Assembly (NCBI RefSeq): GCF_007280415.1
Contig: NZ_VKKU01000001.1
Coordinates: forward strand, 1,488,001-1,552,000
Direction: 5' to 3'
Source of the DNA: Sphingorhabdus contaminans
Lineage (GTDB): Bacteria > Pseudomonadota > Alphaproteobacteria > Sphingomonadales > Sphingomonadaceae
DNA: 64,000 bases
Of this stretch, positions 1-64,000 are shown one piece after another. The number at the start of each line of letters is the position of its first letter. Positions within the stretch are counted from its first letter, which is position 1. The notes below the pieces were generated by a model. It searched no databases and was not told the DNA's origin. It saw only the letters and a program-made list of their open reading frames with translations. Both the position numbers and the translations under genes were made by a program.

Positions 1-27
1 CCAGCTCGTTGCTATGGCCGGTGATTA

Positions 28-855
28 TCACGAAAGAGCGATATCAGGAGCATCCTCCTGCTTCATACCCACGGTGTGATAGCCTGCATCGACATGGTGC
101 GTCTCGCCGGTCACGCCCTTGGACAGGTCAGACAGGAAATAAAGTGCGGAGGCACCCACATCGTCGATGGTCACATTTCGGCGCAGCGGCGAGTTATACT
201 CGTTCCATTTCAGGATATAGCGGAAGTCGCCGATACCCGATGCGGCCAATGTCTTGATGGGACCAGCCGAAATCGCATTCACGCGGATACCGTCAGGACC
301 CACATCATTGGCCAGATATTTCACCGATGTTTCCAACGCCGCCTTTGCAACGCCCATGACATTGTAGTGCGGAACGACCTTTTCCGCGCCATAATAACTG
401 AGCGTCAGCATGGAGCCGCCGCCCTCGCCGGTTTCCGGGTCAAAGGGTTTCATCAAGGCCGCAGCCCGCTTGGCAACCGCGGTGAAGCTGTAGACGCTGA
501 TGTTCATCGTCATCAGGAAATCGTCGAGGCTGACATCGAAATATTTGCCGCGCAGGGCTTCTTTGTTCGTAAAACCGATGGCGTGGACGACGAAATCGAT
601 CGTCGGCCATTTGTCGGCCAGCGTCGCAAAGGCGCGGTCCAGATTGGCCATGTCGGAAACATCACAATCGATCAGAAAATCGCAGCCCAATTGTTCGGCC
701 AGCGGACGGACCCGCTTTTCCATGACTTCGCCCTGATAGCTGAAGGCGAGTTCGGCACCTTCGGCCTTCAATCGTTGGGCAATACCCCAGGCCAGCGACT
801 TGTCATTGGCAAGGCCCATGATCAATCCGCGTTTGCCTGCCATCAATCCGCTCAT
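28..855 (-). CDS. fabI: Enoyl-[acyl-carrier-protein] reductase (NADH), FabI type
   Basis: This enzyme reduces the enoyl-ACP double bond in the last step of each type II fatty-acid elongation cycle, in the cytoplasm. The 275-residue product has the usual FabI length. It is a short-chain dehydrogenase fold with a diverged N-terminal glycine motif (GLANDKSLAWG) typical of FabI rather than GxxxGxG. The active site shows a first tyrosine in SYYGAEK and the Tyr-x6-Lys pair in YNVMGVAK. It starts with ATG only 7 bp after the upstream YihY-family gene, so it is probably the last gene of a leftward operon that begins with a DUF4281 or J-domain gene. Identification is firm. Confidence 0.96.
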   Translation of the reverse strand: MSGLMAGKRGLIMGLANDKSLAWGIAQRLKAEGAELAFSYQGEVMEKRVRPLAEQLGCDFLIDCDVSDMANLDRAFATLADKWPTIDFVVHAIGFTNKEALRGKYFDVSLDDFLMTMNISVYSFTAVAKRAAALMKPFDPETGEGGGSMLTLSYYGAEKVVPHYNVMGVAKAALETSVKYLANDVGPDGIRVNAISAGPIKTLAASGIGDFRYILKWNEYNSPLRRNVTIDDVGASALYFLSDLSKGVTGETHHVDAGYHTVGMKQEDAPDIALS

Positions 856-862
856 AATATCC

Positions 863-1819
863 TCATTTATCCAAGAGTTCGCTTTGGCGCCCTCTTAATC
901 CATTTTCATGCGCGTTGGCCAGAGCCGCATTCAATTGTGCGCCAGTTACCATCCCCAGTCCGATCAAATAAAAGAAGATCAGCGCCACCATCACGCCGGC
1001 AAGGCTGCCATAGGTCACGTCATAGTTGCTGACCGTCGACAAAAACACAGGCAGCAAAGCCGTACAGCCCAGCCACCACAGGCTGACCAGCGCCGCCCCC
1101 GGCCATTTGGGATAGATCGGATCCCTGTATTTCTGCGGCGTCAGCCCGCGGAAGATAAGGTAGATTGCCACAAACAGGATCAGGAACGGCACGAACCGAC
1201 CCAGCGCAAAATATCCCGCGACATTCTGGGCCTGCGGAATGAAGCGGTAGACCAGTTCCTCTATTGCCGTCACCAGAACCTGCGCACTGAATGCGATCAT
1301 CGCCAGAAACACGGCGACAACTACCGTCCCGAGCGACCCCAGCCGATATTGCCAGAAATAGAGATGCGGCTGCGTCCCGTAGGAACGGTGCATCACGTCG
1401 CGGATGGTTTCGATCAGGCTCGCCGTTGTCCAGAGGCTGACGGCTGCGCCGAACCAGAGCAAGGGGCCGGAGCGCGCTGTCATGGCGCTCTCGACCGGAC
1501 CGCGCAGGGCATCGGCGACGCCCGGTGGAACTGTCTGGAAAAAGGCGTTGATCAGCGCAATCCCCGACTGCGTCTGCCCGAAGGCCCCTGCAATTGCGGC
1601 AGCGACAATGCAGAAGGAAAAGAGGACAACCAGCGACAGATAGGCAAAATTGCCCGCATGGACAAAGCCTTCGCTATAGACACCGACGAAAACGCGCTTC
1701 GCCACCTCCCGCACCTGTTGTGGAGTGTTGAGATGCGAGAACCATCGGGCCTCGCTTTCACCATGCAACGAAGGACTATGCGCACGGGCCTCTGGTGAGA
1801 GGGGCGAGTGCTCAGACAC
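863..1819 (-). CDS. YihY/BrkB family inner-membrane protein
   Basis: A 318-residue polytopic membrane protein of the YihY/virulence factor BrkB family (formerly mis-annotated as RNase BN). Hydrophobic segments are visible at roughly residues 57-80, 120-140, 158-182, 200-226, 240-260 and 270-295, matching the six-helix family plan. A central FRGLTPQKYRD and a polar N-terminus are visible. The gene starts with GTG at 1819 and its start overlaps the end of the J-domain gene by 8 bp, which indicates translational coupling. Its biochemical role is not established; family members are thought to be transporters or envelope proteins. Family call is good, function unknown. Confidence 0.85.
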   Translation of the reverse strand: MSEHSPLSPEARAHSPSLHGESEARWFSHLNTPQQVREVAKRVFVGVYSEGFVHAGNFAYLSLVVLFSFCIVAAAIAGAFGQTQSGIALINAFFQTVPPGVADALRGPVESAMTARSGPLLWFGAAVSLWTTASLIETIRDVMHRSYGTQPHLYFWQYRLGSLGTVVVAVFLAMIAFSAQVLVTAIEELVYRFIPQAQNVAGYFALGRFVPFLILFVAIYLIFRGLTPQKYRDPIYPKWPGAALVSLWWLGCTALLPVFLSTVSNYDVTYGSLAGVMVALIFFYLIGLGMVTGAQLNAALANAHENGLRGRQSELLDK

Positions 1820-2750
1820 CCATATCTACCCCGACCGTTTCGCCCGAAACACATTCCGCCAATTTGGCCAGTTCTGCAGGATCGGTCGGCAGATGGATCA
1901 TCAGGCTGACAAGCTGGTCGCCGCGGTCGCCATTTTTGGTGGTGAAGCCGCGTCCCTTGATACGCATTGTCGTGCCGGAATTGGTCTTGGGCGGAACAGT
2001 CAGCATGACGGCCCCATCCACGGTGGGCACCTTTACCTTGCCGCCATTGATTGCGACCTTCAGCGATATGGGCAAATCAATACGGATATTGTCTTCGTCG
2101 CGCACCAGATGCGGATGACGGCCGATCTTCAGGGTAACCATCGCATCGCCATTGCCGCCAGGCCCCGGCTGTCCCCGTCCCGGAATGCGGATCTGCTGAC
2201 CTGCGACAACACCCTTGGGCAATTTGAATTCAACCGTCTTGCCATCCCGCAGGGTAATCCGCTGCGGCGTCAATGTTGCTGCGTCGGTGAAGGAAACAAG
2301 ATGTTCATAAGCGATATTCGCGCCCCGCGCTGGCTGGGCTTGTTGGGCGCGTCCTGCACTTCCCGGGCGGGCACTGCCGCGCGGAGGCGGGCCGGAACTA
2401 CCGCCAAAAATGCCATCAAAAATATCACCCAGATCTATGCCGCTGCCGCCAAAATCGAATGTTGCGCCCGTGGGGCCCCGGCTGCTGCCGCCGAAATCGC
2501 TGCCGCCAAAACCGAATGGCGCGCGAGGCTGGCCGTTTTCGTCGATTTCCCCGCGATCATATTGACCGCGTTTTTTGGCGTCGGACAGCAGGTCATAGGC
2601 ACGCGTTACTTCGCTGAAACGCTCGGCAGCTTTTGGATTATCCGCATTTTTGTCTGGATGCAGTTCCTTGGCGAGCTTGCGGTAGGCGCTTTTAATCGCC
2701 TTTTCATCCGCGCTCTTTGAAACGCCCAAAATGGAATATGGATCGGCCAT
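1812..2750 (-). CDS. J-domain co-chaperone, CbpA-like (DnaJ type II)
   Basis: A 312-residue Hsp40. Residues 1-70 form a J domain with the HPD tripeptide (LHPDKN) that stimulates DnaK ATPase. It is followed by a Gly/Phe-rich linker (about 75-140) containing a DIFDGIFGG segment. The C-terminal beta-sandwich substrate-binding domain lies from about residue 145 onward. The Cys-rich zinc-finger of classical DnaJ is absent, so this is a CbpA/DjlB-like co-chaperone rather than the main DnaJ. It is the upstream partner of the YihY and fabI genes and overlaps YihY by 8 bp. A 54-bp gap separates it from the DUF4281 gene upstream. Confidence 0.9.
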   Translation of the reverse strand: MADPYSILGVSKSADEKAIKSAYRKLAKELHPDKNADNPKAAERFSEVTRAYDLLSDAKKRGQYDRGEIDENGQPRAPFGFGGSDFGGSSRGPTGATFDFGGSGIDLGDIFDGIFGGSSGPPPRGSARPGSAGRAQQAQPARGANIAYEHLVSFTDAATLTPQRITLRDGKTVEFKLPKGVVAGQQIRIPGRGQPGPGGNGDAMVTLKIGRHPHLVRDEDNIRIDLPISLKVAINGGKVKVPTVDGAVMLTVPPKTNSGTTMRIKGRGFTTKNGDRGDQLVSLMIHLPTDPAELAKLAECVSGETVGVDMGV

Positions 2751-2804
2751 GCTTGTCCCTGTATTAGCTATCTACCACTCTAAATCGGCATTGTTGCCAA
2801 TAAG

Positions 2805-3278
2805 TCAACTCGGGACCGTTGAATTTTCGGGCCTTCCTTTACATGTGGCGCGCAATATCAGGTATAAAAGCAGCCCCAAGGGACCAACCATGAGGACGAA
2901 GAAGAGGATCGGAATCTGGACCAGTCGGGAATAGCCATGCCGGTCGGCATTGCGCGCAACCCACAACCCTACGAACAGATCAAAGGCAAGATAGTGGATC
3001 CAGCCGATTGTTGTCCCGCCCGGACTGGAAAACAAAGCCATAACGCCTGCCAAGGTGGTCAAACTGGGCTGGGGCCCGCTGGCGGTTCCGCCATCGTCAA
3101 TCCATCCGGCCATCAAAGGCACGATTAGCGCCGCATAGGTCAACGCAAGCAATCCGCAGCCCATATAGAAGACATAAGGCAGCACCCTGTCCCGCTGCGG
3201 CGCGAATGCGAGTATCAGCCAGCCGACAAGCGCCCAGCTATTCGTCCAACCGAAAATGCTTTCCCATGGCATAGTCAT
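2805..3278 (-). CDS. DUF4281 / ABA4-like membrane protein
   Basis: A 157-residue integral membrane protein with about four hydrophobic segments. The core [18 protein letters not shown], followed by a polar DRHG stretch and a C-terminal [11 protein letters not shown], is the recognisable signature of the DUF4281 family. That family includes plant ABA4, implicated in neoxanthin formation. In bacteria its role is not settled; a link with carotenoid or membrane lipid modification is only an inference from the plant member. It runs leftward, divergent from pdxH with 46 bp between start codons, and may head the transcript that continues into the J-domain gene. Confidence 0.75.
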
Positions 3279-3324
3279 GCCGTCCCCCCTTTTATCCTCG
3301 GTCAGTCTAGCCTATCGCTGCGAT

Positions 3325-3921
3325 ATGGAAAGACCTGATCCCTTCACACTGTTCGATCAATGGTACGCCGAAGCGCGCGCCAGTGAAATAAATGATTCCA
3401 ACGCAATGGCGCTCGCCACCGCAGGTGCCGACGGCCTGCCCTCTGTCCGCATGGTGCTTTTAAAAGGGCATGGCACGGACCTCGGCAGCCATGGCGGTTA
3501 CATATTCTACACCAATTTTGAAAGCCGCAAAGCCGGACAATTGCTGGAAAATCCGAATGTCGCCCTGCTGTTCCACTGGAAATCCCTGCGCCGCCAGATT
3601 CGGATCGAAGGGGCCGCAACCCCCGTCGCGGACGCGGTCGCCGACGCCTATTTCGCAACCCGCTCGCGCAATTCGCAGCTAGGCGCCTGGGCATCCGACC
3701 AGTCCCGCCCCCTTGCGGACCGCGCGACATTCGAGGCCCGCTTTGCCGAGGTCGAGGCCCGTTATGCGGGGCAAGACGTCCCCCGCCCACCACATTGGTC
3801 AGGCTGGATGGTCAGTCCAAAGCGCATCGAATTCTGGCAGGATCGCGAATTCCGGCTGCACGAACGCTGGCTTTATGAACGCACGGCAGACGGCTGGACG
3901 AGCGGAATGCTCTATCCGTGA
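3325..3921 (+). CDS. pdxH: Pyridoxamine 5'-phosphate oxidase
   Basis: PdxH is the FMN-dependent oxidase converting pyridoxine or pyridoxamine 5'-phosphate to pyridoxal 5'-phosphate. I chose the ATG at 3325 (protein beginning [10 protein letters not shown], 198 residues) over an in-frame ATG at 3256, because the upstream 23 codons look non-coding and homologs begin near this motif. Visible signatures are [10 protein letters not shown] (FMN-binding), [28 protein letters not shown], a [10 protein letters not shown] stretch and the C-terminal PKRIEFWQ...[10 protein letters not shown]. It is the first gene of a rightward run and overlaps the next gene by 4 bp (GTGA). Confidence 0.96.
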
Positions 3922-4871
3922 GCCTTGCGCATAACCATCATCATGAAATGCATGGTTCGCTGACCACTCGGGCGGCCATTGCCAGCGTGTCGATGGCGCT
4001 CTTCCTGCTCGCGCTTAAGATATTTGCCGCTGCTGAAACCGGGTCTGTGGCGCTCTTGGGATCGCTGGCCGATACGGGCTTTGACGTGCTCGCATCGTTA
4101 CTGACGCTGTTCAGTGTCCGCTATGCCGCCCGTCCGGCGGATGACAACCACCGGTTCGGCCATGGCAAGGCAGAGGCGCTTTCGGCGCTTATTCAGGTCA
4201 TATTGGTGATCGTGTCCGCCATATTGATCGGCTGGCGTGCGGTCGACAGGCTTGGTTCGGGTGAAACGACCGCTCATCCCGAATATGGCATTGGCGTCTC
4301 CATCATCGCCATTGTCGCAACGCTGGGCCTTCTCGCATATCAGCGGTATGTCGTCCGCAAGACCGGATCGGTCGCGATCCATGCCGACCATGTGCATTAC
4401 CAGTCCGACTTGCTGCTCAACATTGCCGTCATCACCGGCATTGCGCTTGAAACATTCCTGCATGTGCGGGGTGCGGATCCCGTTTTCGGGATCGGGATTG
4501 CGTGCTGGCTGCTCTGGGGTGCCTACCGCGCCGCGCAACTGGCGCTTGACCAGTTGCTTGATCGCGAGTGGCCTGAAGAAAAGCGTCAGCGGTTCATCGA
4601 AGTCACCATGCGTCACCCGGAGCTGCGCGGTATCCACGATATGCGCACCCGATCAAGCGGGGCGCATGATTTTTGCCAATTTCACGTCTGGGTCGATCCG
4701 AATATGACTGTTTTGCAAGCGCACCGCATCATGGACGAGGTTGAAGAGGCGTTGATGCACGAATTTCCCGGTGTCGAGGTGCTCATCCACCCCGACCCGG
4801 AAGGACATAAGGATGAACTTGGCTACATCCCGTCCGAAACAATTGAACATCAGGATCACGACCATGACTGA
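3918..4871 (+). CDS. Cation diffusion facilitator (FieF/CzcD-like) divalent metal efflux transporter
   Basis: A 317-residue cation diffusion facilitator expected to export divalent metals such as Zn, Fe or Cd in exchange for protons. It has six predicted helices and a C-terminal cytoplasmic domain. The metal-site motifs SLADTGFD in helix 2 and [12 protein letters not shown] in helix 5 match the paired HxxxD/DxxxD pattern of FieF-type pumps. The N-terminus (HNHHH) and C-terminus (HQDHDHD) are His/Asp-rich. The most likely start is a GTG at 3918 overlapping the pdxH stop by 4 bp; an ATG at 3951 is an alternative. The exact metal cannot be read from sequence. Confidence 0.92.
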
Positions 4872-5661
4872 CTTGCCCTATTACCATGTCGATGCGTTCG
4901 CAGACCGTCCGTTTACCGGCAACCAGGCAGCCGTCATGCCGTTGGAAGCATGGCTGGATGATGCCGTGCTGCAAGCCATTGGCGAGGAAAACAACTTTGC
5001 CGAAACCGCCTTCACCATTCCCGATGCAACCGGTGAGGCAGATTTTGAACTGCGGTGGTTTACGCCTGCCGTTGAAATCCGTCTGTGCGGACATGCGACA
5101 CTGGCCAGCGGGCACATTTTGCTCCAGCAGTTTCCGGATAAGGACCGGATCACATTCCGCACACGGAAGGCCGGAATATTGGAGGTGCGCCGTGAGGGCG
5201 ACAGCTATTCCGTCGCCCTGCCCGCCATTCCCACCGACCCTGTCGACATTCCGGAAATGATGGCAGCTATGGGCGGCAAACCATTGTCCATGCTCCGTAA
5301 TCCTGATCATTATAATGTCTTCCGCTATGCCACAGCTGCAGAAATTCTGGCCTTAAAACCCGATATGAAGGCCCTTGCGGCCTTTGGCGATGACAGCTTC
5401 ACCGCAACCGCGCCCGGCACCGACACCGATGTCGTCAGCCGCGTTTTCGTGCCCGGCGCCGGCGTCGACGAAGACAGCGTCACCGGCAGCGCGCATGCCG
5501 TGCTGACGCCCTATTGGGCGGCGGAACTTGGTCGCAACGATTTCACCGCTTATCAGGCATCGGCGCGCGGCGGCTATCTCGGCTGCCGTCTGGATGGCGA
5601 CCGGGCATGGCTGTCCGGGAAATGCGTGACCGTCGTAAAGGGCACATTCAGCTTGGGTTGA
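4864..5661 (+). CDS. PhzF family phenazine biosynthesis-like isomerase
   Basis: A 265-residue member of the PhzF/diaminopimelate-epimerase fold. Visible family marks are the N-terminal YYHVDAFADRPFTGN motif, the catalytic glutamate in NNFAETAF (about residue 47), EIRLCGHATLASGH, and the C-terminal GVDEDSVTGSAH and SARGGYLGCRL motifs. PhzF proper isomerises a dihydro-hydroxyanthranilate in phenazine synthesis, but no other phz gene is present. This is therefore one of the many PhzF-like enzymes with unknown substrate. I took the ATG at 4864, overlapping the end of the cation pump by 8 bp; a longer reading from 4771 would lie inside that gene and lacks homolog-like sequence. Confidence 0.88.
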   Translation: MTDLPYYHVDAFADRPFTGNQAAVMPLEAWLDDAVLQAIGEENNFAETAFTIPDATGEADFELRWFTPAVEIRLCGHATLASGHILLQQFPDKDRITFRTRKAGILEVRREGDSYSVALPAIPTDPVDIPEMMAAMGGKPLSMLRNPDHYNVFRYATAAEILALKPDMKALAAFGDDSFTATAPGTDTDVVSRVFVPGAGVDEDSVTGSAHAVLTPYWAAELGRNDFTAYQASARGGYLGCRLDGDRAWLSGKCVTVVKGTFSLG

Positions 5662-5697
5662 GCACCAAGCAGGGCTTACTAGAAAGAAGGAACATTT

Positions 5698-5988
5698 ATG
5701 TTGAAATCAATTGCTGTCGGCGCGTCCATCCTGTGCGCAACCGTTGCATTCGCACAGCAACCGCCCCAGCCCCCCGCTGGCGGCAGGCCGAGTATCGAGC
5801 AGATTTTCGGATTTCTGGATGCGGACAAAGATGGCTTTATCGCCAAGGAAGAAGCGCGCGGCCCGATGGCGCAGCATTTCGAACATATTGACGCGGACAA
5901 GGACGGAAAGATCTCGCCCGAAGAATTGAAGACCGTAATGGAAGCGAGGCGCCCGCCCGAGCCGGCCAACGACGAAGCGGACGACTAA
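5698..5988 (+). CDS. Small exported EF-hand calcium-binding protein
   Basis: A 96-residue protein with a cleavable signal peptide (hydrophobic to AFA-QQ, about residue 19), a proline-rich linker and two EF-hand loops. The loops are DADKDGFIAKEE and DADKDGKISPEE, both with the Asp/Asp/Asp...Glu ligand pattern for calcium. It ends in an acidic tail. A ribosome site (AGAAAGAAGG) lies just before the ATG. It is the last gene of the pdxH-pump-PhzF run, 36 bp after PhzF. Periplasmic calcium binding is the likely property; the physiological role is unknown. Confidence 0.85.
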   Translation: MLKSIAVGASILCATVAFAQQPPQPPAGGRPSIEQIFGFLDADKDGFIAKEEARGPMAQHFEHIDADKDGKISPEELKTVMEARRPPEPANDEADD

Positions 5989-5999
5989 TATCCGGTGTC

Positions 6000-6027
6000 G
6001 GGGACGGTCCTTGAAGGGACCGTCCCC
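6000..6027. terminator. Perfect hairpin between EF-hand gene and cyclophilin gene
   Basis: GGGGACGGTCC at 6000-6010 pairs perfectly with GGACCGTCCCC at 6017-6027 around a 6-nt loop. It sits 12 bp after the EF-hand stop codon, between two converging genes, so a terminator role is plausible. There is no T-tract. The left arm is part of the string CCGGTGTCGGGGAC that recurs at 18827, so it may equally be a dispersed repeat. Confidence 0.6.
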
Positions 6028-6041
6028 AGCGCCTTTCTACA

Positions 6042-6067
6042 GGGACCGTCTCTTCAGAGACCGTCCC
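6042..6067. terminator. Second hairpin with central C-C mismatch
   Basis: GGGAC-c-GTCTC pairs with GAGAC-c-GTCCC around the tetraloop TTCA, giving two 5-bp stems flanking one C-C mismatch. It lies 8 bp from the stop codon of the leftward cyclophilin gene and mirrors the first hairpin at 6000-6027, so the pair may form back-to-back terminators for the converging genes. It shares the string GGGACCGTC with the first hairpin. Confidence 0.5.
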
Positions 6068-6074
6068 CTATCAG

Positions 6075-6524
6075 TTAACCGACGGTTGCCTTACGGATGA
6101 CACCCGGATTTGCGGGCGGTTCGCCCTTTGGCAGGGCATCGATATGTTCCATGCCGCTGATCACCTGTCCCCAGACCGTATATTGGCGGTCGAGGAACGT
6201 TGCATCGTCAAAGCAGATGAAAAACTGGCTGTTGGCGGAGTTTGGATCATTGGTCCGTGCCATCGAACAGACTCCGCGCACATGGGGCTCCGCGTTGAAT
6301 TCCTGCGCGAGATTCGGCTTGGACGAACCGCCCATGCCGGTGCCATTGGGGCAACCGCCCTGCGCCATGAAGCCGGGGATTACGCGGTGGAACTTAACAC
6401 CGTCGTAAAAGCCTTCGCTGGCCAGTTCCTTGATGCGTGCAACATGGTTCGGCGCCAGATCGGGGCGCAGCTTGATGACAACGTCGCCGTCATCCAGGCT
6501 AAAAGTGAGGGTTTCGTCTGACAT
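6075..6524 (-). CDS. Cyclophilin-type peptidyl-prolyl cis-trans isomerase
   Basis: A 149-residue single-domain cyclophilin that isomerises Xaa-Pro bonds. Core motifs are present: FYDGVKFHRVIPGFMAQGG with the catalytic Arg, the MARTNDPNSANSQFFIC stretch with the substrate-binding Gln and Phe, and FLDRQYTVWGQV. There is no signal peptide, so it should be the cytoplasmic PpiB-like form. The ATG at 6524 is followed upstream by a 135-bp gap shared with the divergent mgtE gene. The glycine-rich GGCPNGTGMGGSS loop is typical of bacterial cyclophilins. Confidence 0.93.
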   Translation of the reverse strand: MSDETLTFSLDDGDVVIKLRPDLAPNHVARIKELASEGFYDGVKFHRVIPGFMAQGGCPNGTGMGGSSKPNLAQEFNAEPHVRGVCSMARTNDPNSANSQFFICFDDATFLDRQYTVWGQVISGMEHIDALPKGEPPANPGVIRKATVG

Positions 6525-6659
6525 GATGGCTCCTTACGATATGAATGTGCGTGCCCTAGGCGATGCAATCGTCCGGGCCAAGCCAAAATCATTGCATTTT
6601 GAACTTGGACGCTTAGGAGAAGGCCATATTCCATCCAGCAACCCGAGGGGAGGCCGCAC

Positions 6660-8069
6660 ATGACCAGCGAACCAGCCGATCCCGAAATCCTTGACAATGA
6701 CGTCATGGAAACACTGGACGAAGACAATAATCTGACCCGCGACTTTGTGGACCGCGTTCTCGACGCTGTCGAATCGGGCGATCATGACGAAGTAAGGCGG
6801 CTGGTCGAACCGCTGCACGAGGCGGATATCGCCGACCTTCTGGAACAGACCCCGTCGGACCAGCGCGGCGTGCTGGCCGTGGCGATGGGCGACCTGATGA
6901 GCGCGGATGTGCTGGCCGAGGTCAACGACTATGTCCGCGAAGATATCATCGACGCGCTGCAGCCGGCACAGGTCGCCGATCTGGCTGGGCAGCTCGACAC
7001 CGATGACGCCGTTGCGATCATCGAGGATATGGAGATCGAGGACCAGCAGGCCGTTTTGGCCGAGCTGGACCCCGAAGACCGCGCGGTCATCGAAGACGCG
7101 CTGTCCTATCCGGAAGAATCCGCCGGCCGTATCATGCAGCGCGAACTGGTCGCGGTGCCGGAGCATATGACGGTGGGCCAGCTCATCGATTATCTGCGCG
7201 ACCATCAGGACCTGACCACGGAATTCTGGGAGGTTTTCGTCGTCGACCCGCAGCACAAGCCGGTCGGCACCTGCAAATTGAGCTGGATCATGCGCAGCCA
7301 GCGCAAGGTGCCGGTCAGCGAGGTCATGAAGCGCGAGCAGACCCTGATCCCTGTCGACATGGACCAGGAAGAGGTCGCCCTGCGTTTCCAGAAATACGCC
7401 CTGATTTCCGCCGCGGTGGTGGACCAGAGCGGACGCCTGGTCGGTGTCATCACCGCCGACGATATCGTCCACATCATTCAGGAAGAAGCCGACGAGGACA
7501 TTTTGCGCCTGTCGGGTGCCGGCGAAGGCGACATTAACGAGCCGATTGCCGACAGTTACAAGGCCCGCGTCCGCTGGCTGATCGCCAATCTGGGCACCGC
7601 CATGGTCGCCAGCTTCATCATCGCGCAATTTGGCGCGGCGATCGAGACAATGGTGGCGCTTGCGGTGTTGATGCCGATTGTCGCGTCCATCGGCGGAAAT
7701 GCCGGGACGCAGACGCTGGCCGTCACGGTGCGCGCACTTGCCACCAATCAACTGACCCAGTCCAACACCGTACGCTCCATATGGCGCGAGATTCGCGTCG
7801 CGCTGCTGATCGGGGCGACGATTGCGGTTATCGCGGGACTTGGCGCAGGCTTTATCTTCAGCAACTGGCTGCTCGCGGGGGTTATCGCAGCGGCGATCCT
7901 GTGCAACATTGCGCTTGCCGGCCTGTCGGGCGTCGCGATACCGGTGCTGCTCGACCGGCTGGATCAGGACCCGGCCGTTTCAAGCTCTATTTTCGTCACC
8001 ATGATCACCGATTCAATGGGCTTCCTCATTTTTCTGGGACTTGCGGTCTTTAGCGGTCTTGCGGGCTAA
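6660..8069 (+). CDS. mgtE: Magnesium transporter MgtE
   Basis: A 469-residue MgtE. The order is an acidic N-terminal superhelical domain (about residues 25-135), two CBS domains (about 140-265) that sense cytoplasmic Mg2+, a plug helix, and five C-terminal membrane helices (about 300-465). The conserved SIGGNAGTQTLAVTVRAL motif lies in the channel-forming part (about residues 340-357). A strong ribosome site (GAGGGGAGG) ends 7 bp before the ATG. Length and architecture match full-size MgtE. No magnesium riboswitch is evident in the short leader. Confidence 0.96.
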   Translation: MTSEPADPEILDNDVMETLDEDNNLTRDFVDRVLDAVESGDHDEVRRLVEPLHEADIADLLEQTPSDQRGVLAVAMGDLMSADVLAEVNDYVREDIIDALQPAQVADLAGQLDTDDAVAIIEDMEIEDQQAVLAELDPEDRAVIEDALSYPEESAGRIMQRELVAVPEHMTVGQLIDYLRDHQDLTTEFWEVFVVDPQHKPVGTCKLSWIMRSQRKVPVSEVMKREQTLIPVDMDQEEVALRFQKYALISAAVVDQSGRLVGVITADDIVHIIQEEADEDILRLSGAGEGDINEPIADSYKARVRWLIANLGTAMVASFIIAQFGAAIETMVALAVLMPIVASIGGNAGTQTLAVTVRALATNQLTQSNTVRSIWREIRVALLIGATIAVIAGLGAGFIFSNWLLAGVIAAAILCNIALAGLSGVAIPVLLDRLDQDPAVSSSIFVTMITDSMGFLIFLGLAVFSGLAG

Positions 8070-8093
8070 CCCTCCCCTCCCCAGATAGCGTCC

Positions 8094-8498
8094 ATGCCCC
8101 TCCACATGACCAAAATCGCCTTTGGCGCGACCAGTCCGGCCGATCTGAAGGCGCGGCTGGCCCGTTATTCGCAAGAGGGCGAAGTGCGGCTGACCACCCG
8201 CTACCTGCCCAAGCGGGTTGCGGAAATGACGGGCGGATCGCTGTACTGGATTCACGCCCACACCCTCATCGGACGCAGCCCGATACTTGGCTTCATGGAA
8301 AACGGACAGGGCCGCTATTGGATCCGCATCGAGCCGCGTCTCATCCCCGTGCGCGGCATTCCCAAGCGCGCGCATCAGGGTTGGCGTTATCTGGAAGACA
8401 AGGACGTCCCGCCCGATCTCGGCGACGGGGAAGCCGATGCCCGCGACGTGATGCCGCCAAAAATGCTGGGCGAGTTGATGAAGATGGGGCTGGTTTAG
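8094..8498 (+). CDS. DUF1489 family protein
   Basis: A 134-residue protein of the DUF1489 family, which is nearly confined to Alphaproteobacteria. Recognisable stretches are TTRYLPKRVAEMTGGSLYWI near residue 35, IGRSPILGF, and a C-terminal LPPKML-like end (DVMPPKMLGELMKMGLV). No catalytic residues or membrane segment are evident and the function is unknown. A second ATG at 8106 is an alternative start. It follows mgtE by 24 bp and its last codons overlap by 4 bp the end of the converging FrnE-like gene. Confidence 0.82.
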   Translation: MPLHMTKIAFGATSPADLKARLARYSQEGEVRLTTRYLPKRVAEMTGGSLYWIHAHTLIGRSPILGFMENGQGRYWIRIEPRLIPVRGIPKRAHQGWRYLEDKDVPPDLGDGEADARDVMPPKMLGELMKMGLV

Positions 8499-9169
8499 GC
8501 CGCTTCGCGTTTGGCCAGAACCTTGCCGATCACGCCGGCAAAAGTCTCCGCAATTTGCGCCCCCGGAACCATGAATTTCTGGTCAAAAATGATCGCCGGA
8601 ACGCCGGTGATATTTTCGTCCAGCCATTGCCGCTGTTCGGCCCGCACGCTTTGTGTCAGGCTTTCGTCCAGCATCCATGCATGCGCAACCGAAGCATCCA
8701 TGCCCTGTTGCTCCGCGATTTCCGCCAGCACTGCCATATCGCTGACATCGCGGCGGTCCTGGAAATAGGCCTTGAACAAGGCCATCTTCAACGCCGTCTG
8801 CGCTTTCCAGCCCCGTTCGGCACCGAACACGGTCAACAGCTTGTGCGCCATGAACGTGTTATAGATCCGCATCCCCTCACCATAGTTGAAGGAAAAGCCG
8901 ACACTTTCGCCAATATCCGACAAACGCTGCCGGTTGGCGCGGCTCTGTTCGGGCGTGCTGCCATATTTGCGGGCGATATGTTCGGCGGTATCCTCCCCCT
9001 CCGGCGCCATATGGGGGTTGAGTTCGAATGGATGCCACCATGTTTCGGCAGCGACCGGCTGTTCCAGCATGTCGAGCGCCATCTGCACCTGACGGTATCC
9101 GATGATGCACCAGGGGCAAACGACGTCCGAGACTATGTCGATCCGCAACGGGGTCATGCGCTGACCCAA
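8495..9169 (-). CDS. DsbA-family oxidoreductase, FrnE-like
   Basis: A 224-residue cytoplasmic thioredoxin-fold protein of the FrnE/DsbA subfamily. The redox motif CPWC is at residues 18-21 (VSDVVCPWCIIG). An inserted helical domain follows and the cis-proline loop GVPAIIF is near the C-terminus. There is no signal peptide, so it acts inside the cell, unlike the two DsbA-like proteins at 13-14.5 kb. Family members are linked to stress resistance and polyketide or isomerase chemistry, but the substrate here is unknown. The start may be ATG 9169 or ATG 9157; either overlaps the end of nudC, suggesting a nudC-frnE operon. Confidence 0.88.
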   Translation of the reverse strand: MGQRMTPLRIDIVSDVVCPWCIIGYRQVQMALDMLEQPVAAETWWHPFELNPHMAPEGEDTAEHIARKYGSTPEQSRANRQRLSDIGESVGFSFNYGEGMRIYNTFMAHKLLTVFGAERGWKAQTALKMALFKAYFQDRRDVSDMAVLAEIAEQQGMDASVAHAWMLDESLTQSVRAEQRQWLDENITGVPAIIFDQKFMVPGAQIAETFAGVIGKVLAKREAA

Positions 9170-10020
9170 TGCTTCAAAAGGCTGTGCGCAATCGCAAAAG
9201 GAGGTGGCGCGTTGAAACGCCGCCCTTCTTCATTGGCAAGCGCGGCCCGCGCCTCGTCCCTGGTGACCCACATCGCATCCTCCAGCTCGTCGGTGTCGAG
9301 CGTAATGGCATCGTCCTGTGCATCCGCGACACAGGCAATCATCAGTTGCGCGCCGCCAAAGGGCCAGGGCTGGCTGGTGACATAGCGCACCGCACCACAG
9401 GTGACCCCTGCTTCCTCATGGATTTCGCGACGTACCGCTTCTTCGATGCTTTCCCCGGGCTCCAGAAAACCCGCAAGTGCGGAATAATTGCCGGGCGGGA
9501 AGCGGGTCTGCCGACCGACCAGCGCCCTGCCTTCATATTCGGCGAGCATGATGACTACCGGGTCGGTGCGCGGAAAATGTTCTTTCCCGCAATTACCACA
9601 TTTGCGGCCCCATCCGGCGCGGAACATTTCCGTCAGATGTCCGCATTTACCGCAGAAACGGTGGCCATTATGCCATTCGATCAGGCTGCGCGCTGTTCCG
9701 TAAATGGCCGCATCCTCGGCCGGAAGCATGGTCAGCGCCCGCCAGATTGCCGGCGAACGGAACATGCCGCCATCCGCCTCGACCAGCGGAACGAAATGCG
9801 GCTTGCCATCCGACAGCCCCAACAGGATCAGTTCTTCCGATCCGGTCAGTTCGGCAATCGAGTGCCACAGCAATCCCCCTTCGGACGCAACGAGCGGATC
9901 GAGCCCGTCCAGACCCAATATCCGGGCGCGCCAGTCCGCCAACAAAGCGCCATAGGCCTCCACATCGTTCCGGACGCGGTCAGCCCGGTCGAGCGGGGAA
10001 CCTGTAAAGCCCGGATTCAT
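9154..10020 (-). CDS. nudC: NAD(+) diphosphatase / NAD-capped RNA hydrolase NudC
   Basis: A 288-residue NudC, which hydrolyses NADH and removes NAD caps from RNA 5' ends. It has an N-terminal domain and a zinc ribbon with cysteines at about 123, 126, 141 and 144. The Nudix box lies at about 184-206 (GFLEPGESIEEAV then RREIHEEAGV), and the SQPWPF motif that marks NudC-type NADH specificity is at about 216-221. All metal and catalytic glutamates are present. It is separated by 3 bp from the end of the upstream serine hydrolase and overlaps the downstream FrnE-like gene, so a mutY-hydrolase-nudC-frnE operon is likely. Confidence 0.95.
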   Translation of the reverse strand: MNPGFTGSPLDRADRVRNDVEAYGALLADWRARILGLDGLDPLVASEGGLLWHSIAELTGSEELILLGLSDGKPHFVPLVEADGGMFRSPAIWRALTMLPAEDAAIYGTARSLIEWHNGHRFCGKCGHLTEMFRAGWGRKCGNCGKEHFPRTDPVVIMLAEYEGRALVGRQTRFPPGNYSALAGFLEPGESIEEAVRREIHEEAGVTCGAVRYVTSQPWPFGGAQLMIACVADAQDDAITLDTDELEDAMWVTRDEARAALANEEGRRFNAPPPFAIAHSLLKHWVSA

Positions 10021-10023
10021 CGG

Positions 10024-11334
10024 TTAGGCGCCCTGTATGCCCAGATCGGCCAACACCCATTTCGCAAAATCCTCATGGAACGGGTAGACATTGCTCGGCA
10101 CATATTGCGCCATCAGAACCGCACGCACCTTGCGACGGGAATCGACGAACGCCACGGTTCCTGCTGCACCGCCCCAGCCGAATGTGCCTTCAAACGCACC
10201 CTTGCCGACGCGGCCACCGGCACCATTGCCTGCGCCGGCAATGAAGGTACCATCTGTTTTCACGCCAGCGGGCAACAGGTCAGACATCGCCAAAGCGGCA
10301 GTTTCCGGCGACATAACGCGCACGCCGTCCAGCTCCCCGCCATTTTGCAGCATGTGCAGGAACCGGTCATAGTCATGTGCGGAACAGACGAGACCCGCAC
10401 CGCCAAAGGCAAAGGCAGGCTTGTCGAGATAGATGCTCGTTGGACCGGGATCGATCGGAATCAGGATGCCATTTGCAGGCGCATAATTGGTGACCAAACG
10501 CTTGGTCTCCGATGCCGGAACCTGGAAATAGCTGCTGGTCATCTTGAGCGGATCGAACAGGCGCGTCTTCAGGAACGCGTCAAAATCCATGCCGCTAGCC
10601 ACTTCAATCACGCGACCCAAAAGATCAAGCGAGATGGAATAGCTCCACTTTGTGCCTGGCTCCGCAATCAACGGCAGTTTCGCAACGCGTTCGGCAAAGG
10701 TCTTTAGATCGGGTGTCGGCGCAGGTACCGCAAAGCCCGGGATAGGGAAACGGCTCATGACTGCCGGATTGATGCCATTTTCATTATAGGCCTTCAGCAA
10801 GGGCCCCTTGGTGATGATGCTGTAGCCCAGTCCGGCCGTATGGGTCAGCAAATGCCGTACCGTAATCTGGTTTTTCGCAGGCACGGCAGCCATGCTGTTA
10901 TCGGGATCAGTCAACACCGTCATATTGGCAAATTCGGGAATGAAATCGGCAATCGGCTGGTCGAGCTTCATTTTCCCGTCACCCACCAATAGCATCGCGG
11001 CAATGCCGGTGACCGGCTTGGTCATGGAATAGACCCGCCATAAGGTGTCCGCATCGACGGACGTCGTGTCGCCCTGTGCAATGGTGCCCATGGCGACGAT
11101 ATCTGCGGGCATCGCGCCCTTGCCGATCGAAGCCAGCAGGCCCGGCAATTTTCCGGATGAGATATAGCTTTCAAACTGCGCTTTGATGGTCGGATATTTA
11201 TCCGCCGCCGCACGTGCCCATGCGCCGGCCGGCATGAAGGCCGTTGCTGTGCCGGCCAACGCCAGAGTGCTGGTCCAGCTCAGGAAGCTGCGTCTGTCTA
11301 AAGTCGACCGGACTATTGCGCTGTGTTCCATCAT
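10024..11334 (-). CDS. Tat-exported beta-lactamase-fold serine hydrolase
   Basis: A 436-residue class C beta-lactamase/esterase-fold hydrolase. I place the start at the ATG at 11334, which overlaps the mutY stop as ATGA; the reading frame extends upstream but without support. The N-terminus carries a twin-arginine signal (DRRSFLSW at about residues 13-20, then a hydrophobic segment ending AWA-RA), so it should be exported folded. The catalytic SxxK is YSMTKPVTG (Ser103, Lys106) and the second-site tyrosine is in KWSYSISLDLLG (Tyr232). Such proteins include esterases, D-aminopeptidases and transpeptidase-like enzymes; the substrate is not readable. Confidence 0.85.
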   Translation of the reverse strand: MMEHSAIVRSTLDRRSFLSWTSTLALAGTATAFMPAGAWARAAADKYPTIKAQFESYISSGKLPGLLASIGKGAMPADIVAMGTIAQGDTTSVDADTLWRVYSMTKPVTGIAAMLLVGDGKMKLDQPIADFIPEFANMTVLTDPDNSMAAVPAKNQITVRHLLTHTAGLGYSIITKGPLLKAYNENGINPAVMSRFPIPGFAVPAPTPDLKTFAERVAKLPLIAEPGTKWSYSISLDLLGRVIEVASGMDFDAFLKTRLFDPLKMTSSYFQVPASETKRLVTNYAPANGILIPIDPGPTSIYLDKPAFAFGGAGLVCSAHDYDRFLHMLQNGGELDGVRVMSPETAALAMSDLLPAGVKTDGTFIAGAGNGAGGRVGKGAFEGTFGWGGAAGTVAFVDSRRKVRAVLMAQYVPSNVYPFHEDFAKWVLADLGIQGA

Positions 11335-12404
11335 CTCTCTCCTGATGCCAATGCCACTTTTGTTGCCTTGATGAATAAGGTCGGCAACCCCGCCTTGTCG
11401 AGCGAATTTACGTCCCACCACTCCCCTTCAAGTGGCGGATTGGGCCCATGCGGCCATGCCGTAACGGCAACCTGCAGTTCCAGCGAAAAATGCGAGAATA
11501 TATGGGTAATGGCGGGCAACCGTTGCTCCCATTTAGCCGGAAATGGCGGGCACATATTTCCGTCGGATTTCGCGTTCCAGCCATCGTCGGGTAAGGCGCG
11601 CATCGCGGCCAACATTCCGCTGTCCTTCCGCTTCACCAGCCACACCTTGTCGCCACGCCGAATCCAATAGGCGGTGCCCTTGCGCACAGGACGCGCCTTT
11701 TTGGGTTGTTTGACCGGATAGGCTTCTGGATTTCCGTCCTGGCGGGCCTGACATCCATCCGCCAGAGGACACCGGTCGCACGCAGGCGCCTTTACCGAAC
11801 ATATTCCGGCGCCCAGATCCATCATCGCCTGCGCAAAATCGCCTGCACGGTCAGCAGGCGTAATCCGGTCCATCAACGCTGAAATTTCAGGCTTGGCCTG
11901 CGGCAAGGGAGTTGAAAGGGCGAAAAGGCGGGATACGACCCGTTCGATATTGGCATCCACGACAACCGCACGCTGCCCAAAGGCAATCGCGGCAATCGCA
12001 GCGGCTGTGTAAGGCCCGATGCCCGGCAGTTTTTTCAGCGCATCCTCGCTCTGCGGCAGTTCGCCGCCATGTTCGGACACCACCGTCCGTGCGCATTTCA
12101 GCAAGTTGCGCGCCCGCGCATAATAGCCCAGCCCCGCCCATGCCGCCATCAGGTCGGCATCGTCACAGGCGGCAAGTTCGGCGAAATTCTTCCATCTGTC
12201 GGTAAAGCGCGCAAAATAGGGCATGACGGCCATGACGGTCGTCTGCTGCAACATGATTTCCGATAGCCAGACATGATAGGGGTCCGGCCACCCCTGCCCC
12301 GGCCGTTTCCGCCAGGGCAGATCCCGCGCATGAACGGCATAATGCGCCAGAAGAAGGGCTGCGATATCCCCAGTTTTCTGGTCAGAATGTTGGACGTTGG
12401 GCAT
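11331..12404 (-). CDS. mutY: A/G-specific adenine glycosylase MutY
   Basis: MutY removes adenine mispaired with 8-oxoguanine. The 357-residue reading from ATG 12404 has all parts. There is the catalytic glutamate region SEIMLQQTTV, the helix-hairpin-helix LPGIGPYTAAAI, and the catalytic Asp in VVVDANIERV. The [4Fe-4S] cysteines follow the C-x6-C-x2-C-x5-C pattern (CSVKAPACDRCPLADGC), and a C-terminal NUDIX-like 8-oxoG recognition domain is present. ATG 12416 is an alternative start. The start abuts that of divergent dciA (about 10 bp), so promoters must overlap coding sequence. The end overlaps the serine hydrolase start by 4 bp. Confidence 0.95.
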   Translation of the reverse strand: MPNVQHSDQKTGDIAALLLAHYAVHARDLPWRKRPGQGWPDPYHVWLSEIMLQQTTVMAVMPYFARFTDRWKNFAELAACDDADLMAAWAGLGYYARARNLLKCARTVVSEHGGELPQSEDALKKLPGIGPYTAAAIAAIAFGQRAVVVDANIERVVSRLFALSTPLPQAKPEISALMDRITPADRAGDFAQAMMDLGAGICSVKAPACDRCPLADGCQARQDGNPEAYPVKQPKKARPVRKGTAYWIRRGDKVWLVKRKDSGMLAAMRALPDDGWNAKSDGNMCPPFPAKWEQRLPAITHIFSHFSLELQVAVTAWPHGPNPPLEGEWWDVNSLDKAGLPTLFIKATKVALASGER

Positions 12405-12414
12405 TGGAAATGGC

Positions 12415-12960
12415 ATGAATGAGCCAATGGACAAAGGCAAGACTTCAGACAGCAGTGACAAGAAAACGCGCGTGCTCAAACCCTATCAACGCCCGCGCGG
12501 CGGGGAAGCACGGCAGGTGTCCGCGCTGATGCCCGAAATCGGACGTGCCGCATTTCGCAAATTCGGCTTTGTCCAAAGCTCTGTCGTCAGCCGGTGGGAC
12601 GAAATAGTCGGCGCGCGTTACGCCGCAGTCTCCGCCCCCGAATCGATCCGCTTTCCCATCGGCAGAAAATCCGACGGCACATTGGAACTGACGGTGGAAG
12701 GCGCACATGCCACCATGATCCAGCATGTTTTGCCCGAAATCATCGAACGGGTGAACCGCTTCTTCGGCTATGGCGCCGTCGCGCGGGTCAAAGTGCGTCA
12801 GGGTTCGGTAGCAAAGCCTGCAACGCCAAAGCCTTCTGTGCAGCCCATGTTGAAACCAGTCCCGCTGGAATTGGGGGAATCCTTGCGCGAAATTGGCGAT
12901 CCGGAGCTGTTCGCGGTGCTGGAAAGCCTCGCAAAAAGCCTTGCCAAAGACGACGAGTAA
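12415..12960 (+). CDS. DciA-like DUF721 protein, probable replicative helicase operator
   Basis: A 181-residue DUF721 protein. The family includes DciA, the ancestral loader or activator of the replicative helicase DnaB in bacteria lacking DnaC. The conserved WDEIVGARYAAVSAPESIRFP stretch, followed by a basic/hydrophobic core and HATMIQHVLPEIIERVNRFFGY, is the KH-like domain. The C-terminal part is likely disordered until a short helix. I prefer ATG 12415; ATG 12427 is possible. It runs rightward and is followed by two exported DsbA-like genes and smc. That arrangement of DUF721, thioredoxin-fold and SMC genes is familiar in alphaproteobacteria. Confidence 0.85.
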   Translation: MNEPMDKGKTSDSSDKKTRVLKPYQRPRGGEARQVSALMPEIGRAAFRKFGFVQSSVVSRWDEIVGARYAAVSAPESIRFPIGRKSDGTLELTVEGAHATMIQHVLPEIIERVNRFFGYGAVARVKVRQGSVAKPATPKPSVQPMLKPVPLELGESLREIGDPELFAVLESLAKSLAKDDE

Positions 12961-13002
12961 TTCCAGATGATTGGGCCTCAAATTTCATCTAAACAGGAAA
13001 AC

Positions 13003-13686
13003 ATGTCGCACATCATGAAATCGGGTAGCATCCTTGTGCTCGGCGCCTTTGCGCTCGCGGCAGGCACTATGGCGGCGACACCCAAAAAGAACTGGCTATT
13101 GACCTTTTCCCTTACGGACAAAGGGGCCCATGTCATCGGCAATCCGGCGGCCCCCAACAAGGTCGTCGAATATCTCAGCTATACCTGCGGGCATTGTGCC
13201 GATTTCGAGATGAACCATTCGCCTGCATTCAAGACGCAATATGTTGCCACGGGCAAGGCGAGCCTCGAAATTCGCAACTTGCTGCTAAACCCGATTGATC
13301 TCACCGCGGCCATGCTCGCACGGTGCGGCGGGAAGGGCCGCTTTTTCGGCAACCAGAAGCATCTGTTTGCCACACAGTCCGTCTGGCTCGGCAAGGCGAA
13401 GAATATCTCTGCCGCCACCCAGGCCCATCTGAAATCCGAAAATTACACCGCCTATATGACGGGCGTGTATAATGAAATCGGCCTTGGCCCGATCATGCAG
13501 CAGCGCGGCATCTCACCGGTACAAGCCAAAGCTTGTCTTGCCGACAAGGCGGCACTGAAAATCGTTCTGGACCTGACCGATGGTGGCGCCGCCGCCGGGG
13601 TGAACGGGACGCCGACATTCATGATAAACGGCGTGTTGCAGGACCATGTCCACAGCTTCGCCGATCTGAAAGCCAAAATGAAATAA
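13003..13686 (+). CDS. Exported DsbA-like thiol oxidoreductase (CGHC)
   Basis: A 227-residue DsbA/BdbD-type protein from ATG 13003, chosen because it places a clean signal peptide (MKSGSI...AAGTMA-A) at the start; an upstream ATG at 12967 would bury it. The active-site motif is CGHC (Cys62, Cys65) in EYLSYTCGHCADFE and the cis-proline loop is VNGTPTFMIN. Two other cysteines are present (CGGKGR, ACLADK). It should oxidise or isomerise disulfides of envelope proteins. It is followed 28 bp later by a paralogous lipoprotein, indicating a duplicated pair. Confidence 0.88.
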   Translation: MSHIMKSGSILVLGAFALAAGTMAATPKKNWLLTFSLTDKGAHVIGNPAAPNKVVEYLSYTCGHCADFEMNHSPAFKTQYVATGKASLEIRNLLLNPIDLTAAMLARCGGKGRFFGNQKHLFATQSVWLGKAKNISAATQAHLKSENYTAYMTGVYNEIGLGPIMQQRGISPVQAKACLADKAALKIVLDLTDGGAAAGVNGTPTFMINGVLQDHVHSFADLKAKMK

Positions 13687-13714
13687 GCCCCTCCGGGAAA
13701 ATGAAGGACCATTT

Positions 13715-14452
13715 ATGCGTATCAAGTCACTTTTCATAACCGCCGCCGCCGCCCTCGCCCTTGCAGCCTGTGGTTCGGGTGATAGCGCGGGCGCGCCCAA
13801 GGGTGAGCCTATTGCAAAGGTTGCAGCCCCTGCCGGCAAGGCATGGACCGATGTGGTCACCAAGACCGAAGTGGGTGGCTATAAAATGGGCAACCCCGAT
13901 GCGAAATTGCAGCTTGTTGAATATGGCGCGATCACCTGCCCGGGATGTGCGCAATTCTCGGTGCAATCGACCGTAGAGCTGAACGAGATTGTGAACACCG
14001 GCGTGGTCGCAATGGAATTCCGCCCCTATCTGGTGCACGGGGTTCAGGATATTCCGGGCTTCCTTTTGGCCGCCTGTAGCGGTCCGGAAGCATTTTTCCC
14101 GCTGACCGAACAGCTTTATGCCGAACAGCAGAGCTGGCTCAGCAAGATCAGCACGGTGACCGAGGCCGACCAGCAGGCGATGCAGAAAATGACGCCCGAG
14201 CAGATCTCGACCTTGCTCGGCACCAAAATGGGCCTGATCGATTTCGTCAAATCGCGCGGGATCAGTGAAGATCAGGCAAAATCCTGCCTCTCCGACAAAG
14301 CCGCCATCGACGCGCTGATTGCTTCGACCGAAAGAGGGACGAAGGAAGACGGCGTGACCGGTACGCCTTTCTTCCTGCTTAACGGGGCCAAGCTGGACGC
14401 CAGTTCCTGGAATCAGGTGAAGGGCAAGCTGGTGGAAGCCGGCGCGCGCTAA
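13715..14452 (+). CDS. DsbA-like thiol oxidoreductase lipoprotein (CPGC)
   Basis: A 245-residue paralog of the preceding protein. It begins with a lipoprotein signal ending in the lipobox LAAC (Cys19), so it should be anchored in a membrane facing the periplasm. The redox motif is CPGC (Cys75, Cys78) in YGAITCPGCAQFS, with the cis-proline loop VTGTPFFLLN. The different dipeptide between the cysteines (Pro-Gly versus Gly-His in the neighbour) suggests a different redox potential, hence perhaps a different partner. It lies 53 bp upstream of smc, in the same direction. Confidence 0.88.
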   Translation: MRIKSLFITAAAALALAACGSGDSAGAPKGEPIAKVAAPAGKAWTDVVTKTEVGGYKMGNPDAKLQLVEYGAITCPGCAQFSVQSTVELNEIVNTGVVAMEFRPYLVHGVQDIPGFLLAACSGPEAFFPLTEQLYAEQQSWLSKISTVTEADQQAMQKMTPEQISTLLGTKMGLIDFVKSRGISEDQAKSCLSDKAAIDALIASTERGTKEDGVTGTPFFLLNGAKLDASSWNQVKGKLVEAGAR

Positions 14453-14505
14453 GGCTGACCTCGGGGGGTGGTTGACATGCAGGACGCGGCGATGGGGATA
14501 GCCCC

Positions 14506-17500
14506 TTGCGTATAAAGAAGCTGAAACTTGTCGGCTTCAAAAGCTTTGTCGAGCCTGCCGAGCTGAAGATTGAAACGGGACTCACGGGCATTGTGGGTCC
14601 CAATGGATGCGGCAAGTCCAACCTGTTGGAAGCCATCCGCTGGGTCATGGGCGAAAGCAGCCCGAAATCCATGCGCGGTGCCGGAATGGAAGATGTCATC
14701 TTCGCCGGCACTGCATCCCGCCCGCCCCGCGACTTCGCCGAAGTAACGATCTCGGCAGAGCGCGGCTTTGACGACGCGGCGAATGACGAAGATCAGGAAC
14801 TGGAGGTTACCCGCCGGATCGAGCGCGGCGCAGGCTCTGCTTACCGGTCCAATGGCCGCGATGTGCGGGCCAAGGATGTGGCGTTGATCTTTGCCGATGC
14901 GGCAACGGGTGCGCATTCCCCTGCCCTTGTCAGCCAGGGACGGATCGGTGCGATCATCTCCGCCAAGCCGCAGGAACGGCGGCAAATGCTGGAGGAAGCG
15001 GCAGGCATCTCCGGCCTGCATGTGCGCCGCAAGGATGCCGAACAAAAACTCCGCGCGGCCGAGACGAACCTGTCCCGGCTGGCGACGATCCTCGCCGATA
15101 TGGACGCCCGCGCCGGGCAATTGCGGCGGCAGGCGAAGCAGGCGGAACGCTACCGCAAGCTGAGCCGCGAGATTTTGCAGGCCGAGGCGCAGCTGATCTA
15201 TGTGCGCTGGCAAGAGGCAAAGGCCGCCGCCGACGCCGCCCGCGCCGAAGCCAATGCGGCGACGGCAGAGGTTGAAAAGGCGAGCGCGCAGCAGCGCGAA
15301 CTGAGCGCGGCGCAGCAGAAGGCTGTGGGCGAACTCGCCGAGGCGCGGGCCGTTGCGATGACCGCCCGCGATGCGGCGAGTGATCTGTCCAACCGGCTGG
15401 TGCAGATAAAGAGCGACCGGGACCGCATCATCCAGCGGCAGGCCGATCTTGCGGCGCAGGCGGCGCGCATGGCCGATGATGGCGCGCGCGAAGACCGGCT
15501 GACCCACGACGCGGCCGATGCCCTCGCCCGGTTGCAAGGCGAAAATGCCGAGTTGAACCAGGCGATCAAGACGCAGGAAGAGGAACGCCCGGCGCTCGTC
15601 CGCCTTGCCGAAAATGCGGAACGGCAGGTCCGCGAAAGCGAGGTTACGCTGGCGAAGGCGCTGGCCGAGCAGGCGCGGGCGGATGCCGAGCTGCGTGTCG
15701 CCGACGCCGCCCTTGCCACCGCGGCGGCACGGGTCGAGCGGGCCGAACGCGACGCGGCACGGCTGGACGAAGAGCAGGACCGGCTCGGCAGCGAGGCCGA
15801 ATTCGCCGCTGCCAAGCAAGAGGCGGCGGAGGCGGTTGTCCGGCTCCAGCAACAGGCCGAAGACGGCCTTGCCGCCATCGCGAGGATCGAGACGGACCGC
15901 GCCGCCCTGGTCGGCGAACGCGACGCGATCCAGAGCGCCTATGCAAGCGCCAAGGCCGAACTGGCCGCATTGCAATCCGAACAGAACGCCCTGTCCCGCG
16001 CGCTCAGCAAATCGAGCGGCGACCGCGCGCTCGACCGCATCAAGGCCGCACCCGGCTATGAACGCGCGCTTGCCGCAGCATTGGGCGAGGATGTCAACGC
16101 GATGATCGGCGGCGCAGCGGGCCGCCGCTGGCTGGGGCGCAGCGCCGAGCTGCCCTCCATCGCGGGAGCAAGGCTGATCGACCATGTCGAGGCCCCGCCA
16201 GAACTGCACGCCCGCCTGTCGATGATCCGCGTTGTCGACACAGACGACGGCACCGCCCTGCTGCCCGGCGAGCGGCTGGTGACGAAGGACGGCAAGCTGC
16301 GCCGCTGGGACGGATTTGCCGCCGACGATGACGGCGCGACTACGGCAGAGCAACTGATACGCCAGAACCGGCTGAACGAACTGGCCCGGCAAATCCCGCT
16401 TGCGGAAGCCGCTTTGCAGCAGCAATCCGAAACCGCCGACCGGATCGCCGCGCAGATTGCCGAAACACAGGAAAAGCACCGCGCATTGACAGGTCAGCAG
16501 CAGCAGACCGAGACAGACCTGCGCCACGCCCTGCGCGCCGCCGACCAGGCCGAAGACGCCCTGAACCGGCTCCAGCAGGCGCGCAGCGCCCTGCAGGAAC
16601 GCATTGCAACCGCACGGCAGGATATTGCCACGGCACAGGCCGAGCAGGACGAGGCGCAAAAGGCGCGCACCGCCCTTCCGGCGGGTGACCACCACAGCGC
16701 CCTGGTCGACAAGCTGACGTCCGAGAATGAGGCGCTGCGCCAATTGCTGGTGCGCAGCCAGGCCGACCTGTCTGCGCATGACCAGCGGCTGGCACAAACG
16801 CGTGAACGCCGCGCCGTCGCCATGGCGGAAATCCGCAGCTGGCAGGATCGCGCAGGCGAAGCCGAACGCCGCATCGCCGAAATGAACAAGCGGTCGACCG
16901 AGATCGCGCAAGAGCTCGAAAGCCTCGCCGGACGTCCCGAAATATTGGAACGCGATATCGCCGCGCTCGAGGATGACCGCGAAAATATCGCCGAAAAACT
17001 GGCGCAATTGCAGGTGGCCGAAAACAACAGCGAAGCGTCGCTGAAGGCGCTCGAACGCGATCTTGCCGCGGCAGCCGAAGCCCTGTCCGTCGCCCGCGAA
17101 GCCCGCGCCGGGGCCGAAGCGCGCGCCGAAAATCAGGACCAGCGCCGGATCGAGATGGGCCGTATTTCGGGCGAGCGTTTTGAATGTCCGCCGCCGGTAT
17201 TGCCCGAAAAGCTGGAATTTGACGAAAATGAACTGGCCGATGCCGCAACCCAGTCGACCCGGCTGGAGCGGTTGCAGAGCGAACGCGAACGAATTGGTCC
17301 TGTCAACCTGATCGCCGCAGATGAGCTGGCCGAACTGGAGGAACAGCAAGGAACGAGCCTCAAAGAAAGCGAAGAGCTGACGCAGGCCATCCACCAGTTG
17401 CGCGGATCGATCGGCAGCCTGAACCGCGAAGGCCGCGCCCGATTGCTGAGCGCCTTCGAGGCTGTCGACGGCCATTTCCGGCGGCTGTTTTCCACCCTGT

Positions 17501-17919
17501 TCAACGGCGGGCAGGCGCATCTCGCGCTGATCGACAGCGACAATCCGCTGGAGGCTGGCCTCGAAATCTTTGCGCAGCCCCCGGGCAAGAAATTACAGTC
17601 CCTGACCCTGCTGTCGGGCGGGGAGCAGGCCCTGACGGCGGTCGCCCTGATCTTTGGTCTGTTCCTGACCAACCCCGCGCCGATCTGTGTCCTTGACGAA
17701 GTCGATGCGCCGCTGGACGATGCCAATATCGAACGTTTTTGCGATCTGCTCGACGCCATGACGCGGGAAACCGATACACGCTATCTGATCGTAACGCACA
17801 ATGCCGTGACGATGAGCCGCATGCACCGCCTGTTTGGTGTGACGATGGTCGAACAAGGGATAAGCCGGCTTGTTTCGGTTGACCTTGGCGGGGCGGAGCA
17901 ATTACTGGCCGCGGAATGA
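14506..17919 (+). CDS. smc: Chromosome segregation ATPase SMC
   Basis: A 1137-residue SMC, the core of the bacterial condensin that organises and segregates the chromosome with ScpA and ScpB. The Walker A motif GPNGCGKSN is at residues 31-39. Long coiled coils flank a hinge around residues 515-620, the ABC signature LSGGEQALTA is near 1036, and Walker B CVLDEVDAPLDD is near 1061. The start is unusual: TTG at 14506 is the only usable start, since the frame is closed by a stop at 14473 with no ATG or GTG between, and the family N-terminus (RIKKLKLVGFKSFV) begins here. A GATGGGG ribosome site lies about 9 bp upstream. The coiled-coil region is markedly GC- and Ala-rich. Confidence 0.96.
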   Translation: MRIKKLKLVGFKSFVEPAELKIETGLTGIVGPNGCGKSNLLEAIRWVMGESSPKSMRGAGMEDVIFAGTASRPPRDFAEVTISAERGFDDAANDEDQELEVTRRIERGAGSAYRSNGRDVRAKDVALIFADAATGAHSPALVSQGRIGAIISAKPQERRQMLEEAAGISGLHVRRKDAEQKLRAAETNLSRLATILADMDARAGQLRRQAKQAERYRKLSREILQAEAQLIYVRWQEAKAAADAARAEANAATAEVEKASAQQRELSAAQQKAVGELAEARAVAMTARDAASDLSNRLVQIKSDRDRIIQRQADLAAQAARMADDGAREDRLTHDAADALARLQGENAELNQAIKTQEEERPALVRLAENAERQVRESEVTLAKALAEQARADAELRVADAALATAAARVERAERDAARLDEEQDRLGSEAEFAAAKQEAAEAVVRLQQQAEDGLAAIARIETDRAALVGERDAIQSAYASAKAELAALQSEQNALSRALSKSSGDRALDRIKAAPGYERALAAALGEDVNAMIGGAAGRRWLGRSAELPSIAGARLIDHVEAPPELHARLSMIRVVDTDDGTALLPGERLVTKDGKLRRWDGFAADDDGATTAEQLIRQNRLNELARQIPLAEAALQQQSETADRIAAQIAETQEKHRALTGQQQQTETDLRHALRAADQAEDALNRLQQARSALQERIATARQDIATAQAEQDEAQKARTALPAGDHHSALVDKLTSENEALRQLLVRSQADLSAHDQRLAQTRERRAVAMAEIRSWQDRAGEAERRIAEMNKRSTEIAQELESLAGRPEILERDIAALEDDRENIAEKLAQLQVAENNSEASLKALERDLAAAAEALSVAREARAGAEARAENQDQRRIEMGRISGERFECPPPVLPEKLEFDENELADAATQSTRLERLQSERERIGPVNLIAADELAELEEQQGTSLKESEELTQAIHQLRGSIGSLNREGRARLLSAFEAVDGHFRRLFSTLFNGGQAHLALIDSDNPLEAGLEIFAQPPGKKLQSLTLLSGGEQALTAVALIFGLFLTNPAPICVLDEVDAPLDDANIERFCDLLDAMTRETDTRYLIVTHNAVTMSRMHRLFGVTMVEQGISRLVSVDLGGAEQLLAAE

Positions 17920-18785
17920 CTTTACACGGCCCCATCACCAATAGCTTCATTTCGCAGCGCCTGCGCCTCAACTATGTCGACTGGGGCAATCCCGACGCAC
18001 CGCCTTTGTTGCTCGTCCACGGTGGACGCGACCATGCGCGCAGCTGGGACTGGGTGGCCGAAGAATTGCGCCATGACTGGCACATTATCGCACCCGATCT
18101 GCGCGGCCATGGCGACAGCAGCTGGTCGCCCGACGGCAATTATGAAATGTCGGCCTTCGTTTACGACCTTGCCCAGTTGATCCATCAATTGGGGTTGGCC
18201 CCGGTATCGATCATTGCCCATTCCATGGGTGGCAATATCGCCACGCGCTATGCCGGAATCTTCCCCGAAAATGTCCGCAAACTGGTCAATATCGAAGGGT
18301 TGGGCCTGTCGCCTAAGATGCAGGCCGAACGCGATGCCATCGGTATCCAGAAACGGTTCCGCCAATGGATCGAAGACAAACGCAACGCCGCGGGACGCAC
18401 ACCCAAGCGCTATCCCACGATTGAAGCCGCTTATGACCGGATGAAGGCGGAGAACAGCTATCTGACCGATGAGCAGGCCCGCCATCTGACCGTGCACGGA
18501 ATCAGCAGGAACGAGGACGGCACCTGGAGCTGGAAGTTCGACAATTACCTCAACATCTGGGCCATATTCGATATGCCGCGCGAGGATTTGCTCAGCATCT
18601 GGCAGTCCATCACCTGCCCCATGCTATTGCTTTACGGCGAAAAAAGCTGGGCTTCCAACCCGGAAAAGGACGGCCGGATCGAACATTTCCCGACCGCCAA
18701 AGTCATCGAATATGAAAATGCCGGCCATTGGCTGCACCACGACCAGTTCGACCGGTTCATGGCGGATGTGAAGGCGTTTCTGTAA
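17916..18785 (+). CDS. Alpha/beta hydrolase
   Basis: A 289-residue alpha/beta-hydrolase-fold enzyme. The oxyanion motif LLVHGGRDHARSW, the nucleophile elbow IAHSMGGNIA (Ser in HSMGG, near residue 106), an acid expected after strand 7 (LLLYGEKSW), and the catalytic histidine in NAGHWLHHD are visible. A lid segment of about 90 residues is inserted between strands 6 and 7. There is no signal peptide. Its ATG overlaps the smc stop by 4 bp (ATGA), so it is translated with smc. That linkage does not reveal its substrate; esterase, epoxide hydrolase or C-C hydrolase roles are all possible. Confidence 0.88.
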   Translation: MTLHGPITNSFISQRLRLNYVDWGNPDAPPLLLVHGGRDHARSWDWVAEELRHDWHIIAPDLRGHGDSSWSPDGNYEMSAFVYDLAQLIHQLGLAPVSIIAHSMGGNIATRYAGIFPENVRKLVNIEGLGLSPKMQAERDAIGIQKRFRQWIEDKRNAAGRTPKRYPTIEAAYDRMKAENSYLTDEQARHLTVHGISRNEDGTWSWKFDNYLNIWAIFDMPREDLLSIWQSITCPMLLLYGEKSWASNPEKDGRIEHFPTAKVIEYENAGHWLHHDQFDRFMADVKAFL

Positions 18786-18826
18786 ACGGAACGCGATAGA
18801 GGCAGTTCCCTTTTACCTGTTTACAG

Positions 18827-19048
18827 CCGGTGTCGGGGACTGTCCCGAACCCCCGCAACTCCCCTCTCCCCTTTAGGGGAGAGGTACGCAGTCTTATGGC
18901 TTTAGCCATTAGACGGAGTGGAGAGGGGGAGTTGGCGCATTGCCCTCACCGTCGAGCCCCTCACCAACTGCGCCTAGGCCTGTCGGCCAAGTCTCCGTAT
19001 CCTCTCCCCTGAAGGGGAGAGGGAAGCGTTGACGCTGTCCCCCACACC
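18827..19048. repeat. Structured intergenic repeat, possibly MITE-like
   Basis: This non-coding block fills most of the 268-bp gap between two converging genes. Its left end reads GGTGTCGGGGACTG (18829-18842). The right end, read on the opposite strand (19035-19048), is GGTGTGGGGGACAG, so the ends are imperfect inverted copies (12 of 14). Inside are two near-identical hairpins: CCTCTCCCCT-tt-AGGGGAGAGG at 18863-18884 and the same arms with spacer ga at 19001-19022. The string CCGGTGTCGGGGAC at 18827-18840 also occurs at 5992-6005. No open frame is convincing. It may be a dispersed repeat element and could also act as a terminator for both genes. Confidence 0.6.
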
Positions 19049-19053
19049 ACAAC

Positions 19054-20622
19054 TCACCCAATCATCGCCTTTAACGTCGCAACCTTGTCCGCCTCCTCGG
19101 CCGGCTTGTCGCGGCGCAGGCGGGATATGCGGGGGAAGCGCATGGCGATGCCGGATTTATGCCGTTTCGATTCATGCACGGCGTCAAAGGCGACCTCTAA
19201 AACCAGAGTTTTTTCTACTTCGCGCACCGGACCGAAACGGGCGACGGTGTTGGTGCGTACAAAACGGTCCAGCCATTTCAGTTCGGTATCGCTGAACCCC
19301 GAATAGGCCTTGCCGACGGGCAGCAAGGTCCCATCCTCGCCCCAGCAGCCAAAAGTATAGTCGGAATAATAGGACGACCTTTTGCCGCTGCCGCGTTGGG
19401 CGTACATCATTACGCAATCGGCAACCAAGGGTTCGCGTTTCCACTTATACCACAGTCCGACCTTGCGTCCGGCCAGATAAGGCGCGTCCCGCCGTTTCAG
19501 CATCACGCCTTCAATCGCGGCCTCACGCGCTGCCCCGCGCAATTCGGCAAGATGGTCAAAATCGCGCGCCTCGATCAGCGCGGACAGATCGAAACGGGCC
19601 GGATCGAGTCCGGCGGCAAATCGTTCCAGACGATCGCGCCGCTGGGTCCAGCCGAGACCGCGCATATCCTCTGCACCGTCAAACAATATGTCGTAGAGCC
19701 GGACAAAGACCGGATATTCGGCCTGCATGGCGGCGGTTACCGTTTTGCGTCCCAGCCGTTGCTGCAACGCATTGAAACTGGCCGCTTCCCCGCCCTGGAC
19801 ATCCCCGCGAACGAGCAATTCCCCGTCAACCACGCCGATGCCGGTAAAGGTGGCCGCTATTTCAGGAAAGGCCGCCGTCACCTCGTCCCCGCCACGGCTG
19901 AACAGACGGGTTTCGGTGCCGGTGGCGGCGATCTGAATACGGATACCGTCCCATTTCCACTCGGCAGCAAATTCCGAAAGGTCGACCACCCCGTCGTCCA
20001 GGGGATGCGCCAGCATGAAGGGCCGGAAAAAGGCGCTGTCGGCCAGATTGGGTCGCTCCGCCCGCCCCTCGCCCCAGGCAAATAGCTCGGCATAGGGCGG
20101 ACGCAGGGCGTGCCAGACCTCCTCCACATCGTCGACCGACAGACCGAAACCTTGCGCAAAGGCGGTTTTGGCGAGCCGTGCCGAGATGCCGACGCGCATC
20201 CCGCCGGTCGCCAGTTTCAGCAAGGCATAGCGGCCGTCGGCGTCCAGCCTGTCCATCAGTTCGGCCAGCACGGAAGGCGCGCGCGCACGGCTGGTGGCGT
20301 TGAGCAGGTCGATTATCTCGGCCACGCTGGGCGGTGCTTTTGCGGTCTGCTGGTCCGGCCACATCAGAGCCACGGTTTCGGCGGTGTCGCCGACATAATC
20401 GCGACTCATCCTGAAAAGCAGCGGGTCGAATCTTTCTTCCGCCATGGCGCGGATGGCCGATGCCTTCACAGTCGCAATGTTCAGCGTTCCGGCCAATGCC
20501 GCCAAGGCCCAGCCGCGGTCGGGATCAGGCGTGGCGCGCAGATAATCGGCGATCAGGCGGATTTTTGCATCGCGCGAACGGGTGTAGACCAGCGCATCGA
20601 CAAGGGCGGCAAAGGCCTGCAT
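19054..20622 (-). CDS. ATP-dependent DNA ligase (cisplatin-damage-response/ligase-associated cluster type)
   Basis: A 522-residue ATP-dependent ligase. The nucleotidyltransferase motif I is EWKWDGIRI with the adenylated lysine at about residue 223. It is preceded by an N-terminal DNA-binding domain of about 200 residues and followed by the OB-fold domain with EFDAVHESKRHKSG-like ending (LEVAFDAVHESKR). This is the stand-alone ligase usually found with a metallo-beta-lactamase exonuclease, an Lhr-Core helicase and a metallophosphoesterase. Here only the exonuclease partner is adjacent. Its start codon shares one base with the exonuclease stop (TGATG), so the two are translationally coupled. 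Confidence 0.93.
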   Translation of the reverse strand: MQAFAALVDALVYTRSRDAKIRLIADYLRATPDPDRGWALAALAGTLNIATVKASAIRAMAEERFDPLLFRMSRDYVGDTAETVALMWPDQQTAKAPPSVAEIIDLLNATSRARAPSVLAELMDRLDADGRYALLKLATGGMRVGISARLAKTAFAQGFGLSVDDVEEVWHALRPPYAELFAWGEGRAERPNLADSAFFRPFMLAHPLDDGVVDLSEFAAEWKWDGIRIQIAATGTETRLFSRGGDEVTAAFPEIAATFTGIGVVDGELLVRGDVQGGEAASFNALQQRLGRKTVTAAMQAEYPVFVRLYDILFDGAEDMRGLGWTQRRDRLERFAAGLDPARFDLSALIEARDFDHLAELRGAAREAAIEGVMLKRRDAPYLAGRKVGLWYKWKREPLVADCVMMYAQRGSGKRSSYYSDYTFGCWGEDGTLLPVGKAYSGFSDTELKWLDRFVRTNTVARFGPVREVEKTLVLEVAFDAVHESKRHKSGIAMRFPRISRLRRDKPAEEADKVATLKAMIG

Positions 20623-21680
20623 CAGCCTTCATCCTCATCTTCGCGTCCGACCAGATCCAGTGCGCGCGCCTTCAATTGATGCAGTTCGCACCAACGGCCC
20701 AGCGCATCGGTCCGGCCATGGGTAATCCATGTTTCGGAAGGGCGCAGTTCCAGCAAGGTTCCTGTCAGTTCGTTCCAGTCGGCATGATCCGAAATCACCA
20801 GCGGCAATTCGACATTACGCTGCCGCGCACGCTGGCGCACACGCATCCAGCCCGACGCCATGGCGGTGACAGGTTCGGGCAAACGCCGCGCCCAGCGATC
20901 GTTCAGCGCCGATGGCGGGGCAACCACGATACCGCCCCGCAATTCACCCTTGGCGAGGCCCGTGGCGGGGATCAGTTCGCCCAACGAAACGCCATGCGCC
21001 TCGTAAAGGTCGCACATTTTCTGCATCGCGCCATGGATGAAGACGGGCGCGTCATAACCCGCCCGCCGCAGTTCGGCGATGACCCGCTGCGCCTTGCCCA
21101 AGGCATAGGCCCCCACAACGACGCAGCCATCGGGATGGGCGTTGCGGGTATCAAGCAGCTTTCGGATTTCGTCTTCGATGGGCGGATGGTTGAACACCGG
21201 CAGGCCAAATGTCGCCTCGGTAATCAGAACGTCGCACGCCACCGGTTCGAACGCCGCGCATGTCGGGTCATGCCGTCTTTTATAGTCGCCGGTGACAATC
21301 ACGCGCTCGCCCGCATGTTCGAGCAGGATCTGAGCCGACCCCAAAACATGGCCCGCCGGATGGAAACTGATCTTTACGCCATTGGCCTCAAAACCGTCGC
21401 CATAGGGTACGGGCGTTCCCATTTCGGTGCCATAACGCAGCGCCATGATGGCCAGCGTCTCCGGCGTTGCCCAGACCGTGCCATGGCCGCTGCGCGCATG
21501 GTCGGCATGGCCGTGCGTGACCAGAGCGCGCGCCACCGCCTGCGACGGGTCAATCCACATGTCGGCGGGGCGAACGTAGATGCCGTGCGGGTGCGGTTCT
21601 ATCCAGTGCTGGGCGGCGGTGCGGGGGATTGGGCGTTCCTTTTTCTGATAGTCATATGGTGGCGGGTATCTGGAAATCAA
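20622..21680 (-). CDS. Ligase-associated metallo-beta-lactamase-fold DNA exonuclease
   Basis: A 352-residue MBL/beta-CASP-type nuclease. The metal site motif HGHADH is at about residues 56-61 (ALVTHGHADHARSG). Further histidine and aspartate ligands are in FHPAGHVLGSAQ and VTGDYKRR, with a conserved C-terminal SDHADWNEL and WITHGR. Characterised relatives in the ligase cluster are Mn-dependent 3' exonucleases. The only start in frame is a TTG at 21680, without a clear ribosome site; the family core (WIEPHPHGIYVRPADMWIDP) starts about 25 residues in, so the true start is uncertain. It is divergent from the radical-SAM gene. Confidence 0.88.
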   Translation of the reverse strand: MISRYPPPYDYQKKERPIPRTAAQHWIEPHPHGIYVRPADMWIDPSQAVARALVTHGHADHARSGHGTVWATPETLAIMALRYGTEMGTPVPYGDGFEANGVKISFHPAGHVLGSAQILLEHAGERVIVTGDYKRRHDPTCAAFEPVACDVLITEATFGLPVFNHPPIEDEIRKLLDTRNAHPDGCVVVGAYALGKAQRVIAELRRAGYDAPVFIHGAMQKMCDLYEAHGVSLGELIPATGLAKGELRGGIVVAPPSALNDRWARRLPEPVTAMASGWMRVRQRARQRNVELPLVISDHADWNELTGTLLELRPSETWITHGRTDALGRWCELHQLKARALDLVGREDEDEG

Positions 21681-21811
21681 ACCGCGCAGGGCCCGGAAGG
21701 TTCACCCTGCTTAGGGTAAATCCGCAACACCGCATTTTCCCTTATGCATTCCTCCTCAAATGCGCGTTCTGCCGCACTTTCATACATGGGGTATAGACGA
21801 GGCGACATCGC

Positions 21812-21826
21812 GAACATATACAGAAC
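21812..21826. promoter_or_regulatory. LexA-type SOS box (GAAC-N7-GAAC)
   Basis: GAACATATACAGAAC is an exact GAAC-N7-GAAC direct repeat; read on the other strand it is GTTC-N7-GTTC, the alphaproteobacterial LexA operator. It ends 2 bp before the preferred ATG (21829) of the radical-SAM gene. Its place between divergent repair genes supports damage-inducible control. That LexA binds here is an inference. Confidence 0.7.
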
Positions 21827-21828
21827 AA

Positions 21829-23070
21829 ATGACCCAGTTACAAGTGACCGAGAAGCTCGCCATTCTGGCGGATGCCGCCAAATATGACGCGTCCTGTGCC
21901 TCCTCCGGAACCGTAAAACGGTCCAGCTCAAAATCGGGCGGGATTGGTTCGACCGAAGGTATGGGCATCTGCCATGCCTATGCGCCCGACGGGCGATGCA
22001 TATCGCTGTTGAAGATCTTGCTGACCAATAGCTGCATCTTCGACTGCCATTATTGCATCAACCGCAAAAGCTCCAACGTCCGCCGCGCGCGCTTTACGCC
22101 CAAGGAAGTCGTCGACCTGACGTTCAACTTTTACAAGCGCAACTATATCGAGGGACTATTTCTTTCGTCAGGGATCATCAAAAGTTCCAATTACACGATG
22201 GAGCAGATTGTCGAGGTTGCCCGAAGCTTGCGGGAGGATCATGACTTTCGCGGCTATATCCATTTGAAAACCATCCCTGATGCCGACCCCGAATTGCTGG
22301 AGGCGGCAGGGCGGTATGCGGACCGTCTGTCCATCAATGTGGAATTGCCGACGCGCGAGGGGCTGAACCGTCTTGCGCCTGAAAAGTCCGAAGAACGCAT
22401 CGAAGGCGCGATGGGCGGTCTGAAGACGTCGATCCTGGATGGCCGCGACGCGAAGAAGAAATACCGGAGCGCACCGAACTTTGCCCCCGCCGGCCAGTCA
22501 ACGCAGATGATTGTGGGGGCCGATGCCGCGACCGACAGCGATATCGTCCGCCGAGCCAATGGATTATATGACCGCTTTGGCCTGCGCCGGGTCTATTATT
22601 CGGCGTTCAGCCCGATCCCGGATGCGAGTGCGGTTCTGCCGCTGCAACGCCCGCCCCTGATGCGCGAGCACCGGCTTTATCAATCCGACTGGCTGATGCG
22701 CTTTTACGGCTTTGCCCCGCAGGAGGTGGTCGATGCGGCGCAGGCCGATGGCATGTTACCGCTTGATATCGACCCCAAGCTTGCCTGGGCGCTGAAACAT
22801 CGGGGGCAGTTCCCTGTCGACGTCAACCGCGCGCCCAAGGAGATGTTGTGGCGCGTGCCGGGTCTGGGAACGAAGGCGGTGAAGGCGATCCTGAAGGCGC
22901 GGCGCTGGCGCAGGCTGCGGCTGGAGGATGTGGGGCGGCTGACGGTTTCCATTGCGAAAATACGGCCTTTCCTGATTGCCGATGGCTGGACGCCGGGGGC
23001 GCTTACCGATCTTGAACATCTGCGCACCAGCATCGCGCCCAAGACGGAGCAGTTGGAGCTGTTTGCATGA
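21829..23070 (+). CDS. Putative DNA modification/repair radical SAM protein
   Basis: A 413-residue radical S-adenosylmethionine protein. The cluster motif C-x3-C-x2-C is CIFDCHYC (Cys69, Cys73, Cys76). An upstream conserved segment DAAKYDASCASSG precedes it, and a helix-hairpin-helix DNA-binding motif lies near residues 335-362 (DVNRAPKEMLWRVPGLGTKA). NCBI names this family putative DNA modification/repair radical SAM protein; its reaction is unknown. I use ATG 21829 because the conserved N-terminus begins there; ATG 21760 is an alternative. No ribosome site is visible, and a LexA-type box lies directly upstream, so the mRNA may be leaderless. Its stop overlaps the udgX start by 4 bp (ATGA). 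Confidence 0.9.
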   Translation: MTQLQVTEKLAILADAAKYDASCASSGTVKRSSSKSGGIGSTEGMGICHAYAPDGRCISLLKILLTNSCIFDCHYCINRKSSNVRRARFTPKEVVDLTFNFYKRNYIEGLFLSSGIIKSSNYTMEQIVEVARSLREDHDFRGYIHLKTIPDADPELLEAAGRYADRLSINVELPTREGLNRLAPEKSEERIEGAMGGLKTSILDGRDAKKKYRSAPNFAPAGQSTQMIVGADAATDSDIVRRANGLYDRFGLRRVYYSAFSPIPDASAVLPLQRPPLMREHRLYQSDWLMRFYGFAPQEVVDAAQADGMLPLDIDPKLAWALKHRGQFPVDVNRAPKEMLWRVPGLGTKAVKAILKARRWRRLRLEDVGRLTVSIAKIRPFLIADGWTPGALTDLEHLRTSIAPKTEQLELFA

Positions 23071-24440
23071 TTACCGCGCGGATCGCGGCGGAGGATGATT
23101 TTGACGGCTGGCGCAACCAGTGCCGCGGGCTGATGCGGCTGGGCGCGCGCCCGGCGGATGTGGTCTGGCAGGTGGGCGAGCAGCGCACGGACCTGTTTGC
23201 CAGCCCGGAGGCCAGCCTGGACGCGGCGCCCATCGGTGTGCCCAAGGGCTTTGCCGAACTGGCGCGGTCGGTCATCTGCCATTCGGACCCGGAACGATTT
23301 GGTATGCTCTACCAGTTGCTCGTCGACCTGAAGGCGCGCCAGCGGCACATGGGGGACGAGGCCGACCCCCTGCTCCGCAAGCTGGAGATGATGGCGAAGA
23401 ATGTCCGCCGCGACATCCACAAAATGCGCGCTTTCCTGCGCTTCCGCCGGGTCGAGGAGGATGGTGGTGAGGAGCATTTCGTGGCCTGGTTCGAACCCGA
23501 ACACCACATCGTCCGCACCAACGCCGCCTTCTTCGTCCGCCGCTTCGCAGCCATGAAATGGTCGATCCTGACCCCCAGCCTGACCATCCACTGGGACCGT
23601 CAAAAACTGCTGGAAGCTTCAGCCAGGTTAAAAACCGACGCACCGACAGAAGACAATGTCGAAGAACAGTGGAAGACTTATTACGGCTCCATCTTCAATC
23701 CAGCCCGTCTCAAGGTAAACGCTATGCTGAAGGAGATGCCCAAAAAATACTGGCACAACATGCCCGAAACCGCGTTGGTCACAGAACTGATCCAGTCAGC
23801 ACGCAACCGGGAGGTGGCCATGATCGAAAAGGACATTGTACCCCAAGCCGCCGAAACGCTCAGCACCCTTCGCACCGAAGCCGAGCGCTGCCGCCGTTGC
23901 CCGCTCTACGGCCTGGCGACGCAATTGGTCTTTGGCGAAGGCCCGGCAAATGCCCGGCTGATGTTTGTCGGCGAACAGCCCGGCGATCAGGAAGATCGCA
24001 CCGGTCGGCCTTTTGTCGGTCCGGCGGGACAGATATTTGACGCTGCACTGTTGCAGGCTGGTGTGGACCGTAACCAAAGCTACATCACCAACGCCGTCAA
24101 ACATTTCAAATTCCGGCCCGAGGGCAAAAGACGTATCCACGAACGTCCCAATGTTGGCGAAATCAACCATTGCCGCTGGTGGTTGAAGCGCGAGATTGAA
24201 CTGGTGCAACCGGAATTGATCGTCGCGCTGGGCGCCACCGCCGTACGCAGCCTGACAGGGCGGGCGATGCCAATCACCGCCAACCGAGGACGAATGGTCG
24301 AAAGCCTGGAAGGCGTTCCGGTCTTGGTTACAATCCACCCAAGCTATTTGCTGCGCCTGCCGGACGCCGATTTGGCGGAACGGGAACGGATGCAATTTGT
24401 GGACGACCTGCAAGCTGCGCGGAGGCGCCTGTCCCGATAA
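23067..24440 (+). CDS. DUF4130-UdgX fusion, uracil-DNA-binding protein
   Basis: A 457-residue two-domain protein. Residues 1-250 are the DUF4130 domain that accompanies the radical-SAM partner. Residues 260-457 are a family-4-like uracil-DNA glycosylase of the UdgX type: iron-sulfur cysteines in CRRC (275, 278) and HCRWW (369), GEQPGDQED at 302-310, and the UdgX-specific loop KRRIH at 354-358. In characterised UdgX the loop histidine (here His358) forms a covalent bond with the deglycosylated sugar, giving irreversible binding to uracil sites. Where classical family 4 has a cysteine, this protein has His346 (NAVKHFKF), as UdgX relatives do. It is translationally coupled to the radical-SAM gene. 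Confidence 0.92.
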   Translation: MITARIAAEDDFDGWRNQCRGLMRLGARPADVVWQVGEQRTDLFASPEASLDAAPIGVPKGFAELARSVICHSDPERFGMLYQLLVDLKARQRHMGDEADPLLRKLEMMAKNVRRDIHKMRAFLRFRRVEEDGGEEHFVAWFEPEHHIVRTNAAFFVRRFAAMKWSILTPSLTIHWDRQKLLEASARLKTDAPTEDNVEEQWKTYYGSIFNPARLKVNAMLKEMPKKYWHNMPETALVTELIQSARNREVAMIEKDIVPQAAETLSTLRTEAERCRRCPLYGLATQLVFGEGPANARLMFVGEQPGDQEDRTGRPFVGPAGQIFDAALLQAGVDRNQSYITNAVKHFKFRPEGKRRIHERPNVGEINHCRWWLKREIELVQPELIVALGATAVRSLTGRAMPITANRGRMVESLEGVPVLVTIHPSYLLRLPDADLAERERMQFVDDLQAARRRLSR

Positions 24441-24450
24441 AGTCGGCCTC

Positions 24451-26583
24451 TCACGCAACTTTCAAATGGAACAGCAGGCATGTCTCCGGCTGGGCATGGG
24501 GCAATTGCATCCCGGCCTGTATCAATGCCGCCCCGCTGAACACTGCACCGGCACCGGAAAGATCAAGTTTCTCGATAAGCGATGGGGCCTTCACTGCTTG
24601 CCATCCATCGGGCCAGATGAGCGAAAGATGATAGCTACGCACCGGGTCGAGACCTGCAAACTGCAGCCGCCCCGGCAAAACATGCTGGTCACCGGTCATA
24701 TAGCAGAACGAAAAAAGCGCTTCGGATTTGTCCCGCGCCACAATTCCACTGGCAAGATGCTGGGGCGCGGTGTCGAGGCGGTAGATCTCGCCATCATGCA
24801 GCAAAGTGCGGTGCCGCTTATGCAAGGCGATGGCGGATTTGAGTTGGGCCAGGTCTGCTTCACGCTCGGTCAACAGATTCAATTCCAGACCCATGTGCCC
24901 TGTCAGGGCTGTCGCAGCGCGCATTGCCATAGAAATGCGGCGTCCGGTCACATGGCAATGGGCTGGCCCGACATGGCAGCCCAAAATTTCGGGCGGCAGG
25001 AAAAAGCTCGCGCCGCGCTGGATATTCTGACGATCCAGCGCGTCATTGCTGTCGGAAGTCCAGACCCTGTCGCTGTGCGCCAACACGCCCATATCCGCCC
25101 GCGCCCCACCCGACGAACAGCTTTCGATTTCAACCTGCGGATGCGCGGATCGGACACGATCAAGCAACGCGTAAAGTGCATGAACCTGCGCAACCGCCCG
25201 CACCGCGCCGTCCAATCCGCCAGGGTGGCTGAGATCGCGGTTCATATCCCATTTGATGTAACGGATATCATGGTCCCGCAAGACGGCGTCGATCCGGTCG
25301 AACAGATAGTCAGCCACTTCTTTCCGGCTGATATCGAGCACATATTGGGTGCGAAAAGGAACCTGATCGACACCTTCCGCGCCCAACACCCAATCCGGAT
25401 GTGCGCGGTACAGATCGCTGTCCGGATTGACCATTTCCGGTTCGAACCAAATTCCCATTTCCATGCCCAGACCGGTGACATGGTCCACAAGCGGTCCCAG
25501 CCCTTCAGGATAAACGGCCTCCGATACGACCCAGTCCCCCAGTCCGGCGAGATCATTCCGACGTGCACCGAACCATCCATCATCAAGCACGAAGCGTTCA
25601 ACACCTATATCCGCCGCTTTTGTGGCAAGCTGTTTGAGCTTGTCAGTATCATGGTCAAAATAGACCGCTTCCCAGGTATTGTAGTGAACCGGCCGGGGTT
25701 TGGCCCGCATTTCGGGGCGCAACAATCTGGATCGCACATGCTGGTGGAACTTACGGCTAAGTCCGCTAAAACCTCTGTCGCTGTACGCGCCGATAATCTC
25801 AGGGCTGGCGTAACTTTCACCCGGCGCAAGTCGGATTTCGCCGGGAAAAAGCAGAGCGCCCAAGCTTGCAATCAAACGCCCGTCGGTCAGTGTATCGACA
25901 CGCAGTCGGTGATTACCACTCCACGCCAGATGCAAGCCATAGACTTCACCCGCACTTTCATTTGTATCCGCCGTCGCCAAAAGAAGCGCCGGGTAACTGA
26001 AATGCGATGTCCGCCCACTGCGATTTTCACGCACATAGCTGCCCGATGTCCGGGTAATCCGCTCCCGACCGAATTCCTGCGTCCAACGGCCGGTGAAACC
26101 GATGATATCGGTCATGCTCTGTGGCAGCTCGAGGCAAGCCGTGGCCATCTCGTTCAAGTCCAGCGGTGCAGCACCATAGTTGGTCAAAGTGGACGCGATG
26201 CGCAGCACCCCGGAGTCCGGTTCAAGATCGAAATTGTATTCGAGACCAAGCCGGGTCTGCTCATCACGACAGACAATTTTTCCACTGTGAGAACCCGTTA
26301 CCACTTTGGCGACCCGGAACAGGCTGCCCCAGTCCTTGCCAGCACGATGCGCGGCCAAACCCTGGACCATCGGGTGACCAAGTCCGGCCTCCATCGCAAG
26401 AGACAACGGCAGGGAAACATCCGCAACGCCATGCATTCCCTGTCGAAGCGAGAGCCGCTCAACCTCTTCGCCCGAAATGTGTTCGCCAAGTTTTGGTCCC
26501 CAATACAGCAAGAAAGGCGACGCGCCGGGCGCACATGCGATCAGAAGAGTGCAGTCGACCGCGTCGAGCCGTAAATGGTGCAA
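24451..26583 (-). CDS. GH36 alpha-galactosidase, cytoplasmic
   Basis: A 710-residue glycoside hydrolase family 36 enzyme that releases terminal alpha-D-galactose. An N-terminal beta-supersandwich domain (about 1-290) is followed by the TIM barrel and a C-terminal beta domain. The catalytic nucleophile is Asp446 in YIKWDMNRD and the acid/base is probably Asp511 in TSDSNDALDR. Substrate-site motifs VLDDGWFG, GIWFEPEMV and ESCSSGGARAD are intact. There is no signal peptide, so the substrate must be imported first. It converges on udgX (10 bp) and diverges from the symporter, with which it shares a 140-bp control region. Confidence 0.94.
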   Translation of the reverse strand: MHHLRLDAVDCTLLIACAPGASPFLLYWGPKLGEHISGEEVERLSLRQGMHGVADVSLPLSLAMEAGLGHPMVQGLAAHRAGKDWGSLFRVAKVVTGSHSGKIVCRDEQTRLGLEYNFDLEPDSGVLRIASTLTNYGAAPLDLNEMATACLELPQSMTDIIGFTGRWTQEFGRERITRTSGSYVRENRSGRTSHFSYPALLLATADTNESAGEVYGLHLAWSGNHRLRVDTLTDGRLIASLGALLFPGEIRLAPGESYASPEIIGAYSDRGFSGLSRKFHQHVRSRLLRPEMRAKPRPVHYNTWEAVYFDHDTDKLKQLATKAADIGVERFVLDDGWFGARRNDLAGLGDWVVSEAVYPEGLGPLVDHVTGLGMEMGIWFEPEMVNPDSDLYRAHPDWVLGAEGVDQVPFRTQYVLDISRKEVADYLFDRIDAVLRDHDIRYIKWDMNRDLSHPGGLDGAVRAVAQVHALYALLDRVRSAHPQVEIESCSSGGARADMGVLAHSDRVWTSDSNDALDRQNIQRGASFFLPPEILGCHVGPAHCHVTGRRISMAMRAATALTGHMGLELNLLTEREADLAQLKSAIALHKRHRTLLHDGEIYRLDTAPQHLASGIVARDKSEALFSFCYMTGDQHVLPGRLQFAGLDPVRSYHLSLIWPDGWQAVKAPSLIEKLDLSGAGAVFSGAALIQAGMQLPHAQPETCLLFHLKVA

Positions 26584-26723
26584 AGGACCCTCCCGTGTTT
26601 TTATTGACGTTTGTTACAATATCTGATTTGTCACATTGTCTTTTCAGGGACATGGTCTAGTTTCGCAATCAAATAAAGCGTGCAGGCGCAGACCTGCATA
26701 CGAATTTTCTCGGGGGAGAGCCA
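26584..26723. promoter_or_regulatory. Divergent control region with direct repeat TTTGTYACA
   Basis: This AT-richer 140-bp gap separates the divergent alpha-galactosidase and symporter genes. It contains two copies of TTTGTYACA, at 26610-26618 (TTTGTTACA) and 26627-26635 (TTTGTCACA), 17 bp apart. A TTGACG hexamer lies at 26604-26609. The repeats are candidates for a regulator site, but no regulator gene is adjacent. A good ribosome site (GGGGGAGAG) precedes the symporter ATG. Confidence 0.45.
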
Positions 26724-28250
26724 ATGTTTGAAACCACGAACAGTGCCGCGCAAATAGGCATATTTGTAGCTCTCACCGTCTTGATCGCCCTGCTGACCTA
26801 TTGGAAAGTTCACGGCAAAGGCGCCAATCGCACCGAAGAGTCTGGATCGACAAAAGAAGTGTTTCTGGCAGGCGGCGGTCTGACATGGCTGTTCGTAGCA
26901 GGTTCGATCACCCTGACCAATTTATCGACTGAGCAATTGGTCGGGATGAATGGCAATCAGATGCTCCTGCTTGCCTGGTGGGAGATTTGCGGTTTTGTCG
27001 GCTTGTTGATCCTCGCCTTTATATTCGTTCCAATCTACTATCGGAACAATTGTACGACGGTGACCGAGTTGCTGGAACGGCGATATAATGGCGGCAGTAT
27101 TCGAACGGTAATCTCCGCGCTTTTCCTTCTCGGCAACATTTTGATTTATCTGCCCGCTGCGCTTTATTCGGGCAGCCTCTTTCTCAAATCCATGTTTGGC
27201 GTGGATTGGTCGCTGCTGTGGTTTGCTGCACCGATGGCGATTATCGCGGCGATTTACACTATTTCCGGCGGCCTGCGTGCGGTTGCCGTAATGGACACCT
27301 ATTCGGGCATCGGCGTCTTGGCGATCGCCTTTCTGGTAGTTATTCTGGCTCTGGCTGCTGTGGACTTTGACCTGTCTACGGTACCAGCAGAGCGGACATC
27401 AATGATTGGAAGCATTGAATCCCCCATCCCGTTCCACACATTGTTTACCGGGATGATCTTTATCCAAATATTTTACTGGTCGACTAACCAGAACATCACC
27501 CAGAAGGCGATGACGGCACCCACCGTGCGGGAAGCACAAAAAGGTGTTTTGGCTGCTGCAATTGTCCGCATACTCATTATCCCCGCTATCGTCGTCATTC
27601 CGGGTGTTGTGGCGTACAAGTTGTTCGGCAGTTTAGGCGATGCCGCATATGGCAAGCTCGTCGCGCATGTTTTGCCGGGATGGATGTCAGGGGCATTTGC
27701 CGCAATGATGGCGGCGGCGGTTATCGCCCATACCAGCGCCATCTTGAACAGTTCTGTCGCGCTGTATTCGGTCGACTTTCATGACAAATTCATTCGTCCG
27801 GTTGCCAATCACTGGCGGCTTGCGGCGGTTGTTTCGGTCGTCTTGACCATAACGTCGATCCTGCTTGTTCCGGTATTCGAAAACGCGAAAAGCATCATCA
27901 ACCTCCTACAGCAACTGAACGGCCTGTCGTCCATGCCGATATTGTCCGCTTTCATCGCTGGATTACTATTCCGGAACATGGATGCCCGCGCTGCTATCGC
28001 CGGTTTAGTTTGGGGCGTCGCTCTTTATGCGTTCCATAATTTCATTCTTTATGTTCCCGACACGCTTTACCCTGGAGAAACTTTTTACCAACATATCGGC
28101 ATCGGTTGGCTGCATTATATTGATGTTATGGCGATTGTTTTGGTTACATGTGTGCTAGTGGCTCTGGCCGTCAACCGGTTCATTTTCGGGAACAGGGCCG
28201 TTTTTATCTGGAGCAAGGAGGGACGCCGTCTCGCGGCGCTTGAGGCATGA
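26724..28250 (+). CDS. Sodium:solute symporter (SSS/SLC5 family)
   Basis: A 508-residue transporter with about 13 predicted membrane helices. The family is recognised from FLAGGGLTWLFVAGSITLTNLSTEQLVGMNG (helix 1, read here in part), ISGGLRAVAVMDTYSG, and YWSTNQNITQKAM, all conserved in SGLT-like sugar symporters. The ribosome site GGGGGAG precedes the ATG. It overlaps glycerol kinase by 4 bp (ATGA) and is divergent from the GH36 alpha-galactosidase, so the transported solute is most likely a galactoside. Which galactoside cannot be read from the sequence. Confidence 0.9.
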   Translation: MFETTNSAAQIGIFVALTVLIALLTYWKVHGKGANRTEESGSTKEVFLAGGGLTWLFVAGSITLTNLSTEQLVGMNGNQMLLLAWWEICGFVGLLILAFIFVPIYYRNNCTTVTELLERRYNGGSIRTVISALFLLGNILIYLPAALYSGSLFLKSMFGVDWSLLWFAAPMAIIAAIYTISGGLRAVAVMDTYSGIGVLAIAFLVVILALAAVDFDLSTVPAERTSMIGSIESPIPFHTLFTGMIFIQIFYWSTNQNITQKAMTAPTVREAQKGVLAAAIVRILIIPAIVVIPGVVAYKLFGSLGDAAYGKLVAHVLPGWMSGAFAAMMAAAVIAHTSAILNSSVALYSVDFHDKFIRPVANHWRLAAVVSVVLTITSILLVPVFENAKSIINLLQQLNGLSSMPILSAFIAGLLFRNMDARAAIAGLVWGVALYAFHNFILYVPDTLYPGETFYQHIGIGWLHYIDVMAIVLVTCVLVALAVNRFIFGNRAVFIWSKEGRRLAALEA

Positions 28251-29722
28251 GCAAAAAAATATTGGTTATTGATGAAGGTACAACATCGACCCGTGCCGTC
28301 TTGTTCGCGGCAACTGGCGAGGCCTTAGGCAGTTGCCAGCGCCCGCTTACTCAACATTATCCATCTCCGGGTTTGGTCGAGCATGATGCCGAGGAAATCT
28401 GGAACCTCACGCTTGAATGCGCGCGTGAAATGGTTGCTAAGGCCGGTGGCGCAGATCAGATTGCGGGCATTGGAATTACAAATCAGCGTGAGACAATCAT
28501 TTTCTGGGATGCACGAACGGGACATCCCCTTTCCCCGGCAATTGTGTGGCAGGACCGTCGAACGGCTGACCAATGCGTTGCATTAAGGGAGCAAGGCGAG
28601 GAACCAGTTGTTCAGGCGAAAACAGGGTTGCTGTTAGATCCTTATTTCTCCGGGTCCAAAATCGGCTGGGCTTTAAACAATTGGCCACAACTTGCCGAGG
28701 CTGGGGACCATCTTCGCGTGGGTACCGTTGAAAGCTATCTGGTTTTTCGTCTGACCGGCGGGGCGCATATCAGCGACGCCAGCAACGCGTCGCGTACCGC
28801 CTTGATGGCCATTGGCAGCGGAGGCTGGGATGACGGGTTGACTGACCTGTTTGGTGTGCCGCGTGATATCTTGCCCGAAATCACCGATTGTGCTGGCCAG
28901 TTGGGAACCACAAAAGCGGACCTGTTCGGAAGCCTCATTCCCATAACAGGGATGGCTGGAGACCAACAGGCGGCAACCATTGGCCAGGGATGCTTTGCCA
29001 TTGGCCAGACCAAGGCGACTTTTGGAACCGGAGCCTTCGTCTTGACCCAGACCGGAACCACATTGCGCCAGTCAAAGCACCGGCTACTATCAACCGTGCT
29101 CTACCAAATTGGCGGCGAGCGTCATTATGCGCTGGAAGGTTCGGTATTTGTCGCGGGCAGTTTGGTTCAGTGGCTGCGCGATGATCTGGGATTGATCGGC
29201 AGTGCAGCAGAAACCGAACCTCTGGCACGAAGCGTGCCCGACAATGGCGGGGTCTACCTTGTTCCCGCCCTGTCTGGACTGGGCGCCCCGCATTGGCAGC
29301 CTAATGCACGAGGAACGATCGCTGGACTGAGCTTCTCCGCCAAAAAGGCTCATATCGCTCGGGCCGCGTTGGAAGCTATGGCGCATCAGACGCATGACCT
29401 TAAAACCGCGTTTGCCGCCGATGGTGCGGATTGGGCGGAGTTGCGTATCGACGGCGGAATGGTTGCAAACGACTGGATGGCCCAAGATCTCGCGGACATA
29501 TTGGCGATCAATGTAGAGCGGCCAGCTTTCATCGAAACAACCGCGTTGGGCGCGGCAATGCTCGCGGCTGTAGGCGCGGGACTTTATCCCACATTAGAGG
29601 CTGCGACTGTAATGCGCGGAGGTGTCACACGATTCCAACCGGCAATGCCCGATACCGACCGGCAGACGAGACTGAGCGGATGGGGTGATGCGTTATCGCG
29701 CGTTCTGGCGCCGTCGTCGTAA
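28247..29722 (+). CDS. glpK: Glycerol kinase
   Basis: A 491-residue FGGY-family kinase, of normal length for GlpK, which phosphorylates glycerol to glycerol 3-phosphate. Key stretches are the N-terminal phosphate-binding loop DEGTTSTRAVLF, GITNQRET with the substrate-site Arg-Glu, VWQDRRTA, GMAGDQQAA containing the catalytic Asp, TFGTGAFVL, and the ATP-site RIDGGMVAND. Its start overlaps the symporter stop by 4 bp. No glycerol facilitator or glycerol 3-phosphate dehydrogenase is adjacent, so this kinase appears tied to the galactoside genes, not to a glp regulon. Confidence 0.94.
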   Translation: MSKKILVIDEGTTSTRAVLFAATGEALGSCQRPLTQHYPSPGLVEHDAEEIWNLTLECAREMVAKAGGADQIAGIGITNQRETIIFWDARTGHPLSPAIVWQDRRTADQCVALREQGEEPVVQAKTGLLLDPYFSGSKIGWALNNWPQLAEAGDHLRVGTVESYLVFRLTGGAHISDASNASRTALMAIGSGGWDDGLTDLFGVPRDILPEITDCAGQLGTTKADLFGSLIPITGMAGDQQAATIGQGCFAIGQTKATFGTGAFVLTQTGTTLRQSKHRLLSTVLYQIGGERHYALEGSVFVAGSLVQWLRDDLGLIGSAAETEPLARSVPDNGGVYLVPALSGLGAPHWQPNARGTIAGLSFSAKKAHIARAALEAMAHQTHDLKTAFAADGADWAELRIDGGMVANDWMAQDLADILAINVERPAFIETTALGAAMLAAVGAGLYPTLEAATVMRGGVTRFQPAMPDTDRQTRLSGWGDALSRVLAPSS

Positions 29723-29842
29723 CGGCAGATTCGATACAACTGAGGTCACAACTGGCGTTTCTGCAAAAGTTTACGGCATTTTAACCATCATTGGGCATTC
29801 TGTACCCGACTAAAAAGTCGCGACGTACATCGACAGGACCCA

Positions 29843-31186
29843 ATGATGGATAATTTGCGCGGATTTGAGCCATATGGATCGGACTATCAGGCCGATGTCC
29901 CCGGTTATGCCGTATTCGACGATGAAGACGCCGCGATTGAGGCACCTCCCGTCGTTTCGACCGATGAACGGCGTATGCAGGTGCGCGCGTACAACTTTTG
30001 GACCGCGCAACTGAATGACAAAAATTATCCTTCAATTGAAGAACTTGACCCGGCGGCTGTCGAAGATTTCCGCGATTACAGCGTCCTTCTGGACTTTACG
30101 TCGGGAATTGAAAATCCCTCCATCGAATATCTGGGTGAAAAATTACGTTCGGAATGCGGACTGAGCGATGATGTAACTTATCTGGATCAAGTCCCCAGCA
30201 GATCCCTGCTATCGCGCATAACCGATCATTATCTTCAGATTATCGCCAACCGCGCACCGATCGGGTTCGAGGCAGAATTCATCAACGACCGCGGCGTTAA
30301 CATCATGTATCGCGGTATCCTGCTTCCCTATTCTTCGGACGACGACACGATCGATTTCATTTACGGAGTCATCAACTGGAAAGAAGCGGTGGCTATTGAG
30401 ATCGCTGCGCCGTTGCAGTTGGAGGTCGAACAAGCCCTGGCCGCCGCACCGCCACGGCAGGAACATGTTCCGGTATGGGCCGATGGCCCCACCGCCGGGC
30501 ATCTTGACGATGTACCGGAAGATGAGCAGTTCGCGGACGAACTTGAACTGGACGAAGCTTATGCCCTTGCAGAGCCGCAACCCGACGAAAACTCATCGCT
30601 TGCCGACTGGCTGGACGCCGCGCGCCAGAGCGCAGACAGCGCCCGCGATGCCGATATGCGGACCCGGGAAGCACTTTACCAAGCTATTGGCCGCGCACAC
30701 GACTTTGCACTGGTAGCCGCGAAATATCCTGCCGATTATGCCGAGTTACTGAGCGATGCTGGATTGGTTGCGCAAGAGCGCGCAAAGTTCACACCGATTG
30801 TAAAGCTGGTCTTTGGTGTCGGTTACGACAAAACCCGCCTCACCGAATTTGCCACCGCGCTGCAGTTCGCGGACCGAAATGCGGTGCCGATGGGCGGTCT
30901 TGCAGAGATATTGTCCAAGCATGAGGGTGGCCTCAAAGGCGTCATTGCTGCCGAGCGCCGCGCCAAGAAAGTAGCGGCTGGACAGCATGTTGCACAAGCG
31001 GCTGTGGATCCCCGATCGCGTCTGCGTACCGCACGTGCACGAGACCTGAGCGAATTCGCCGGATCGGGCGAGGAATTTGTCCTGCTCGTCGCCCGCCGCG
31101 ATGCGGATGGCAATGTCGCAATTGTGGGTGCGGTTGATGCCGATGCCGCATTGACCGAAAAGGCGCTACGCAAAACTGCCGTCTGA
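29843..31186 (+). CDS. PAS_5-domain protein, unknown function
   Basis: A 447-residue soluble protein. Residues about 45-185 resemble the PAS_5 family common in alphaproteobacteria (VRAYNFWTAQ, then an E-ELDPAAVEDF stretch and GFEAEFINDRGVNIMYRGILLP). An acidic, low-complexity linker follows (about 190-255). An alpha-helical C-terminal region of about 190 residues has no family I can name. No histidine kinase, GGDEF or HTH domain is visible. The gene stands alone after glycerol kinase with a 120-bp leader and precedes dapE by 39 bp. PAS-domain assignment is moderate; function is not known. Confidence 0.65.
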   Translation: MMDNLRGFEPYGSDYQADVPGYAVFDDEDAAIEAPPVVSTDERRMQVRAYNFWTAQLNDKNYPSIEELDPAAVEDFRDYSVLLDFTSGIENPSIEYLGEKLRSECGLSDDVTYLDQVPSRSLLSRITDHYLQIIANRAPIGFEAEFINDRGVNIMYRGILLPYSSDDDTIDFIYGVINWKEAVAIEIAAPLQLEVEQALAAAPPRQEHVPVWADGPTAGHLDDVPEDEQFADELELDEAYALAEPQPDENSSLADWLDAARQSADSARDADMRTREALYQAIGRAHDFALVAAKYPADYAELLSDAGLVAQERAKFTPIVKLVFGVGYDKTRLTEFATALQFADRNAVPMGGLAEILSKHEGGLKGVIAAERRAKKVAAGQHVAQAAVDPRSRLRTARARDLSEFAGSGEEFVLLVARRDADGNVAIVGAVDADAALTEKALRKTAV

Positions 31187-31225
31187 CTTGTTTCACATCG
31201 CATAAGCACGTAACGCTGTGGTCCG

Positions 31226-32368
31226 ATGACTGACAGCCTTGCACTTGCGTACGCCCAAAAACTGATCGCCTGCGAAAGCATTACACCCGCCACCGGATCG
31301 GTGTTTGATGTGTTGGAGGAATTGCTGATTCCGTTAGGCTTTGCCGTAGATCGGTTCCTGTCGGGAACAGGGGATCAAAATCCGGCACATGGTGCGCCTG
31401 TTGAAAATCTGTTCGCTATACGAAAGGCACCCGGACGCCATTTTGCATTTGCAGGGCATCTGGACGTCGTTCCACCCGGCGATGGCTGGGGCAGTGACCC
31501 TTTCATTCCGGAGATCCGGGGTGACCTACTTCACGGACGTGGCGCAGTAGACATGAAAGGCAGCATTGCGGCCTTTGTGGCTGCCTTGCGTGATATCTCG
31601 CCGGATGCAGGCACGATCAGCCTCATCATTACAGGCGATGAAGAAGGGCCTGCAATTTATGGCACACGTGCGCTGATTGAACATATGCGTGCAAACCAGT
31701 CTATTCCCGATTTTTGCCTCGTCGGCGAACCCACTAGCGTCCATCGCTTGGGCGACATGATGAAAGTGGGACGACGCGGGTCGGTAAATATGTGGATATC
31801 CGTGGCCGGAACGCAGGGGCATGTTGCCTATCCGCACCTCGCCGATAATCCGATCCCACGACTGGTTAAAATTCTGACTGAGATAGAGGCGATCCATCTT
31901 GATGATGGCACAGAGTGGTTTCAGCCGAGCAATATCGAAATCACCGACATTCAGGTCGGCAACAAGGCGACGAATGTCATCCCGGCTAAAGCAGATGCAC
32001 GCCTGTCGATCCGCTTCAATGACCTGCAACGGGGCGAAGATCTGGTGGAACGCCTTCGCACTCTCGTCGAGGCTGGTGGAGGTACATTGACTGCAATGAT
32101 TTCCGGTGAGGCTTTTCTGACACCGCCTGGCGAATTGTCCGCTGCCATTTCTGAAGCAGTCGAGGCGATCACGGGTGTTCGGCCAGAAGCTTCAACTACA
32201 GGTGGCACATCAGATGCGCGTTTTCTGACACATATTTGTCCGGTCGTTGAATTCGGACTGTGTAACGCAACGATGCATAAATTGGACGAAGCTGTTGCAA
32301 TCCCCGATCTAGAAGCTTTGACCGAAATCTATCGGCGGGTTGCGCTCAAAATCCTGGGCAAAGCTTAG
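31226..32368 (+). CDS. dapE: Succinyl-diaminopimelate desuccinylase
   Basis: DapE hydrolyses N-succinyl-LL-diaminopimelate in lysine and peptidoglycan precursor synthesis. The 380-residue protein is an M20-family di-zinc enzyme. It shows AGHLDVVPPGD (first zinc histidine and Asp), GRGAVDMKGSIAA (bridging Asp), TGDEEGPA (catalytic Glu pair) and a C-terminal CNATMHKLDE with the last zinc histidine. The lid/dimerisation domain sits around residues 180-295. Together with dapB at 49 kb it shows the succinylase lysine route. It converges on the Smr gene with a 14-bp gap, across which GAAGGG/CCCTTC could form a weak shared hairpin. Confidence 0.95.
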   Translation: MTDSLALAYAQKLIACESITPATGSVFDVLEELLIPLGFAVDRFLSGTGDQNPAHGAPVENLFAIRKAPGRHFAFAGHLDVVPPGDGWGSDPFIPEIRGDLLHGRGAVDMKGSIAAFVAALRDISPDAGTISLIITGDEEGPAIYGTRALIEHMRANQSIPDFCLVGEPTSVHRLGDMMKVGRRGSVNMWISVAGTQGHVAYPHLADNPIPRLVKILTEIEAIHLDDGTEWFQPSNIEITDIQVGNKATNVIPAKADARLSIRFNDLQRGEDLVERLRTLVEAGGGTLTAMISGEAFLTPPGELSAAISEAVEAITGVRPEASTTGGTSDARFLTHICPVVEFGLCNATMHKLDEAVAIPDLEALTEIYRRVALKILGKA

Positions 32369-32382
32369 AAGGGATCAATTCG

Positions 32383-32937
32383 TCAGCCCTTCAGGATGAT
32401 GTACAATGCACCGGTGCCTCCATGACGCGGATGCGCATTACGGACCGCCGAAATATGACGGGCATGCCGCGAAGCACCAAGCCAGTCTCGAACAACCGCA
32501 GCAATTGCTCCCCTACCCTCCCCACTAGCCCTGTCATGGCTGCGTGGTTTCCCCGTGACGAGTAGTATAACTTTCAAATTTTGCGCGATGGCTTGTTCCA
32601 GGGCACCATCCAGGCGGGAGTAAGCACGCGTCAAATTTGCGTCATGCAAATCGATACTGATGTCGGGAACGATCGCTCCACGATGAATACGCCAATCCCA
32701 ATGGCCATCCAGATTATGATGTCGCGGCGGTGCTGTGTGTTCGCTTCGCTTTGCCGGCGTCACCACTGTTGCTTTACTTGCGACGGGAGCTGTGACCTTC
32801 TGCAACTTACCCGATGACTTTGCCGCAGGCTTGGAAGGCTTAGCTTCCACATTTGGTCGCGCAACATGCAACGGTTTTACCGTTTCTATCACCCGACCCC
32901 ATAACGCCTTTTCCACATTGTCCAGCCGCCGGACCAT
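32383..32937 (-). CDS. Smr (MutS2-like C-terminal) domain protein
   Basis: A 184-residue protein with a basic, low-complexity N-terminal half and a C-terminal Smr domain (about residues 93-184). The domain is marked by ISIDLHDANLTRAYSRL, LLVTGKPR and HGGTGALYIILKG, which contain the LDxH-like and HGxG-like motifs. Stand-alone Smr proteins are DNA or RNA nickases or nuclease-like factors; activity here is inferred only from family. It begins 8 bp after the end of mltA and probably shares its transcript with mltA and the Tim44-like gene. Confidence 0.85.
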   Translation of the reverse strand: MVRRLDNVEKALWGRVIETVKPLHVARPNVEAKPSKPAAKSSGKLQKVTAPVASKATVVTPAKRSEHTAPPRHHNLDGHWDWRIHRGAIVPDISIDLHDANLTRAYSRLDGALEQAIAQNLKVILLVTGKPRSHDRASGEGRGAIAAVVRDWLGASRHARHISAVRNAHPRHGGTGALYIILKG

Positions 32938-32945
32938 AGCACGGT

Positions 32946-34181
32946 CTACAAGCCAAGCCGGGCGACCGCCGCCTTGGGCAAGAATATCAACGCAGATCCA
33001 CGCGCGGCCATTCCCCCCGCAATAGCGCGGGCTCGGTCGCCGGCACCCCAGAAAGTATCAACGCGATTTGCGCCCTTGATCGCTCCGCCAGTATCTTGAG
33101 CAATCCAAATCCCATTTGGTTCTGCACGGTCCATGGAAAGCCATAATGGCGCACCCAAGGGAATGAACTTCACATCGACGGCCGCGCTTGCCTCACCAAC
33201 CACGGGATAGCCCATTGCGCCCAAAGGTCCTGCGCCAGTCAATTCCCGGAAAAAGACGAAGCTTTTGTTTTCCTGCATGATCTTGCGTCCTTCATCGGGG
33301 TTGGCACGCAGATAAGTGACGATCCCTTGCATCGAACCGTCGGTGATCAGCCCGCGATCCTTCATCAAACGGCCAATTCCGGTATAGCCTCGGCCATTTT
33401 GCGATTCATAACCGATCCGCATCACGCCGCCATCCGGCAGCTTCAGTCTTCCAGACCCCTGAATTTGCAAAAAGAAAAAATCAACCACATCATTCGCATA
33501 GGCAATTTCCAGACCACGACCGGCAAGCGAACCATTTTCGATAGCCGCGCGGTCATCATATTGCACAAGCTTGGATCCGGTAACCTTGCCGCGAATACTC
33601 TTGCCCTTCAAATCGTCGCTAAACAGCCCGAGATCGACATCAATCAAGTCTGCAGGCCGCTTGTAAATTGGCACTTCGCAACCCGGTTGGCGGGTTCGGC
33701 ATCCCAGAATTTCGGGCTCATAATAACCCGTTGCGAACGCCTTGCCGTCTCCGACTTGCACCGCGTCCATATAGGCCGCGAAGAAGGAAATGGCATCACC
33801 TGTCCAAGTTTTTACTGCGTCACAGGCGTCTACCCAATCCGCACCTTGCGTAAGGCCACTATTGTCGGTGCGCCGGACGAGCCCCGGGCAACTGGTCCGA
33901 AAACTGTCCATCGCCAGCTTTGATTTACGGGCATCTACTTTGAGCGATCCGATTTCAGGTCCCCGAACGACACCCAATGTTGCTGCGGTGGTCCCATCCC
34001 CCGGTTGAGCCGCCGCGGGTAACGTAGGTTCAGCAGTCGAAGGAATCGGCTTTGCCGGTCGGTCGACGGTCGCCGGTTGGGATGTTGACGGCGATGCGAC
34101 ACCGCCATTGGGAATGATGCCACCGGAGCAAGCCGACAGCATCAATGCCGAGATCGAGAGAATTATCAGCGCGCGTTTCAT
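32946..34181 (-). CDS. mltA: Membrane-bound lytic murein transglycosylase A
   Basis: A 411-residue MltA-type lytic transglycosylase that cleaves peptidoglycan glycan strands to form anhydromuramyl ends. It has a lipoprotein signal with lipobox LSAC (near residue 18) and a proline/serine-rich linker. The MltA double-psi barrel includes TGYYEPE and NGRGYTGIGR. The 3D domain near the C-terminus carries the catalytic aspartate in GIWIAQDTGGAIKG and the following NRVDTFWG. It lies between the Tim44-like and Smr genes, all leftward with gaps of 8-12 bp, so an operon is likely. Confidence 0.94.
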   Translation of the reverse strand: MKRALIILSISALMLSACSGGIIPNGGVASPSTSQPATVDRPAKPIPSTAEPTLPAAAQPGDGTTAATLGVVRGPEIGSLKVDARKSKLAMDSFRTSCPGLVRRTDNSGLTQGADWVDACDAVKTWTGDAISFFAAYMDAVQVGDGKAFATGYYEPEILGCRTRQPGCEVPIYKRPADLIDVDLGLFSDDLKGKSIRGKVTGSKLVQYDDRAAIENGSLAGRGLEIAYANDVVDFFFLQIQGSGRLKLPDGGVMRIGYESQNGRGYTGIGRLMKDRGLITDGSMQGIVTYLRANPDEGRKIMQENKSFVFFRELTGAGPLGAMGYPVVGEASAAVDVKFIPLGAPLWLSMDRAEPNGIWIAQDTGGAIKGANRVDTFWGAGDRARAIAGGMAARGSALIFLPKAAVARLGL

Positions 34182-34193
34182 CGCGCCGGTGAA

Positions 34194-34874
34194 TCAGACC
34201 GAGTCGGTTTCGTCAAGCTTCCAGTTACGGTCGCCGGATTTAACGTCCCGCATAAACGTCCAGATGTCATGCGTTTCCACTGCATCGGTCATCGAACCGC
34301 CGATGATGTTTCCATCGGCGTCCTTTACCAGTGCCGCGATATCGGCATCAAACCGAACCGTCACGCGCGCCATGGGATGATCGAAGGTAGCGTCCAAAAT
34401 GCGCGCCTCGTCAATGCGGACCAAACGGTTTTCGAGAGTTTCACCGCGTTCCGAACGACCGTCGATCGCCTCGGAAAAGCTTTGGTACACGTCATCATCA
34501 CAAAGGAAACGAAGGGCTTCCTTGTCGCCTTTCCAATAGGCTTCCAACACCATTTTATAGGCAGATTTCGAGCCTTCCAGGAAAAATCCGGCATCAAAGG
34601 TGCGATCGGCATTTGCAATGGCCCGTAGTCCGCTCTGCGCGGCAAGATCGGCCACGCTGACATCTGTTTTCGGCAGGGCCATACCCGAATCACCCGACGG
34701 CAGCGGCTGGCGCACCATTGTCGGTGTGCTCTCGATCGGTTGACGTGCAACAGGCTCTTGCTCATGTCCGGTGCGTTTACCAAGCACCGAATAGAGACGA
34801 AGTCCCAAGAAAGCTGCAACAAGAGCAAGCAATACGATAGTGAAAGTCACAACGCCTCCATGCGCGAAAAACAT
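34194..34874 (-). CDS. Tim44/TimA-like membrane protein
   Basis: A 226-residue protein with an N-terminal transmembrane segment (VVTFTIVLLALVAAFLGLRL), a polar linker, and a C-terminal Tim44-like domain (about residues 95-226). The domain is marked by SAYKMVLEAYWKGDKEALRFL and a beta-rich half ending in HDIWTFMRDVKSGDRNWKLDET. Alphaproteobacterial relatives (TimA) are related to mitochondrial Tim44 but have no proven role in import. It heads the Tim44-mltA-Smr operon and diverges from secB, another protein-targeting gene. Confidence 0.85.
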   Translation of the reverse strand: MFFAHGGVVTFTIVLLALVAAFLGLRLYSVLGKRTGHEQEPVARQPIESTPTMVRQPLPSGDSGMALPKTDVSVADLAAQSGLRAIANADRTFDAGFFLEGSKSAYKMVLEAYWKGDKEALRFLCDDDVYQSFSEAIDGRSERGETLENRLVRIDEARILDATFDHPMARVTVRFDADIAALVKDADGNIIGGSMTDAVETHDIWTFMRDVKSGDRNWKLDETDSV

Positions 34875-35111
34875 GGACGAATGATTAGCGCTGAATCCAT
34901 AAAATCCGGTTTCAGCTCCGCCCTAGCACGCATATAAGCACTATACGGGATAGTTTCAAAGGGCTTTACCCAAAGAAACTTCCGTTCTGCCGCAACAAAA
35001 CACAGCGATTGCCCTTTTTTCGTGCCCCTGCTAGGCGCTGCACCCAATCGCGGATGCGGCAGCGCATCCCGTTATCAGGCTCAGGCCCCAAACAGGAAAG
35101 CACTACAGAAC

Positions 35112-35621
35112 ATGGCCGAAGAAGAAGGCACAATCGTTTCAGAGAATATCAAAGCCAATGGCGAAGATACCGCACCCGCCGTCGGTATGCTCAATCAATA
35201 TATCAAGGATTTGTCGGTCGAAAATCCACAGGCACCACATAGCTTCCAATGGGATGTCCAGCCGCAGATTGATGTTCAGGTCAACATCAAGGTCAATGCG
35301 ATCAATGAAGAAATTCACGAAGTCGCGCTGACGCTTGTCGTCAAAGCGGAGAGCGAGCAAGGCGTCCATTTCTCGGTCGAACTTGAATATGGCACGCTGT
35401 TCGGTCTTCGGAATGTAACCGATGAGCAAGCTCATCCTTTCCTTTTCGGCGAGGCACCGCGCTTGATGTTTCCGTTCGCCCGCCGCGTTGTTGCGGATGC
35501 CGTTCGCGACGCCGGCTATCCGCCGCTTGTTCTTGAACCGATCGATTTCAATGCCCTTTATGTCCAGCAGATTGCGCAAGCCGCACAAATGGCAGAGACC
35601 CAGCCTGCTGGTGAAGCCTGA
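35112..35621 (+). CDS. secB: Protein-export chaperone SecB
   Basis: SecB keeps preproteins unfolded and hands them to SecA. The 169-residue reading from ATG 35112 has the usual size and acidic N-terminus. Visible motifs are YIKDLSVENPQAP, VQVNIKVNA, HEVALTLVVKAE and the highly conserved LFPFARR-like APRLMFPFARRVVADA. A longer frame from 35022 exists but its first 30 residues look non-coding. The leader holds a 7-bp hairpin (GGATGCG/CGCATCC, 35052-35069). It is divergent from the Tim44-like gene (237-bp gap) and 24 bp upstream of murJ. Confidence 0.96.
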   Translation: MAEEEGTIVSENIKANGEDTAPAVGMLNQYIKDLSVENPQAPHSFQWDVQPQIDVQVNIKVNAINEEIHEVALTLVVKAESEQGVHFSVELEYGTLFGLRNVTDEQAHPFLFGEAPRLMFPFARRVVADAVRDAGYPPLVLEPIDFNALYVQQIAQAAQMAETQPAGEA

Positions 35622-35645
35622 AACCGGGCTTAGGGGAACTGTGAT

Positions 35646-37232
35646 TTGAGCCTGCTCAAGCACACGTCGACGATCGCTGGATTCACGCTACTTAGCCGGA
35701 TTTTCGGCTTCGTTCGTGATATTCTGCTCGCTCGTGTGCTTGGCGCGGGTCTGGCCGGTGACGCTTATCAGCTGGCGTTCACTCTACCGAACACGTTCCG
35801 CCGCCTCTTTGCCGAAGGCGCATTTTCGGTTGCTTTTGTTCCCATGTATTCGCGGAAACTGGCGGGCGAAAATGGGGAGGAAGAGGCTGCGCGCTTTGCG
35901 GATGATGTTTTGTCGGTATTTATCTGGGTGTTGCTCGGATTTTCGGCTCTGGCAATGATTGCTATGCCCATCATTGTCCTAGGCTTGGCGAGTGAATACC
36001 AATCGGTACCAGGCAAGTTCGAACTGTCCGTATTCCTAAGCCGTGTCACATTCCCTTATTTGTTCTTCATCAGCCTGGTTGCGATGCTTTCGGGGCTGTT
36101 GAACGCAAGATCGCGTTTTGCACCGGGTGCCATCGCCCCCGTCCTGTTCAATCTGGTTTTGATAGGCGGCATTATTACGGGTTACCTCTGGCGCGGTGAA
36201 AGCGGCGATGACCAATATGTCGTTTATGCGCTGAGCGCGGCAGTATCCCTTTCGGGCCTTGTACAGCTTATTTATCTATGGTGGGCCGTCCGGCGCGCTG
36301 GTTTGAAGCTGCACATCAAGCGGCCAAAACTGACCCCCGAGGTCAAGCAACTGGGCATGGTCATTTTGCCAGCCACATTTGGCGCAGGAATTTACCAGAT
36401 CAGCCAGTTCGTCGACACCTTCTTTGCAACGTCGCTGCCACAAGGGTCGCTGACCCTCCTCAAAATGGCAGACCGGCTGAACCAGATGCCGCTTGGTATT
36501 GTGGGAATTGCCTTGGGCACAGCCATATTGCCCATGCTCTCGCGCCATATTCAAAGCGACGACAAGGCAAACGCGCAAAATCTGCAATCCGATGCCTTTG
36601 AAATGGCCACGCTGCTGACTTTACCTGCTGCGGCGGCATTAGCAATTTGCGCACCTGCATTTGTGAATGCCTTTTTTGTCGGAGGAAAATTCAAGCCAGA
36701 AGACGGCGTCATCATGTCCTATATCACCATGGCGCTCGTTGCCGGATTGCCGGCCTATGTGATTGTCAAAATCCTCAACCCGGGATTCTTTGCCCGGTCC
36801 GACACGAAAACGCCGGTTTACACCGCCCTCATTTCGTTGATTTTCAATATCATCCTCAATCTGTTTGTCGTTCGTGCCTACGGTATTGTGGGCTTGGCGG
36901 CCGCGACAGCCTGTTCGGCAACTCTCAACTGCCTGTTGCTTTATGCTGTCCTCCACAAGCGGGGCTGGTTTCATTTTACCGCGCAATTGGGCAACCGAAT
37001 CTTCCGCCAGCTCTTGGCAACAGCAGCGATGTCAGCTGCTCTGTGGTGGATGATGGGTATATTGCTCCCCAATTTCTCCAGCGACATCTTAACCCGCATA
37101 AGTTCGCTCATGCTTCTGGTAGGCGGCGGCATGGCGATATACTTTGCCGTGGGCTATCTTGTCGGCGCGCTTGACAAGGACCGTGTCAATCGCCTGCTTC
37201 GGCGTACCGGTCCCCCAACAGGAGAGGCTTAA
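35646..37232 (+). CDS. murJ: Lipid II flippase MurJ
   Basis: A 528-residue MurJ (MviN) of the MOP superfamily, with about 14 membrane helices, that translocates lipid II to the periplasm. Characteristic stretches are TLLSRIFGFVRDILLARVLGAG, NTFRRLFAEGAFSVAFVP (with the essential charged residues), LNARSRFAPGAIAPVLFN and AQLNQMPLGIVGIALGTA-like ADRLNQMPLGIVGIALGTAI. The start is TTG at 35646; no ATG or GTG is available because an in-frame stop is close upstream. A GGGGA ribosome site precedes it. It follows secB by 24 bp and precedes trpS by 3 bp, an order common in sphingomonads. Confidence 0.95.
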   Translation: MSLLKHTSTIAGFTLLSRIFGFVRDILLARVLGAGLAGDAYQLAFTLPNTFRRLFAEGAFSVAFVPMYSRKLAGENGEEEAARFADDVLSVFIWVLLGFSALAMIAMPIIVLGLASEYQSVPGKFELSVFLSRVTFPYLFFISLVAMLSGLLNARSRFAPGAIAPVLFNLVLIGGIITGYLWRGESGDDQYVVYALSAAVSLSGLVQLIYLWWAVRRAGLKLHIKRPKLTPEVKQLGMVILPATFGAGIYQISQFVDTFFATSLPQGSLTLLKMADRLNQMPLGIVGIALGTAILPMLSRHIQSDDKANAQNLQSDAFEMATLLTLPAAAALAICAPAFVNAFFVGGKFKPEDGVIMSYITMALVAGLPAYVIVKILNPGFFARSDTKTPVYTALISLIFNIILNLFVVRAYGIVGLAAATACSATLNCLLLYAVLHKRGWFHFTAQLGNRIFRQLLATAAMSAALWWMMGILLPNFSSDILTRISSLMLLVGGGMAIYFAVGYLVGALDKDRVNRLLRRTGPPTGEA

Positions 37233-37235
37233 AAC

Positions 37236-38234
37236 ATGCGCGTCGTTTCAGGCATCCAGCCAACGGGAAATCTTCATCTCGGTAATTATCTGGGCGCCAT
37301 CCGCAACTGGGTGAAGATGCAAGATGAAATGGAATCGCTCTATTTCCTTGCCGACCTGCATGCGCTTTCAATGCCACATAATCCCGCAGAACTGACTGCG
37401 AACACGCGGGAAATGGCAGCTGCGCTGATTGCTTGCGGTCTCGACATTAACAAGGCCATATTGTTCAATCAGGCACAAGTCCCCGCGCATGCCGAATTAC
37501 AGTGGCTATTGAACGGCACCGCCCGCATGGGCTGGCTGAACCGCATGACGCAGTTCAAGGATAAATCGGGCAAAAACCGCGAAGGCGCGAGTATTGCCCT
37601 CTTCACCTATCCGGTGCTGCAAGCGGCAGATGTCCTGCTCTACCAGGCTACTCACGTTCCTGTCGGCGAAGATCAGAAGCAGCATCTCGAACTCGCTCGG
37701 GACATCGCGCAGAAATTCAACAATGATTATGGCAACGGCACCGAGATTTTCACTTTGCCTGACCCCATCATCCCCAAGTCGACGGCTCGCATCATGTCGC
37801 TGCGGGACGGATCTGCAAAAATGTCGAAGTCAGATCCAAGCGACATGAGCCGGATCAACCTTTCCGACGATGCAGATACGATCCTGACCAAGATCAAAAA
37901 GGCAAAAACAGATCCGGAACCTCTTCCGTCCGAACCTGCGGGGCTAGAAGGACGTCCGGAGGCACAAAATCTTGTCGGCATTTATGCCGCTTTTGCAGAA
38001 GAGAGTGCAGATGCGACACTCGCCCGTTTCGGCGGCCAAGGTTTCGGTGCATTCAAACCCGCATTGGCTGAAATCGTCATCGAAAATTTTCGGCCCATCT
38101 CGGAACGCTTTAGTGCACTGAAAGACGATCATGAGCAAATCGATGCTGCTCTTGCCAAGGGGGCCGCAAAGGCCCGCGAATTGGCGGCGCCAACCTTGAA
38201 AGCCAGCTACGCGGCCCTTGGCCTGTTGCGTTAA
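37236..38234 (+). CDS. trpS: Tryptophanyl-tRNA synthetase
   Basis: A 332-residue class I aminoacyl-tRNA synthetase. The HIGH-type motif is HLGN near residue 14 ([13 protein letters not shown]), the KMSKS loop is intact ([11 protein letters not shown]) near residue 195, and the tryptophan-binding stretch [15 protein letters not shown] is clear. Length and motif spacing are normal. A GGAGAGG ribosome site overlaps the end of murJ. No downstream hairpin is evident in the 170-bp gap before the next gene. Confidence 0.97.
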
Positions 38235-38404
38235 GACCGGAACATAGCGTTCAAGATAAAGTTATCACTTTAACTTTGGAGCGCTGTTGTAAATGCAAGC
38301 TCCTGAGTTTGTCAGGATTAGTTACACCGCTGTTAAACAACGGTTCATCGACATAGTAACAAAATGCGATCATAACGGCCGAGTGCAACGTCGAGGATTC
38401 TAAA

Positions 38405-39064
38405 ATGAAAAAATTTGTGTCGCTCCTTCTCGTCCCCGTCGCAATGTTGGGGCTCAGTGCGTGCGCAACTCCATTTAAGGCGGATGTGTCGCGTTTTCAG
38501 GAACTGCCTGCCCCACAGGGTCAATCCTTTACTATTCGCGCCGCAGATCCCGCGAACAATGGTGGTATCGAATTCGGCCAATATGCCTCGCTTGTTTCCA
38601 CCGAATTGCAGGAAATCGGATATACTCCGGCAGCACCAGGCACGGTTGCGGATATGACGGTCACCCTAGGCTATGGCGTTGACCAAGGCAAAGAGCGTAC
38701 CATTGTCCGTCAAGATCCCTTCTATGATCCCTATTGGGGGTTCAGCGGCGTATATCGTCCCTATGTCGTCCGGACGCGCCGGGGTGGCCGTTACATTGTC
38801 GGCTATTACGACCCGTTTCTGTACAGTGGCTTTAACCGACCTTATGATGTGGACAGTTTCACCGTCTACACAGCCAATATCGACCTGAAAATTGATCGTG
38901 CGAACGACGGCAAAAGACTGTTTGAAGGTAAGGCGGAAGCGAAATCGCGCTCCAACAAGCTGCCCCATCTGGTGCCTAATCTTGTTGAGGCGATGTTTAC
39001 AGGTTTCCCAGGCAACAGTGGCGAAACTGTCCGAATATCCATAGCGCCGGAAGAAAAGCGCTAA
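38405..39064 (+). CDS. DUF4136-like lipoprotein
   Basis: A 219-residue exported lipoprotein. The signal ends with the lipobox LSAC (Cys about 19). The mature part begins KADVSRFQELPAPQGQSF and continues with ADPANNGGIEFGQYASLV and EIGYTPAAP, which resembles the DUF4136 family of outer-membrane-associated lipoproteins. A tyrosine-, arginine- and proline-rich middle (residues about 100-150) follows. No catalytic motif is visible. It ends 3 bp from the end of the converging zinc-ribbon gene. The 170-bp leader contains an AAAGTT/AACTTT inverted repeat but no clear promoter. Confidence 0.7.
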   Translation: MKKFVSLLLVPVAMLGLSACATPFKADVSRFQELPAPQGQSFTIRAADPANNGGIEFGQYASLVSTELQEIGYTPAAPGTVADMTVTLGYGVDQGKERTIVRQDPFYDPYWGFSGVYRPYVVRTRRGGRYIVGYYDPFLYSGFNRPYDVDSFTVYTANIDLKIDRANDGKRLFEGKAEAKSRSNKLPHLVPNLVEAMFTGFPGNSGETVRISIAPEEKR

Positions 39065-39067
39065 ACT

Positions 39068-40267
39068 TTAAACGCCGCAACCGAGCTCTGACTTGCCATA
39101 GGCCGCGCCTTCGCCGCGCGTGGCACTGATACCGGCGTAGAGCTCGGTTGACGGAAATGTCCCGTCAGCCCCTACGCGGTAGCCTTTGCTACGGAATGTT
39201 TCGATGACCTTAGCGGCCGGATCAGAGAAATAGAGTGACTGCGCCTCGTAATGCTGTCCGATGGCTGTCAGTGACAGACCCTCGAATGATCGTTGCAATT
39301 TGACATACGCACTTTTGCCTTCTGCGGCAGCATAGGCTTTCTCGCGCGCCTCTTCGTCGACAAATTCCTTACTCTCAAGCTCCGCCCATTGAGCGCGAAG
39401 TCGGGCCGCAATTTTGGCAAATTCTGCATCTATATCGCTACCGAAGCTGCAGGTTTGGGGATTGAAACGGATTGCTACTGGCTTCCCGCCCAATCGCGCC
39501 AAAATGGCTGCACCGTCTGCCAGATATCCGACGCCACCTTTGCCAAGCTTGACTTCAATAAAGTCATTCGTCGTCAGGCCAGCCAGTGTCAGTCTGGTCC
39601 CGCTGCTGACCCGTTCAAGCAGCCCACTAGTCGTATCGGGCTGTATCCAGATATCAAGCGCACTATCGGCGGTCCATACGCGGTCATTCAAGGGTTTCGA
39701 TATCTCAGGCGGCTGGAATTCTGATAGATTTATAACCGCGATGAACCCTTTACCGTCGGAAAGTTCCAGCCATTCGCTGCTACCATCCATCCCCAATTTC
39801 ACCACGCCTGTCACTGCGCTGCCTCGGGGAAGTTTTCCGAGGATTTGGCTGCCAACCGTGGTGGCACGGTCGCGAATATTGGCCTCGGTCATTGCGAACA
39901 ACTGCTTGGATTCCAGGGTCGCATCCACCGCAGTGCTGGCCGTGGTTTTTTCTCCAGTGTTGCTTCCCAGATCGTCGAGAATGAAAAGCCAGAAGTAAAG
40001 GGCACCAACCGCCAGCACGCCGCCTGCGGCTACCGCGGGAAACAGCCAGCGTTTTTTTTGGGAGCTCGACTTAGAAATGGGTTCGACCTTTTCGGTGTTG
40101 GAGGCTGCTTCTAGACCGCGAATCGCTGCAGAGGCAAGGGGCACACTAGCCGGAGATGCGGGTTCGTCTGCAGCCGTTTCGACAGCGCCTAATGGCGACC
40201 CGCATTTGGAACAGTAATGCGCAGTTGGCGGATTGGCTGTGCCGCAAGACGTGCAGAATGTGACCAT
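39068..40267 (-). CDS. Zinc-ribbon, single-TM protein with SH3-like region
   Basis: A 399-residue protein with a clear order of parts. An N-terminal zinc ribbon has two CxxC pairs (CTSCG at about 5-9, CSKCGSP at about 19-25). A variable linker follows, then one transmembrane helix (about 76-97) and an SH3-type repeat region (about 120-270) with ANIRDRATTVGSQILGKLPRG. The C-terminal region of about 130 residues has no named family. The layout suggests a cytoplasmic zinc ribbon and an envelope-facing SH3 part. Function is unknown. It lies just downstream of dnaA, same strand. Confidence 0.7.
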   Translation of the reverse strand: MVTFCTSCGTANPPTAHYCSKCGSPLGAVETAADEPASPASVPLASAAIRGLEAASNTEKVEPISKSSSQKKRWLFPAVAAGGVLAVGALYFWLFILDDLGSNTGEKTTASTAVDATLESKQLFAMTEANIRDRATTVGSQILGKLPRGSAVTGVVKLGMDGSSEWLELSDGKGFIAVINLSEFQPPEISKPLNDRVWTADSALDIWIQPDTTSGLLERVSSGTRLTLAGLTTNDFIEVKLGKGGVGYLADGAAILARLGGKPVAIRFNPQTCSFGSDIDAEFAKIAARLRAQWAELESKEFVDEEAREKAYAAAEGKSAYVKLQRSFEGLSLTAIGQHYEAQSLYFSDPAAKVIETFRSKGYRVGADGTFPSTELYAGISATRGEGAAYGKSELGCGV

Positions 40268-40293
40268 GTTTATCCCCCGAATCCGGACAGGAT

Positions 40294-40313
40294 AGTGGAT
40301 AAGCTGTGGATTA
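40294..40313. promoter_or_regulatory. Pair of near-consensus DnaA boxes
   Basis: Between dnaA and the zinc-ribbon gene are AGTGGATAA (40294-40302) and TGTGGATTA (40305-40313). Each differs by one base from the reverse of the DnaA box TTATCCACA (TGTGGATAA). They are 11 bp apart, one helical turn, and in the same orientation. The spot is the promoter region of the zinc-ribbon gene and the 3' flank of dnaA. Binding by DnaA is inferred. Confidence 0.4.
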
Positions 40314-40351
40314 GCCGTTGAAAAGCGGTGTTTAAGCCGGGAAAACCGATG

Positions 40352-41821
40352 TTACGCTTCGAGCTGGCGCAACAGAGCGCGAACATCATTGTCCATATCG
40401 CTATCCTGTTTCCGCAAGTCTTCTACCAGTCGCACGGCGTGGATGACGGTGGAATGGTCTCGTCCTCCAAATTTCCGGCCAATTTCAGGGTAGCTGCGGG
40501 GTGTCATGACCTTGGCAAGATACATTGCCACTTGCCGCGGACGAACCACAGCGCGTGCACGACGCTTGGACGACATCTCGCTACGGTCGATGCGGTAATA
40601 TTCGCAGACGGCACGTTGGATCTCATCGATGGTAATACGGCGACGACAAGCGCTGAGAATATCTTTCAATTGCTCTTCAGCCAAAGTGCGCGTCACGGGT
40701 TTACCCGTTAGTTGTGCATAGGCGAGAAGCTTGTTCAATCCGCCTTCTAGTTCACGCACATTACGGCTGATGGTACGCGCAAGAAACTCCACAACATCTT
40801 CACCTACCTGTGTGTCAGGCATTTGGGCGAGACGCTGTTGCAGGATCAAACGCCGCAGTTCGAGATCTGCTGGCTGAATATCGGCAACCAGACCCATCGA
40901 CAGGCGCGACAAAATCCTTTGGTCAACACCGTCTAGTGCTTGCGGTGCACGGTCGGCTGCTACAACAAGACGTTTCCCTGCCCCGATAATGGCGTCGATG
41001 GTGTGCAGAAATTCTTCCTGCGTAGATACCTTACCGATAATGAACTGGATATCGTCGATCAGGAGAACGTCCACTGCACGCAGGCGCGCCTTGAACTCCA
41101 TGACTTCCTTGCGCCGCATTGCGGTTACAAATTCCATCATGAACTTCTCGGCCGACATGTAGATAATCTGCGCGTCCGGATTAACCTCGGCATAGGCATG
41201 GCCAATGGCGTGCATCAAATGGGTTTTGCCCTGCCCGGTCGCAGCCTGAAGATAGAGGGGGTTGAACAGCGGCTTGTCCTTCGCCGCAACACGCTCCGCT
41301 GCACTCAGCGCCAGCACGTTGGTCTGCCCTTTGACGAAATTGGCAAAGGTCATCCGCGGATCAAGTGCCGACCGCACGGGCAATACTTCTGCCATATGCT
41401 GGGCAGCGGGCCGTTCGGTTACACCCGACGGACGCAGCATTTCCACGCGCGCGGCACCGGGACGGGTGCGGATTTTAAGCTGCTTGACGTTTTTGTTAGT
41501 CGAAACCCAGGCAAGCCGCAAACGGTCGGCATAATGGTCGGAAACCCAGCTTGCGGAAAAATCGGACGGCAGAAGCAGTTCCAAGGTTCCAGTCAAATCA
41601 CAGAAATCGCCCAACGTAATGGACCGAATCCACTGCCCATAGATCTGCGCGCCCAAGTCGCGACGCAATCCGGAGGAAATTATCTGCCAATCAGCCTCAA
41701 GGCGCGTGGAATGCGCAGCTGCGGCATTGCCGTCTGTCGATTGACCGGAACTGTTTTGCGATACAATAATATTACCGGTCACCTTGTGCGAGCCCCTCTT
41801 TTCCACCCCTAGCCAGCACAT
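40352..41821 (-). CDS. dnaA: Chromosomal replication initiator DnaA
   Basis: DnaA binds the origin and melts DNA. Domain I is at about residues 40-110 and a linker follows. The AAA+ domain III has Walker A at 193-202 (AATGQGKTHL), where the usual first glycine is alanine, and Walker B VLLIDDIQF. Domain IV contains SSKRRARAVVRPRQVAMYLA and GGRDHSTVIHAV, the DnaA-box-binding signature. ATG 41821 gives 489 residues but lacks a ribosome site; a GTG at 41782 has GAGGGG about 10 bp upstream and would remove an odd 13-residue N-terminus. The gene is leftward and follows rpsT after a 409-bp gap. Confidence 0.95.
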   Translation of the reverse strand: MCWLGVEKRGSHKVTGNIIVSQNSSGQSTDGNAAAAHSTRLEADWQIISSGLRRDLGAQIYGQWIRSITLGDFCDLTGTLELLLPSDFSASWVSDHYADRLRLAWVSTNKNVKQLKIRTRPGAARVEMLRPSGVTERPAAQHMAEVLPVRSALDPRMTFANFVKGQTNVLALSAAERVAAKDKPLFNPLYLQAATGQGKTHLMHAIGHAYAEVNPDAQIIYMSAEKFMMEFVTAMRRKEVMEFKARLRAVDVLLIDDIQFIIGKVSTQEEFLHTIDAIIGAGKRLVVAADRAPQALDGVDQRILSRLSMGLVADIQPADLELRRLILQQRLAQMPDTQVGEDVVEFLARTISRNVRELEGGLNKLLAYAQLTGKPVTRTLAEEQLKDILSACRRRITIDEIQRAVCEYYRIDRSEMSSKRRARAVVRPRQVAMYLAKVMTPRSYPEIGRKFGGRDHSTVIHAVRLVEDLRKQDSDMDNDVRALLRQLEA

Positions 41822-42162
41822 CGAAACCGCGCGCTATCTGCCTTCACGTCAAGCCACAGAAAACCCCAGCCCACTTGTCGCCAAATGAAGCTCAATCTGT
41901 GTCCAAATCTCAATGTGAGGCACTGCCCGACTGTCGTCACGCGATGCTGGAAACCTTTTCTTAGACGTCTCCAAACGAGTCGAGCAAGGGGCGCATTGCA
42001 AAAAAAATGAAATAAATGCTGTTGACTCTGCGCAAGCCAAGCAAAAGCGTAAATTTATTTTTAATCACCTGTTTTAGCTGTTTTTTCTTCCGTGCAAAAC
42101 GGCACCGATCTCCCGAATCGCGGGAAATCCTTGGGTTTGCTTTATGACAGCACGCCTAAAGA
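41822..42162. other. dnaA upstream region, AT-rich, no gene seen
   Basis: This non-coding stretch between the dnaA start and the rpsT terminator holds no convincing reading frame. Its centre (about 41995-42090) is clearly AT-richer than the surroundings, with A and T runs. It must contain the dnaA promoter; a TTGACG hexamer on the leftward strand near 41850 is one possible element, but I cannot pair it with a good -10. I found no consensus DnaA boxes within it, so I do not call an origin. Confidence 0.5.
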
Positions 42163-42190
42163 AAAACCCGCCTCAGTCAGGGCGGGTTTT
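42163..42190. terminator. Strong bidirectional rho-independent terminator
   Basis: AAAACCCGCC (42163-42172) pairs perfectly with GGCGGGTTTT (42181-42190) around an 8-nt loop (TCAGTCAG). Both strands give a GC stem followed by a T-run. It lies 40 bp after the stop codon of leftward rpsT, which it should terminate, insulating dnaA from it. Confidence 0.88.
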
Positions 42191-42230
42191 ACGCATTGGT
42201 ATCCGACTGTCCGGACGAAGGTAAACTTGT

Positions 42231-42494
42231 TTAGGCGAGCGCGCCGACAGCCTTCGTCAAACGGCCAAACTTCCGCGATGCGGTATTCTTGTGCAGAACG
42301 CCCTTGGAAACTCCACGTGCCAACTCAGGCTGCGCTGCGGCCAGTGCTTCAGTAGCAGCGGCCTTGTCGCCAGCTTCGATTGCCGACTCCACTTTCTTTA
42401 CGAAAGTACGAATGCGGCTGACGCGAGCGCCATTAACTTCGGTGCGACGCGCATTGCGACGGATACGCTTTTTTGCTTGCGGCGTATTGGCCAT
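42231..42494 (-). CDS. rpsT: 30S ribosomal protein S20
   Basis: The 87-residue S20 binds 16S rRNA during small-subunit assembly. It starts with the typical [17 protein letters not shown], is rich in Lys, Arg and Ala, and ends with the [21 protein letters not shown] signature. I use ATG 42494 rather than the in-frame ATG at 42506, because the family begins MAN. A strong terminator follows at 42163-42190. rpsT next to dnaA and mutM is common in alphaproteobacteria. Confidence 0.97.
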
Positions 42495-42612
42495 TTTAGT
42501 CCTCAAATTTCGTTAGATACGGGCCTCATCATGTGATGCTTACCCGTTGAAGGAGCCGCCCTTAGCCTCGGGTTTCAGATTCGTCAACCTGCAAATGCCC
42601 CAAACAAGCGCT

Positions 42613-43425
42613 CTAGCGTTGGCATTTCGCACAATAAAATGTGGAACGCCCTGCATCGACACGTCGCTTGACCAGCGCGCCACAATGGCAGGCGTCCCGT
42701 TCCCGACCATAAACGCGCCAATCCTTCGCAAAATAGCCCAATTCGCCATCCGGTGCCGCAAAATCGCGCAACGTCGAACCACCCGCCGCAATCGCAGACG
42801 TCAGTACCTCCTTGATGGCGCTTACCAGCTTCTCAAGCCGGGGCCTGCTTATCTTTTCCGAAGGTGCATCGGGCGCGATTCCCGCCATGTGCAGAGCCTC
42901 GCAAACATAGATATTGCCCAGACCTGCAACGATATTCTGATTCAGCAGCATCGCCTTGATTGGTGCTTTGCGCCCCTTTAGCGCCTTTTGCAAAACAACA
43001 GCGTCAAAGGCGTCCGAAAGAGGCTCCGGACCCATTTTTTCGAAAAAGCGGTAGTCGGACAATTTGCCGGTCGGGACGATATCGAGCGAACCGAATCTCC
43101 GGTGGTCGTTTAATGCTACGATGCGTCCTGTTGCGGTCTCGATCAGAAAATGGTCGTGTTTTTCCAATCCTGCCGGATCGACGCGCCACCGGCCCGACAT
43201 CCCCAAATGGAAAATCAGTACATCGTCGCGGTCCGTGTAAATCAGCCCATATTTGGCACGCCGCCCTAATCCCGTGATTGTGGCGCCGGTCAACCGTTGG
43301 CGCAAATCCTCCGGAATCGGCCACCTGAGATCGGCACGGAATGTTTCGGCGCGCGCAATGCGCTGACCGTCGAGGACTTTGCGTAAACCGGCAACGGTTG
43401 TTTCAACTTCGGGCAGTTCGGGCAT
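42613..43425 (-). CDS. mutM: Formamidopyrimidine-DNA glycosylase
   Basis: MutM (Fpg) excises 8-oxoguanine and formamidopyrimidines and cleaves at the abasic site. The 270-residue protein starts with the catalytic PELPEVE (Pro2 nucleophile). It contains the H2TH region (KAMLLNQNIVAGLGNIYVCEAL) and the C-terminal zinc finger. The finger reads CHCG...FYCAKCQR: only one residue separates the first two cysteines instead of the usual two. I checked the codons (TGC CAT TGT) and this is what the DNA says. The other key residues are normal. It diverges from ubiE and lies 118 bp upstream of rpsT. Confidence 0.95.
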   Translation of the reverse strand: MPELPEVETTVAGLRKVLDGQRIARAETFRADLRWPIPEDLRQRLTGATITGLGRRAKYGLIYTDRDDVLIFHLGMSGRWRVDPAGLEKHDHFLIETATGRIVALNDHRRFGSLDIVPTGKLSDYRFFEKMGPEPLSDAFDAVVLQKALKGRKAPIKAMLLNQNIVAGLGNIYVCEALHMAGIAPDAPSEKISRPRLEKLVSAIKEVLTSAIAAGGSTLRDFAAPDGELGYFAKDWRVYGRERDACHCGALVKRRVDAGRSTFYCAKCQR

Positions 43426-43579
43426 CAGCCCACGCTATGCAGGCGTACCCCGCAGTCTGTCCATTTCTTTATTGCAATCAGTGAAGGATTATAGAGAGAC
43501 AATTCGGTCAAGCGCAGCGATGCTTTTTGCACGCATCAGCCTTTGCGGCATGCGCAACTATCGGCTAGGGACTTGCGCG

Positions 43580-44311
43580 ATGACTGAAACTGTATCCTTT
43601 GGCTACGAGCAGGTGAGCCCTGAAGAAAAGACCGCGCGCGTTGGCGGCGTCTTTTCCAATGTCGCACGCAAATATGACATCATGAACGATGCCATGTCCG
43701 GCGGGATGCACCGTCTCTGGAAAGACAAATTCGTCCGGCGGGTGAAGCCGCAAGCGGGTGAGGACATTCTGGACATGGCCGGAGGAACCGGCGACATCGC
43801 CTTCCGCATGGAAAAGTCAGGCGCACAAGTAACTGTGTCCGATATCAATGAAGACATGCTGGAAGTCGGCATGGAACGGGCAATGAAACGCGGCATCGAC
43901 ACGTTGATCTGGTCACCGCAAAACGCCGAAAAGCTTACTTTCCCGGACAAGCATTTCGACGCCTATACGATTGCCTTTGGCATCCGGAACGTCACCGATA
44001 TTCCCGCTGCATTGAAAGAAGCGCACAGGGTGCTGCGCTATGGAGGCCGGTTCTACTGTCTCGAATTTTCGACCGTCGAATGGCCGGGGCTGGCGCAGGC
44101 TTATGATATATATTCGGAACGCCTTGTTCCCAAATTAGGCAAGGCCATCGCAGGCGATGAAGACAGCTACCGCTATCTGATCGAGTCGATCCGACGTTTT
44201 CCCGATATGCAAAATTTCAAGCGCATGATCGGTGAAGCCGGTTTTGTTCAAACCAAGGTCGAACCAATCATGGGCGGACTTGTAGCGATACATAGCGGCT
44301 GGAAAGTGTGA
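43580..44311 (+). CDS. ubiE: Demethylmenaquinone/ubiquinone C-methyltransferase UbiE
   Basis: UbiE methylates the quinone ring in ubiquinone (and menaquinone) synthesis using S-adenosylmethionine. The 243-residue reading begins at ATG 43580 (MTETVSFGYEQV). The frame is open further upstream to 43379, but those 67 codons overlap the divergent mutM start region and look non-coding. Family marks are GVFSNVARKYDIMNDAMSGGMHRLWKD, the SAM motif DMAGGTGDIAFR, NAEKLTFPD and AFGIRNVTD, plus a C-terminal GLVAIHSGWKV. It precedes ubiB by 52 bp. Confidence 0.97.
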   Translation: MTETVSFGYEQVSPEEKTARVGGVFSNVARKYDIMNDAMSGGMHRLWKDKFVRRVKPQAGEDILDMAGGTGDIAFRMEKSGAQVTVSDINEDMLEVGMERAMKRGIDTLIWSPQNAEKLTFPDKHFDAYTIAFGIRNVTDIPAALKEAHRVLRYGGRFYCLEFSTVEWPGLAQAYDIYSERLVPKLGKAIAGDEDSYRYLIESIRRFPDMQNFKRMIGEAGFVQTKVEPIMGGLVAIHSGWKV

Positions 44312-44363
44312 AGATGCACTTTGGATCAACTCCCCTTCCCCGCGTGGGAGGGGCCATAAAAAT

Positions 44364-45905
44364 ATGACCCGGCCGGCGACCCACATTTTGCGTCTGCTTA
44401 AATGGGGGCGGATCCTTGCCCGCCACGGCGCGCTGCGCGCGATCGAAGCGGACCGTAACACCCCGCCGCAGGTAAAAAGGCTCTGCCGGATAGCGCGCTT
44501 TGGTACAATCCAGCCAAAGGTGCCGGATTATGCCGGCGCATTCCGGGCGATCGGTCCCGCGGCCATCAAGCTGGGCCAGACACTCGCGACACGCCCGGAC
44601 ATTATCGGGGTTGAAGCCGCGCAAAATCTGCTGATGCTTCAGGACCAGTTGCCGCCTGCACCTTTTGACGAGGTCTATGCGCAGATCGACACGAGCCTGA
44701 ACAAACCCGCTTCCGAACTGTTTGAATATATTAATCCCGAAGCAGTCGGTTCCGCTTCGATAGCCCAGGTGTATCGGGCACGCACCACCGAAGGAAAGGA
44801 AGTGGCAGTCAAGGTTTTGCGTCCGGGCATTCGTGAACAATTTGCCCGTGATATCGAAACCTATGAATGGGCGGCCGCGCATCTCGAGGCTCTTGGTGGC
44901 GAAGCGGCGCGTTTACGGCCTCAACTGGTTATCGCCAACCTCAAAAGATGGACGCTGCGCGAACTGGATTTGCGTCGCGAAGCCGCCAGTGCCTCGGAAC
45001 TGAAAGACGCCATGGTTGCGGTGGATGGATATATGATCCCGGCAATCGACTGGGATCGCACGTCGGGACGCGTGCTCACGCTGGAATGGATAGACGGGAT
45101 AAAAATCTCGGATATCGAGGTACTTAAAGCAGCAGGTCACGACCTGAACAAAATGGCCGCAAAACTGGTCCTGACCTTTTTGCGCCAGGCGATATCCGAA
45201 GGCTATTTCCATGCCGACATGCACCAGGGCAATCTTTTCGTCCGCGCAGATGGCACTATTGTCGCGATCGACTTCGGGATCATGGGCCGGATCAACCGGC
45301 AGGCACGCTTTTGGCTCGCCGAGATATTATATGGCCTTACCACCGGCAATTATAAGCGTGTCGCCGAAATACATTTTGAGGCGCAATATGTGCCCAGCTA
45401 CCATAATGTCGACGAATTTGCGACCGCACTGCGTGCCGTTGGGGAACCCACACGCGGCAAGCCAGTGAGCGAATTGTCCGTCGGACAAATGCTCGACAGT
45501 CTTTTCGCGATTACCCGCGATTTCGATATGCAGACCCAGCCCCATCTGCTCCTGTTGCAGAAGACGATGGTCATGGTCGAAGGTATCGCCACATCGCTCA
45601 ATCCCTCCATAAATATGTGGGACGTGGCCGCTCCCTATGTCCGTGACTGGATCCGGGGCGAATTGGGGCCGGAGGCGATGCTCGCCGATGGCATCAAAAA
45701 GCAGACAGATACATTGAAAATGATTCCGGACATCATCCGCAGACTTGATGAACAGCTGCCGCGCAAGGGCGGCGCGCCGGAACCTCCTCCCCTGCCCCAG
45801 GTCGAGCTGATCTGGGAACGCCGTTCAGGCAGCGGATGGTGGCGTTATGCTCTGGTCGCCATCGTAGCAGCGGCATGTGGCGCCGCTGGAATGTGGGCGC
45901 TCTAA
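44364..45905 (+). CDS. ubiB: UbiB/ABC1/COQ8 family ubiquinone biosynthesis kinase-like protein
   Basis: A 513-residue atypical kinase-fold protein required for ubiquinone synthesis. Visible are the N-terminal KxGQ motif (AIKLGQTLATRPDII), the alanine-rich nucleotide loop EAVGSASIAQVYRA, the ATP lysine in VAVKVLRPGI, the ExD-type segment, HADMHQGNLFV (catalytic loop) and IDFGIMGR (DFG). Two C-terminal hydrophobic segments are expected for membrane association; one is clear at the very end (ALVAIVAAACGAAGMWAL). It is preceded by a CCCCTTCCC/GGGAGGGG imperfect hairpin at about 44332-44353. Confidence 0.95.
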   Translation: MTRPATHILRLLKWGRILARHGALRAIEADRNTPPQVKRLCRIARFGTIQPKVPDYAGAFRAIGPAAIKLGQTLATRPDIIGVEAAQNLLMLQDQLPPAPFDEVYAQIDTSLNKPASELFEYINPEAVGSASIAQVYRARTTEGKEVAVKVLRPGIREQFARDIETYEWAAAHLEALGGEAARLRPQLVIANLKRWTLRELDLRREAASASELKDAMVAVDGYMIPAIDWDRTSGRVLTLEWIDGIKISDIEVLKAAGHDLNKMAAKLVLTFLRQAISEGYFHADMHQGNLFVRADGTIVAIDFGIMGRINRQARFWLAEILYGLTTGNYKRVAEIHFEAQYVPSYHNVDEFATALRAVGEPTRGKPVSELSVGQMLDSLFAITRDFDMQTQPHLLLLQKTMVMVEGIATSLNPSINMWDVAAPYVRDWIRGELGPEAMLADGIKKQTDTLKMIPDIIRRLDEQLPRKGGAPEPPPLPQVELIWERRSGSGWWRYALVAIVAAACGAAGMWAL

Positions 45906-46011
45906 TGCGCTTGTGCCGTGCCGGTTGGACAGTCCACCAGTGCACATTGCCGACAGCCTTGGCCAAATAATTTGCGTTGACGGCCTTCGATAGCGGATTA
46001 AGCGGTTAATC

Positions 46012-47277
46012 ATGGAAACCAAACGCATCCTGCTAATCGTTTCGGGCGGTATTGCTGCCTATAAGGCACTCGAACTTGTGCGGCTGCTGAAACGGCAGGG
46101 CATAGCAGTGCGCGCCGTCATGACGCAAAGCGCGACGGAATTCGTAACGCCCCTGTCGATGGGCGTGATGACTGAGGATCAGGTCTATGGCGATATGTTC
46201 GACCTGAAAGAAGAACGCGAGATCGGTCATATCCAGTTGAGCCGTCAGGCTGATCTGATCGTCATATGCCCTGCAACCGCAAATATCCTTGCCAAGATGG
46301 CTGCGGGCATCGCTGACGATCTCGCCACAACCATATTGCTGGCTACAGACAAACCCGTGCTGGCAGTTCCCGCAATGAATGTCCGCATGTGGCAACATGC
46401 TGCAACACGACGCAATCTCGCGACATTGCGCGACGACGGTGTGACGATCATGGAACCCGATTCCGGCGCGATGGCCTGCGGTGAGTTCGGTCCCGGACGC
46501 TTGCCGGAACCGCCAGCTATAGCGGAACGCATTTGCGCGATGCTTGGACACGGTTTTGATCCGGCCCTGGCAGCAGGACGCGCTCCCACGACCCTGCAAT
46601 CACAACCCGACTTTGCGGACATCGCGCACCGACCGCTTTTCGGGAAGCGTGTTCTGGTGACCGCGGGCCCGACGCACGAAGCGATTGATCCTGTCCGCTA
46701 TATTGCCAATCGTTCGTCCGGCCGGCAGGGTTTTGCAATCGCTGCAGCGGCAGCGGAAATGGGCGCGGAGGTCACATTGGTGGCTGGGCCTGTCCATCTG
46801 GTTACACCGCCGGGCGTCATTCGTATTGACGTTGAAACGGCGCTTGAAATGCATGCGGAAGTCGAAAAGGCCCTGCCGAGCGATGTGGCTATCATGGTTG
46901 CAGCGGTTGCCGACTGGCGGGCGTCGGACACACCAGACCAGAAAATAAAGAAAGATGGCAAAGGCATCCCGCCCCTGACATTAACCGAAAACCCTGACAT
47001 CCTTGCAAGCCTTGCGAAGCATAAGAACAGACCCGGACTGCTGATCGGATTTGCTGCAGAAACGGAAAAGATTGTCGAGCATGCGCAAGCGAAACTGGCG
47101 AAAAAGGGATGTGACTGGATTGTGGCCAACGACGTATCAGGCGATGTCATGGGGGGTGCGAATAATGCCTTTCACATCGTCACAAAAGAGGGGGTCGAAA
47201 GTTGGCCCGATAGTCCGAAAGACGTCATTGCCCGCAAATTGATGGAAAGGGTTGCCGATGCGCTCGCCCAAGGTTGA
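46012..47277 (+). CDS. coaBC: Bifunctional phosphopantothenoylcysteine decarboxylase / phosphopantothenate-cysteine ligase
   Basis: CoaBC catalyses two steps of coenzyme A synthesis. The 421-residue protein has an N-terminal flavin-dependent decarboxylase (about 1-190) and a C-terminal CTP-dependent ligase. The decarboxylase shows [16 protein letters not shown], the PAMNVRMW motif and the active-site cysteine in [14 protein letters not shown]. The ligase shows [24 protein letters not shown], the ADWR segment and KIKKDGKG. The start is ATG 46012. It overlaps the following dut gene by about 20 bp, so they are co-translated. Confidence 0.97.
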
Positions 47278-47707
47278 AGTACAGGTTAAGCGGCTGAACC
47301 ACGGCGCAGGCCTGGCAATGCCTGACTATGCCACGGCCGGGGCCGCCGGAATGGACATCTGCGCCGCCGAAAGCCTTACTCTGCGCGTCGGCAAGCGTCA
47401 TGCTGTGGCTACCGGTTTCGCCTTTGCCATTCCTGAAGGCTATGAAGTCCAGGTGCGCCCGCGTTCGGGCCTTGCCCTCAAACATGGCATTACCTGTCTC
47501 AATACCCCTGGCACCATCGACAGCGATTACCGCGGCGAAGTGAAAGTCATTCTGGCCAATCTGGGTGAGGATGATTTCCCGATTGCCAAAGGTGACCGAA
47601 TTGCCCAAATCGTGGTCGCCCCTGTCACGCATGCCACAATGGTTGAAGTCACTGAACTGGACGACACAGAACGTGGTGCAGGAGGCTTCGGTTCTACAGG
47701 TGTATGA
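47258..47707 (+). CDS. dut: Deoxyuridine 5'-triphosphate nucleotidohydrolase
   Basis: Dut hydrolyses dUTP to dUMP, keeping uracil out of DNA and supplying thymidylate synthesis. The 149-residue product from ATG 47258 carries all five trimeric dUTPase motifs: [47 protein letters not shown] and the C-terminal P-loop-like [15 protein letters not shown] at 47252 is an alternative start. It overlaps the end of coaBC. Its presence is relevant to the UdgX protein at 23 kb, which reads uracil in DNA. Confidence 0.97.
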
Positions 47708-47783
47708 ACGCCCAAAACTTGACCGTTCCATTTGCCCGTCCGGCATGTAGATTTACCTTCATTTTGCTCTATAGCGCCGAATG

Positions 47784-48551
47784 ATGGCTGAACTGTCCGA
47801 CCACCAACTTGATCGTTATGCCCGGCATATTGTCTTGCGCGACATTGGCGGTGCGGGACAAACCCGATTGCTGGACAGCCACGTCTTTCTTATTGGTGCA
47901 GGGGGTATTGGCAGTCCCGCAATCCAATATCTCGCGGCGGCCGGTGTAGGTACCATCAGCGTTGTTGACGATGATGTTGTGTCCCTTTCCAATCTGCAGC
48001 GGCAGGTGTTGTACAGCGAGACCCAGATTGGCGAGGCCAAAGTCGCCGCGGCAGCAGCGGCAGTTGAGAGGATGAACCCGGATGTCACCTTCCACGCAAT
48101 CCGAAGTCGGATTGACCGCGAAACCTCGCCGGATATTCTCAAGGATATCGATGTGGTTATCGACGGCAGCGACAATTTCGCGACCCGCCTCATCGTCAAT
48201 GACCTATGCTTAGCCGCACATGTCCCGCTCGTCAGTGCAGCCATCGGCCAGTTCCATGGACAGATCGGTACCTTTACCGGATGGCAGGAGGATGCTCCCT
48301 GTTACCGCTGCTTTGTAGGCGATGCCCATGACCCCGACGATTGCGATGATTGTGCCACCCAAGGGGTTTTGGGCGCAATGTGCGGCCTGATGGGGAGTTT
48401 CGCCGCGATGGAAGCGATCCGTTCACTCACGGGCTTTGGTGACAATCAAAAGGGCAGGCTGCACATTTTTGACGGAATGACGCCCTCCATGCGCAGCATC
48501 AAATTGCCCAAAGATCCTGCATGCGGCAGCTGCGGCGTACAAAAAGCCTAA
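47784..48551 (+). CDS. ThiF/MoeB/HesA family adenylyltransferase (E1-like)
   Basis: A 255-residue E1-like enzyme that adenylates the C-terminus of a ubiquitin-like sulfur carrier (ThiS, MoaD or similar). The nucleotide motif IGAGGIGSPAIQYLAAAG is at about residues 31-48, followed by DDDVVSLSNLQRQVLY with the arginine finger. The zinc pair CYRC (about 171-174) and C-terminal CGSC are also present. A cysteine-containing CATQGVLGAMCG replaces the MoeB crossover loop. ATG 47781 or 47784 may start. It is 76 bp after dut and its end overlaps the converging sirtuin by 4 bp. The partner protein is not in the window. Confidence 0.9.
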   Translation: MAELSDHQLDRYARHIVLRDIGGAGQTRLLDSHVFLIGAGGIGSPAIQYLAAAGVGTISVVDDDVVSLSNLQRQVLYSETQIGEAKVAAAAAAVERMNPDVTFHAIRSRIDRETSPDILKDIDVVIDGSDNFATRLIVNDLCLAAHVPLVSAAIGQFHGQIGTFTGWQEDAPCYRCFVGDAHDPDDCDDCATQGVLGAMCGLMGSFAAMEAIRSLTGFGDNQKGRLHIFDGMTPSMRSIKLPKDPACGSCGVQKA

Positions 48552-49252
48552 TATTGTTGTTGTCTTAGCATCTGTTCTACCCAGGCCGGCACAATTTCGG
48601 TCGCGGGTCCATGCCGGCTTTCGTCGAACCAATGGCTGCCCTGACTTGGTTCAAGATTGAGTTCAAGTGTTCGGACGCCCTGCTCACGCGCCTCACGGAC
48701 GAAGCCGGCGGCGGGATAGACGGCGCCTGACGTTCCAATACTGACAAACAGATCGGCGCGGTTCAATGCGGCGTAAATTTCGTGCATTCGGTACGGCATT
48801 TCGCCGAACCAGACAATGTCCGGCCGCATCCGTCCGGCTATACCGCAGGCTGGGCAAGCCGGACGGTCGATGAGCTTCCCATACCAGCGATGCCGGCCGT
48901 CACAGGCAAGACACCAGGCGTTCAGATGTTCGCCATGCATATGCAAAAGGCGCCCGGCCCCTGCACGCTCGTGCAGATCGTCCACATTTTGCGTGACGAT
49001 AAGAAGACCGCCTTTCCATTCCGCATCCAATTGGGCAAGCGCCTGATGGGCCGCGTTGGGTTCCACTTCCTGGATACGGGCCCGCCGCATATCGTAAAAA
49101 CGCAACACAAGTTCCGGATCGCGCTCAAACGCTTCGGGCGTGGCAACATCCTCAACCCGATGCTGTTCCCACAATCCGCCCGCGCTGCGAAAAGTATCGA
49201 TACCGCTTTCGGCACTGACACCCGCACCGGTCAGGATTACAATGTTGCGTAT
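48548..49252 (-). CDS. cobB: Class III (SIRT5-like) NAD-dependent protein deacylase without a canonical start codon
   Basis: A sirtuin that removes acyl groups from lysine using NAD. Extending the frame past the first usable ATG/GTG/TTG (TTG 49174) recovers the essential NAD motif ILTGAGVSAESG. The frame is open back to a TAG at 49262. No ATG, GTG or TTG occurs there, but ATA (complement 49250-49252) stands where relatives have ATG, followed by RNIVILTGAG. From ATA the protein is 234 residues. The catalytic histidine is in LLHMHGE, the zinc cysteines are in CLAC and CPAC, and FYDMRR carries the Tyr-x-x-Arg pair linked to desuccinylase activity. Truncated at TTG 49174, the protein would not bind NAD. 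Confidence 0.8.
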   Translation of the reverse strand: MRNIVILTGAGVSAESGIDTFRSAGGLWEQHRVEDVATPEAFERDPELVLRFYDMRRARIQEVEPNAAHQALAQLDAEWKGGLLIVTQNVDDLHERAGAGRLLHMHGEHLNAWCLACDGRHRWYGKLIDRPACPACGIAGRMRPDIVWFGEMPYRMHEIYAALNRADLFVSIGTSGAVYPAAGFVREAREQGVRTLELNLEPSQGSHWFDESRHGPATEIVPAWVEQMLRQQQY

Positions 49253-49325
49253 TTCTTTTACCTATGTCCCAATCTTAAGCCGAACTTGTTTCAGCATGCT
49301 AATCTAGTAAGACCTTGGATTGAAA

Positions 49326-49338
49326 TCACCAGTGGTGA
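49326..49338. promoter_or_regulatory. Palindrome in the cobB-dapB divergent gap
   Basis: TCACCA-g-TGGTGA is a perfect 6-bp inverted repeat with a 1-nt spacer, 22 bp before the dapB ATG and 74 bp before the sirtuin reading. It could be a small regulator site or part of a promoter, but such a short palindrome can arise by chance. Confidence 0.3.
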
Positions 49339-49360
49339 AACAGGTTCGGGAAAAAGAGCG

Positions 49361-50086
49361 ATGAAAATTGGCATTATCGGCAGCGCAGGGCGTATGGGGC
49401 ATGCATTGGTGGCAGCAATTGCCGAAGCTGGCCAGGACTATGCAGGTGGTGTCGACAAAGGTGACGATTTGACGGCATTGGTCGCGGCGTCGGATGTGCT
49501 GGTCGACTTTTCCAGTCCACATGCTTTGGAAGCGAACCTGGATGCCTGCGTCGCGGCCGGAAAACCCATAGTGATCGGCACTACCGGCCTCGAAGAACGC
49601 CATCATTACCTGATCGACGATGCCGCACGTGACATTGCTGTTTTGCAGACCGGCAATACGTCGCTGGGTGTCACCATGCTGGCAGCACTTGTTCAGCAAG
49701 CTGCCGCTCAATTGGGCGATGACTGGGATATAGAGATTGTCGAAATGCATCACCGACACAAGGTCGATGCGCCCTCCGGCACCGCTACGCTGCTGGGTGA
49801 AGCAGCGGCAAAAGGACGCGCGATCGACCTTAAATCGCATAGCGAAAGAGGCCGTGATGGAATTACGGGTGCCCGGAAAGCCGGAAATATCGGGTTTGCA
49901 AGTTTGCGCGGCGGAAGCGTTGCCGGTGACCATAGTGTTATTTTCGCGTCGGACAACGAACGCATCGAATTGATCCACCGCGCGGAAAATCGGGCCATAT
50001 TTGCCACAGGCGCGGTAAAAGCAGCCTTATGGCTGACACAACAGAAAGCCGGGCGATACAGCATGCCGGAGGTTTTGGGGGTCTGA
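49361..50086 (+). CDS. dapB: 4-hydroxy-tetrahydrodipicolinate reductase
   Basis: DapB makes tetrahydrodipicolinate in lysine and diaminopimelate synthesis. The 241-residue protein begins at ATG 49361 (MKIGIIGSAGRMG, the NADPH loop). It contains VIGTTGL, the catalytic HHRHKVDAPSGTA with the paired histidines and lysine, and the C-terminal AVKAALWL. The frame is open far upstream through the opposing sirtuin gene, but that part is a shadow. It is followed by a DUF898 gene 90 bp later. Together with dapE it supplies the peptidoglycan precursor. Confidence 0.97.
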   Translation: MKIGIIGSAGRMGHALVAAIAEAGQDYAGGVDKGDDLTALVAASDVLVDFSSPHALEANLDACVAAGKPIVIGTTGLEERHHYLIDDAARDIAVLQTGNTSLGVTMLAALVQQAAAQLGDDWDIEIVEMHHRHKVDAPSGTATLLGEAAAKGRAIDLKSHSERGRDGITGARKAGNIGFASLRGGSVAGDHSVIFASDNERIELIHRAENRAIFATGAVKAALWLTQQKAGRYSMPEVLGV

Positions 50087-50176
50087 CCGGTTTATTCCAG
50101 CGACGCCAAATGGTTATAGACATTTGGTTCGGAAAGATTACCCATAGCAAGGGGCTTCGGGGGTTGTCTTGTGGAT

Positions 50177-51256
50177 ATGGAAATCGAACCAGAGCAGCGC
50201 TTTGGCTTTAGCGGCAACTGGCGCGAATTTGCTCCAATCGCATTGTCAAATGCGCTTCTGACACTTGTTACATTGGGGATTTACCGTTTCTGGGCGATCC
50301 GGCGTGAGCGCGAATATCTCTGGAGTCATACATGGTTTCTGGATGAGTGGCTGGAATGGACCGGAACGGCAAAAGAGTTGTTCGTCGGTTTCATATTTGC
50401 CGCAATCCTGCTTGGTGGACCATTGCTTATTTTGCAGTTCGGTATTCAGGCCCTTGCCTTTCGAGGATATGGAACCGCCGCCATTGCCGTCAGTGTTGCG
50501 ACGCTCCTGTTCTTCAATTTTGTAGTCGGTGTCGCGCGCTTTCGGGCGCTGCGCTACCGCCTCAACCGTACATATTGGAAGGGAATCCGGGGCGGGTCCG
50601 ATGAACCGGGATGGGCCTACGGCTTTTCCAACCTGTGGAAATGGGTCGCCAATTATCTCAGCCTAGGTTCCGCCGTTGCATGGTCCATGACGACGTTGTG
50701 GAACGACAAATGGAACCAGATGAGCTTCGGGAACATCCCTTTCCGGTCCACAGCAAAGGTGCGACCTGTGCTCGTACCGTTTATCTGCCTGTATCTGACG
50801 CCGATCCTTCTGATGATCGTCACGGTCACTTATATTTTGGTGCAGGGGACAATGATCCAGGGTGTGTATGTCTTTATCGATGCGCCGCCCGCGATCAGGC
50901 TGGCATTTTTTCTGTTGATTACATTCCTGATCTACACGCTGATTTCGCTGATTTTTGTCATCTACTATGCCGCCTTTTTCCGCAATGCGGTGTCCCAATT
51001 GTCCTGGGGTGATCTGCGTTTCTCGTTCGAAGCGGAAGGCGGGGAATGGTTTATGCTGTTTCTAGTGGACGCACTGATCATCATCGCAACCCTTGGAATT
51101 GGCACCTTTTTCCTAGGCTACCGCCACTGGGCCTTTTTTGCCAAGCATATGGCCGTCCACGGCGAACTGGACGGAACGGTGCTGCAACAAACCTCCACAC
51201 GTAGTGAAAAATATAGCGACGGTTGGCTGGACGCGATGGATATTGGGGCATTCTGA
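50177..51256 (+). CDS. DUF898 (YjgN family) membrane protein
   Basis: A 359-residue membrane protein of the DUF898/YjgN family, with six or so hydrophobic segments and repeated motifs. GNWREFAPIALSNALLTLVTLGIYRFWA and the paired RFRALRYRLNRTYWKGIRGG near residue 120 are the family signature. A second-half copy begins near ALIIIATLGIGTFFLGYRHWAFF. GTG 50171 is an alternative start two codons upstream. The family has no known function. It lies between dapB and nth on the same strand. Confidence 0.82.
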   Translation: MEIEPEQRFGFSGNWREFAPIALSNALLTLVTLGIYRFWAIRREREYLWSHTWFLDEWLEWTGTAKELFVGFIFAAILLGGPLLILQFGIQALAFRGYGTAAIAVSVATLLFFNFVVGVARFRALRYRLNRTYWKGIRGGSDEPGWAYGFSNLWKWVANYLSLGSAVAWSMTTLWNDKWNQMSFGNIPFRSTAKVRPVLVPFICLYLTPILLMIVTVTYILVQGTMIQGVYVFIDAPPAIRLAFFLLITFLIYTLISLIFVIYYAAFFRNAVSQLSWGDLRFSFEAEGGEWFMLFLVDALIIIATLGIGTFFLGYRHWAFFAKHMAVHGELDGTVLQQTSTRSEKYSDGWLDAMDIGAF

Positions 51257-51310
51257 TTTACCTAAATTCGGCTATGTGCTCATGTGTTTCGTGACCCTAC
51301 AAGGCGATGT

Positions 51311-51979
51311 ATGAAAAAGGCCGATATCTTTGAATTTTACCGGCGTCTTGCCGAGGCTAACCCTGCACCGGAAACCGAGCTGGCTTATGGCAATGTGTAT
51401 CAATTGCTGGTTGCGGTCGTATGTTCGGCGCAATCTACAGATGTCGGGGTAAACAAGGCAACAAGGCGGCTGTTTGAGGATGTAAAGACGCCCGCACAAA
51501 TGGTGCAGTTGGGCGAGGCAGGGCTGAAAGAGCATATAAAGACAATTGGCCTGTTCAACGGAAAGGCCAAAAACGTCATCGCCTTGTCGGAAATCTTGGT
51601 TCGCGAACATGGTGGAGAGGTGCCAGCCGACCGCGACGCGCTGGAGGCCTTGCCTGGGGTCGGCCGAAAAACGGCAAATGTGGTCATGAACACGGCATTC
51701 GGTGCCGAAACCTTCGCCGTCGACACGCATATATTCCGCGTCGCCAACCGCACTGGTCTGGCACCCGGCAAAACGGTCCTTGCGGTGGAAAAAGCGCTCG
51801 ACAAGCGGACGCCTCATCCTTTCCGGATCGGGGCGCACCATTGGTTGATCCTGCACGGTCGATACATCTGCAAGGCACGGACGCCCGAATGTTGGCGCTG
51901 TCCGGTCGTGGACCTGTGTCGGTTCAAACCGAAGACGCCAGCACCAAAGGGCAAGTCAGCCCCTATTCAGGTGGAATGA
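51311..51979 (+). CDS. nth: Endonuclease III
   Basis: Nth is a bifunctional glycosylase/AP lyase for oxidised pyrimidines. From ATG 51311 the protein is 222 residues. It contains CSAQSTDVGVNK, the helix-hairpin-helix with catalytic lysine (LPGVGRKTANVV), the catalytic aspartate in AVDTHIFRVANR, and the [4Fe-4S] cysteines in the standard C-x6-C-x2-C-x5-C spacing (CKARTPECWRCPVVDLC). Length and motifs are normal. It lies 54 bp after the DUF898 gene. With mutY and mutM it gives this region a full base-excision kit for oxidative lesions. Confidence 0.97.
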   Translation: MKKADIFEFYRRLAEANPAPETELAYGNVYQLLVAVVCSAQSTDVGVNKATRRLFEDVKTPAQMVQLGEAGLKEHIKTIGLFNGKAKNVIALSEILVREHGGEVPADRDALEALPGVGRKTANVVMNTAFGAETFAVDTHIFRVANRTGLAPGKTVLAVEKALDKRTPHPFRIGAHHWLILHGRYICKARTPECWRCPVVDLCRFKPKTPAPKGKSAPIQVE

Positions 51980-52022
51980 GACATTAGAACCACGCGACCG
52001 TGATAAACTCGGGAGAATCAAG

Positions 52023-52415
52023 ATGAGAACATCATTTATAGGAGTAGCCGCCCTCGCGCTCCTGACAGGTGGCGCAACAGCAGGTATTTCGGCAAAGAAA
52101 GAACCGGCCCCGGTTCGTGCGGTGGGTGAGCCGGTTAATTGCGTATCCTTGAACCAGATACGTTCAACGAAGGTGATCGATAACAGCACCATCGATTTCA
52201 AAATGGCAGGGGGCAAGATCTATCGAAATTCACTGCCCAGCAGTTGCCCCGGTCTGAAATTTGAGGACCGCTTTTCATACCGCACGTCACTCAACCAGCT
52301 CTGCAATGTAGATATCGTGCGCGTGCTGCACGATTATGGCGGTCGCCTGACAGAGGGTGTGGGCTGCGGACTTGGGAAGTTCCAGCCGGTCGAGAAAATC
52401 AGTTCGGCGCCTTAA
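52023..52415 (+). CDS. Exported DUF6491-like protein
   Basis: A 130-residue protein with a signal peptide (hydrophobic to about residue 21). The mature part has CVSLNQIRSTKVIDNSTIDFKM, a LP-SSCPGLKFEDRF segment and a C-terminal CNVDIVRVL...GCGLGKF, with four or more cysteines likely forming disulfides. This pattern resembles the small DUF6491 family found in sphingomonads; the match is from memory and moderate. A GGAG ribosome site is before the ATG. No function is known. It ends 9 bp from the converging valine-degradation operon. Confidence 0.65.
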   Translation: MRTSFIGVAALALLTGGATAGISAKKEPAPVRAVGEPVNCVSLNQIRSTKVIDNSTIDFKMAGGKIYRNSLPSSCPGLKFEDRFSYRTSLNQLCNVDIVRVLHDYGGRLTEGVGCGLGKFQPVEKISSAP

Positions 52416-52424
52416 GCCCTTCGC

Positions 52425-53198
52425 TTATCTGCCCGTCCATTTGCCTGGCCGCTTTTCGACGAAGGCGGCCATGCCTTCTTTCTGATCTGCCGATCCGAAC
52501 AGGCCGTGAAACAGGCGGCGTTCAAAGACAACGCCCTGTTGCAACGTCGTCTCAAATGCTGCGTTCACCATTTCCTTTGTTGCAAGCGCGGCGAGCGGAG
52601 CCATTGCTGCAATTGCTTCGGCGGTTTTCACGGCCTCATCAATCAGATCGGCAGATGGAACAACCTTTGCCACCAGACCCGACCGCTCTGCTTCTGCCGC
52701 GTCCATCATGCGGCCTGTCAGACACATCTCCATGGCCTTCGCCTTACCAATTGCGCGTGTCAGCCGCTGAGATCCACCCATGCCTGGAGTTACGGCCAGC
52801 TTGATTTCCGGCTGGCCGAATTTGGCATTGTCGCCTGCTATGATGAAATCAGCCATCATGGCCAGTTCGCAGCCACCACCCAGTGCAAAGCCGTTGACCG
52901 CAGCGATCCACGGTTTGCGTGTCGCGGTTACCTTGTCATATCCGGCGAAGAAATTTGCGCCATACATGTCCGCAAAGGACTGAGACGCCATCTCCTTAAT
53001 GTCTGCCCCTGCGGCAAATGCCTTTTCACTGCCGGTTAGCACGGCGCAGCGCTGACTATCATCCGCATCAAAGGCCGCGAAAGCTGAAATGAGGTCGGCC
53101 AGCAACTGGCTATTCAGCGCATTCAGCGCTTGAGGCCGGTTCAGGGTGATGAGCGTAACAGCACCGCGTTGTTCGACGATCAGGGTTTCATAGGTCAT
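52425..53198 (-). CDS. Enoyl-CoA hydratase, probably for valine catabolism
   Basis: A 257-residue crotonase-fold enoyl-CoA hydratase. The oxyanion loop [11 protein letters not shown] and the two catalytic glutamates in [25 protein letters not shown] and the following [10 protein letters not shown] context are normal for hydratases. It is the last gene of a three-gene leftward operon with 4-bp overlaps (isobutyryl-CoA dehydrogenase, hydroxyisobutyryl-CoA hydrolase, hydratase). In that setting it should hydrate methacrylyl-CoA to 3-hydroxyisobutyryl-CoA, although crotonase specificity cannot be read from sequence alone. Confidence 0.9.
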
Positions 53199-54244
53199 AA
53201 AGGCTTCCATTCTTCATCATCGGGCAGCGGCGCAAATATGGTGTCGAGCAGCGCGTCCGTGACATCCTCCGGCTGGGCAGGATCCCACTTGGGCGCGTTG
53301 TCCTTATCGACGATGACCGCACGCACGCCTTCGGCAAAATCAGGGCGGGTCAGGACACGACTTGCAATGCGGTATTCCATGGCCATATTGTCCGCAAAAT
53401 CCTGCAGTTTCGCGCTTTCGGCCAGTTGGCGCAGCGCCACCTTGCATGTCTGCGGACTTTTGGACCGCAGCGTCGCCGCCTCCCGCATTGCCCAATCGCT
53501 GTCGTCTGCATCAAGGCTGGAAAGTATGTCTTCAAACCTGTCCGAGGCAAAGTGACGGTTTATCTGGAACAGCGTTTCGACAATCTTGGATGGAGGCGGC
53601 GTGACCGCCAATGTTCCCAAAATACCATCAATACGTTCGACATCCTCAACCGAAATGCGCGCCTTGGCTTCGGCCAATGCTTCACTCGGAACATAATGCG
53701 ATGCCAGACCAAGCGCGAGGCAGCCCGGCCCTGCGATCCGCGCGCCGGTCAGTGCAAGAAACTGACCGACCCGTCCCTCCAGCCGTGACAGATACCATCC
53801 ACCACCTACGTCGGGAAACAGACCAATGCCCGTCTCCGGCATAGCAAAGCGGGTATTTTCGGTTGCCACCCGGAACCGTGCAGGCTGGCTTATACCTACA
53901 CCGCCGCCCATGGTGATACCGTCCATGAAAGCGACCACTGGCTTGGGATAGGTGAACAACAGGTGATTGAGCTGATATTCATCATGGAAAAATTGCCGGC
54001 CCGATTTTCCCGCATCGTTCAATGCCGAATTGCGGAGGAAAGCGATATCGCCGCCTGCACAGAATCCGCGACCTTCTGCATGATCGATGATGACGCACTT
54101 CACCTTTTTCGATGTCCGCCACTTGACCAGTATATCGGTCATCGCGTGCACCATATCCAGCGTGAGGGCGTGCAACGCCAACGGCCGGTTGAGGCTGATG
54201 ATACCGGCGTGCCCCTCAATCCGCGTCAAAACATCCTGTGTCAT
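53195..54244 (-). CDS. 3-hydroxyisobutyryl-CoA hydrolase
   Basis: A 349-residue enzyme of the crotonase superfamily, the longer HIBCH type. It shows [28 protein letters not shown], and the characteristic [20 protein letters not shown] with the catalytic glutamate and aspartate. The C-terminal extension (about 240-349) distinguishes HIBCH from hydratases. It hydrolyses 3-hydroxyisobutyryl-CoA in valine breakdown. ATG overlaps the dehydrogenase stop by 4 bp, and its own stop overlaps the hydratase start by 4 bp. Confidence 0.92.
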
Positions 54245-55386
54245 TGACGTAACAGATCCCGACCAATGATCATGCGCATGACCTGGTTGGTACCTTCCAA
54301 AATTGAGTGAACCCGCAAATCGCGCCAGAAACGCTCGATGGGATAATCCCGCAAATATCCATAGCCGCCAAAAAGCTGCAGCGCCTTATTGACGATTTCG
54401 CTGCCGCTATCTGTAGCAAGCCGCTTGGCCATTGCCGAAAAACGTGACTTGTCCGGTGCGTTGGCGCTGACCTTGGCCGCCGCCATATACAACAGGGCAC
54501 GGGCTGCTTCGAGGTCGGTGGCCATGTCGGCGAGCATGAACTGCGTATTCTGGAAATCGGCGACTGGTTGTCCGAACTGCTGGCGTTCCTTGGTATATTT
54601 GATCGCCTCGTCAAGGCAACGCTGCGCGCCACCAAGCGAACAGGCGCCGATGTTCAGCCGCCCACCGTCCAGCCCCATCATCGCAAAGCGGAAGCCATCC
54701 CCTTCGGCGCCCACGCGGTTCGCGACGGGAACGCGGCAATCTTCAAATATGACCTGAGCCGTCGGCGAGGAATTCCAGCCCAGTTTCTTTTCAGGCGCAC
54801 CAAAGCTCAGCCCGGGTGTATCCTTCTCGACAACAAGGCAGCTAATCCCTTTTGCACCGTTGTCGCCCGTACGGACCATCACGACGTAGACATCATTATA
54901 GCCCGCACCGCTGATAAACTGTTTCGTACCATTCAGGACATAATGATCGCCATCAAGCCGCGCGGTCGTCTTCAGCGCCGCTGCGTCTGATCCGCTACCC
55001 GGCTCGGTGAGGCAATAGGACGCGATCTTGTCCATAGTGACCAGCTCGGGCAAGAACCGGGCCTTCAGCTCGGCACTGCCAAAGCAGTCGATCATCCACG
55101 ACGCCATATTGTGGATGGAAACAAAGGCACTTGTCGAAGGACAGCCATAGGCCATTGCTTCCATGATCAGGGCGGCTTCCAGCCGGCCAAGTCCCGTACC
55201 GCTTGATTCTTCGGAAACATAAATGGCACCAAAGCCAAGCTGGCCCGCGGCTTTCCAGACGTCGACGGGATAATGGCTCTTTTCATCCCATTCCGCTGCA
55301 AAAGGCGTAATGGCATCTGCCGTGAACTTGCGCGCCATGTCCTGGATGGCAACCTGATCTTCACTAAGGTCAAATTGGTTCTGCAT
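54241..55386 (-). CDS. Isobutyryl-CoA dehydrogenase-like acyl-CoA dehydrogenase
   Basis: A 381-residue FAD-dependent acyl-CoA dehydrogenase of typical length. It shows YCLTEPGSGSDAAALKT and the FAD-binding segments. The C-terminal LFGGYGYLRDYPIERFWRDLR is followed by SILEGTNQVMRMII; the family catalytic glutamate is in the LEGTNQ region. It heads the operon and likely oxidises isobutyryl-CoA to methacrylyl-CoA, a role inferred from its partners. Its start is 28 bp from the exported lipoprotein gene upstream, on the same strand. Confidence 0.9.
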   Translation of the reverse strand: MQNQFDLSEDQVAIQDMARKFTADAITPFAAEWDEKSHYPVDVWKAAGQLGFGAIYVSEESSGTGLGRLEAALIMEAMAYGCPSTSAFVSIHNMASWMIDCFGSAELKARFLPELVTMDKIASYCLTEPGSGSDAAALKTTARLDGDHYVLNGTKQFISGAGYNDVYVVMVRTGDNGAKGISCLVVEKDTPGLSFGAPEKKLGWNSSPTAQVIFEDCRVPVANRVGAEGDGFRFAMMGLDGGRLNIGACSLGGAQRCLDEAIKYTKERQQFGQPVADFQNTQFMLADMATDLEAARALLYMAAAKVSANAPDKSRFSAMAKRLATDSGSEIVNKALQLFGGYGYLRDYPIERFWRDLRVHSILEGTNQVMRMIIGRDLLRQ

Positions 55387-55414
55387 GGGGGCGCCGTAGC
55401 ACCCCGAATTTGAC

Positions 55415-55906
55415 TTATCCAGCCATTAGCTTGGGACACCGTACATAATGATAGTCGATCCCGCTATCCTGATCGGTACGGGTCAGTTTTTGGCGATTTT
55501 CGCTCATTTCGAAGCCGATGCTTTTGGTCCATTTCTCGCCTTCACCAACGAAATCAAATTCTGCCTCGATTGTTTTGGATGTCATCCGCTTGCCTGCGGT
55601 CATCGTCCCCGCCGATTCGTGAAACTTCAACAATCGTCCCTGAAGCGAAATGACATTTTCGCTATGGTCGGGATCGATCGGGCAATCGTCCAACGATTTC
55701 GCCCACCGCCCTTGGTAACCACTGGGGAACTGATTGATGGCGATTTCCAAAGGAACCTCGGCAACGGGAGTAGCGTTTGGAGCGGGATTGGTGACCGTCA
55801 CCGGGTCCGACTTGGCCTCCGCCTGTTGATCCGATGCTACCGGCAGGCATGACCCTACGGCAACGCCCAGCAAACTTGCACCAACACATATCAATCTAGC
55901 CGTCAT
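55415..55906 (-). CDS. Putative lipoprotein of unknown function
   Basis: A 163-residue protein from ATG 55906; the open frame goes back to 55960, but this start gives a proper signal sequence. The signal ends near VGSC, a plausible lipobox. The mature part begins with an Ala/Pro/Glu-rich linker and then a compact domain with GYQGRWAKSLDDCPIDPDHSENV, a beta-rich core and two conserved cysteines (DDCPID, YVRCP). This resembles small lipocalin-like or MORN-free sphingomonad lipoproteins, but I recognise no named family. It lies just upstream of the valine operon. Confidence 0.6.
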   Translation of the reverse strand: MTARLICVGASLLGVAVGSCLPVASDQQAEAKSDPVTVTNPAPNATPVAEVPLEIAINQFPSGYQGRWAKSLDDCPIDPDHSENVISLQGRLLKFHESAGTMTAGKRMTSKTIEAEFDFVGEGEKWTKSIGFEMSENRQKLTRTDQDSGIDYHYVRCPKLMAG

Positions 55907-56050
55907 TTCAAACACCTCATTTTGTCTCGGAAAACGGTCAGAAAGGCGATGAGTTCCCATGGCGCATCATTATCGCAGCCAGCGGATCGATGTGCGTGTG
56001 AAAAAAGCACTTGGCGAAAACGGCCAGATACTGCTACGCGCCCGCCATCC

Positions 56051-56127
56051 GCACCCATAGCTCAGCTGGATAGAGCGCTGCCCTCCGAAGGCAGAGGCCA
56101 GAGGTTCGAATCCTCTTGGGTGCGCCA
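56051..56127 (+). tRNA. tRNA-Arg (anticodon CCG)
   Basis: A 77-nt tRNA including encoded CCA. The acceptor stem GCACCCA (56051-56057) pairs with TGGGTGC (56117-56123), with discriminator G and CCA at 56125-56127. The anticodon stem CTGCC/GGCAG encloses the loop CTCCGAA, so the anticodon is CCG at 56085-56087, reading the arginine codon CGG. D and TPsiC (GAGGTTCGAATCCTC) arms are normal. It lies 188 bp upstream of ahpC, same strand. Confidence 0.97.
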
Positions 56128-56173
56128 TCTCTTCCCAATTTTATCTGTTTGCGCTTGAATTGACGCTGCGCGA

Positions 56174-56192
56174 ACATATTTACAAAATATGT
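56174..56192. promoter_or_regulatory. Perfect 8-bp palindrome upstream of ahpC
   Basis: ACATATTT-aca-AAATATGT is a perfect inverted repeat with 8-bp arms and a 3-nt spacer, 124 bp before the ahpC ATG. It is followed 16 bp later by a second palindrome of the same geometry at 56208-56226. It could be a regulator site or a 3' structure for the tRNA transcript. No regulator gene is adjacent. Confidence 0.5.
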
Positions 56193-56207
56193 CGAGAGAA
56201 TCGGTTT

Positions 56208-56226
56208 TAATCGATCAAATCGATTA
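56208..56226. promoter_or_regulatory. Perfect palindrome upstream of ahpC, LysR-type (OxyR-like) candidate
   Basis: TAATCGAT-caa-ATCGATTA is a perfect 8-bp inverted repeat with a 3-nt spacer, 90 bp before the ahpC start. Its inner ATCGAT-N3-ATCGAT fits the T-N11-A pattern of LysR-type regulators. OxyR is the usual LysR-type activator of ahpC, so it is a reasonable candidate site. Binding is not shown. Confidence 0.5.
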
Positions 56227-56315
56227 CTCTTTGCAAAAACAGTCGCTGGACGATTGCCCTGCAATCGGCTTTGGGGCTGCCATCGAAATTTACTTCACTC
56301 TCGAAAGGATAGAAT

Positions 56316-56879
56316 ATGGGAATTATAGGTTCGACCATTAAGCCGTTTACCGCACAGTCTTACAAGGCAGGCAAGTTCGTTGAAGTTTCCGATACTGACG
56401 TAAAGGGCAAGTGGGCTGTATTCTTTTTCTACCCTGCCGATTTCACCTTTGTTTGCCCCACCGAGCTGGAAGATCTGGCCGACCAATATGCCGATCTGCA
56501 AGCCATGGGCGTTGAAGTATATGCCGTTTCTACCGACACGCATTTCAGCCACAAGGCATGGCACGACAGTTCGCCAGCCATTGGCAAGATCAACTATCAC
56601 ATGCTGGGTGACCAGAACCATGTAATCAGCAACAACTTCGGCGTGCTGCGCGAAGGTCAGGGCCTTGCCGACCGTGCGACCTTTGTTGTCGATCCAGATG
56701 GCGTTATCCAGGTAACCGAAATCACCTGCGAAGGCGTTGGTCGTAACGCGGCGGAACTGGTCCGCAAGATCAAGGCCGCCATCTATGTACGTGAACATCC
56801 CGGCCAGGTTTGCCCTGCAAAATGGGAAGAAGGCAGCGAAACACTTGCACCTTCGATCGATCTGGTCGGCAAGATCTAA
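56316..56879 (+). CDS. ahpC: Alkyl hydroperoxide reductase subunit C (2-Cys peroxiredoxin)
   Basis: AhpC reduces hydrogen peroxide and organic hydroperoxides. The 187-residue protein has the peroxidatic cysteine Cys47 in [17 protein letters not shown] and the resolving cysteine Cys166 in GQVCPAKW, the typical 2-Cys pair. The sequence is full length and begins [11 protein letters not shown], as in E. coli-type AhpC. Ribosome site GAAAGGA is before the ATG. It is followed 123 bp later by ahpF, which recycles it. Confidence 0.97.
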
Positions 56880-57002
56880 CCCAACGACAACAGACGCCGT
56901 GCCGCCTTCGGATGGCGCGGCGCACCCCTCCCGAAAAGTTCAACCCCCTCCCACCGCAGTTTCTTGCGGAACGGTCCCGTTTGCCTTTGAAGAGACACAG
57001 CC

Positions 57003-58553
57003 ATGCTTGATGCAGCAACAACAGCCCAGTTGAAAACCTATCTCGGAAACCTGCGCACGCCGGTCGAATTGGTCGCGACATTGGATGACAGTCCTAAGTC
57101 ATCTGAAATGCGTACATTGGTCGAAGAAGTTGCAGCGCAATCAGACCTTGTCACCGCCCGTTTTGACGGACAGGCGGATCGGGTACCGTCTTTTTCCATC
57201 CGCAGCGCCGATGGTACGGCAGAAACCCGTTTTGCCGGATTACCACTGGGTCATGAATTTACCTCTCTGGTATTGGCGTTGCTCCATATGGGGGGACACC
57301 CGCCCAAGGAAGAGGCCGAACTGCTGGATTCGGTCCGTGCACTGGAAGGGGAATTTCATTTCGAGACCTTCTATTCCCTGACCTGCCAGAACTGTCCGGA
57401 TGTTGTGCAGGCCATTAACATCATGGCCGCGCTTAACCCCAATGTGCGCCATGTTGCGATAGACGGCGCCCTGTTCCGCGATGAGGTTGAAACACGCAAG
57501 GTTATGGCCGTTCCCGCCGTTTATCTGAATGGCGAGCCATTCGGTCAGGGCCGGATGGATCTTGCGCAGATCATGGCGAAGCTGGACAGCGGAACCGTCG
57601 CCCGTGCCGCTGAAAAAATTGCCGCCAAAGATCCTTTTGATGTCTTGGTCATTGGCGGCGGCCCCGCAGGCGCCGCCGCGGCAATTTATGCCGCGCGCAA
57701 AGGAATCCGGACCGGTGTCGTTGCCGAACGATTCGGCGGACAGGTGCTCGACACCATGGGGATTGAGAATTTTATCTCCGTTTCGCACACCGAAGGCCCG
57801 AAGCTTGCGGCTCAACTGGAACAGCATGTTCGCGATTATGAAGTAGATATCATGAACCTGCAGACGGCGAGCGCCCTGATACCCGGCGAAGCAGGTGGAT
57901 TGCATGAAGTAAAGCTTGCCAGCGGGGCCAGCCTGAAAGCCAAATCAATCATATTGTCGACAGGCGCGCGCTGGCGGCAAATGGGCGCACCGGGTGAAGA
58001 AATGTACCGCAACAAGGGTGTGGCCTACTGCCCCCATTGCGACGGCCCACTCTACAAGGGAAAGCGCACCGCCGTTATTGGCGGTGGCAACTCCGGCGTG
58101 GAAGCCGCCATCGACCTTGCAGGTATCGTGGCCCATGTGACGCTTATCGAATATGATAACCAGTTGCGCGCCGATGCGGTTTTACAGGCGAAACTGCGCA
58201 GTCTGCCCAATGTGACCATCATTACCTCCGCCCTCACAACGGAAGTGCTTGGTGACGGAGAAAAAGTGACAGGATTGCAGTATCAGGACAGGACAACCGA
58301 AGAACTTCACCAGGTCGATCTGGAGGGTATCTTCGTGCAGATCGGGCTGGTTCCAAATACCGAATGGTTGCAAGGCCCCCTCGCCCTGTCCGGGCGCGGA
58401 GAAATCGAAATCGACGCACATGGGGCGACAAACCTTCCGGGTGTTTTTGCCGCAGGTGACGTAACGACTGTACCCTATAAGCAGATCATCGTTGCCATGG
58501 GCGAAGGCACCAAAGCCGCTTTATCCGCTTTCGACTACCTCATTCGTTCATAA
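57003..58553 (+). CDS. ahpF: Alkyl hydroperoxide reductase subunit F
   Basis: A 516-residue NADH-dependent flavoprotein that reduces AhpC. The N-terminal tandem thioredoxin-like domain carries CQNC (Cys128, Cys131). The thioredoxin-reductase-like part has the FAD motif [20 protein letters not shown], the redox-active CPHC (Cys343, Cys346) and NAD motif [16 protein letters not shown]. The C-terminal [20 protein letters not shown] is standard. It converges on an acyl-CoA dehydrogenase gene with a 21-bp gap that holds a strong hairpin. Confidence 0.97.
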
Positions 58554-58578
58554 GGGACGGCGTTAACGCCGCCCTTAT
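58550..58578. terminator. Hairpin between converging ahpF and acyl-CoA dehydrogenase genes
   Basis: ATAAGGGACGGCGTT (58550-58564) is followed directly by AACGCCGCCCTTAT (58565-58578). Apart from one bulged base they form a long stem around the GTTAAC centre. It covers both stop codons and the whole gap, so it may terminate both transcripts. No long T-run follows on either strand. Confidence 0.6.
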
Positions 58579-59693
58579 CCAAGCAACAAATGGCTTAATT
58601 TGGCGCGCTGCCATGCAGCGTCGCCAAATTGTGATGCCTGGAAAATTGCCGCGCGTCGATGCAGGCCGGCATCGCAATCATGGGTGAAGCCAAAGCCGCC
58701 ATGGAACTGGATCGCCCTGTCGGCAGCAAAGCTGTAGACTCCATCTGCCGCGGCCTTGGCCATGCGGACAGCGATTTCGCCCATGCCCTGGTCACCAAAA
58801 CTGTTTGCTGCACTGTAGAGGTGTGACCTTGCCTTTTCATAATCGACATAGGCATCGACTGTCGGATGTTTCAGCGCCTGATATTCGCCAATGATTTTTC
58901 CGAACTGCTTGCGGGTCTGCAGATAGCTGATCGTATAATCTATAACGCTTTGTGATCCGCCGCACATTTCGGCGCTTTGCAGTAATGTTGCCGCCAGCTC
59001 GATATGCGCCAGGGTTTGTGCGGCGATGCCAACCTCCAGCAACGCCGATTTTTCCACTTCAAGACCATCCAGCGACAGCGCAAAGCTGCGCTTGGTTTCG
59101 TCAATGATCGCTTCACGGCGCAGGCGTCCGGCAACCTGTGCGCCTGTCAGAAGCAGCAAAGCAGGTTTGCCGTCCAGCATGACGGAGACGATGATGCATT
59201 CAGCCGATTCCGCCCACAGCGAAAAAAGCTTTTCCCCAGACAGGTGCAATTTGCCACCATCGGAACGCGCCGTCGCGGTAATGTTAGTCAGATCCCAATC
59301 GCCGTGGGCTTCATAAAGTGCCAGAGTAGCAACCGTACCTTCCGCAATTTTGGGGAGCCATTCGGCCTTTTGCGCCTCTGTTCCACCTGCGATCAGGGCT
59401 TGCGCGGCAAGAGTCGAGGCGGTGAAAGGCGACGCCATCAGATGGCGACCCATTTGTTCCACAACAGGGACGACCTCTGCAAGTGTAAGGCCAACGCCAC
59501 TATAGGCTTCGGGAATTGCAATAGCGGTCCATCCCAGCGCCGCCATTTCCGCCCAGACTTCGGCATCATAGCCGAGATCGCTGTCCATCAGCTTGCGCAC
59601 CTTATCGATGGGAGATTTGTCGCGGCAAAATGTTGTCGCCACGTCGAGCAGTTCTATTTGCTCTTCGCTGTATCCAAGACCTGCCATCTGCAT
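58575..59693 (-). CDS. Acyl-CoA dehydrogenase family protein
   Basis: A 372-residue acyl-CoA dehydrogenase-like protein. The N-terminal helical domain, GWTAIAIPEAYSGVGLTLAEV, and the C-terminal IQFHGGFGFTHDCDAGLHRRA place it in the branch containing steroid- and pimeloyl-type dehydrogenases. In that branch two related subunits often pair. The usual family segment after GGFGFT reads THDCDAGL, unlike the common TWEHD, so activity as a single enzyme is uncertain and it may be one partner of a heteromer. ATG at 59687 is an alternative start. A 38-bp palindrome lies 52 bp upstream. Confidence 0.85.
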   Translation of the reverse strand: MQMAGLGYSEEQIELLDVATTFCRDKSPIDKVRKLMDSDLGYDAEVWAEMAALGWTAIAIPEAYSGVGLTLAEVVPVVEQMGRHLMASPFTASTLAAQALIAGGTEAQKAEWLPKIAEGTVATLALYEAHGDWDLTNITATARSDGGKLHLSGEKLFSLWAESAECIIVSVMLDGKPALLLLTGAQVAGRLRREAIIDETKRSFALSLDGLEVEKSALLEVGIAAQTLAHIELAATLLQSAEMCGGSQSVIDYTISYLQTRKQFGKIIGEYQALKHPTVDAYVDYEKARSHLYSAANSFGDQGMGEIAVRMAKAAADGVYSFAADRAIQFHGGFGFTHDCDAGLHRRAAIFQASQFGDAAWQRAKLSHLLLG

Positions 59694-59744
59694 CGCACTC
59701 TCCCGTCTTTGTTTGATTCTCTTTGACGCGATGCCGGGGTAGAA

Positions 59745-59782
59745 ATCAAGCTCGTTTAATCGAGCGATTAAACGAGCTTGAT
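59745..59782. promoter_or_regulatory. 38-bp perfect palindrome upstream of acyl-CoA dehydrogenase
   Basis: ATCAAGCTCGTTTAATCG (59745-59762) and its exact reverse complement CGATTAAACGAGCTTGAT (59765-59782) are separated only by AG. It lies 52 bp upstream of the leftward acyl-CoA dehydrogenase start and 28 bp past the phoD stop. Its AT-richer arms and lack of T-runs favour an operator, for example for a TetR-type regulator, over a terminator. Confidence 0.6.
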
Positions 59783-59809
59783 ACGCTTCTGCAATCGGTG
59801 GGCCTACGC

Positions 59810-61435
59810 TCAGGCCGATTCAAGAATCTTGCGTCCCGGGCGGACTTTCATGCGGTGGCCGGCTTTGGTCTCGAGCGAGACGTCCTTGACGGTTTGCATG
59901 AACACCCATTCGTTTGTTGCAGCCTGGGGCGTCAGTGACAGATGCATATAGCCCCGGTTCGACGTATCGACCCAGCGCAGTTCCTGCTTGCTCGCCTCTT
60001 GCAGATTACGGGCAATGACGGCGGGGTCTACGCCCACAGTGGCGCTTTCAAAGCCGGGCGAACTGACGCTGTGGCCACCAAATTCGACGCCCGCCGGTTT
60101 GCCATCTTCCGGAAGGTCGAACGCCCAGCCATTGTGGCTGTCACCGGTCACCACAACCAGATTGGCATCCGCCCGCTGTGCGGCGGCAAGAACGCGGGAA
60201 CGGGCCACGGGATAACCACCCCAATTGTCGAGATTATAGGGAAGCCCGGCCTTTGCCGCTGCTATCCCCTGACGCACAAAATTCTTGGTGCGTTCCGGCG
60301 CGTCCTTGGGGAACCAGTTCATCGCCTCTTCGGGCGTGAAATTATATCCCATATTGGTGCCGGTTCCCAACACCGCCCAAGTTGCCTTGTTGCGTGCAAT
60401 CGCACCGAACAACCAGCTTTCCTGCTCCGTGCCGAACATCGTCATGGCAGGATCGCGCCATGCGCCATCACGAAAATCCGCAAATGCCTTGGCCGGATCC
60501 GCCGACCGCATCAGATCGCCATGGAAATTGGGTTTTGACCGGGCAACCATGCGCGTATCCGTGCGGTAATAGGTTGCAAGATCGCCAATGGGATATTCCT
60601 TCCAGGGTTGTTCACCCACCGGCAGCCATTCCCGCCACACTTGCATTGCCGCGTTCCGCCGCGCGTTCCAGTCGCCCTCGTCGGGTGTATGGTTCTGCGC
60701 ACCGCCTTCCCACGCGTCATTTGCACCCTCATGATCATCAGTATTGGGGATCATCGGGAAATTGGCGTGCAGCGCCTGCAGTTGCGGGTCGGAGCGATAA
60801 CTGGCGTAGCGCAGGCGATAATCCGCCAGCGTCAGTATCTCGTCCGCCGGGAATATACGCGCTGCAAATTTCGCGCCGCCATCATAACCGCCGCGGCCAT
60901 ATTCATAGATATAGTCGCCCATGTGCAGGACGAGATCGATATCCTCACGCGCCGCGGCATGGCCATAAGCGTTGAACTCGCCGAAGCCGAGGTTTGAGCA
61001 GGAGAATATCGCGATGTTGAACTTGCTCGCCTTGCCGACCGGCAGGGTCTTTGTACGCCCGACAGGCGACATGCTGCCATCGGGCGCGATGAAACGGAAC
61101 CAGTGCCATTTGCCGGGTGCAAGATTGTCGACCGTGATCTTCACCGTATGGTCGCGCCATGGACCGGTTACCATCTGCCCGCCACCGGCAGTTTTCGCAA
61201 AATCACGGCTTTCGGAAATTTCAACCCGAACCTTGGAAGGGCCGCCCGTAGGGTTGACGTAGCGTGTCCACAGCAGAACCGAATTCGGCCCGGGCTCACC
61301 ACTGGCGACATTATGGGTGAAACCGGTCAATCCCAACAACGCCTGCGCCATCGCCGCGCCGCCCGGAAGCATCAGTCCACCAATACCAAACCCGGCGGTT
61401 GCCAATAGCGCGCGGCGATTTAAGATAAAAGACAT
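59810..61435 (-). CDS. PhoD-like alkaline phosphatase, Tat-exported
   Basis: A 541-residue metallophosphoesterase of the PhoD family. The N-terminus bears a twin-arginine signal (LNRRALLATAGFG, hydrophobic to AMA-QA) for folded export. An N-terminal PhoD_N beta domain (about 35-135) precedes the catalytic domain, which has FSCSN, the metal-site LHMGDYIYEYG, NTDDHEGAND with Asp and His ligands, and the C-terminal VVTGDSHNGW. It probably hydrolyses phosphodiesters or phosphomonoesters outside the cytoplasm and needs Ca/Fe in studied relatives. The neighbour downstream is a palindrome, not another phosphate gene. Confidence 0.92.
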   Translation of the reverse strand: MSFILNRRALLATAGFGIGGLMLPGGAAMAQALLGLTGFTHNVASGEPGPNSVLLWTRYVNPTGGPSKVRVEISESRDFAKTAGGGQMVTGPWRDHTVKITVDNLAPGKWHWFRFIAPDGSMSPVGRTKTLPVGKASKFNIAIFSCSNLGFGEFNAYGHAAAREDIDLVLHMGDYIYEYGRGGYDGGAKFAARIFPADEILTLADYRLRYASYRSDPQLQALHANFPMIPNTDDHEGANDAWEGGAQNHTPDEGDWNARRNAAMQVWREWLPVGEQPWKEYPIGDLATYYRTDTRMVARSKPNFHGDLMRSADPAKAFADFRDGAWRDPAMTMFGTEQESWLFGAIARNKATWAVLGTGTNMGYNFTPEEAMNWFPKDAPERTKNFVRQGIAAAKAGLPYNLDNWGGYPVARSRVLAAAQRADANLVVVTGDSHNGWAFDLPEDGKPAGVEFGGHSVSSPGFESATVGVDPAVIARNLQEASKQELRWVDTSNRGYMHLSLTPQAATNEWVFMQTVKDVSLETKAGHRMKVRPGRKILESA

Positions 61436-61452
61436 CCCTGTTTCCTTTTTTA

Positions 61453-62571
61453 TCAGTTTATTAGTTTCAATATTTCAGTCAATCGGTGAACATCCTCCGG
61501 ATCCTGATACAGGCCAAAGCCGATCCGCAACACATCACCCCTGACATCGGTCACAACCTGATGCCGCGCCAGGCTTTCGTGCAGTTGCACAGCGCGCGGT
61601 CCCTTGAACGCGAGAAAACGCGCATGCGGTCCGTCCGTCAAAGGGTTTAGCAGGGTCATGTCCATCATGGCGCAAGCGCTAAGAAATTGCTGTTGCAGAC
61701 GTGTGACATGCGCCGAAATTACTTCGGTCGAAAGCCCTTCAATGTCCAGCATCGAACGGATGGCGCAGAATCGGTAAAGGCCCGACGGGTCAAAAGTGCT
61801 TCCCAGAAACCGGCGACCATCGGGAGCGTAGCCCACACTGCCCGGGGGTAATGCGAGGTCGTCAAATTCGGCATACCATCCGGTGATTTCAGGCCGGGGC
61901 GCGAAGCCCTGAGGGGCGTGAAGGAAGCAAACGCCCTCCCCCGCCATGGCATATTTATAGCCACCCGACAGATAGAAAATGCGGTCGGCAACATCGGCGA
62001 GATTTGTGGGAATGGCCATGAAGCCATGATAGCCGTCAATCACAACCCAGGGCCCTTCCGGCTTTGCCAGCGCGGCAAGCGGGGCGATGTCGACCACATG
62101 ACCGGAGTTGAAAAGCACGTGGCTGGCGAAGATCAGGTCATATTCGTTCCGGCCAGCCTCGGTCGCCAGATCGTCCGGTGGCACCTGTTTCCAGATAATC
62201 TTACCGCTTTCCACCCATCGCGCCATTTGCCGTCGGAAACTGTGGAACTCTCCGTCGCTCGACAAGATCCGCAAAGATTGCCGGTCCATCGCGGAAAGGA
62301 TGCGTATAAGGAAATCATGGGTATTGGACGAAAAACTGATGGTTGCCGGATCGGGCAAGGCCAGTTCAGACGCGATATGTCCTTGCGCCTCTGACCAGAG
62401 GCTTCCCATGATCACGCCCCATTTATGGTCCGCCAGATGGGCGGCGTCTGTCCATGCCGCCATCTGGCCGTCATGGCTTGCATCCGGCCAGAGATGGTGG
62501 CTGTGCGCCGCAAAATGCAACCGATCGGGTGCGGCAGATAGCGACCGGCTGAAAAGATGCTTGAAACTCAC
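61453..62571 (-). CDS. Kynureninase-like class V aminotransferase-fold enzyme
   Basis: A 372-residue PLP-dependent enzyme of the class V aminotransferase fold. The probable PLP lysine is in LSGGYKYAMAGEGVCF, the cofactor Asp-rich stretch is VIDGYHGF, and an N-terminal HSHHLWPDASHDGQM replaces the classic kynureninase start. It overlaps the tryptophan 2,3-dioxygenase gene by 4 bp, so a role splitting (formyl)kynurenine is likely. It differs from the well-known KynU enough that I call it kynureninase-like. No kynurenine formamidase is in the window. Confidence 0.75.
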   Translation of the reverse strand: MSFKHLFSRSLSAAPDRLHFAAHSHHLWPDASHDGQMAAWTDAAHLADHKWGVIMGSLWSEAQGHIASELALPDPATISFSSNTHDFLIRILSAMDRQSLRILSSDGEFHSFRRQMARWVESGKIIWKQVPPDDLATEAGRNEYDLIFASHVLFNSGHVVDIAPLAALAKPEGPWVVIDGYHGFMAIPTNLADVADRIFYLSGGYKYAMAGEGVCFLHAPQGFAPRPEITGWYAEFDDLALPPGSVGYAPDGRRFLGSTFDPSGLYRFCAIRSMLDIEGLSTEVISAHVTRLQQQFLSACAMMDMTLLNPLTDGPHARFLAFKGPRAVQLHESLARHQVVTDVRGDVLRIGFGLYQDPEDVHRLTEILKLIN

Positions 62572-63362
62572 AATTGCGTCCGCAGCGACCAGAGTTCGGG
62601 AAAGGCCCGCTTACTGAGGGTGCTGCTCAAATAGCTCACGCCTGCTGTACCGCCGGTACCACGCTTTCCGCCAATGATCCGCTCGACCGTGATGACATGC
62701 TTGTGTCGCCAGGTGGCCATGGCATCGTCCAGATCGACCAGTTTCTCGGCCAGTTGATATAATTCCCAATAACGTTCTGTGTCGCGATAAACTTGTAGAA
62801 ATCCGGCTTCGACTTCGGGTGAAAATATATGGGGCTGCGCCCAGTCACGCGATAATTGCCCCAGAGGAACGTCAATTCCTGCCCGCGCCAGGGCAATGAT
62901 TGTATCGTCCCAAATACTGGGTTCGGTTAGAGCCTTCATCATTGCCGCACGCGCTTCGGGTCGGTCTTCCTGAAATTTCAGATGCGCACTGTCTTTGAGG
63001 CCAAGCATGAATTCGACGGTGCGAAACTGGTCCGATTGAAATCCGGAACTCGGCCCTAATACGTGCCGGAACCGTGTGTAATCGGATGGCGTCATCGTTG
63101 ACAAAACATCCCAGCTTAATGTCATAACTGCTTGAATACGGCTAACTCTTGCTAGCGCCTTATATGCCGGAACAAGCGCATCACTCCGGATTTGTGCCTG
63201 GGCCAGATGGAGTTCGCGGATCATCTGCTTCAGCCAGAGCTCCTTGGTCTGGTGGATGATGATGAACAGCATCTCGTCATCCAGTTCCGATTGCGGATGC
63301 TGACAGGACAGCAATTCATCAAGCGCAAGATAACGCGCATAGGTCATGGGGGCATCGCTCAT
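62568..63362 (-). CDS. kynA: Tryptophan 2,3-dioxygenase
   Basis: A 264-residue heme dioxygenase opening the tryptophan indole ring to N-formylkynurenine. The active-site histidine region FIIIHQTKELWLKQMI, the FQSDQFRTVEFMLG motif, the proximal heme histidine in WRHKHVITVERIIGGKRGTGG and the C-terminal FPELWSLRTQL are all present. Length matches bacterial TDO. It is the first gene of a two-gene operon with the kynureninase-like gene, and lies 27 bp downstream of a TetR-type regulator on the same strand. Confidence 0.96.
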   Translation of the reverse strand: MSDAPMTYARYLALDELLSCQHPQSELDDEMLFIIIHQTKELWLKQMIRELHLAQAQIRSDALVPAYKALARVSRIQAVMTLSWDVLSTMTPSDYTRFRHVLGPSSGFQSDQFRTVEFMLGLKDSAHLKFQEDRPEARAAMMKALTEPSIWDDTIIALARAGIDVPLGQLSRDWAQPHIFSPEVEAGFLQVYRDTERYWELYQLAEKLVDLDDAMATWRHKHVITVERIIGGKRGTGGTAGVSYLSSTLSKRAFPELWSLRTQL

Positions 63363-63389
63363 ACCGCAACATTAACGTTGCAATTGAAA

Positions 63390-63989
63390 CTATGCCAGCA
63401 AACTATCCAACCACTTTTCCGCAAGTCCCTCCGCCTCGTCGACACTGAAAGGCGCATTGCCGAGACTGAGTTCCAGCCAGAGCCCGTCGACCAACGCCGT
63501 CAACGCGACCGCCATCAGGCGCGGGTCATCAGGCGCACCGGGACAGAGGGCAATGAGGCGTTCCATATCCCGCCGGTTTTCGGCATAAATTTCCTCATGA
63601 ATGCGACCGATAACGGAATCGGTGCGCGACAGGCTCCAGAAAGCAATCCATGTCGCGAGCAATTCGGGGTCGGCGATCGGCTCGCGAAAACTGGCAGTCA
63701 CAAAGGCGAGTAGTCGGCCGCGCGGATTATCGACAGGCACCGTCTCCACCGCATCATGCAGGGCTTTCGCAACCCGTGCGCCGGTTGCACGATAGGTCGC
63801 GGCGACAAGCGCATCGATGCCATCAAAATAGTGCCGCAAAAGACCCGGCGACACTCCTGCTTCCACACAGATGGAGCGGACAGACGTACCTTGCGCACCT
63901 TGCGTTGCCAGACAATGCGCGCAGGCCGCAATCAAGGCCTCTCTGCGGATATCGGCGCTCTCGCGGGTAAAGGCTTGTCGAGTGCTCAT
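63390..63989 (-). CDS. TetR/AcrR family regulator (BetI-like)
   Basis: A 199-residue one-component repressor. The N-terminal helix-turn-helix (about residues 13-60, LIAACAHCLATQG and VRSICVEAGVSPGLLRHYFDG) is typical of TetR proteins. The C-terminal region (about 75-195) with WIAFWSLSRTD and the tail AEKWLDSLLA resembles the BetI-type TetR_C_6 ligand domain. The ATG at 63989 is just inside the window edge, so the gene appears complete. Being 27 bp upstream of kynA, it may control that operon; a role in choline-betaine control is not supported since no bet gene is visible. Confidence 0.85.
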   Translation of the reverse strand: MSTRQAFTRESADIRREALIAACAHCLATQGAQGTSVRSICVEAGVSPGLLRHYFDGIDALVAATYRATGARVAKALHDAVETVPVDNPRGRLLAFVTASFREPIADPELLATWIAFWSLSRTDSVIGRIHEEIYAENRRDMERLIALCPGAPDDPRLMAVALTALVDGLWLELSLGNAPFSVDEAEGLAEKWLDSLLA

Positions 63990-64000
63990 GCAGTTGTTAT

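Follow-up and report, generated by a model that had tools for sequence, protein, structure and literature searches.

What does a radical-SAM protein do beside a DUF4130 protein fused to a UdgX domain, and which of these parts belong together? The question is raised by two genes of Sphingorhabdus contaminans that lie within the window, which is the whole 64,000-nucleotide stretch of DNA analysed. The association is not new: NCBIfam models already name the radical-SAM/DUF4130/UdgX pairing, a 2013 figure legend mentions it and speaks of SplB-like proteins, and a 2021 paper, citing earlier work, counts the COG1573-COG4277 operon among those under SOS control, in the portions of these two sources available to us. 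Compared with the COG4277-COG1573 operon (TIGR03916/TIGR03915/TIGR03914), this locus has the same families, the same gene order and the same fusion of UdgX to DUF4130, and differs in nothing of kind. Pairing and SOS control are already described, and the locus is an ordinary member of its family. An earlier note on this DNA had called the activity of the pair not yet described, which holds for the chemistry but, given the available parts of the legend and the 2021 paper, not for the association or its SOS control. What is new here is the overlap of a LexA box with the -10 element, a clamp-type tail, three extra cysteines and dnaE2 following the pair in 11 loci; earlier descriptions, in their accessible portions, mention neither the tail nor the placing of the operator over the promoter, nor which of the three parts depends on which. 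A literature search for UdgX together with radical SAM found no paper; the TIGR family names led to one, on Chloroflexota, and COG4277 to one. The words operon and fusion are absent from the main text of two UdgX papers, as are 'radical' from the first and 'DUF' from the second, and 'radical' was not found in the available part of a review of Caulobacter repair (PMC1839093). Reading the sequence as a whole, we give about an even chance to an SOS-induced, clamp-recruited pair of DNA-damage enzymes with a uracil-trapping domain.

Both proteins score far above chance against their families (coordinates in Table 1). The first matches TIGR03916 at 4.6e-172 and 572.8 bits, against a curated cut-off of 343.5 (NCBIfam, with the form starting at 21760 as query); HydE models match it weakly, and no other NCBIfam model does. 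Because a conserved LexA box sits within the N-terminal extension of that longer reading frame, a start at 21760 is unlikely and ATG 21829 is the likely true start. A fold search with the structure model returned HydE, biotin synthase, lipoyl synthase and similar proteins (best 50 of 83 matches, E <0.001). To our knowledge, radical-SAM enzymes that act on DNA are very few, spore photoproduct lyase being one example. The present protein resembles spore photoproduct lyase and SplB-like proteins as a radical-SAM protein presumed to act on DNA, but differs in its TIGR03916 and weak HydE matches and in its HydE/biotin synthase/lipoyl synthase-type folds. Membership of that family is not supported, since it is absent from the two NCBIfam matches and from the best 50 of the 83 fold matches.

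In the second protein, the DUF4130 domain scores 130.5 bits against a Pfam cut-off of 27 (TIGR03915, 204.4 against 112.25). Neither profile nor single-sequence searches of PDB sequences produced a significant match, and no solved relative of DUF4130 was recognised in them. The UdgX domain reaches 307.4 bits against a TIGR03914 cut-off of 189.95 and is likewise above the cut-off for family-4 UDG (140.5 against 125.3). GEQPG, motif A with its Gln, is found in all 101 relatives that possess a motif A, and the KRRIH loop aligns without gaps to KRRIH of Mycobacterium smegmatis UdgX (PDB 6IOD, 6AJO), which supports His358 as the position of the UdgX nucleophile and bears out its earlier reading as the UdgX residue. 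Where the published motif B is HPS(S/A)(L/V)(L/V)R, the present HPSYLLR has Y in place of S/A with the remainder conserved, and this is the commonest form among relatives (73 of 101). The GEQPG, KRRIH and HPS motifs all align with the M. smegmatis protein, from which the present UdgX differs in this motif B and in being joined to DUF4130 as the C-terminal half of a fusion. In fold searches, UdgX structures stand within the first 30 rows of a Foldseek search at 45-47% identity, the best 50 of 575 PDB matches to the whole model are UDG-type save a phage polymerase and one conserved protein, and the best 50 of 431 BFVD matches are mostly UDGs, polymerases and unnamed proteins.

Table 1. Features of the locus, by position in the window
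Feature	Position	Strand	Remarks
Cisplatin damage response ATP-dependent DNA ligase	19054..20622	-	TIGR04120; context
Ligase-associated DNA damage response exonuclease	20622..21680	-	TIGR04122; divergent neighbour; context, outside pair
Predicted -35 element TAGACG	21794..21799	+	inferred from aligned upstream regions
LexA (SOS) box GAACATATACAGAAC	21812..21826	+	GAAC-N7-GAAC; pattern and conservation; 2 bp before ATG 21829
Predicted -10 element TATACA	21817..21822	+	within LexA box; 17-bp spacer; inferred from column frequencies of 97 regions
Radical-SAM gene	21829..23070	+	413 aa; TIGR03916
N-terminal module with extra C23, C48, C57 and H49	21895..21999	+	conservation in relatives
Radical-SAM cluster motif CX3CX2C, CIFDCHYC	22033..22056	+	residues 69-76
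Helix-hairpin-helix motif	22813..22902	+	PF12836, sub-threshold
C-terminal QLELF, beta-sliding-clamp-type motif	23050..23064	+	conservation count
ATGA start/stop overlap of the two genes	23067..23070	+	read in sequence
DUF4130-UdgX fusion gene	23067..24440	+	457 aa; profile matches
DUF4130 domain	23289..23768	+	residues 75-234; constant partner of radical-SAM protein
UdgX domain	23805..24416	+	residues 247-450; TIGR03914
UdgX motif A GEQPG	23970..23984	+	residues 302-306
UdgX R-loop KRRIH, including His358	24126..24140	+	residues 354-358
UdgX motif B HPSYLLR	24336..24356	+	residues 424-430

The CIFDCHYC motif is intact, as noted earlier, and its CX3CX2C cysteines are conserved in all 123 relatives, as expected of an enzyme that cleaves SAM. 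That constancy argues against an alternative in which the radical-SAM protein does no catalysis on DNA and sits on the clamp as an Fe-S redox sensor or as a structural support, positioning a catalytic DUF4130. We consider this unlikely, even with three extra cysteines (C23, C48 and C57) retained in 122 of 123 distinct relatives and with H118, R125, R159, R214 and E234 of DUF4130 invariant across 12 sequences from several phyla, both of which would suit it. Confidence of the structure model is below 50 at residues 24-58, in the N-terminal cysteine module. The relative without the three cysteines is from Gemmatirosa (locus L152) and scores 302.9 against TIGR03916, under the cut-off; DUF4130 was not found on its plasmid record. 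A dependence of the cysteine module on DUF4130 may be glimpsed here, with this one counter-example as its basis.

Co-occurrence distinguishes the parts. For the two models, 51 of 81 radical-SAM rows and 47 of 75 DUF4130 rows were used. The family is found in 56 of 249 Pseudomonadota genomes, the present one included, with further records from Fusobacterium and Clostridia, and a control search brought up Caulobacter, Bacteroides ihuae and Thermotoga maritima, above the cut-off in two of the three. DUF4130 accompanies the radical-SAM protein in all 56 (Fisher P 2e-51); UdgX does so over its cut-off in 43 (Fisher P 1e-25) and is missing over it in 13, and therefore radical SAM and DUF4130 are the core, on the sequences compared, and UdgX is an add-on that is often fused to DUF4130. 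That the pair co-occurs thus holds throughout for DUF4130 and in part for UdgX, and the earlier view of the partnership as defined by a protein that locks onto uracil is not supported.

The two genes overlap as ATGA, as first observed, and radical-SAM and DUF4130 genes run into each other in 55 of 78 GTDB loci with both (among the best 80 of at least 594 stretches). Such locus counts are not independent, since these are the best-matching stretches and come mostly from Alphaproteobacteria. Gene overlap and the 43 genomes with UdgX would favour a single uracil pathway, in which the radical-SAM protein is a release factor that resolves or reshapes the cross-link between UdgX and DNA, or edits uracil beforehand, as would a UDG match beside or in DUF4130 in 67 of the same 78 loci (best 80 of at least 594). 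It is nonetheless very improbable: besides the 13 Pseudomonadota pairs without UdgX over cut-off, nine of the 78 loci (best 80 of at least 594) carry a complete DUF4130 gene and no UDG match, DUF4130 alone adjoins the radical-SAM gene on plasmids of a Clostridia member and of Acinetobacter and in a Fusobacterium record, and 9 of 55 UdgX genomes have UdgX over cut-off without any DUF4130 match. Because UdgX-free pairs are common, we rejected resolution of UdgX adducts as the main reading. In three genomes of the same class (loci L050, L052 and L056), the radical-SAM gene is gone, UdgX is retained and DUF4130 is a relic.

The pair is predicted to be under a LexA-type SOS switch, with the box conserved at the predicted promoter. 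The exact GAAC-N7-GAAC pattern occurs at 107 of 123 loci, as against 113 of 11,740 random 280-base stretches from long GTDB loci, and within the window the pattern alone is not rare (4 matches, 1.86 expected). Across 97 aligned upstream regions, a TTG-type element lies at -35 distance from the box (T 0.69, T 0.52, G 0.68), and in 56 of them the box begins exactly 17 bases before the start codon; from the predicted -10 element, transcription would start close to the A of ATG 21829, giving a leaderless transcript. A narrower form of the box occurs at 13 places in this genome (4 for the reversed-pattern control), of which 8 adjoin DNA-damage-type genes, the present locus counted, and similar boxes lie near RadA, UvrA, ImuA, MmcB-like, RmuC, S24 and PA0069-type genes. 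LexA would repress the operon by binding the box over the -10 element, and damage would lead to production of both proteins.

As to the suggestion that the pair senses or processes deaminated or modified bases, a role in DNA damage is likely; a defining link to uracil is not supported. Nearest to that idea is a DNA-modification pathway that yields a hypermodified base and uses UdgX for quality control, and the NCBIfam title of TIGR03916, 'putative DNA modification/repair radical SAM protein', is consistent with it. SOS control suits a damage response over constitutive modification, and PADLOC matched neither protein, so that we regard such a pathway as distinctly unlikely. The same PADLOC result led us to set aside a defence system.

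The radical-SAM protein ends in QLELF, which looks like a candidate docking motif for the replication clamp, short as it is; we take it to be of beta-clamp type from the consensus C-terminal peptide Q-L-x-L-F. A loose form of this tail is shared by 121 of 123 relatives, including Fusobacterium and a member of the Clostridia, as against 8 of 997 neighbouring ORFs, and a stricter form by 92 of 123 as against 1 of 997. A search of the clamp-motif literature gave polymerase III work and nothing on radical SAM. The DNA-binding helix-hairpin-helix proposed earlier is a weak call: PF12836 matches at 21.3 bits, under the Pfam gathering score of 27. Tail and helix-hairpin-helix together would bring the protein to DNA at the sliding clamp.

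There, radical SAM and DUF4130 may perform a radical reaction of 5'-deoxyadenosyl type on a damaged nucleotide, presumably at the stalled forks or gaps that the DnaE2 translesion system serves. UdgX, a separable addition, would excise uracil, or a product resembling it, close to that site and might then cap the sugar covalently through His358. Covalent protein capping of an abasic sugar at forks is known from AP-site protection of the HMCES/SRAP type, which shares this idea with UdgX; the HMCES/SRAP protein is unrelated to UdgX, and UdgX itself removes uracil. The fuller account, which would be of a kind not yet described, is of clamp-tethered radical-SAM lesion reversal or remodelling that takes place at stalled forks in the SOS response and is coupled to translesion synthesis by DnaE2, with DUF4130 as obligate subunit and UdgX as optional covalent cap; we hold it to be possible but doubtful. 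The error-prone polymerase gene dnaE2 lies downstream of the pair in 11 of the 80 GTDB loci (the best 80 of at least 594) and imuB/dnaE2 are divergent from it in a twelfth, almost all from one order. The imuA-imuB-dnaE2 SOS mutagenesis cassette resembles the pair in its type of SOS box and in this linkage, but in the present genome the ImuA-like gene is on the other contig. The same linkage and SOS box would also serve a mutagenesis factor, with the radical-SAM protein altering normal bases such as thymine during SOS to provoke mutagenic translesion synthesis, which fits the 2013 legend; a fused uracil trap would oppose mutations passing through uracil, and we think this explanation unlikely. 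The family is widespread and its regulation points to DNA damage, and the clamp-type tail, the dependence on DUF4130 and the UdgX-free versions make the question of function directly testable.

The ligase and exonuclease genes on the opposite strand adjoin the pair in four of five other loci of the same genus (L005-L008, not L004). Among 85 wider loci, 68 of them longer than 12 kb, they do so in three, and for that reason are not a general partner.

All three parts of this operon (TIGR03916, TIGR03915 and TIGR03914) carry NCBIfam names, and we take COG4277 to be the radical-SAM family of gene 1. A figure legend from 2013 already mentions the association. A 2021 paper (PMC8565304) describes the COG1573-COG4277 two-gene operon as SOS-regulated in Bacteroidetes, cites earlier evidence that a uracil-DNA-glycosylase system is under SOS control in Verrucomicrobia and Alphaproteobacteria, and proposes that the operon handles misincorporation by error-prone polymerases. 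Given these names and reports, the gene pairing and SOS control of the radical-SAM/UdgX operon are prior art, and we place the operon as a typical representative of an SOS family already known but uncharacterised. The present analysis adds the order of dependence among the parts, the clamp-type tail, the layout of the promoter and the coupling to dnaE2.

Features of the operon and its divergent neighbours (window coordinates)
Feature	Position	Strand	Remarks
Gene 1, radical-SAM protein	21829-23070	+	TIGR03916 'putative DNA modification/repair radical SAM protein', 572.8 bits
Gene 2, DUF4130-UdgX	23067-24440	+	TIGR03915/DUF4130 and TIGR03914 'UdgX family uracil-DNA binding protein'
LexA box GAACATATACAGAAC	21812-21826	+	2 bases separate box end from ATG 21829
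Genes for the ligase-associated exonuclease and the 'cisplatin damage response' ligase	19054-21680	-	Divergent to the pair

Co-occurrence was assessed in a single even draw of 249 Pseudomonadota genomes that included the window's own (completeness 90 requested), of which 56 carry TIGR03916, 60 DUF4130 and 55 UdgX above cut-off. The constant pairing that the earlier note put up for checking holds for DUF4130, present in 56/56 radical-SAM genomes, and fails for UdgX, which has no match above cut-off in 13 of the 56. Four genomes have DUF4130 without the radical-SAM gene: in G111 it is a relic interrupted by TGA, in G225 and G273 the match runs no further than profile position 132-134 (profile length 146), and G214, with an intact-looking DUF4130, is a true exception. 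UdgX occurs without the radical-SAM gene in 12 genomes, nine of which have no DUF4130 match. At three loci of one genus, g35 (L050, L052, L056), from which the radical-SAM gene is gone, the final DUF4130 residues around KYWRNLP are still found in frame ahead of a UdgX that is intact, a sign that this UdgX descends from the fusion. The simplest history would be fusion, radical-SAM loss, DUF4130 decay and survival of UdgX.

Among the best 80 of at least 594 matching GTDB stretches, DUF4130 lies on the same locus in 78; in the other two (L090, L095) it is elsewhere in the genome. With start codons picked mechanically, the two genes overlap in 55 of these 78 loci, lie within 50 bp in 10 and are 51-2000 bp apart in 13. 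A UDG match is present in 67 of the 78 and a complete DUF4130 gene stands without one in nine; in the remaining two (L089, L139) the contig stops short. The gene next to radical SAM is likewise a DUF4130 without Pfam UDG match on a Clostridia plasmid (L151), a Fusobacterium record (L150) and an Acinetobacter plasmid (L153). A gap of 0.4-1.4 kb separates radical SAM from DUF4130-UdgX in nine loci, mostly Sphingomonas and Sphingobium (L070-L072, L074, L077, L078, L080, L098, L103), and in one MAG (L137/G290) DUF4130 is split over two frames, by frameshift or assembly error. Radical-SAM relatives also occur on two viral contigs (L156, L157) and ten phage-labelled records (H61-H70); these might represent host sequence or prophage cargo.

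DUF4130 itself has 14 invariant positions across 12 sequences of several phyla, including H118, R125, P144, R159, W202, R214, P225, Y228, W229 and E234, which look like an active or nucleic-acid-binding surface. Profile and single-sequence searches of PDB sequences found no solved relative.

The radical-SAM protein ends in QLELFA, and the beta-clamp binding consensus has the textbook form QL(S/D)LF. A Q-x-x-L-F type pentapeptide lies in the last 16 residues of 121/123 distinct relatives in a loose form and 92/123 in a stricter one, as against 8 and 1 of 997 mechanically called neighbouring ORFs; the strict motif is found in 0/116 DUF4130 proteins and 0.23% of shuffled tails. The exact textbook form occurs in 30/123, the two loose-form misses hold near versions (QLSLAL in L130, QLSLW further in in L152), and distant members end in QLKLF (Fusobacterium) and QLSLF (a Clostridia member). 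Across nine aligned sequences from different phyla, neither Q408 nor L411 varies. From this conservation we infer that the radical-SAM protein would bind the beta clamp through its tail. Our overall reading, to which we give about even odds, is that the two proteins form a DNA-damage enzyme pair recruited by the clamp, with the uracil cap as an accessory.

C23, C48, C57 and H49 are kept in 122/123 relatives, the exception being a Gemmatirosa protein (L152, 3833-5095) that scores below the family cut-off and whose 1.1 Mb plasmid record, when searched, yielded no DUF4130. That protein, which lacks the three extra cysteines, still has its QLSLW stretch near the end. An auxiliary cluster at C23/C48/C57 is only a suggestion, since model confidence is below 50 in this region (mean pLDDT 84.2 overall). 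First fold matches are to proteins like HydE, biotin synthase and lipoyl synthase (TM ~0.4 by query length), so the reaction chemistry is not deducible from the model.

The ATGA overlap described in the earlier note was confirmed, as were the families, all three profile matches exceeding curated cut-offs. Its assignment of a KRRIH loop with the UdgX histidine, His358, also stands: residues 354-358 align without gaps to KRRIH of M. smegmatis UdgX, whose H109 is described in PMC10359453 as bonding C1' of the sugar. The predicted DUF4130-UdgX model (mean pLDDT 91.4) brought up UdgX structures at 45-47% identity among the first 30 Foldseek rows. Motif B, HPSYLLR, is one position off the published UdgX motif. 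Motif A reads GEQPG in 101/101 relatives that have one, and the R-loop matches KxRxH in 92/101; the histidine is also kept in the remaining nine, one being a KRRIH that lies outside the stretch scanned for the loop. Four relatives (L044, L045, L047, L053) read KIRLH rather than KRRIH, histidine kept, and others RRRIH, RRRLH, ERRLH, PRRIH, RKRIH or RKRLH.

An exact GAAC-N7-GAAC, in either orientation, lies between -250 and +30 of the radical-SAM start in 107/123 loci, window copy included, against 113 of 11,740 random 280-base stretches of long GTDB loci (0.96%). Because the pattern is not rare in the window (4 matches vs 1.86 expected), the LexA claim rests on conservation and not on a single match. 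The 16 loci without an exact box are mostly non-alphaproteobacterial or from genomes without a species name, with some alphaproteobacterial loci among them (e.g. L131, L133, L142); Caballeronia L155 carries instead CTGTATAAATATACAG, which we take, by eye, to be an E. coli-type box. By eye, a palindrome GTCTCA-N5-TGAGAC replaces the alphaproteobacterial box in L034 and L035, in L129 (Xanthomonas) and in L149 (Pseudoxanthomonas). The viral contig L156 has a LexA box. In 97 aligned boxes, where both GAAC words are fixed by construction, a TTG element stands as a predicted -35, 17 bp from a TATA-type -10 within the box. Counted from where the box begins, the start codon follows at 17 bases in 56 of the 97. 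From the -10 position and this spacing, bound LexA is predicted to block the -10 element, and the message would be leaderless. A narrower pattern, GAACRWANNNNGAAC, occurs at 13 places in the own genome vs 4 for the reversed-pattern control; eight sit at the start of a DNA-damage-type gene or no more than about 75 bases from it (RadA, PA0069-type radical SAM, UvrA and ImuA, scored on N-terminal pieces and hence below full-length cut-offs; RmuC; S24 peptidase; MmcB-like; and gene 1). A LexA-type box in this genome (L158, C1:1055103-1055117) lies between a small ORF and an HU-like gene, names by eye, with no clear damage gene adjoining.

In 11 of the best 80 of at least 594 GTDB loci, DUF4130-UdgX is followed, without change of strand, by a DnaE2-like gene at most about 300 bases past its stop; in 3/4 junctions inspected a start codon is within 10 bases of that stop. 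Twelve loci of this set have ImuB-like genes upstream, and in 12 there is an ImuA-like match beyond, still farther upstream; Henriciella L110 has imuB and dnaE2 on the opposite strand. All three DnaE2 copies scanned score above the cut-off of NCBIfam's 'error-prone DNA polymerase' model. Of three ImuB copies, two match pol IV models below threshold and one matches nothing, so position and similarity are the grounds for the name. By record title, the 13 same-strand genomes are Sphingomonadales, Erythrobacteraceae or unplaced MAGs, so independent events are few. On the other side of the window's pair, the divergent exonuclease lies 148 bp from the radical-SAM gene by the ORF starts used; it is also beside the pair in 4/5 other same-genus loci, but in only 3/85 wider loci.
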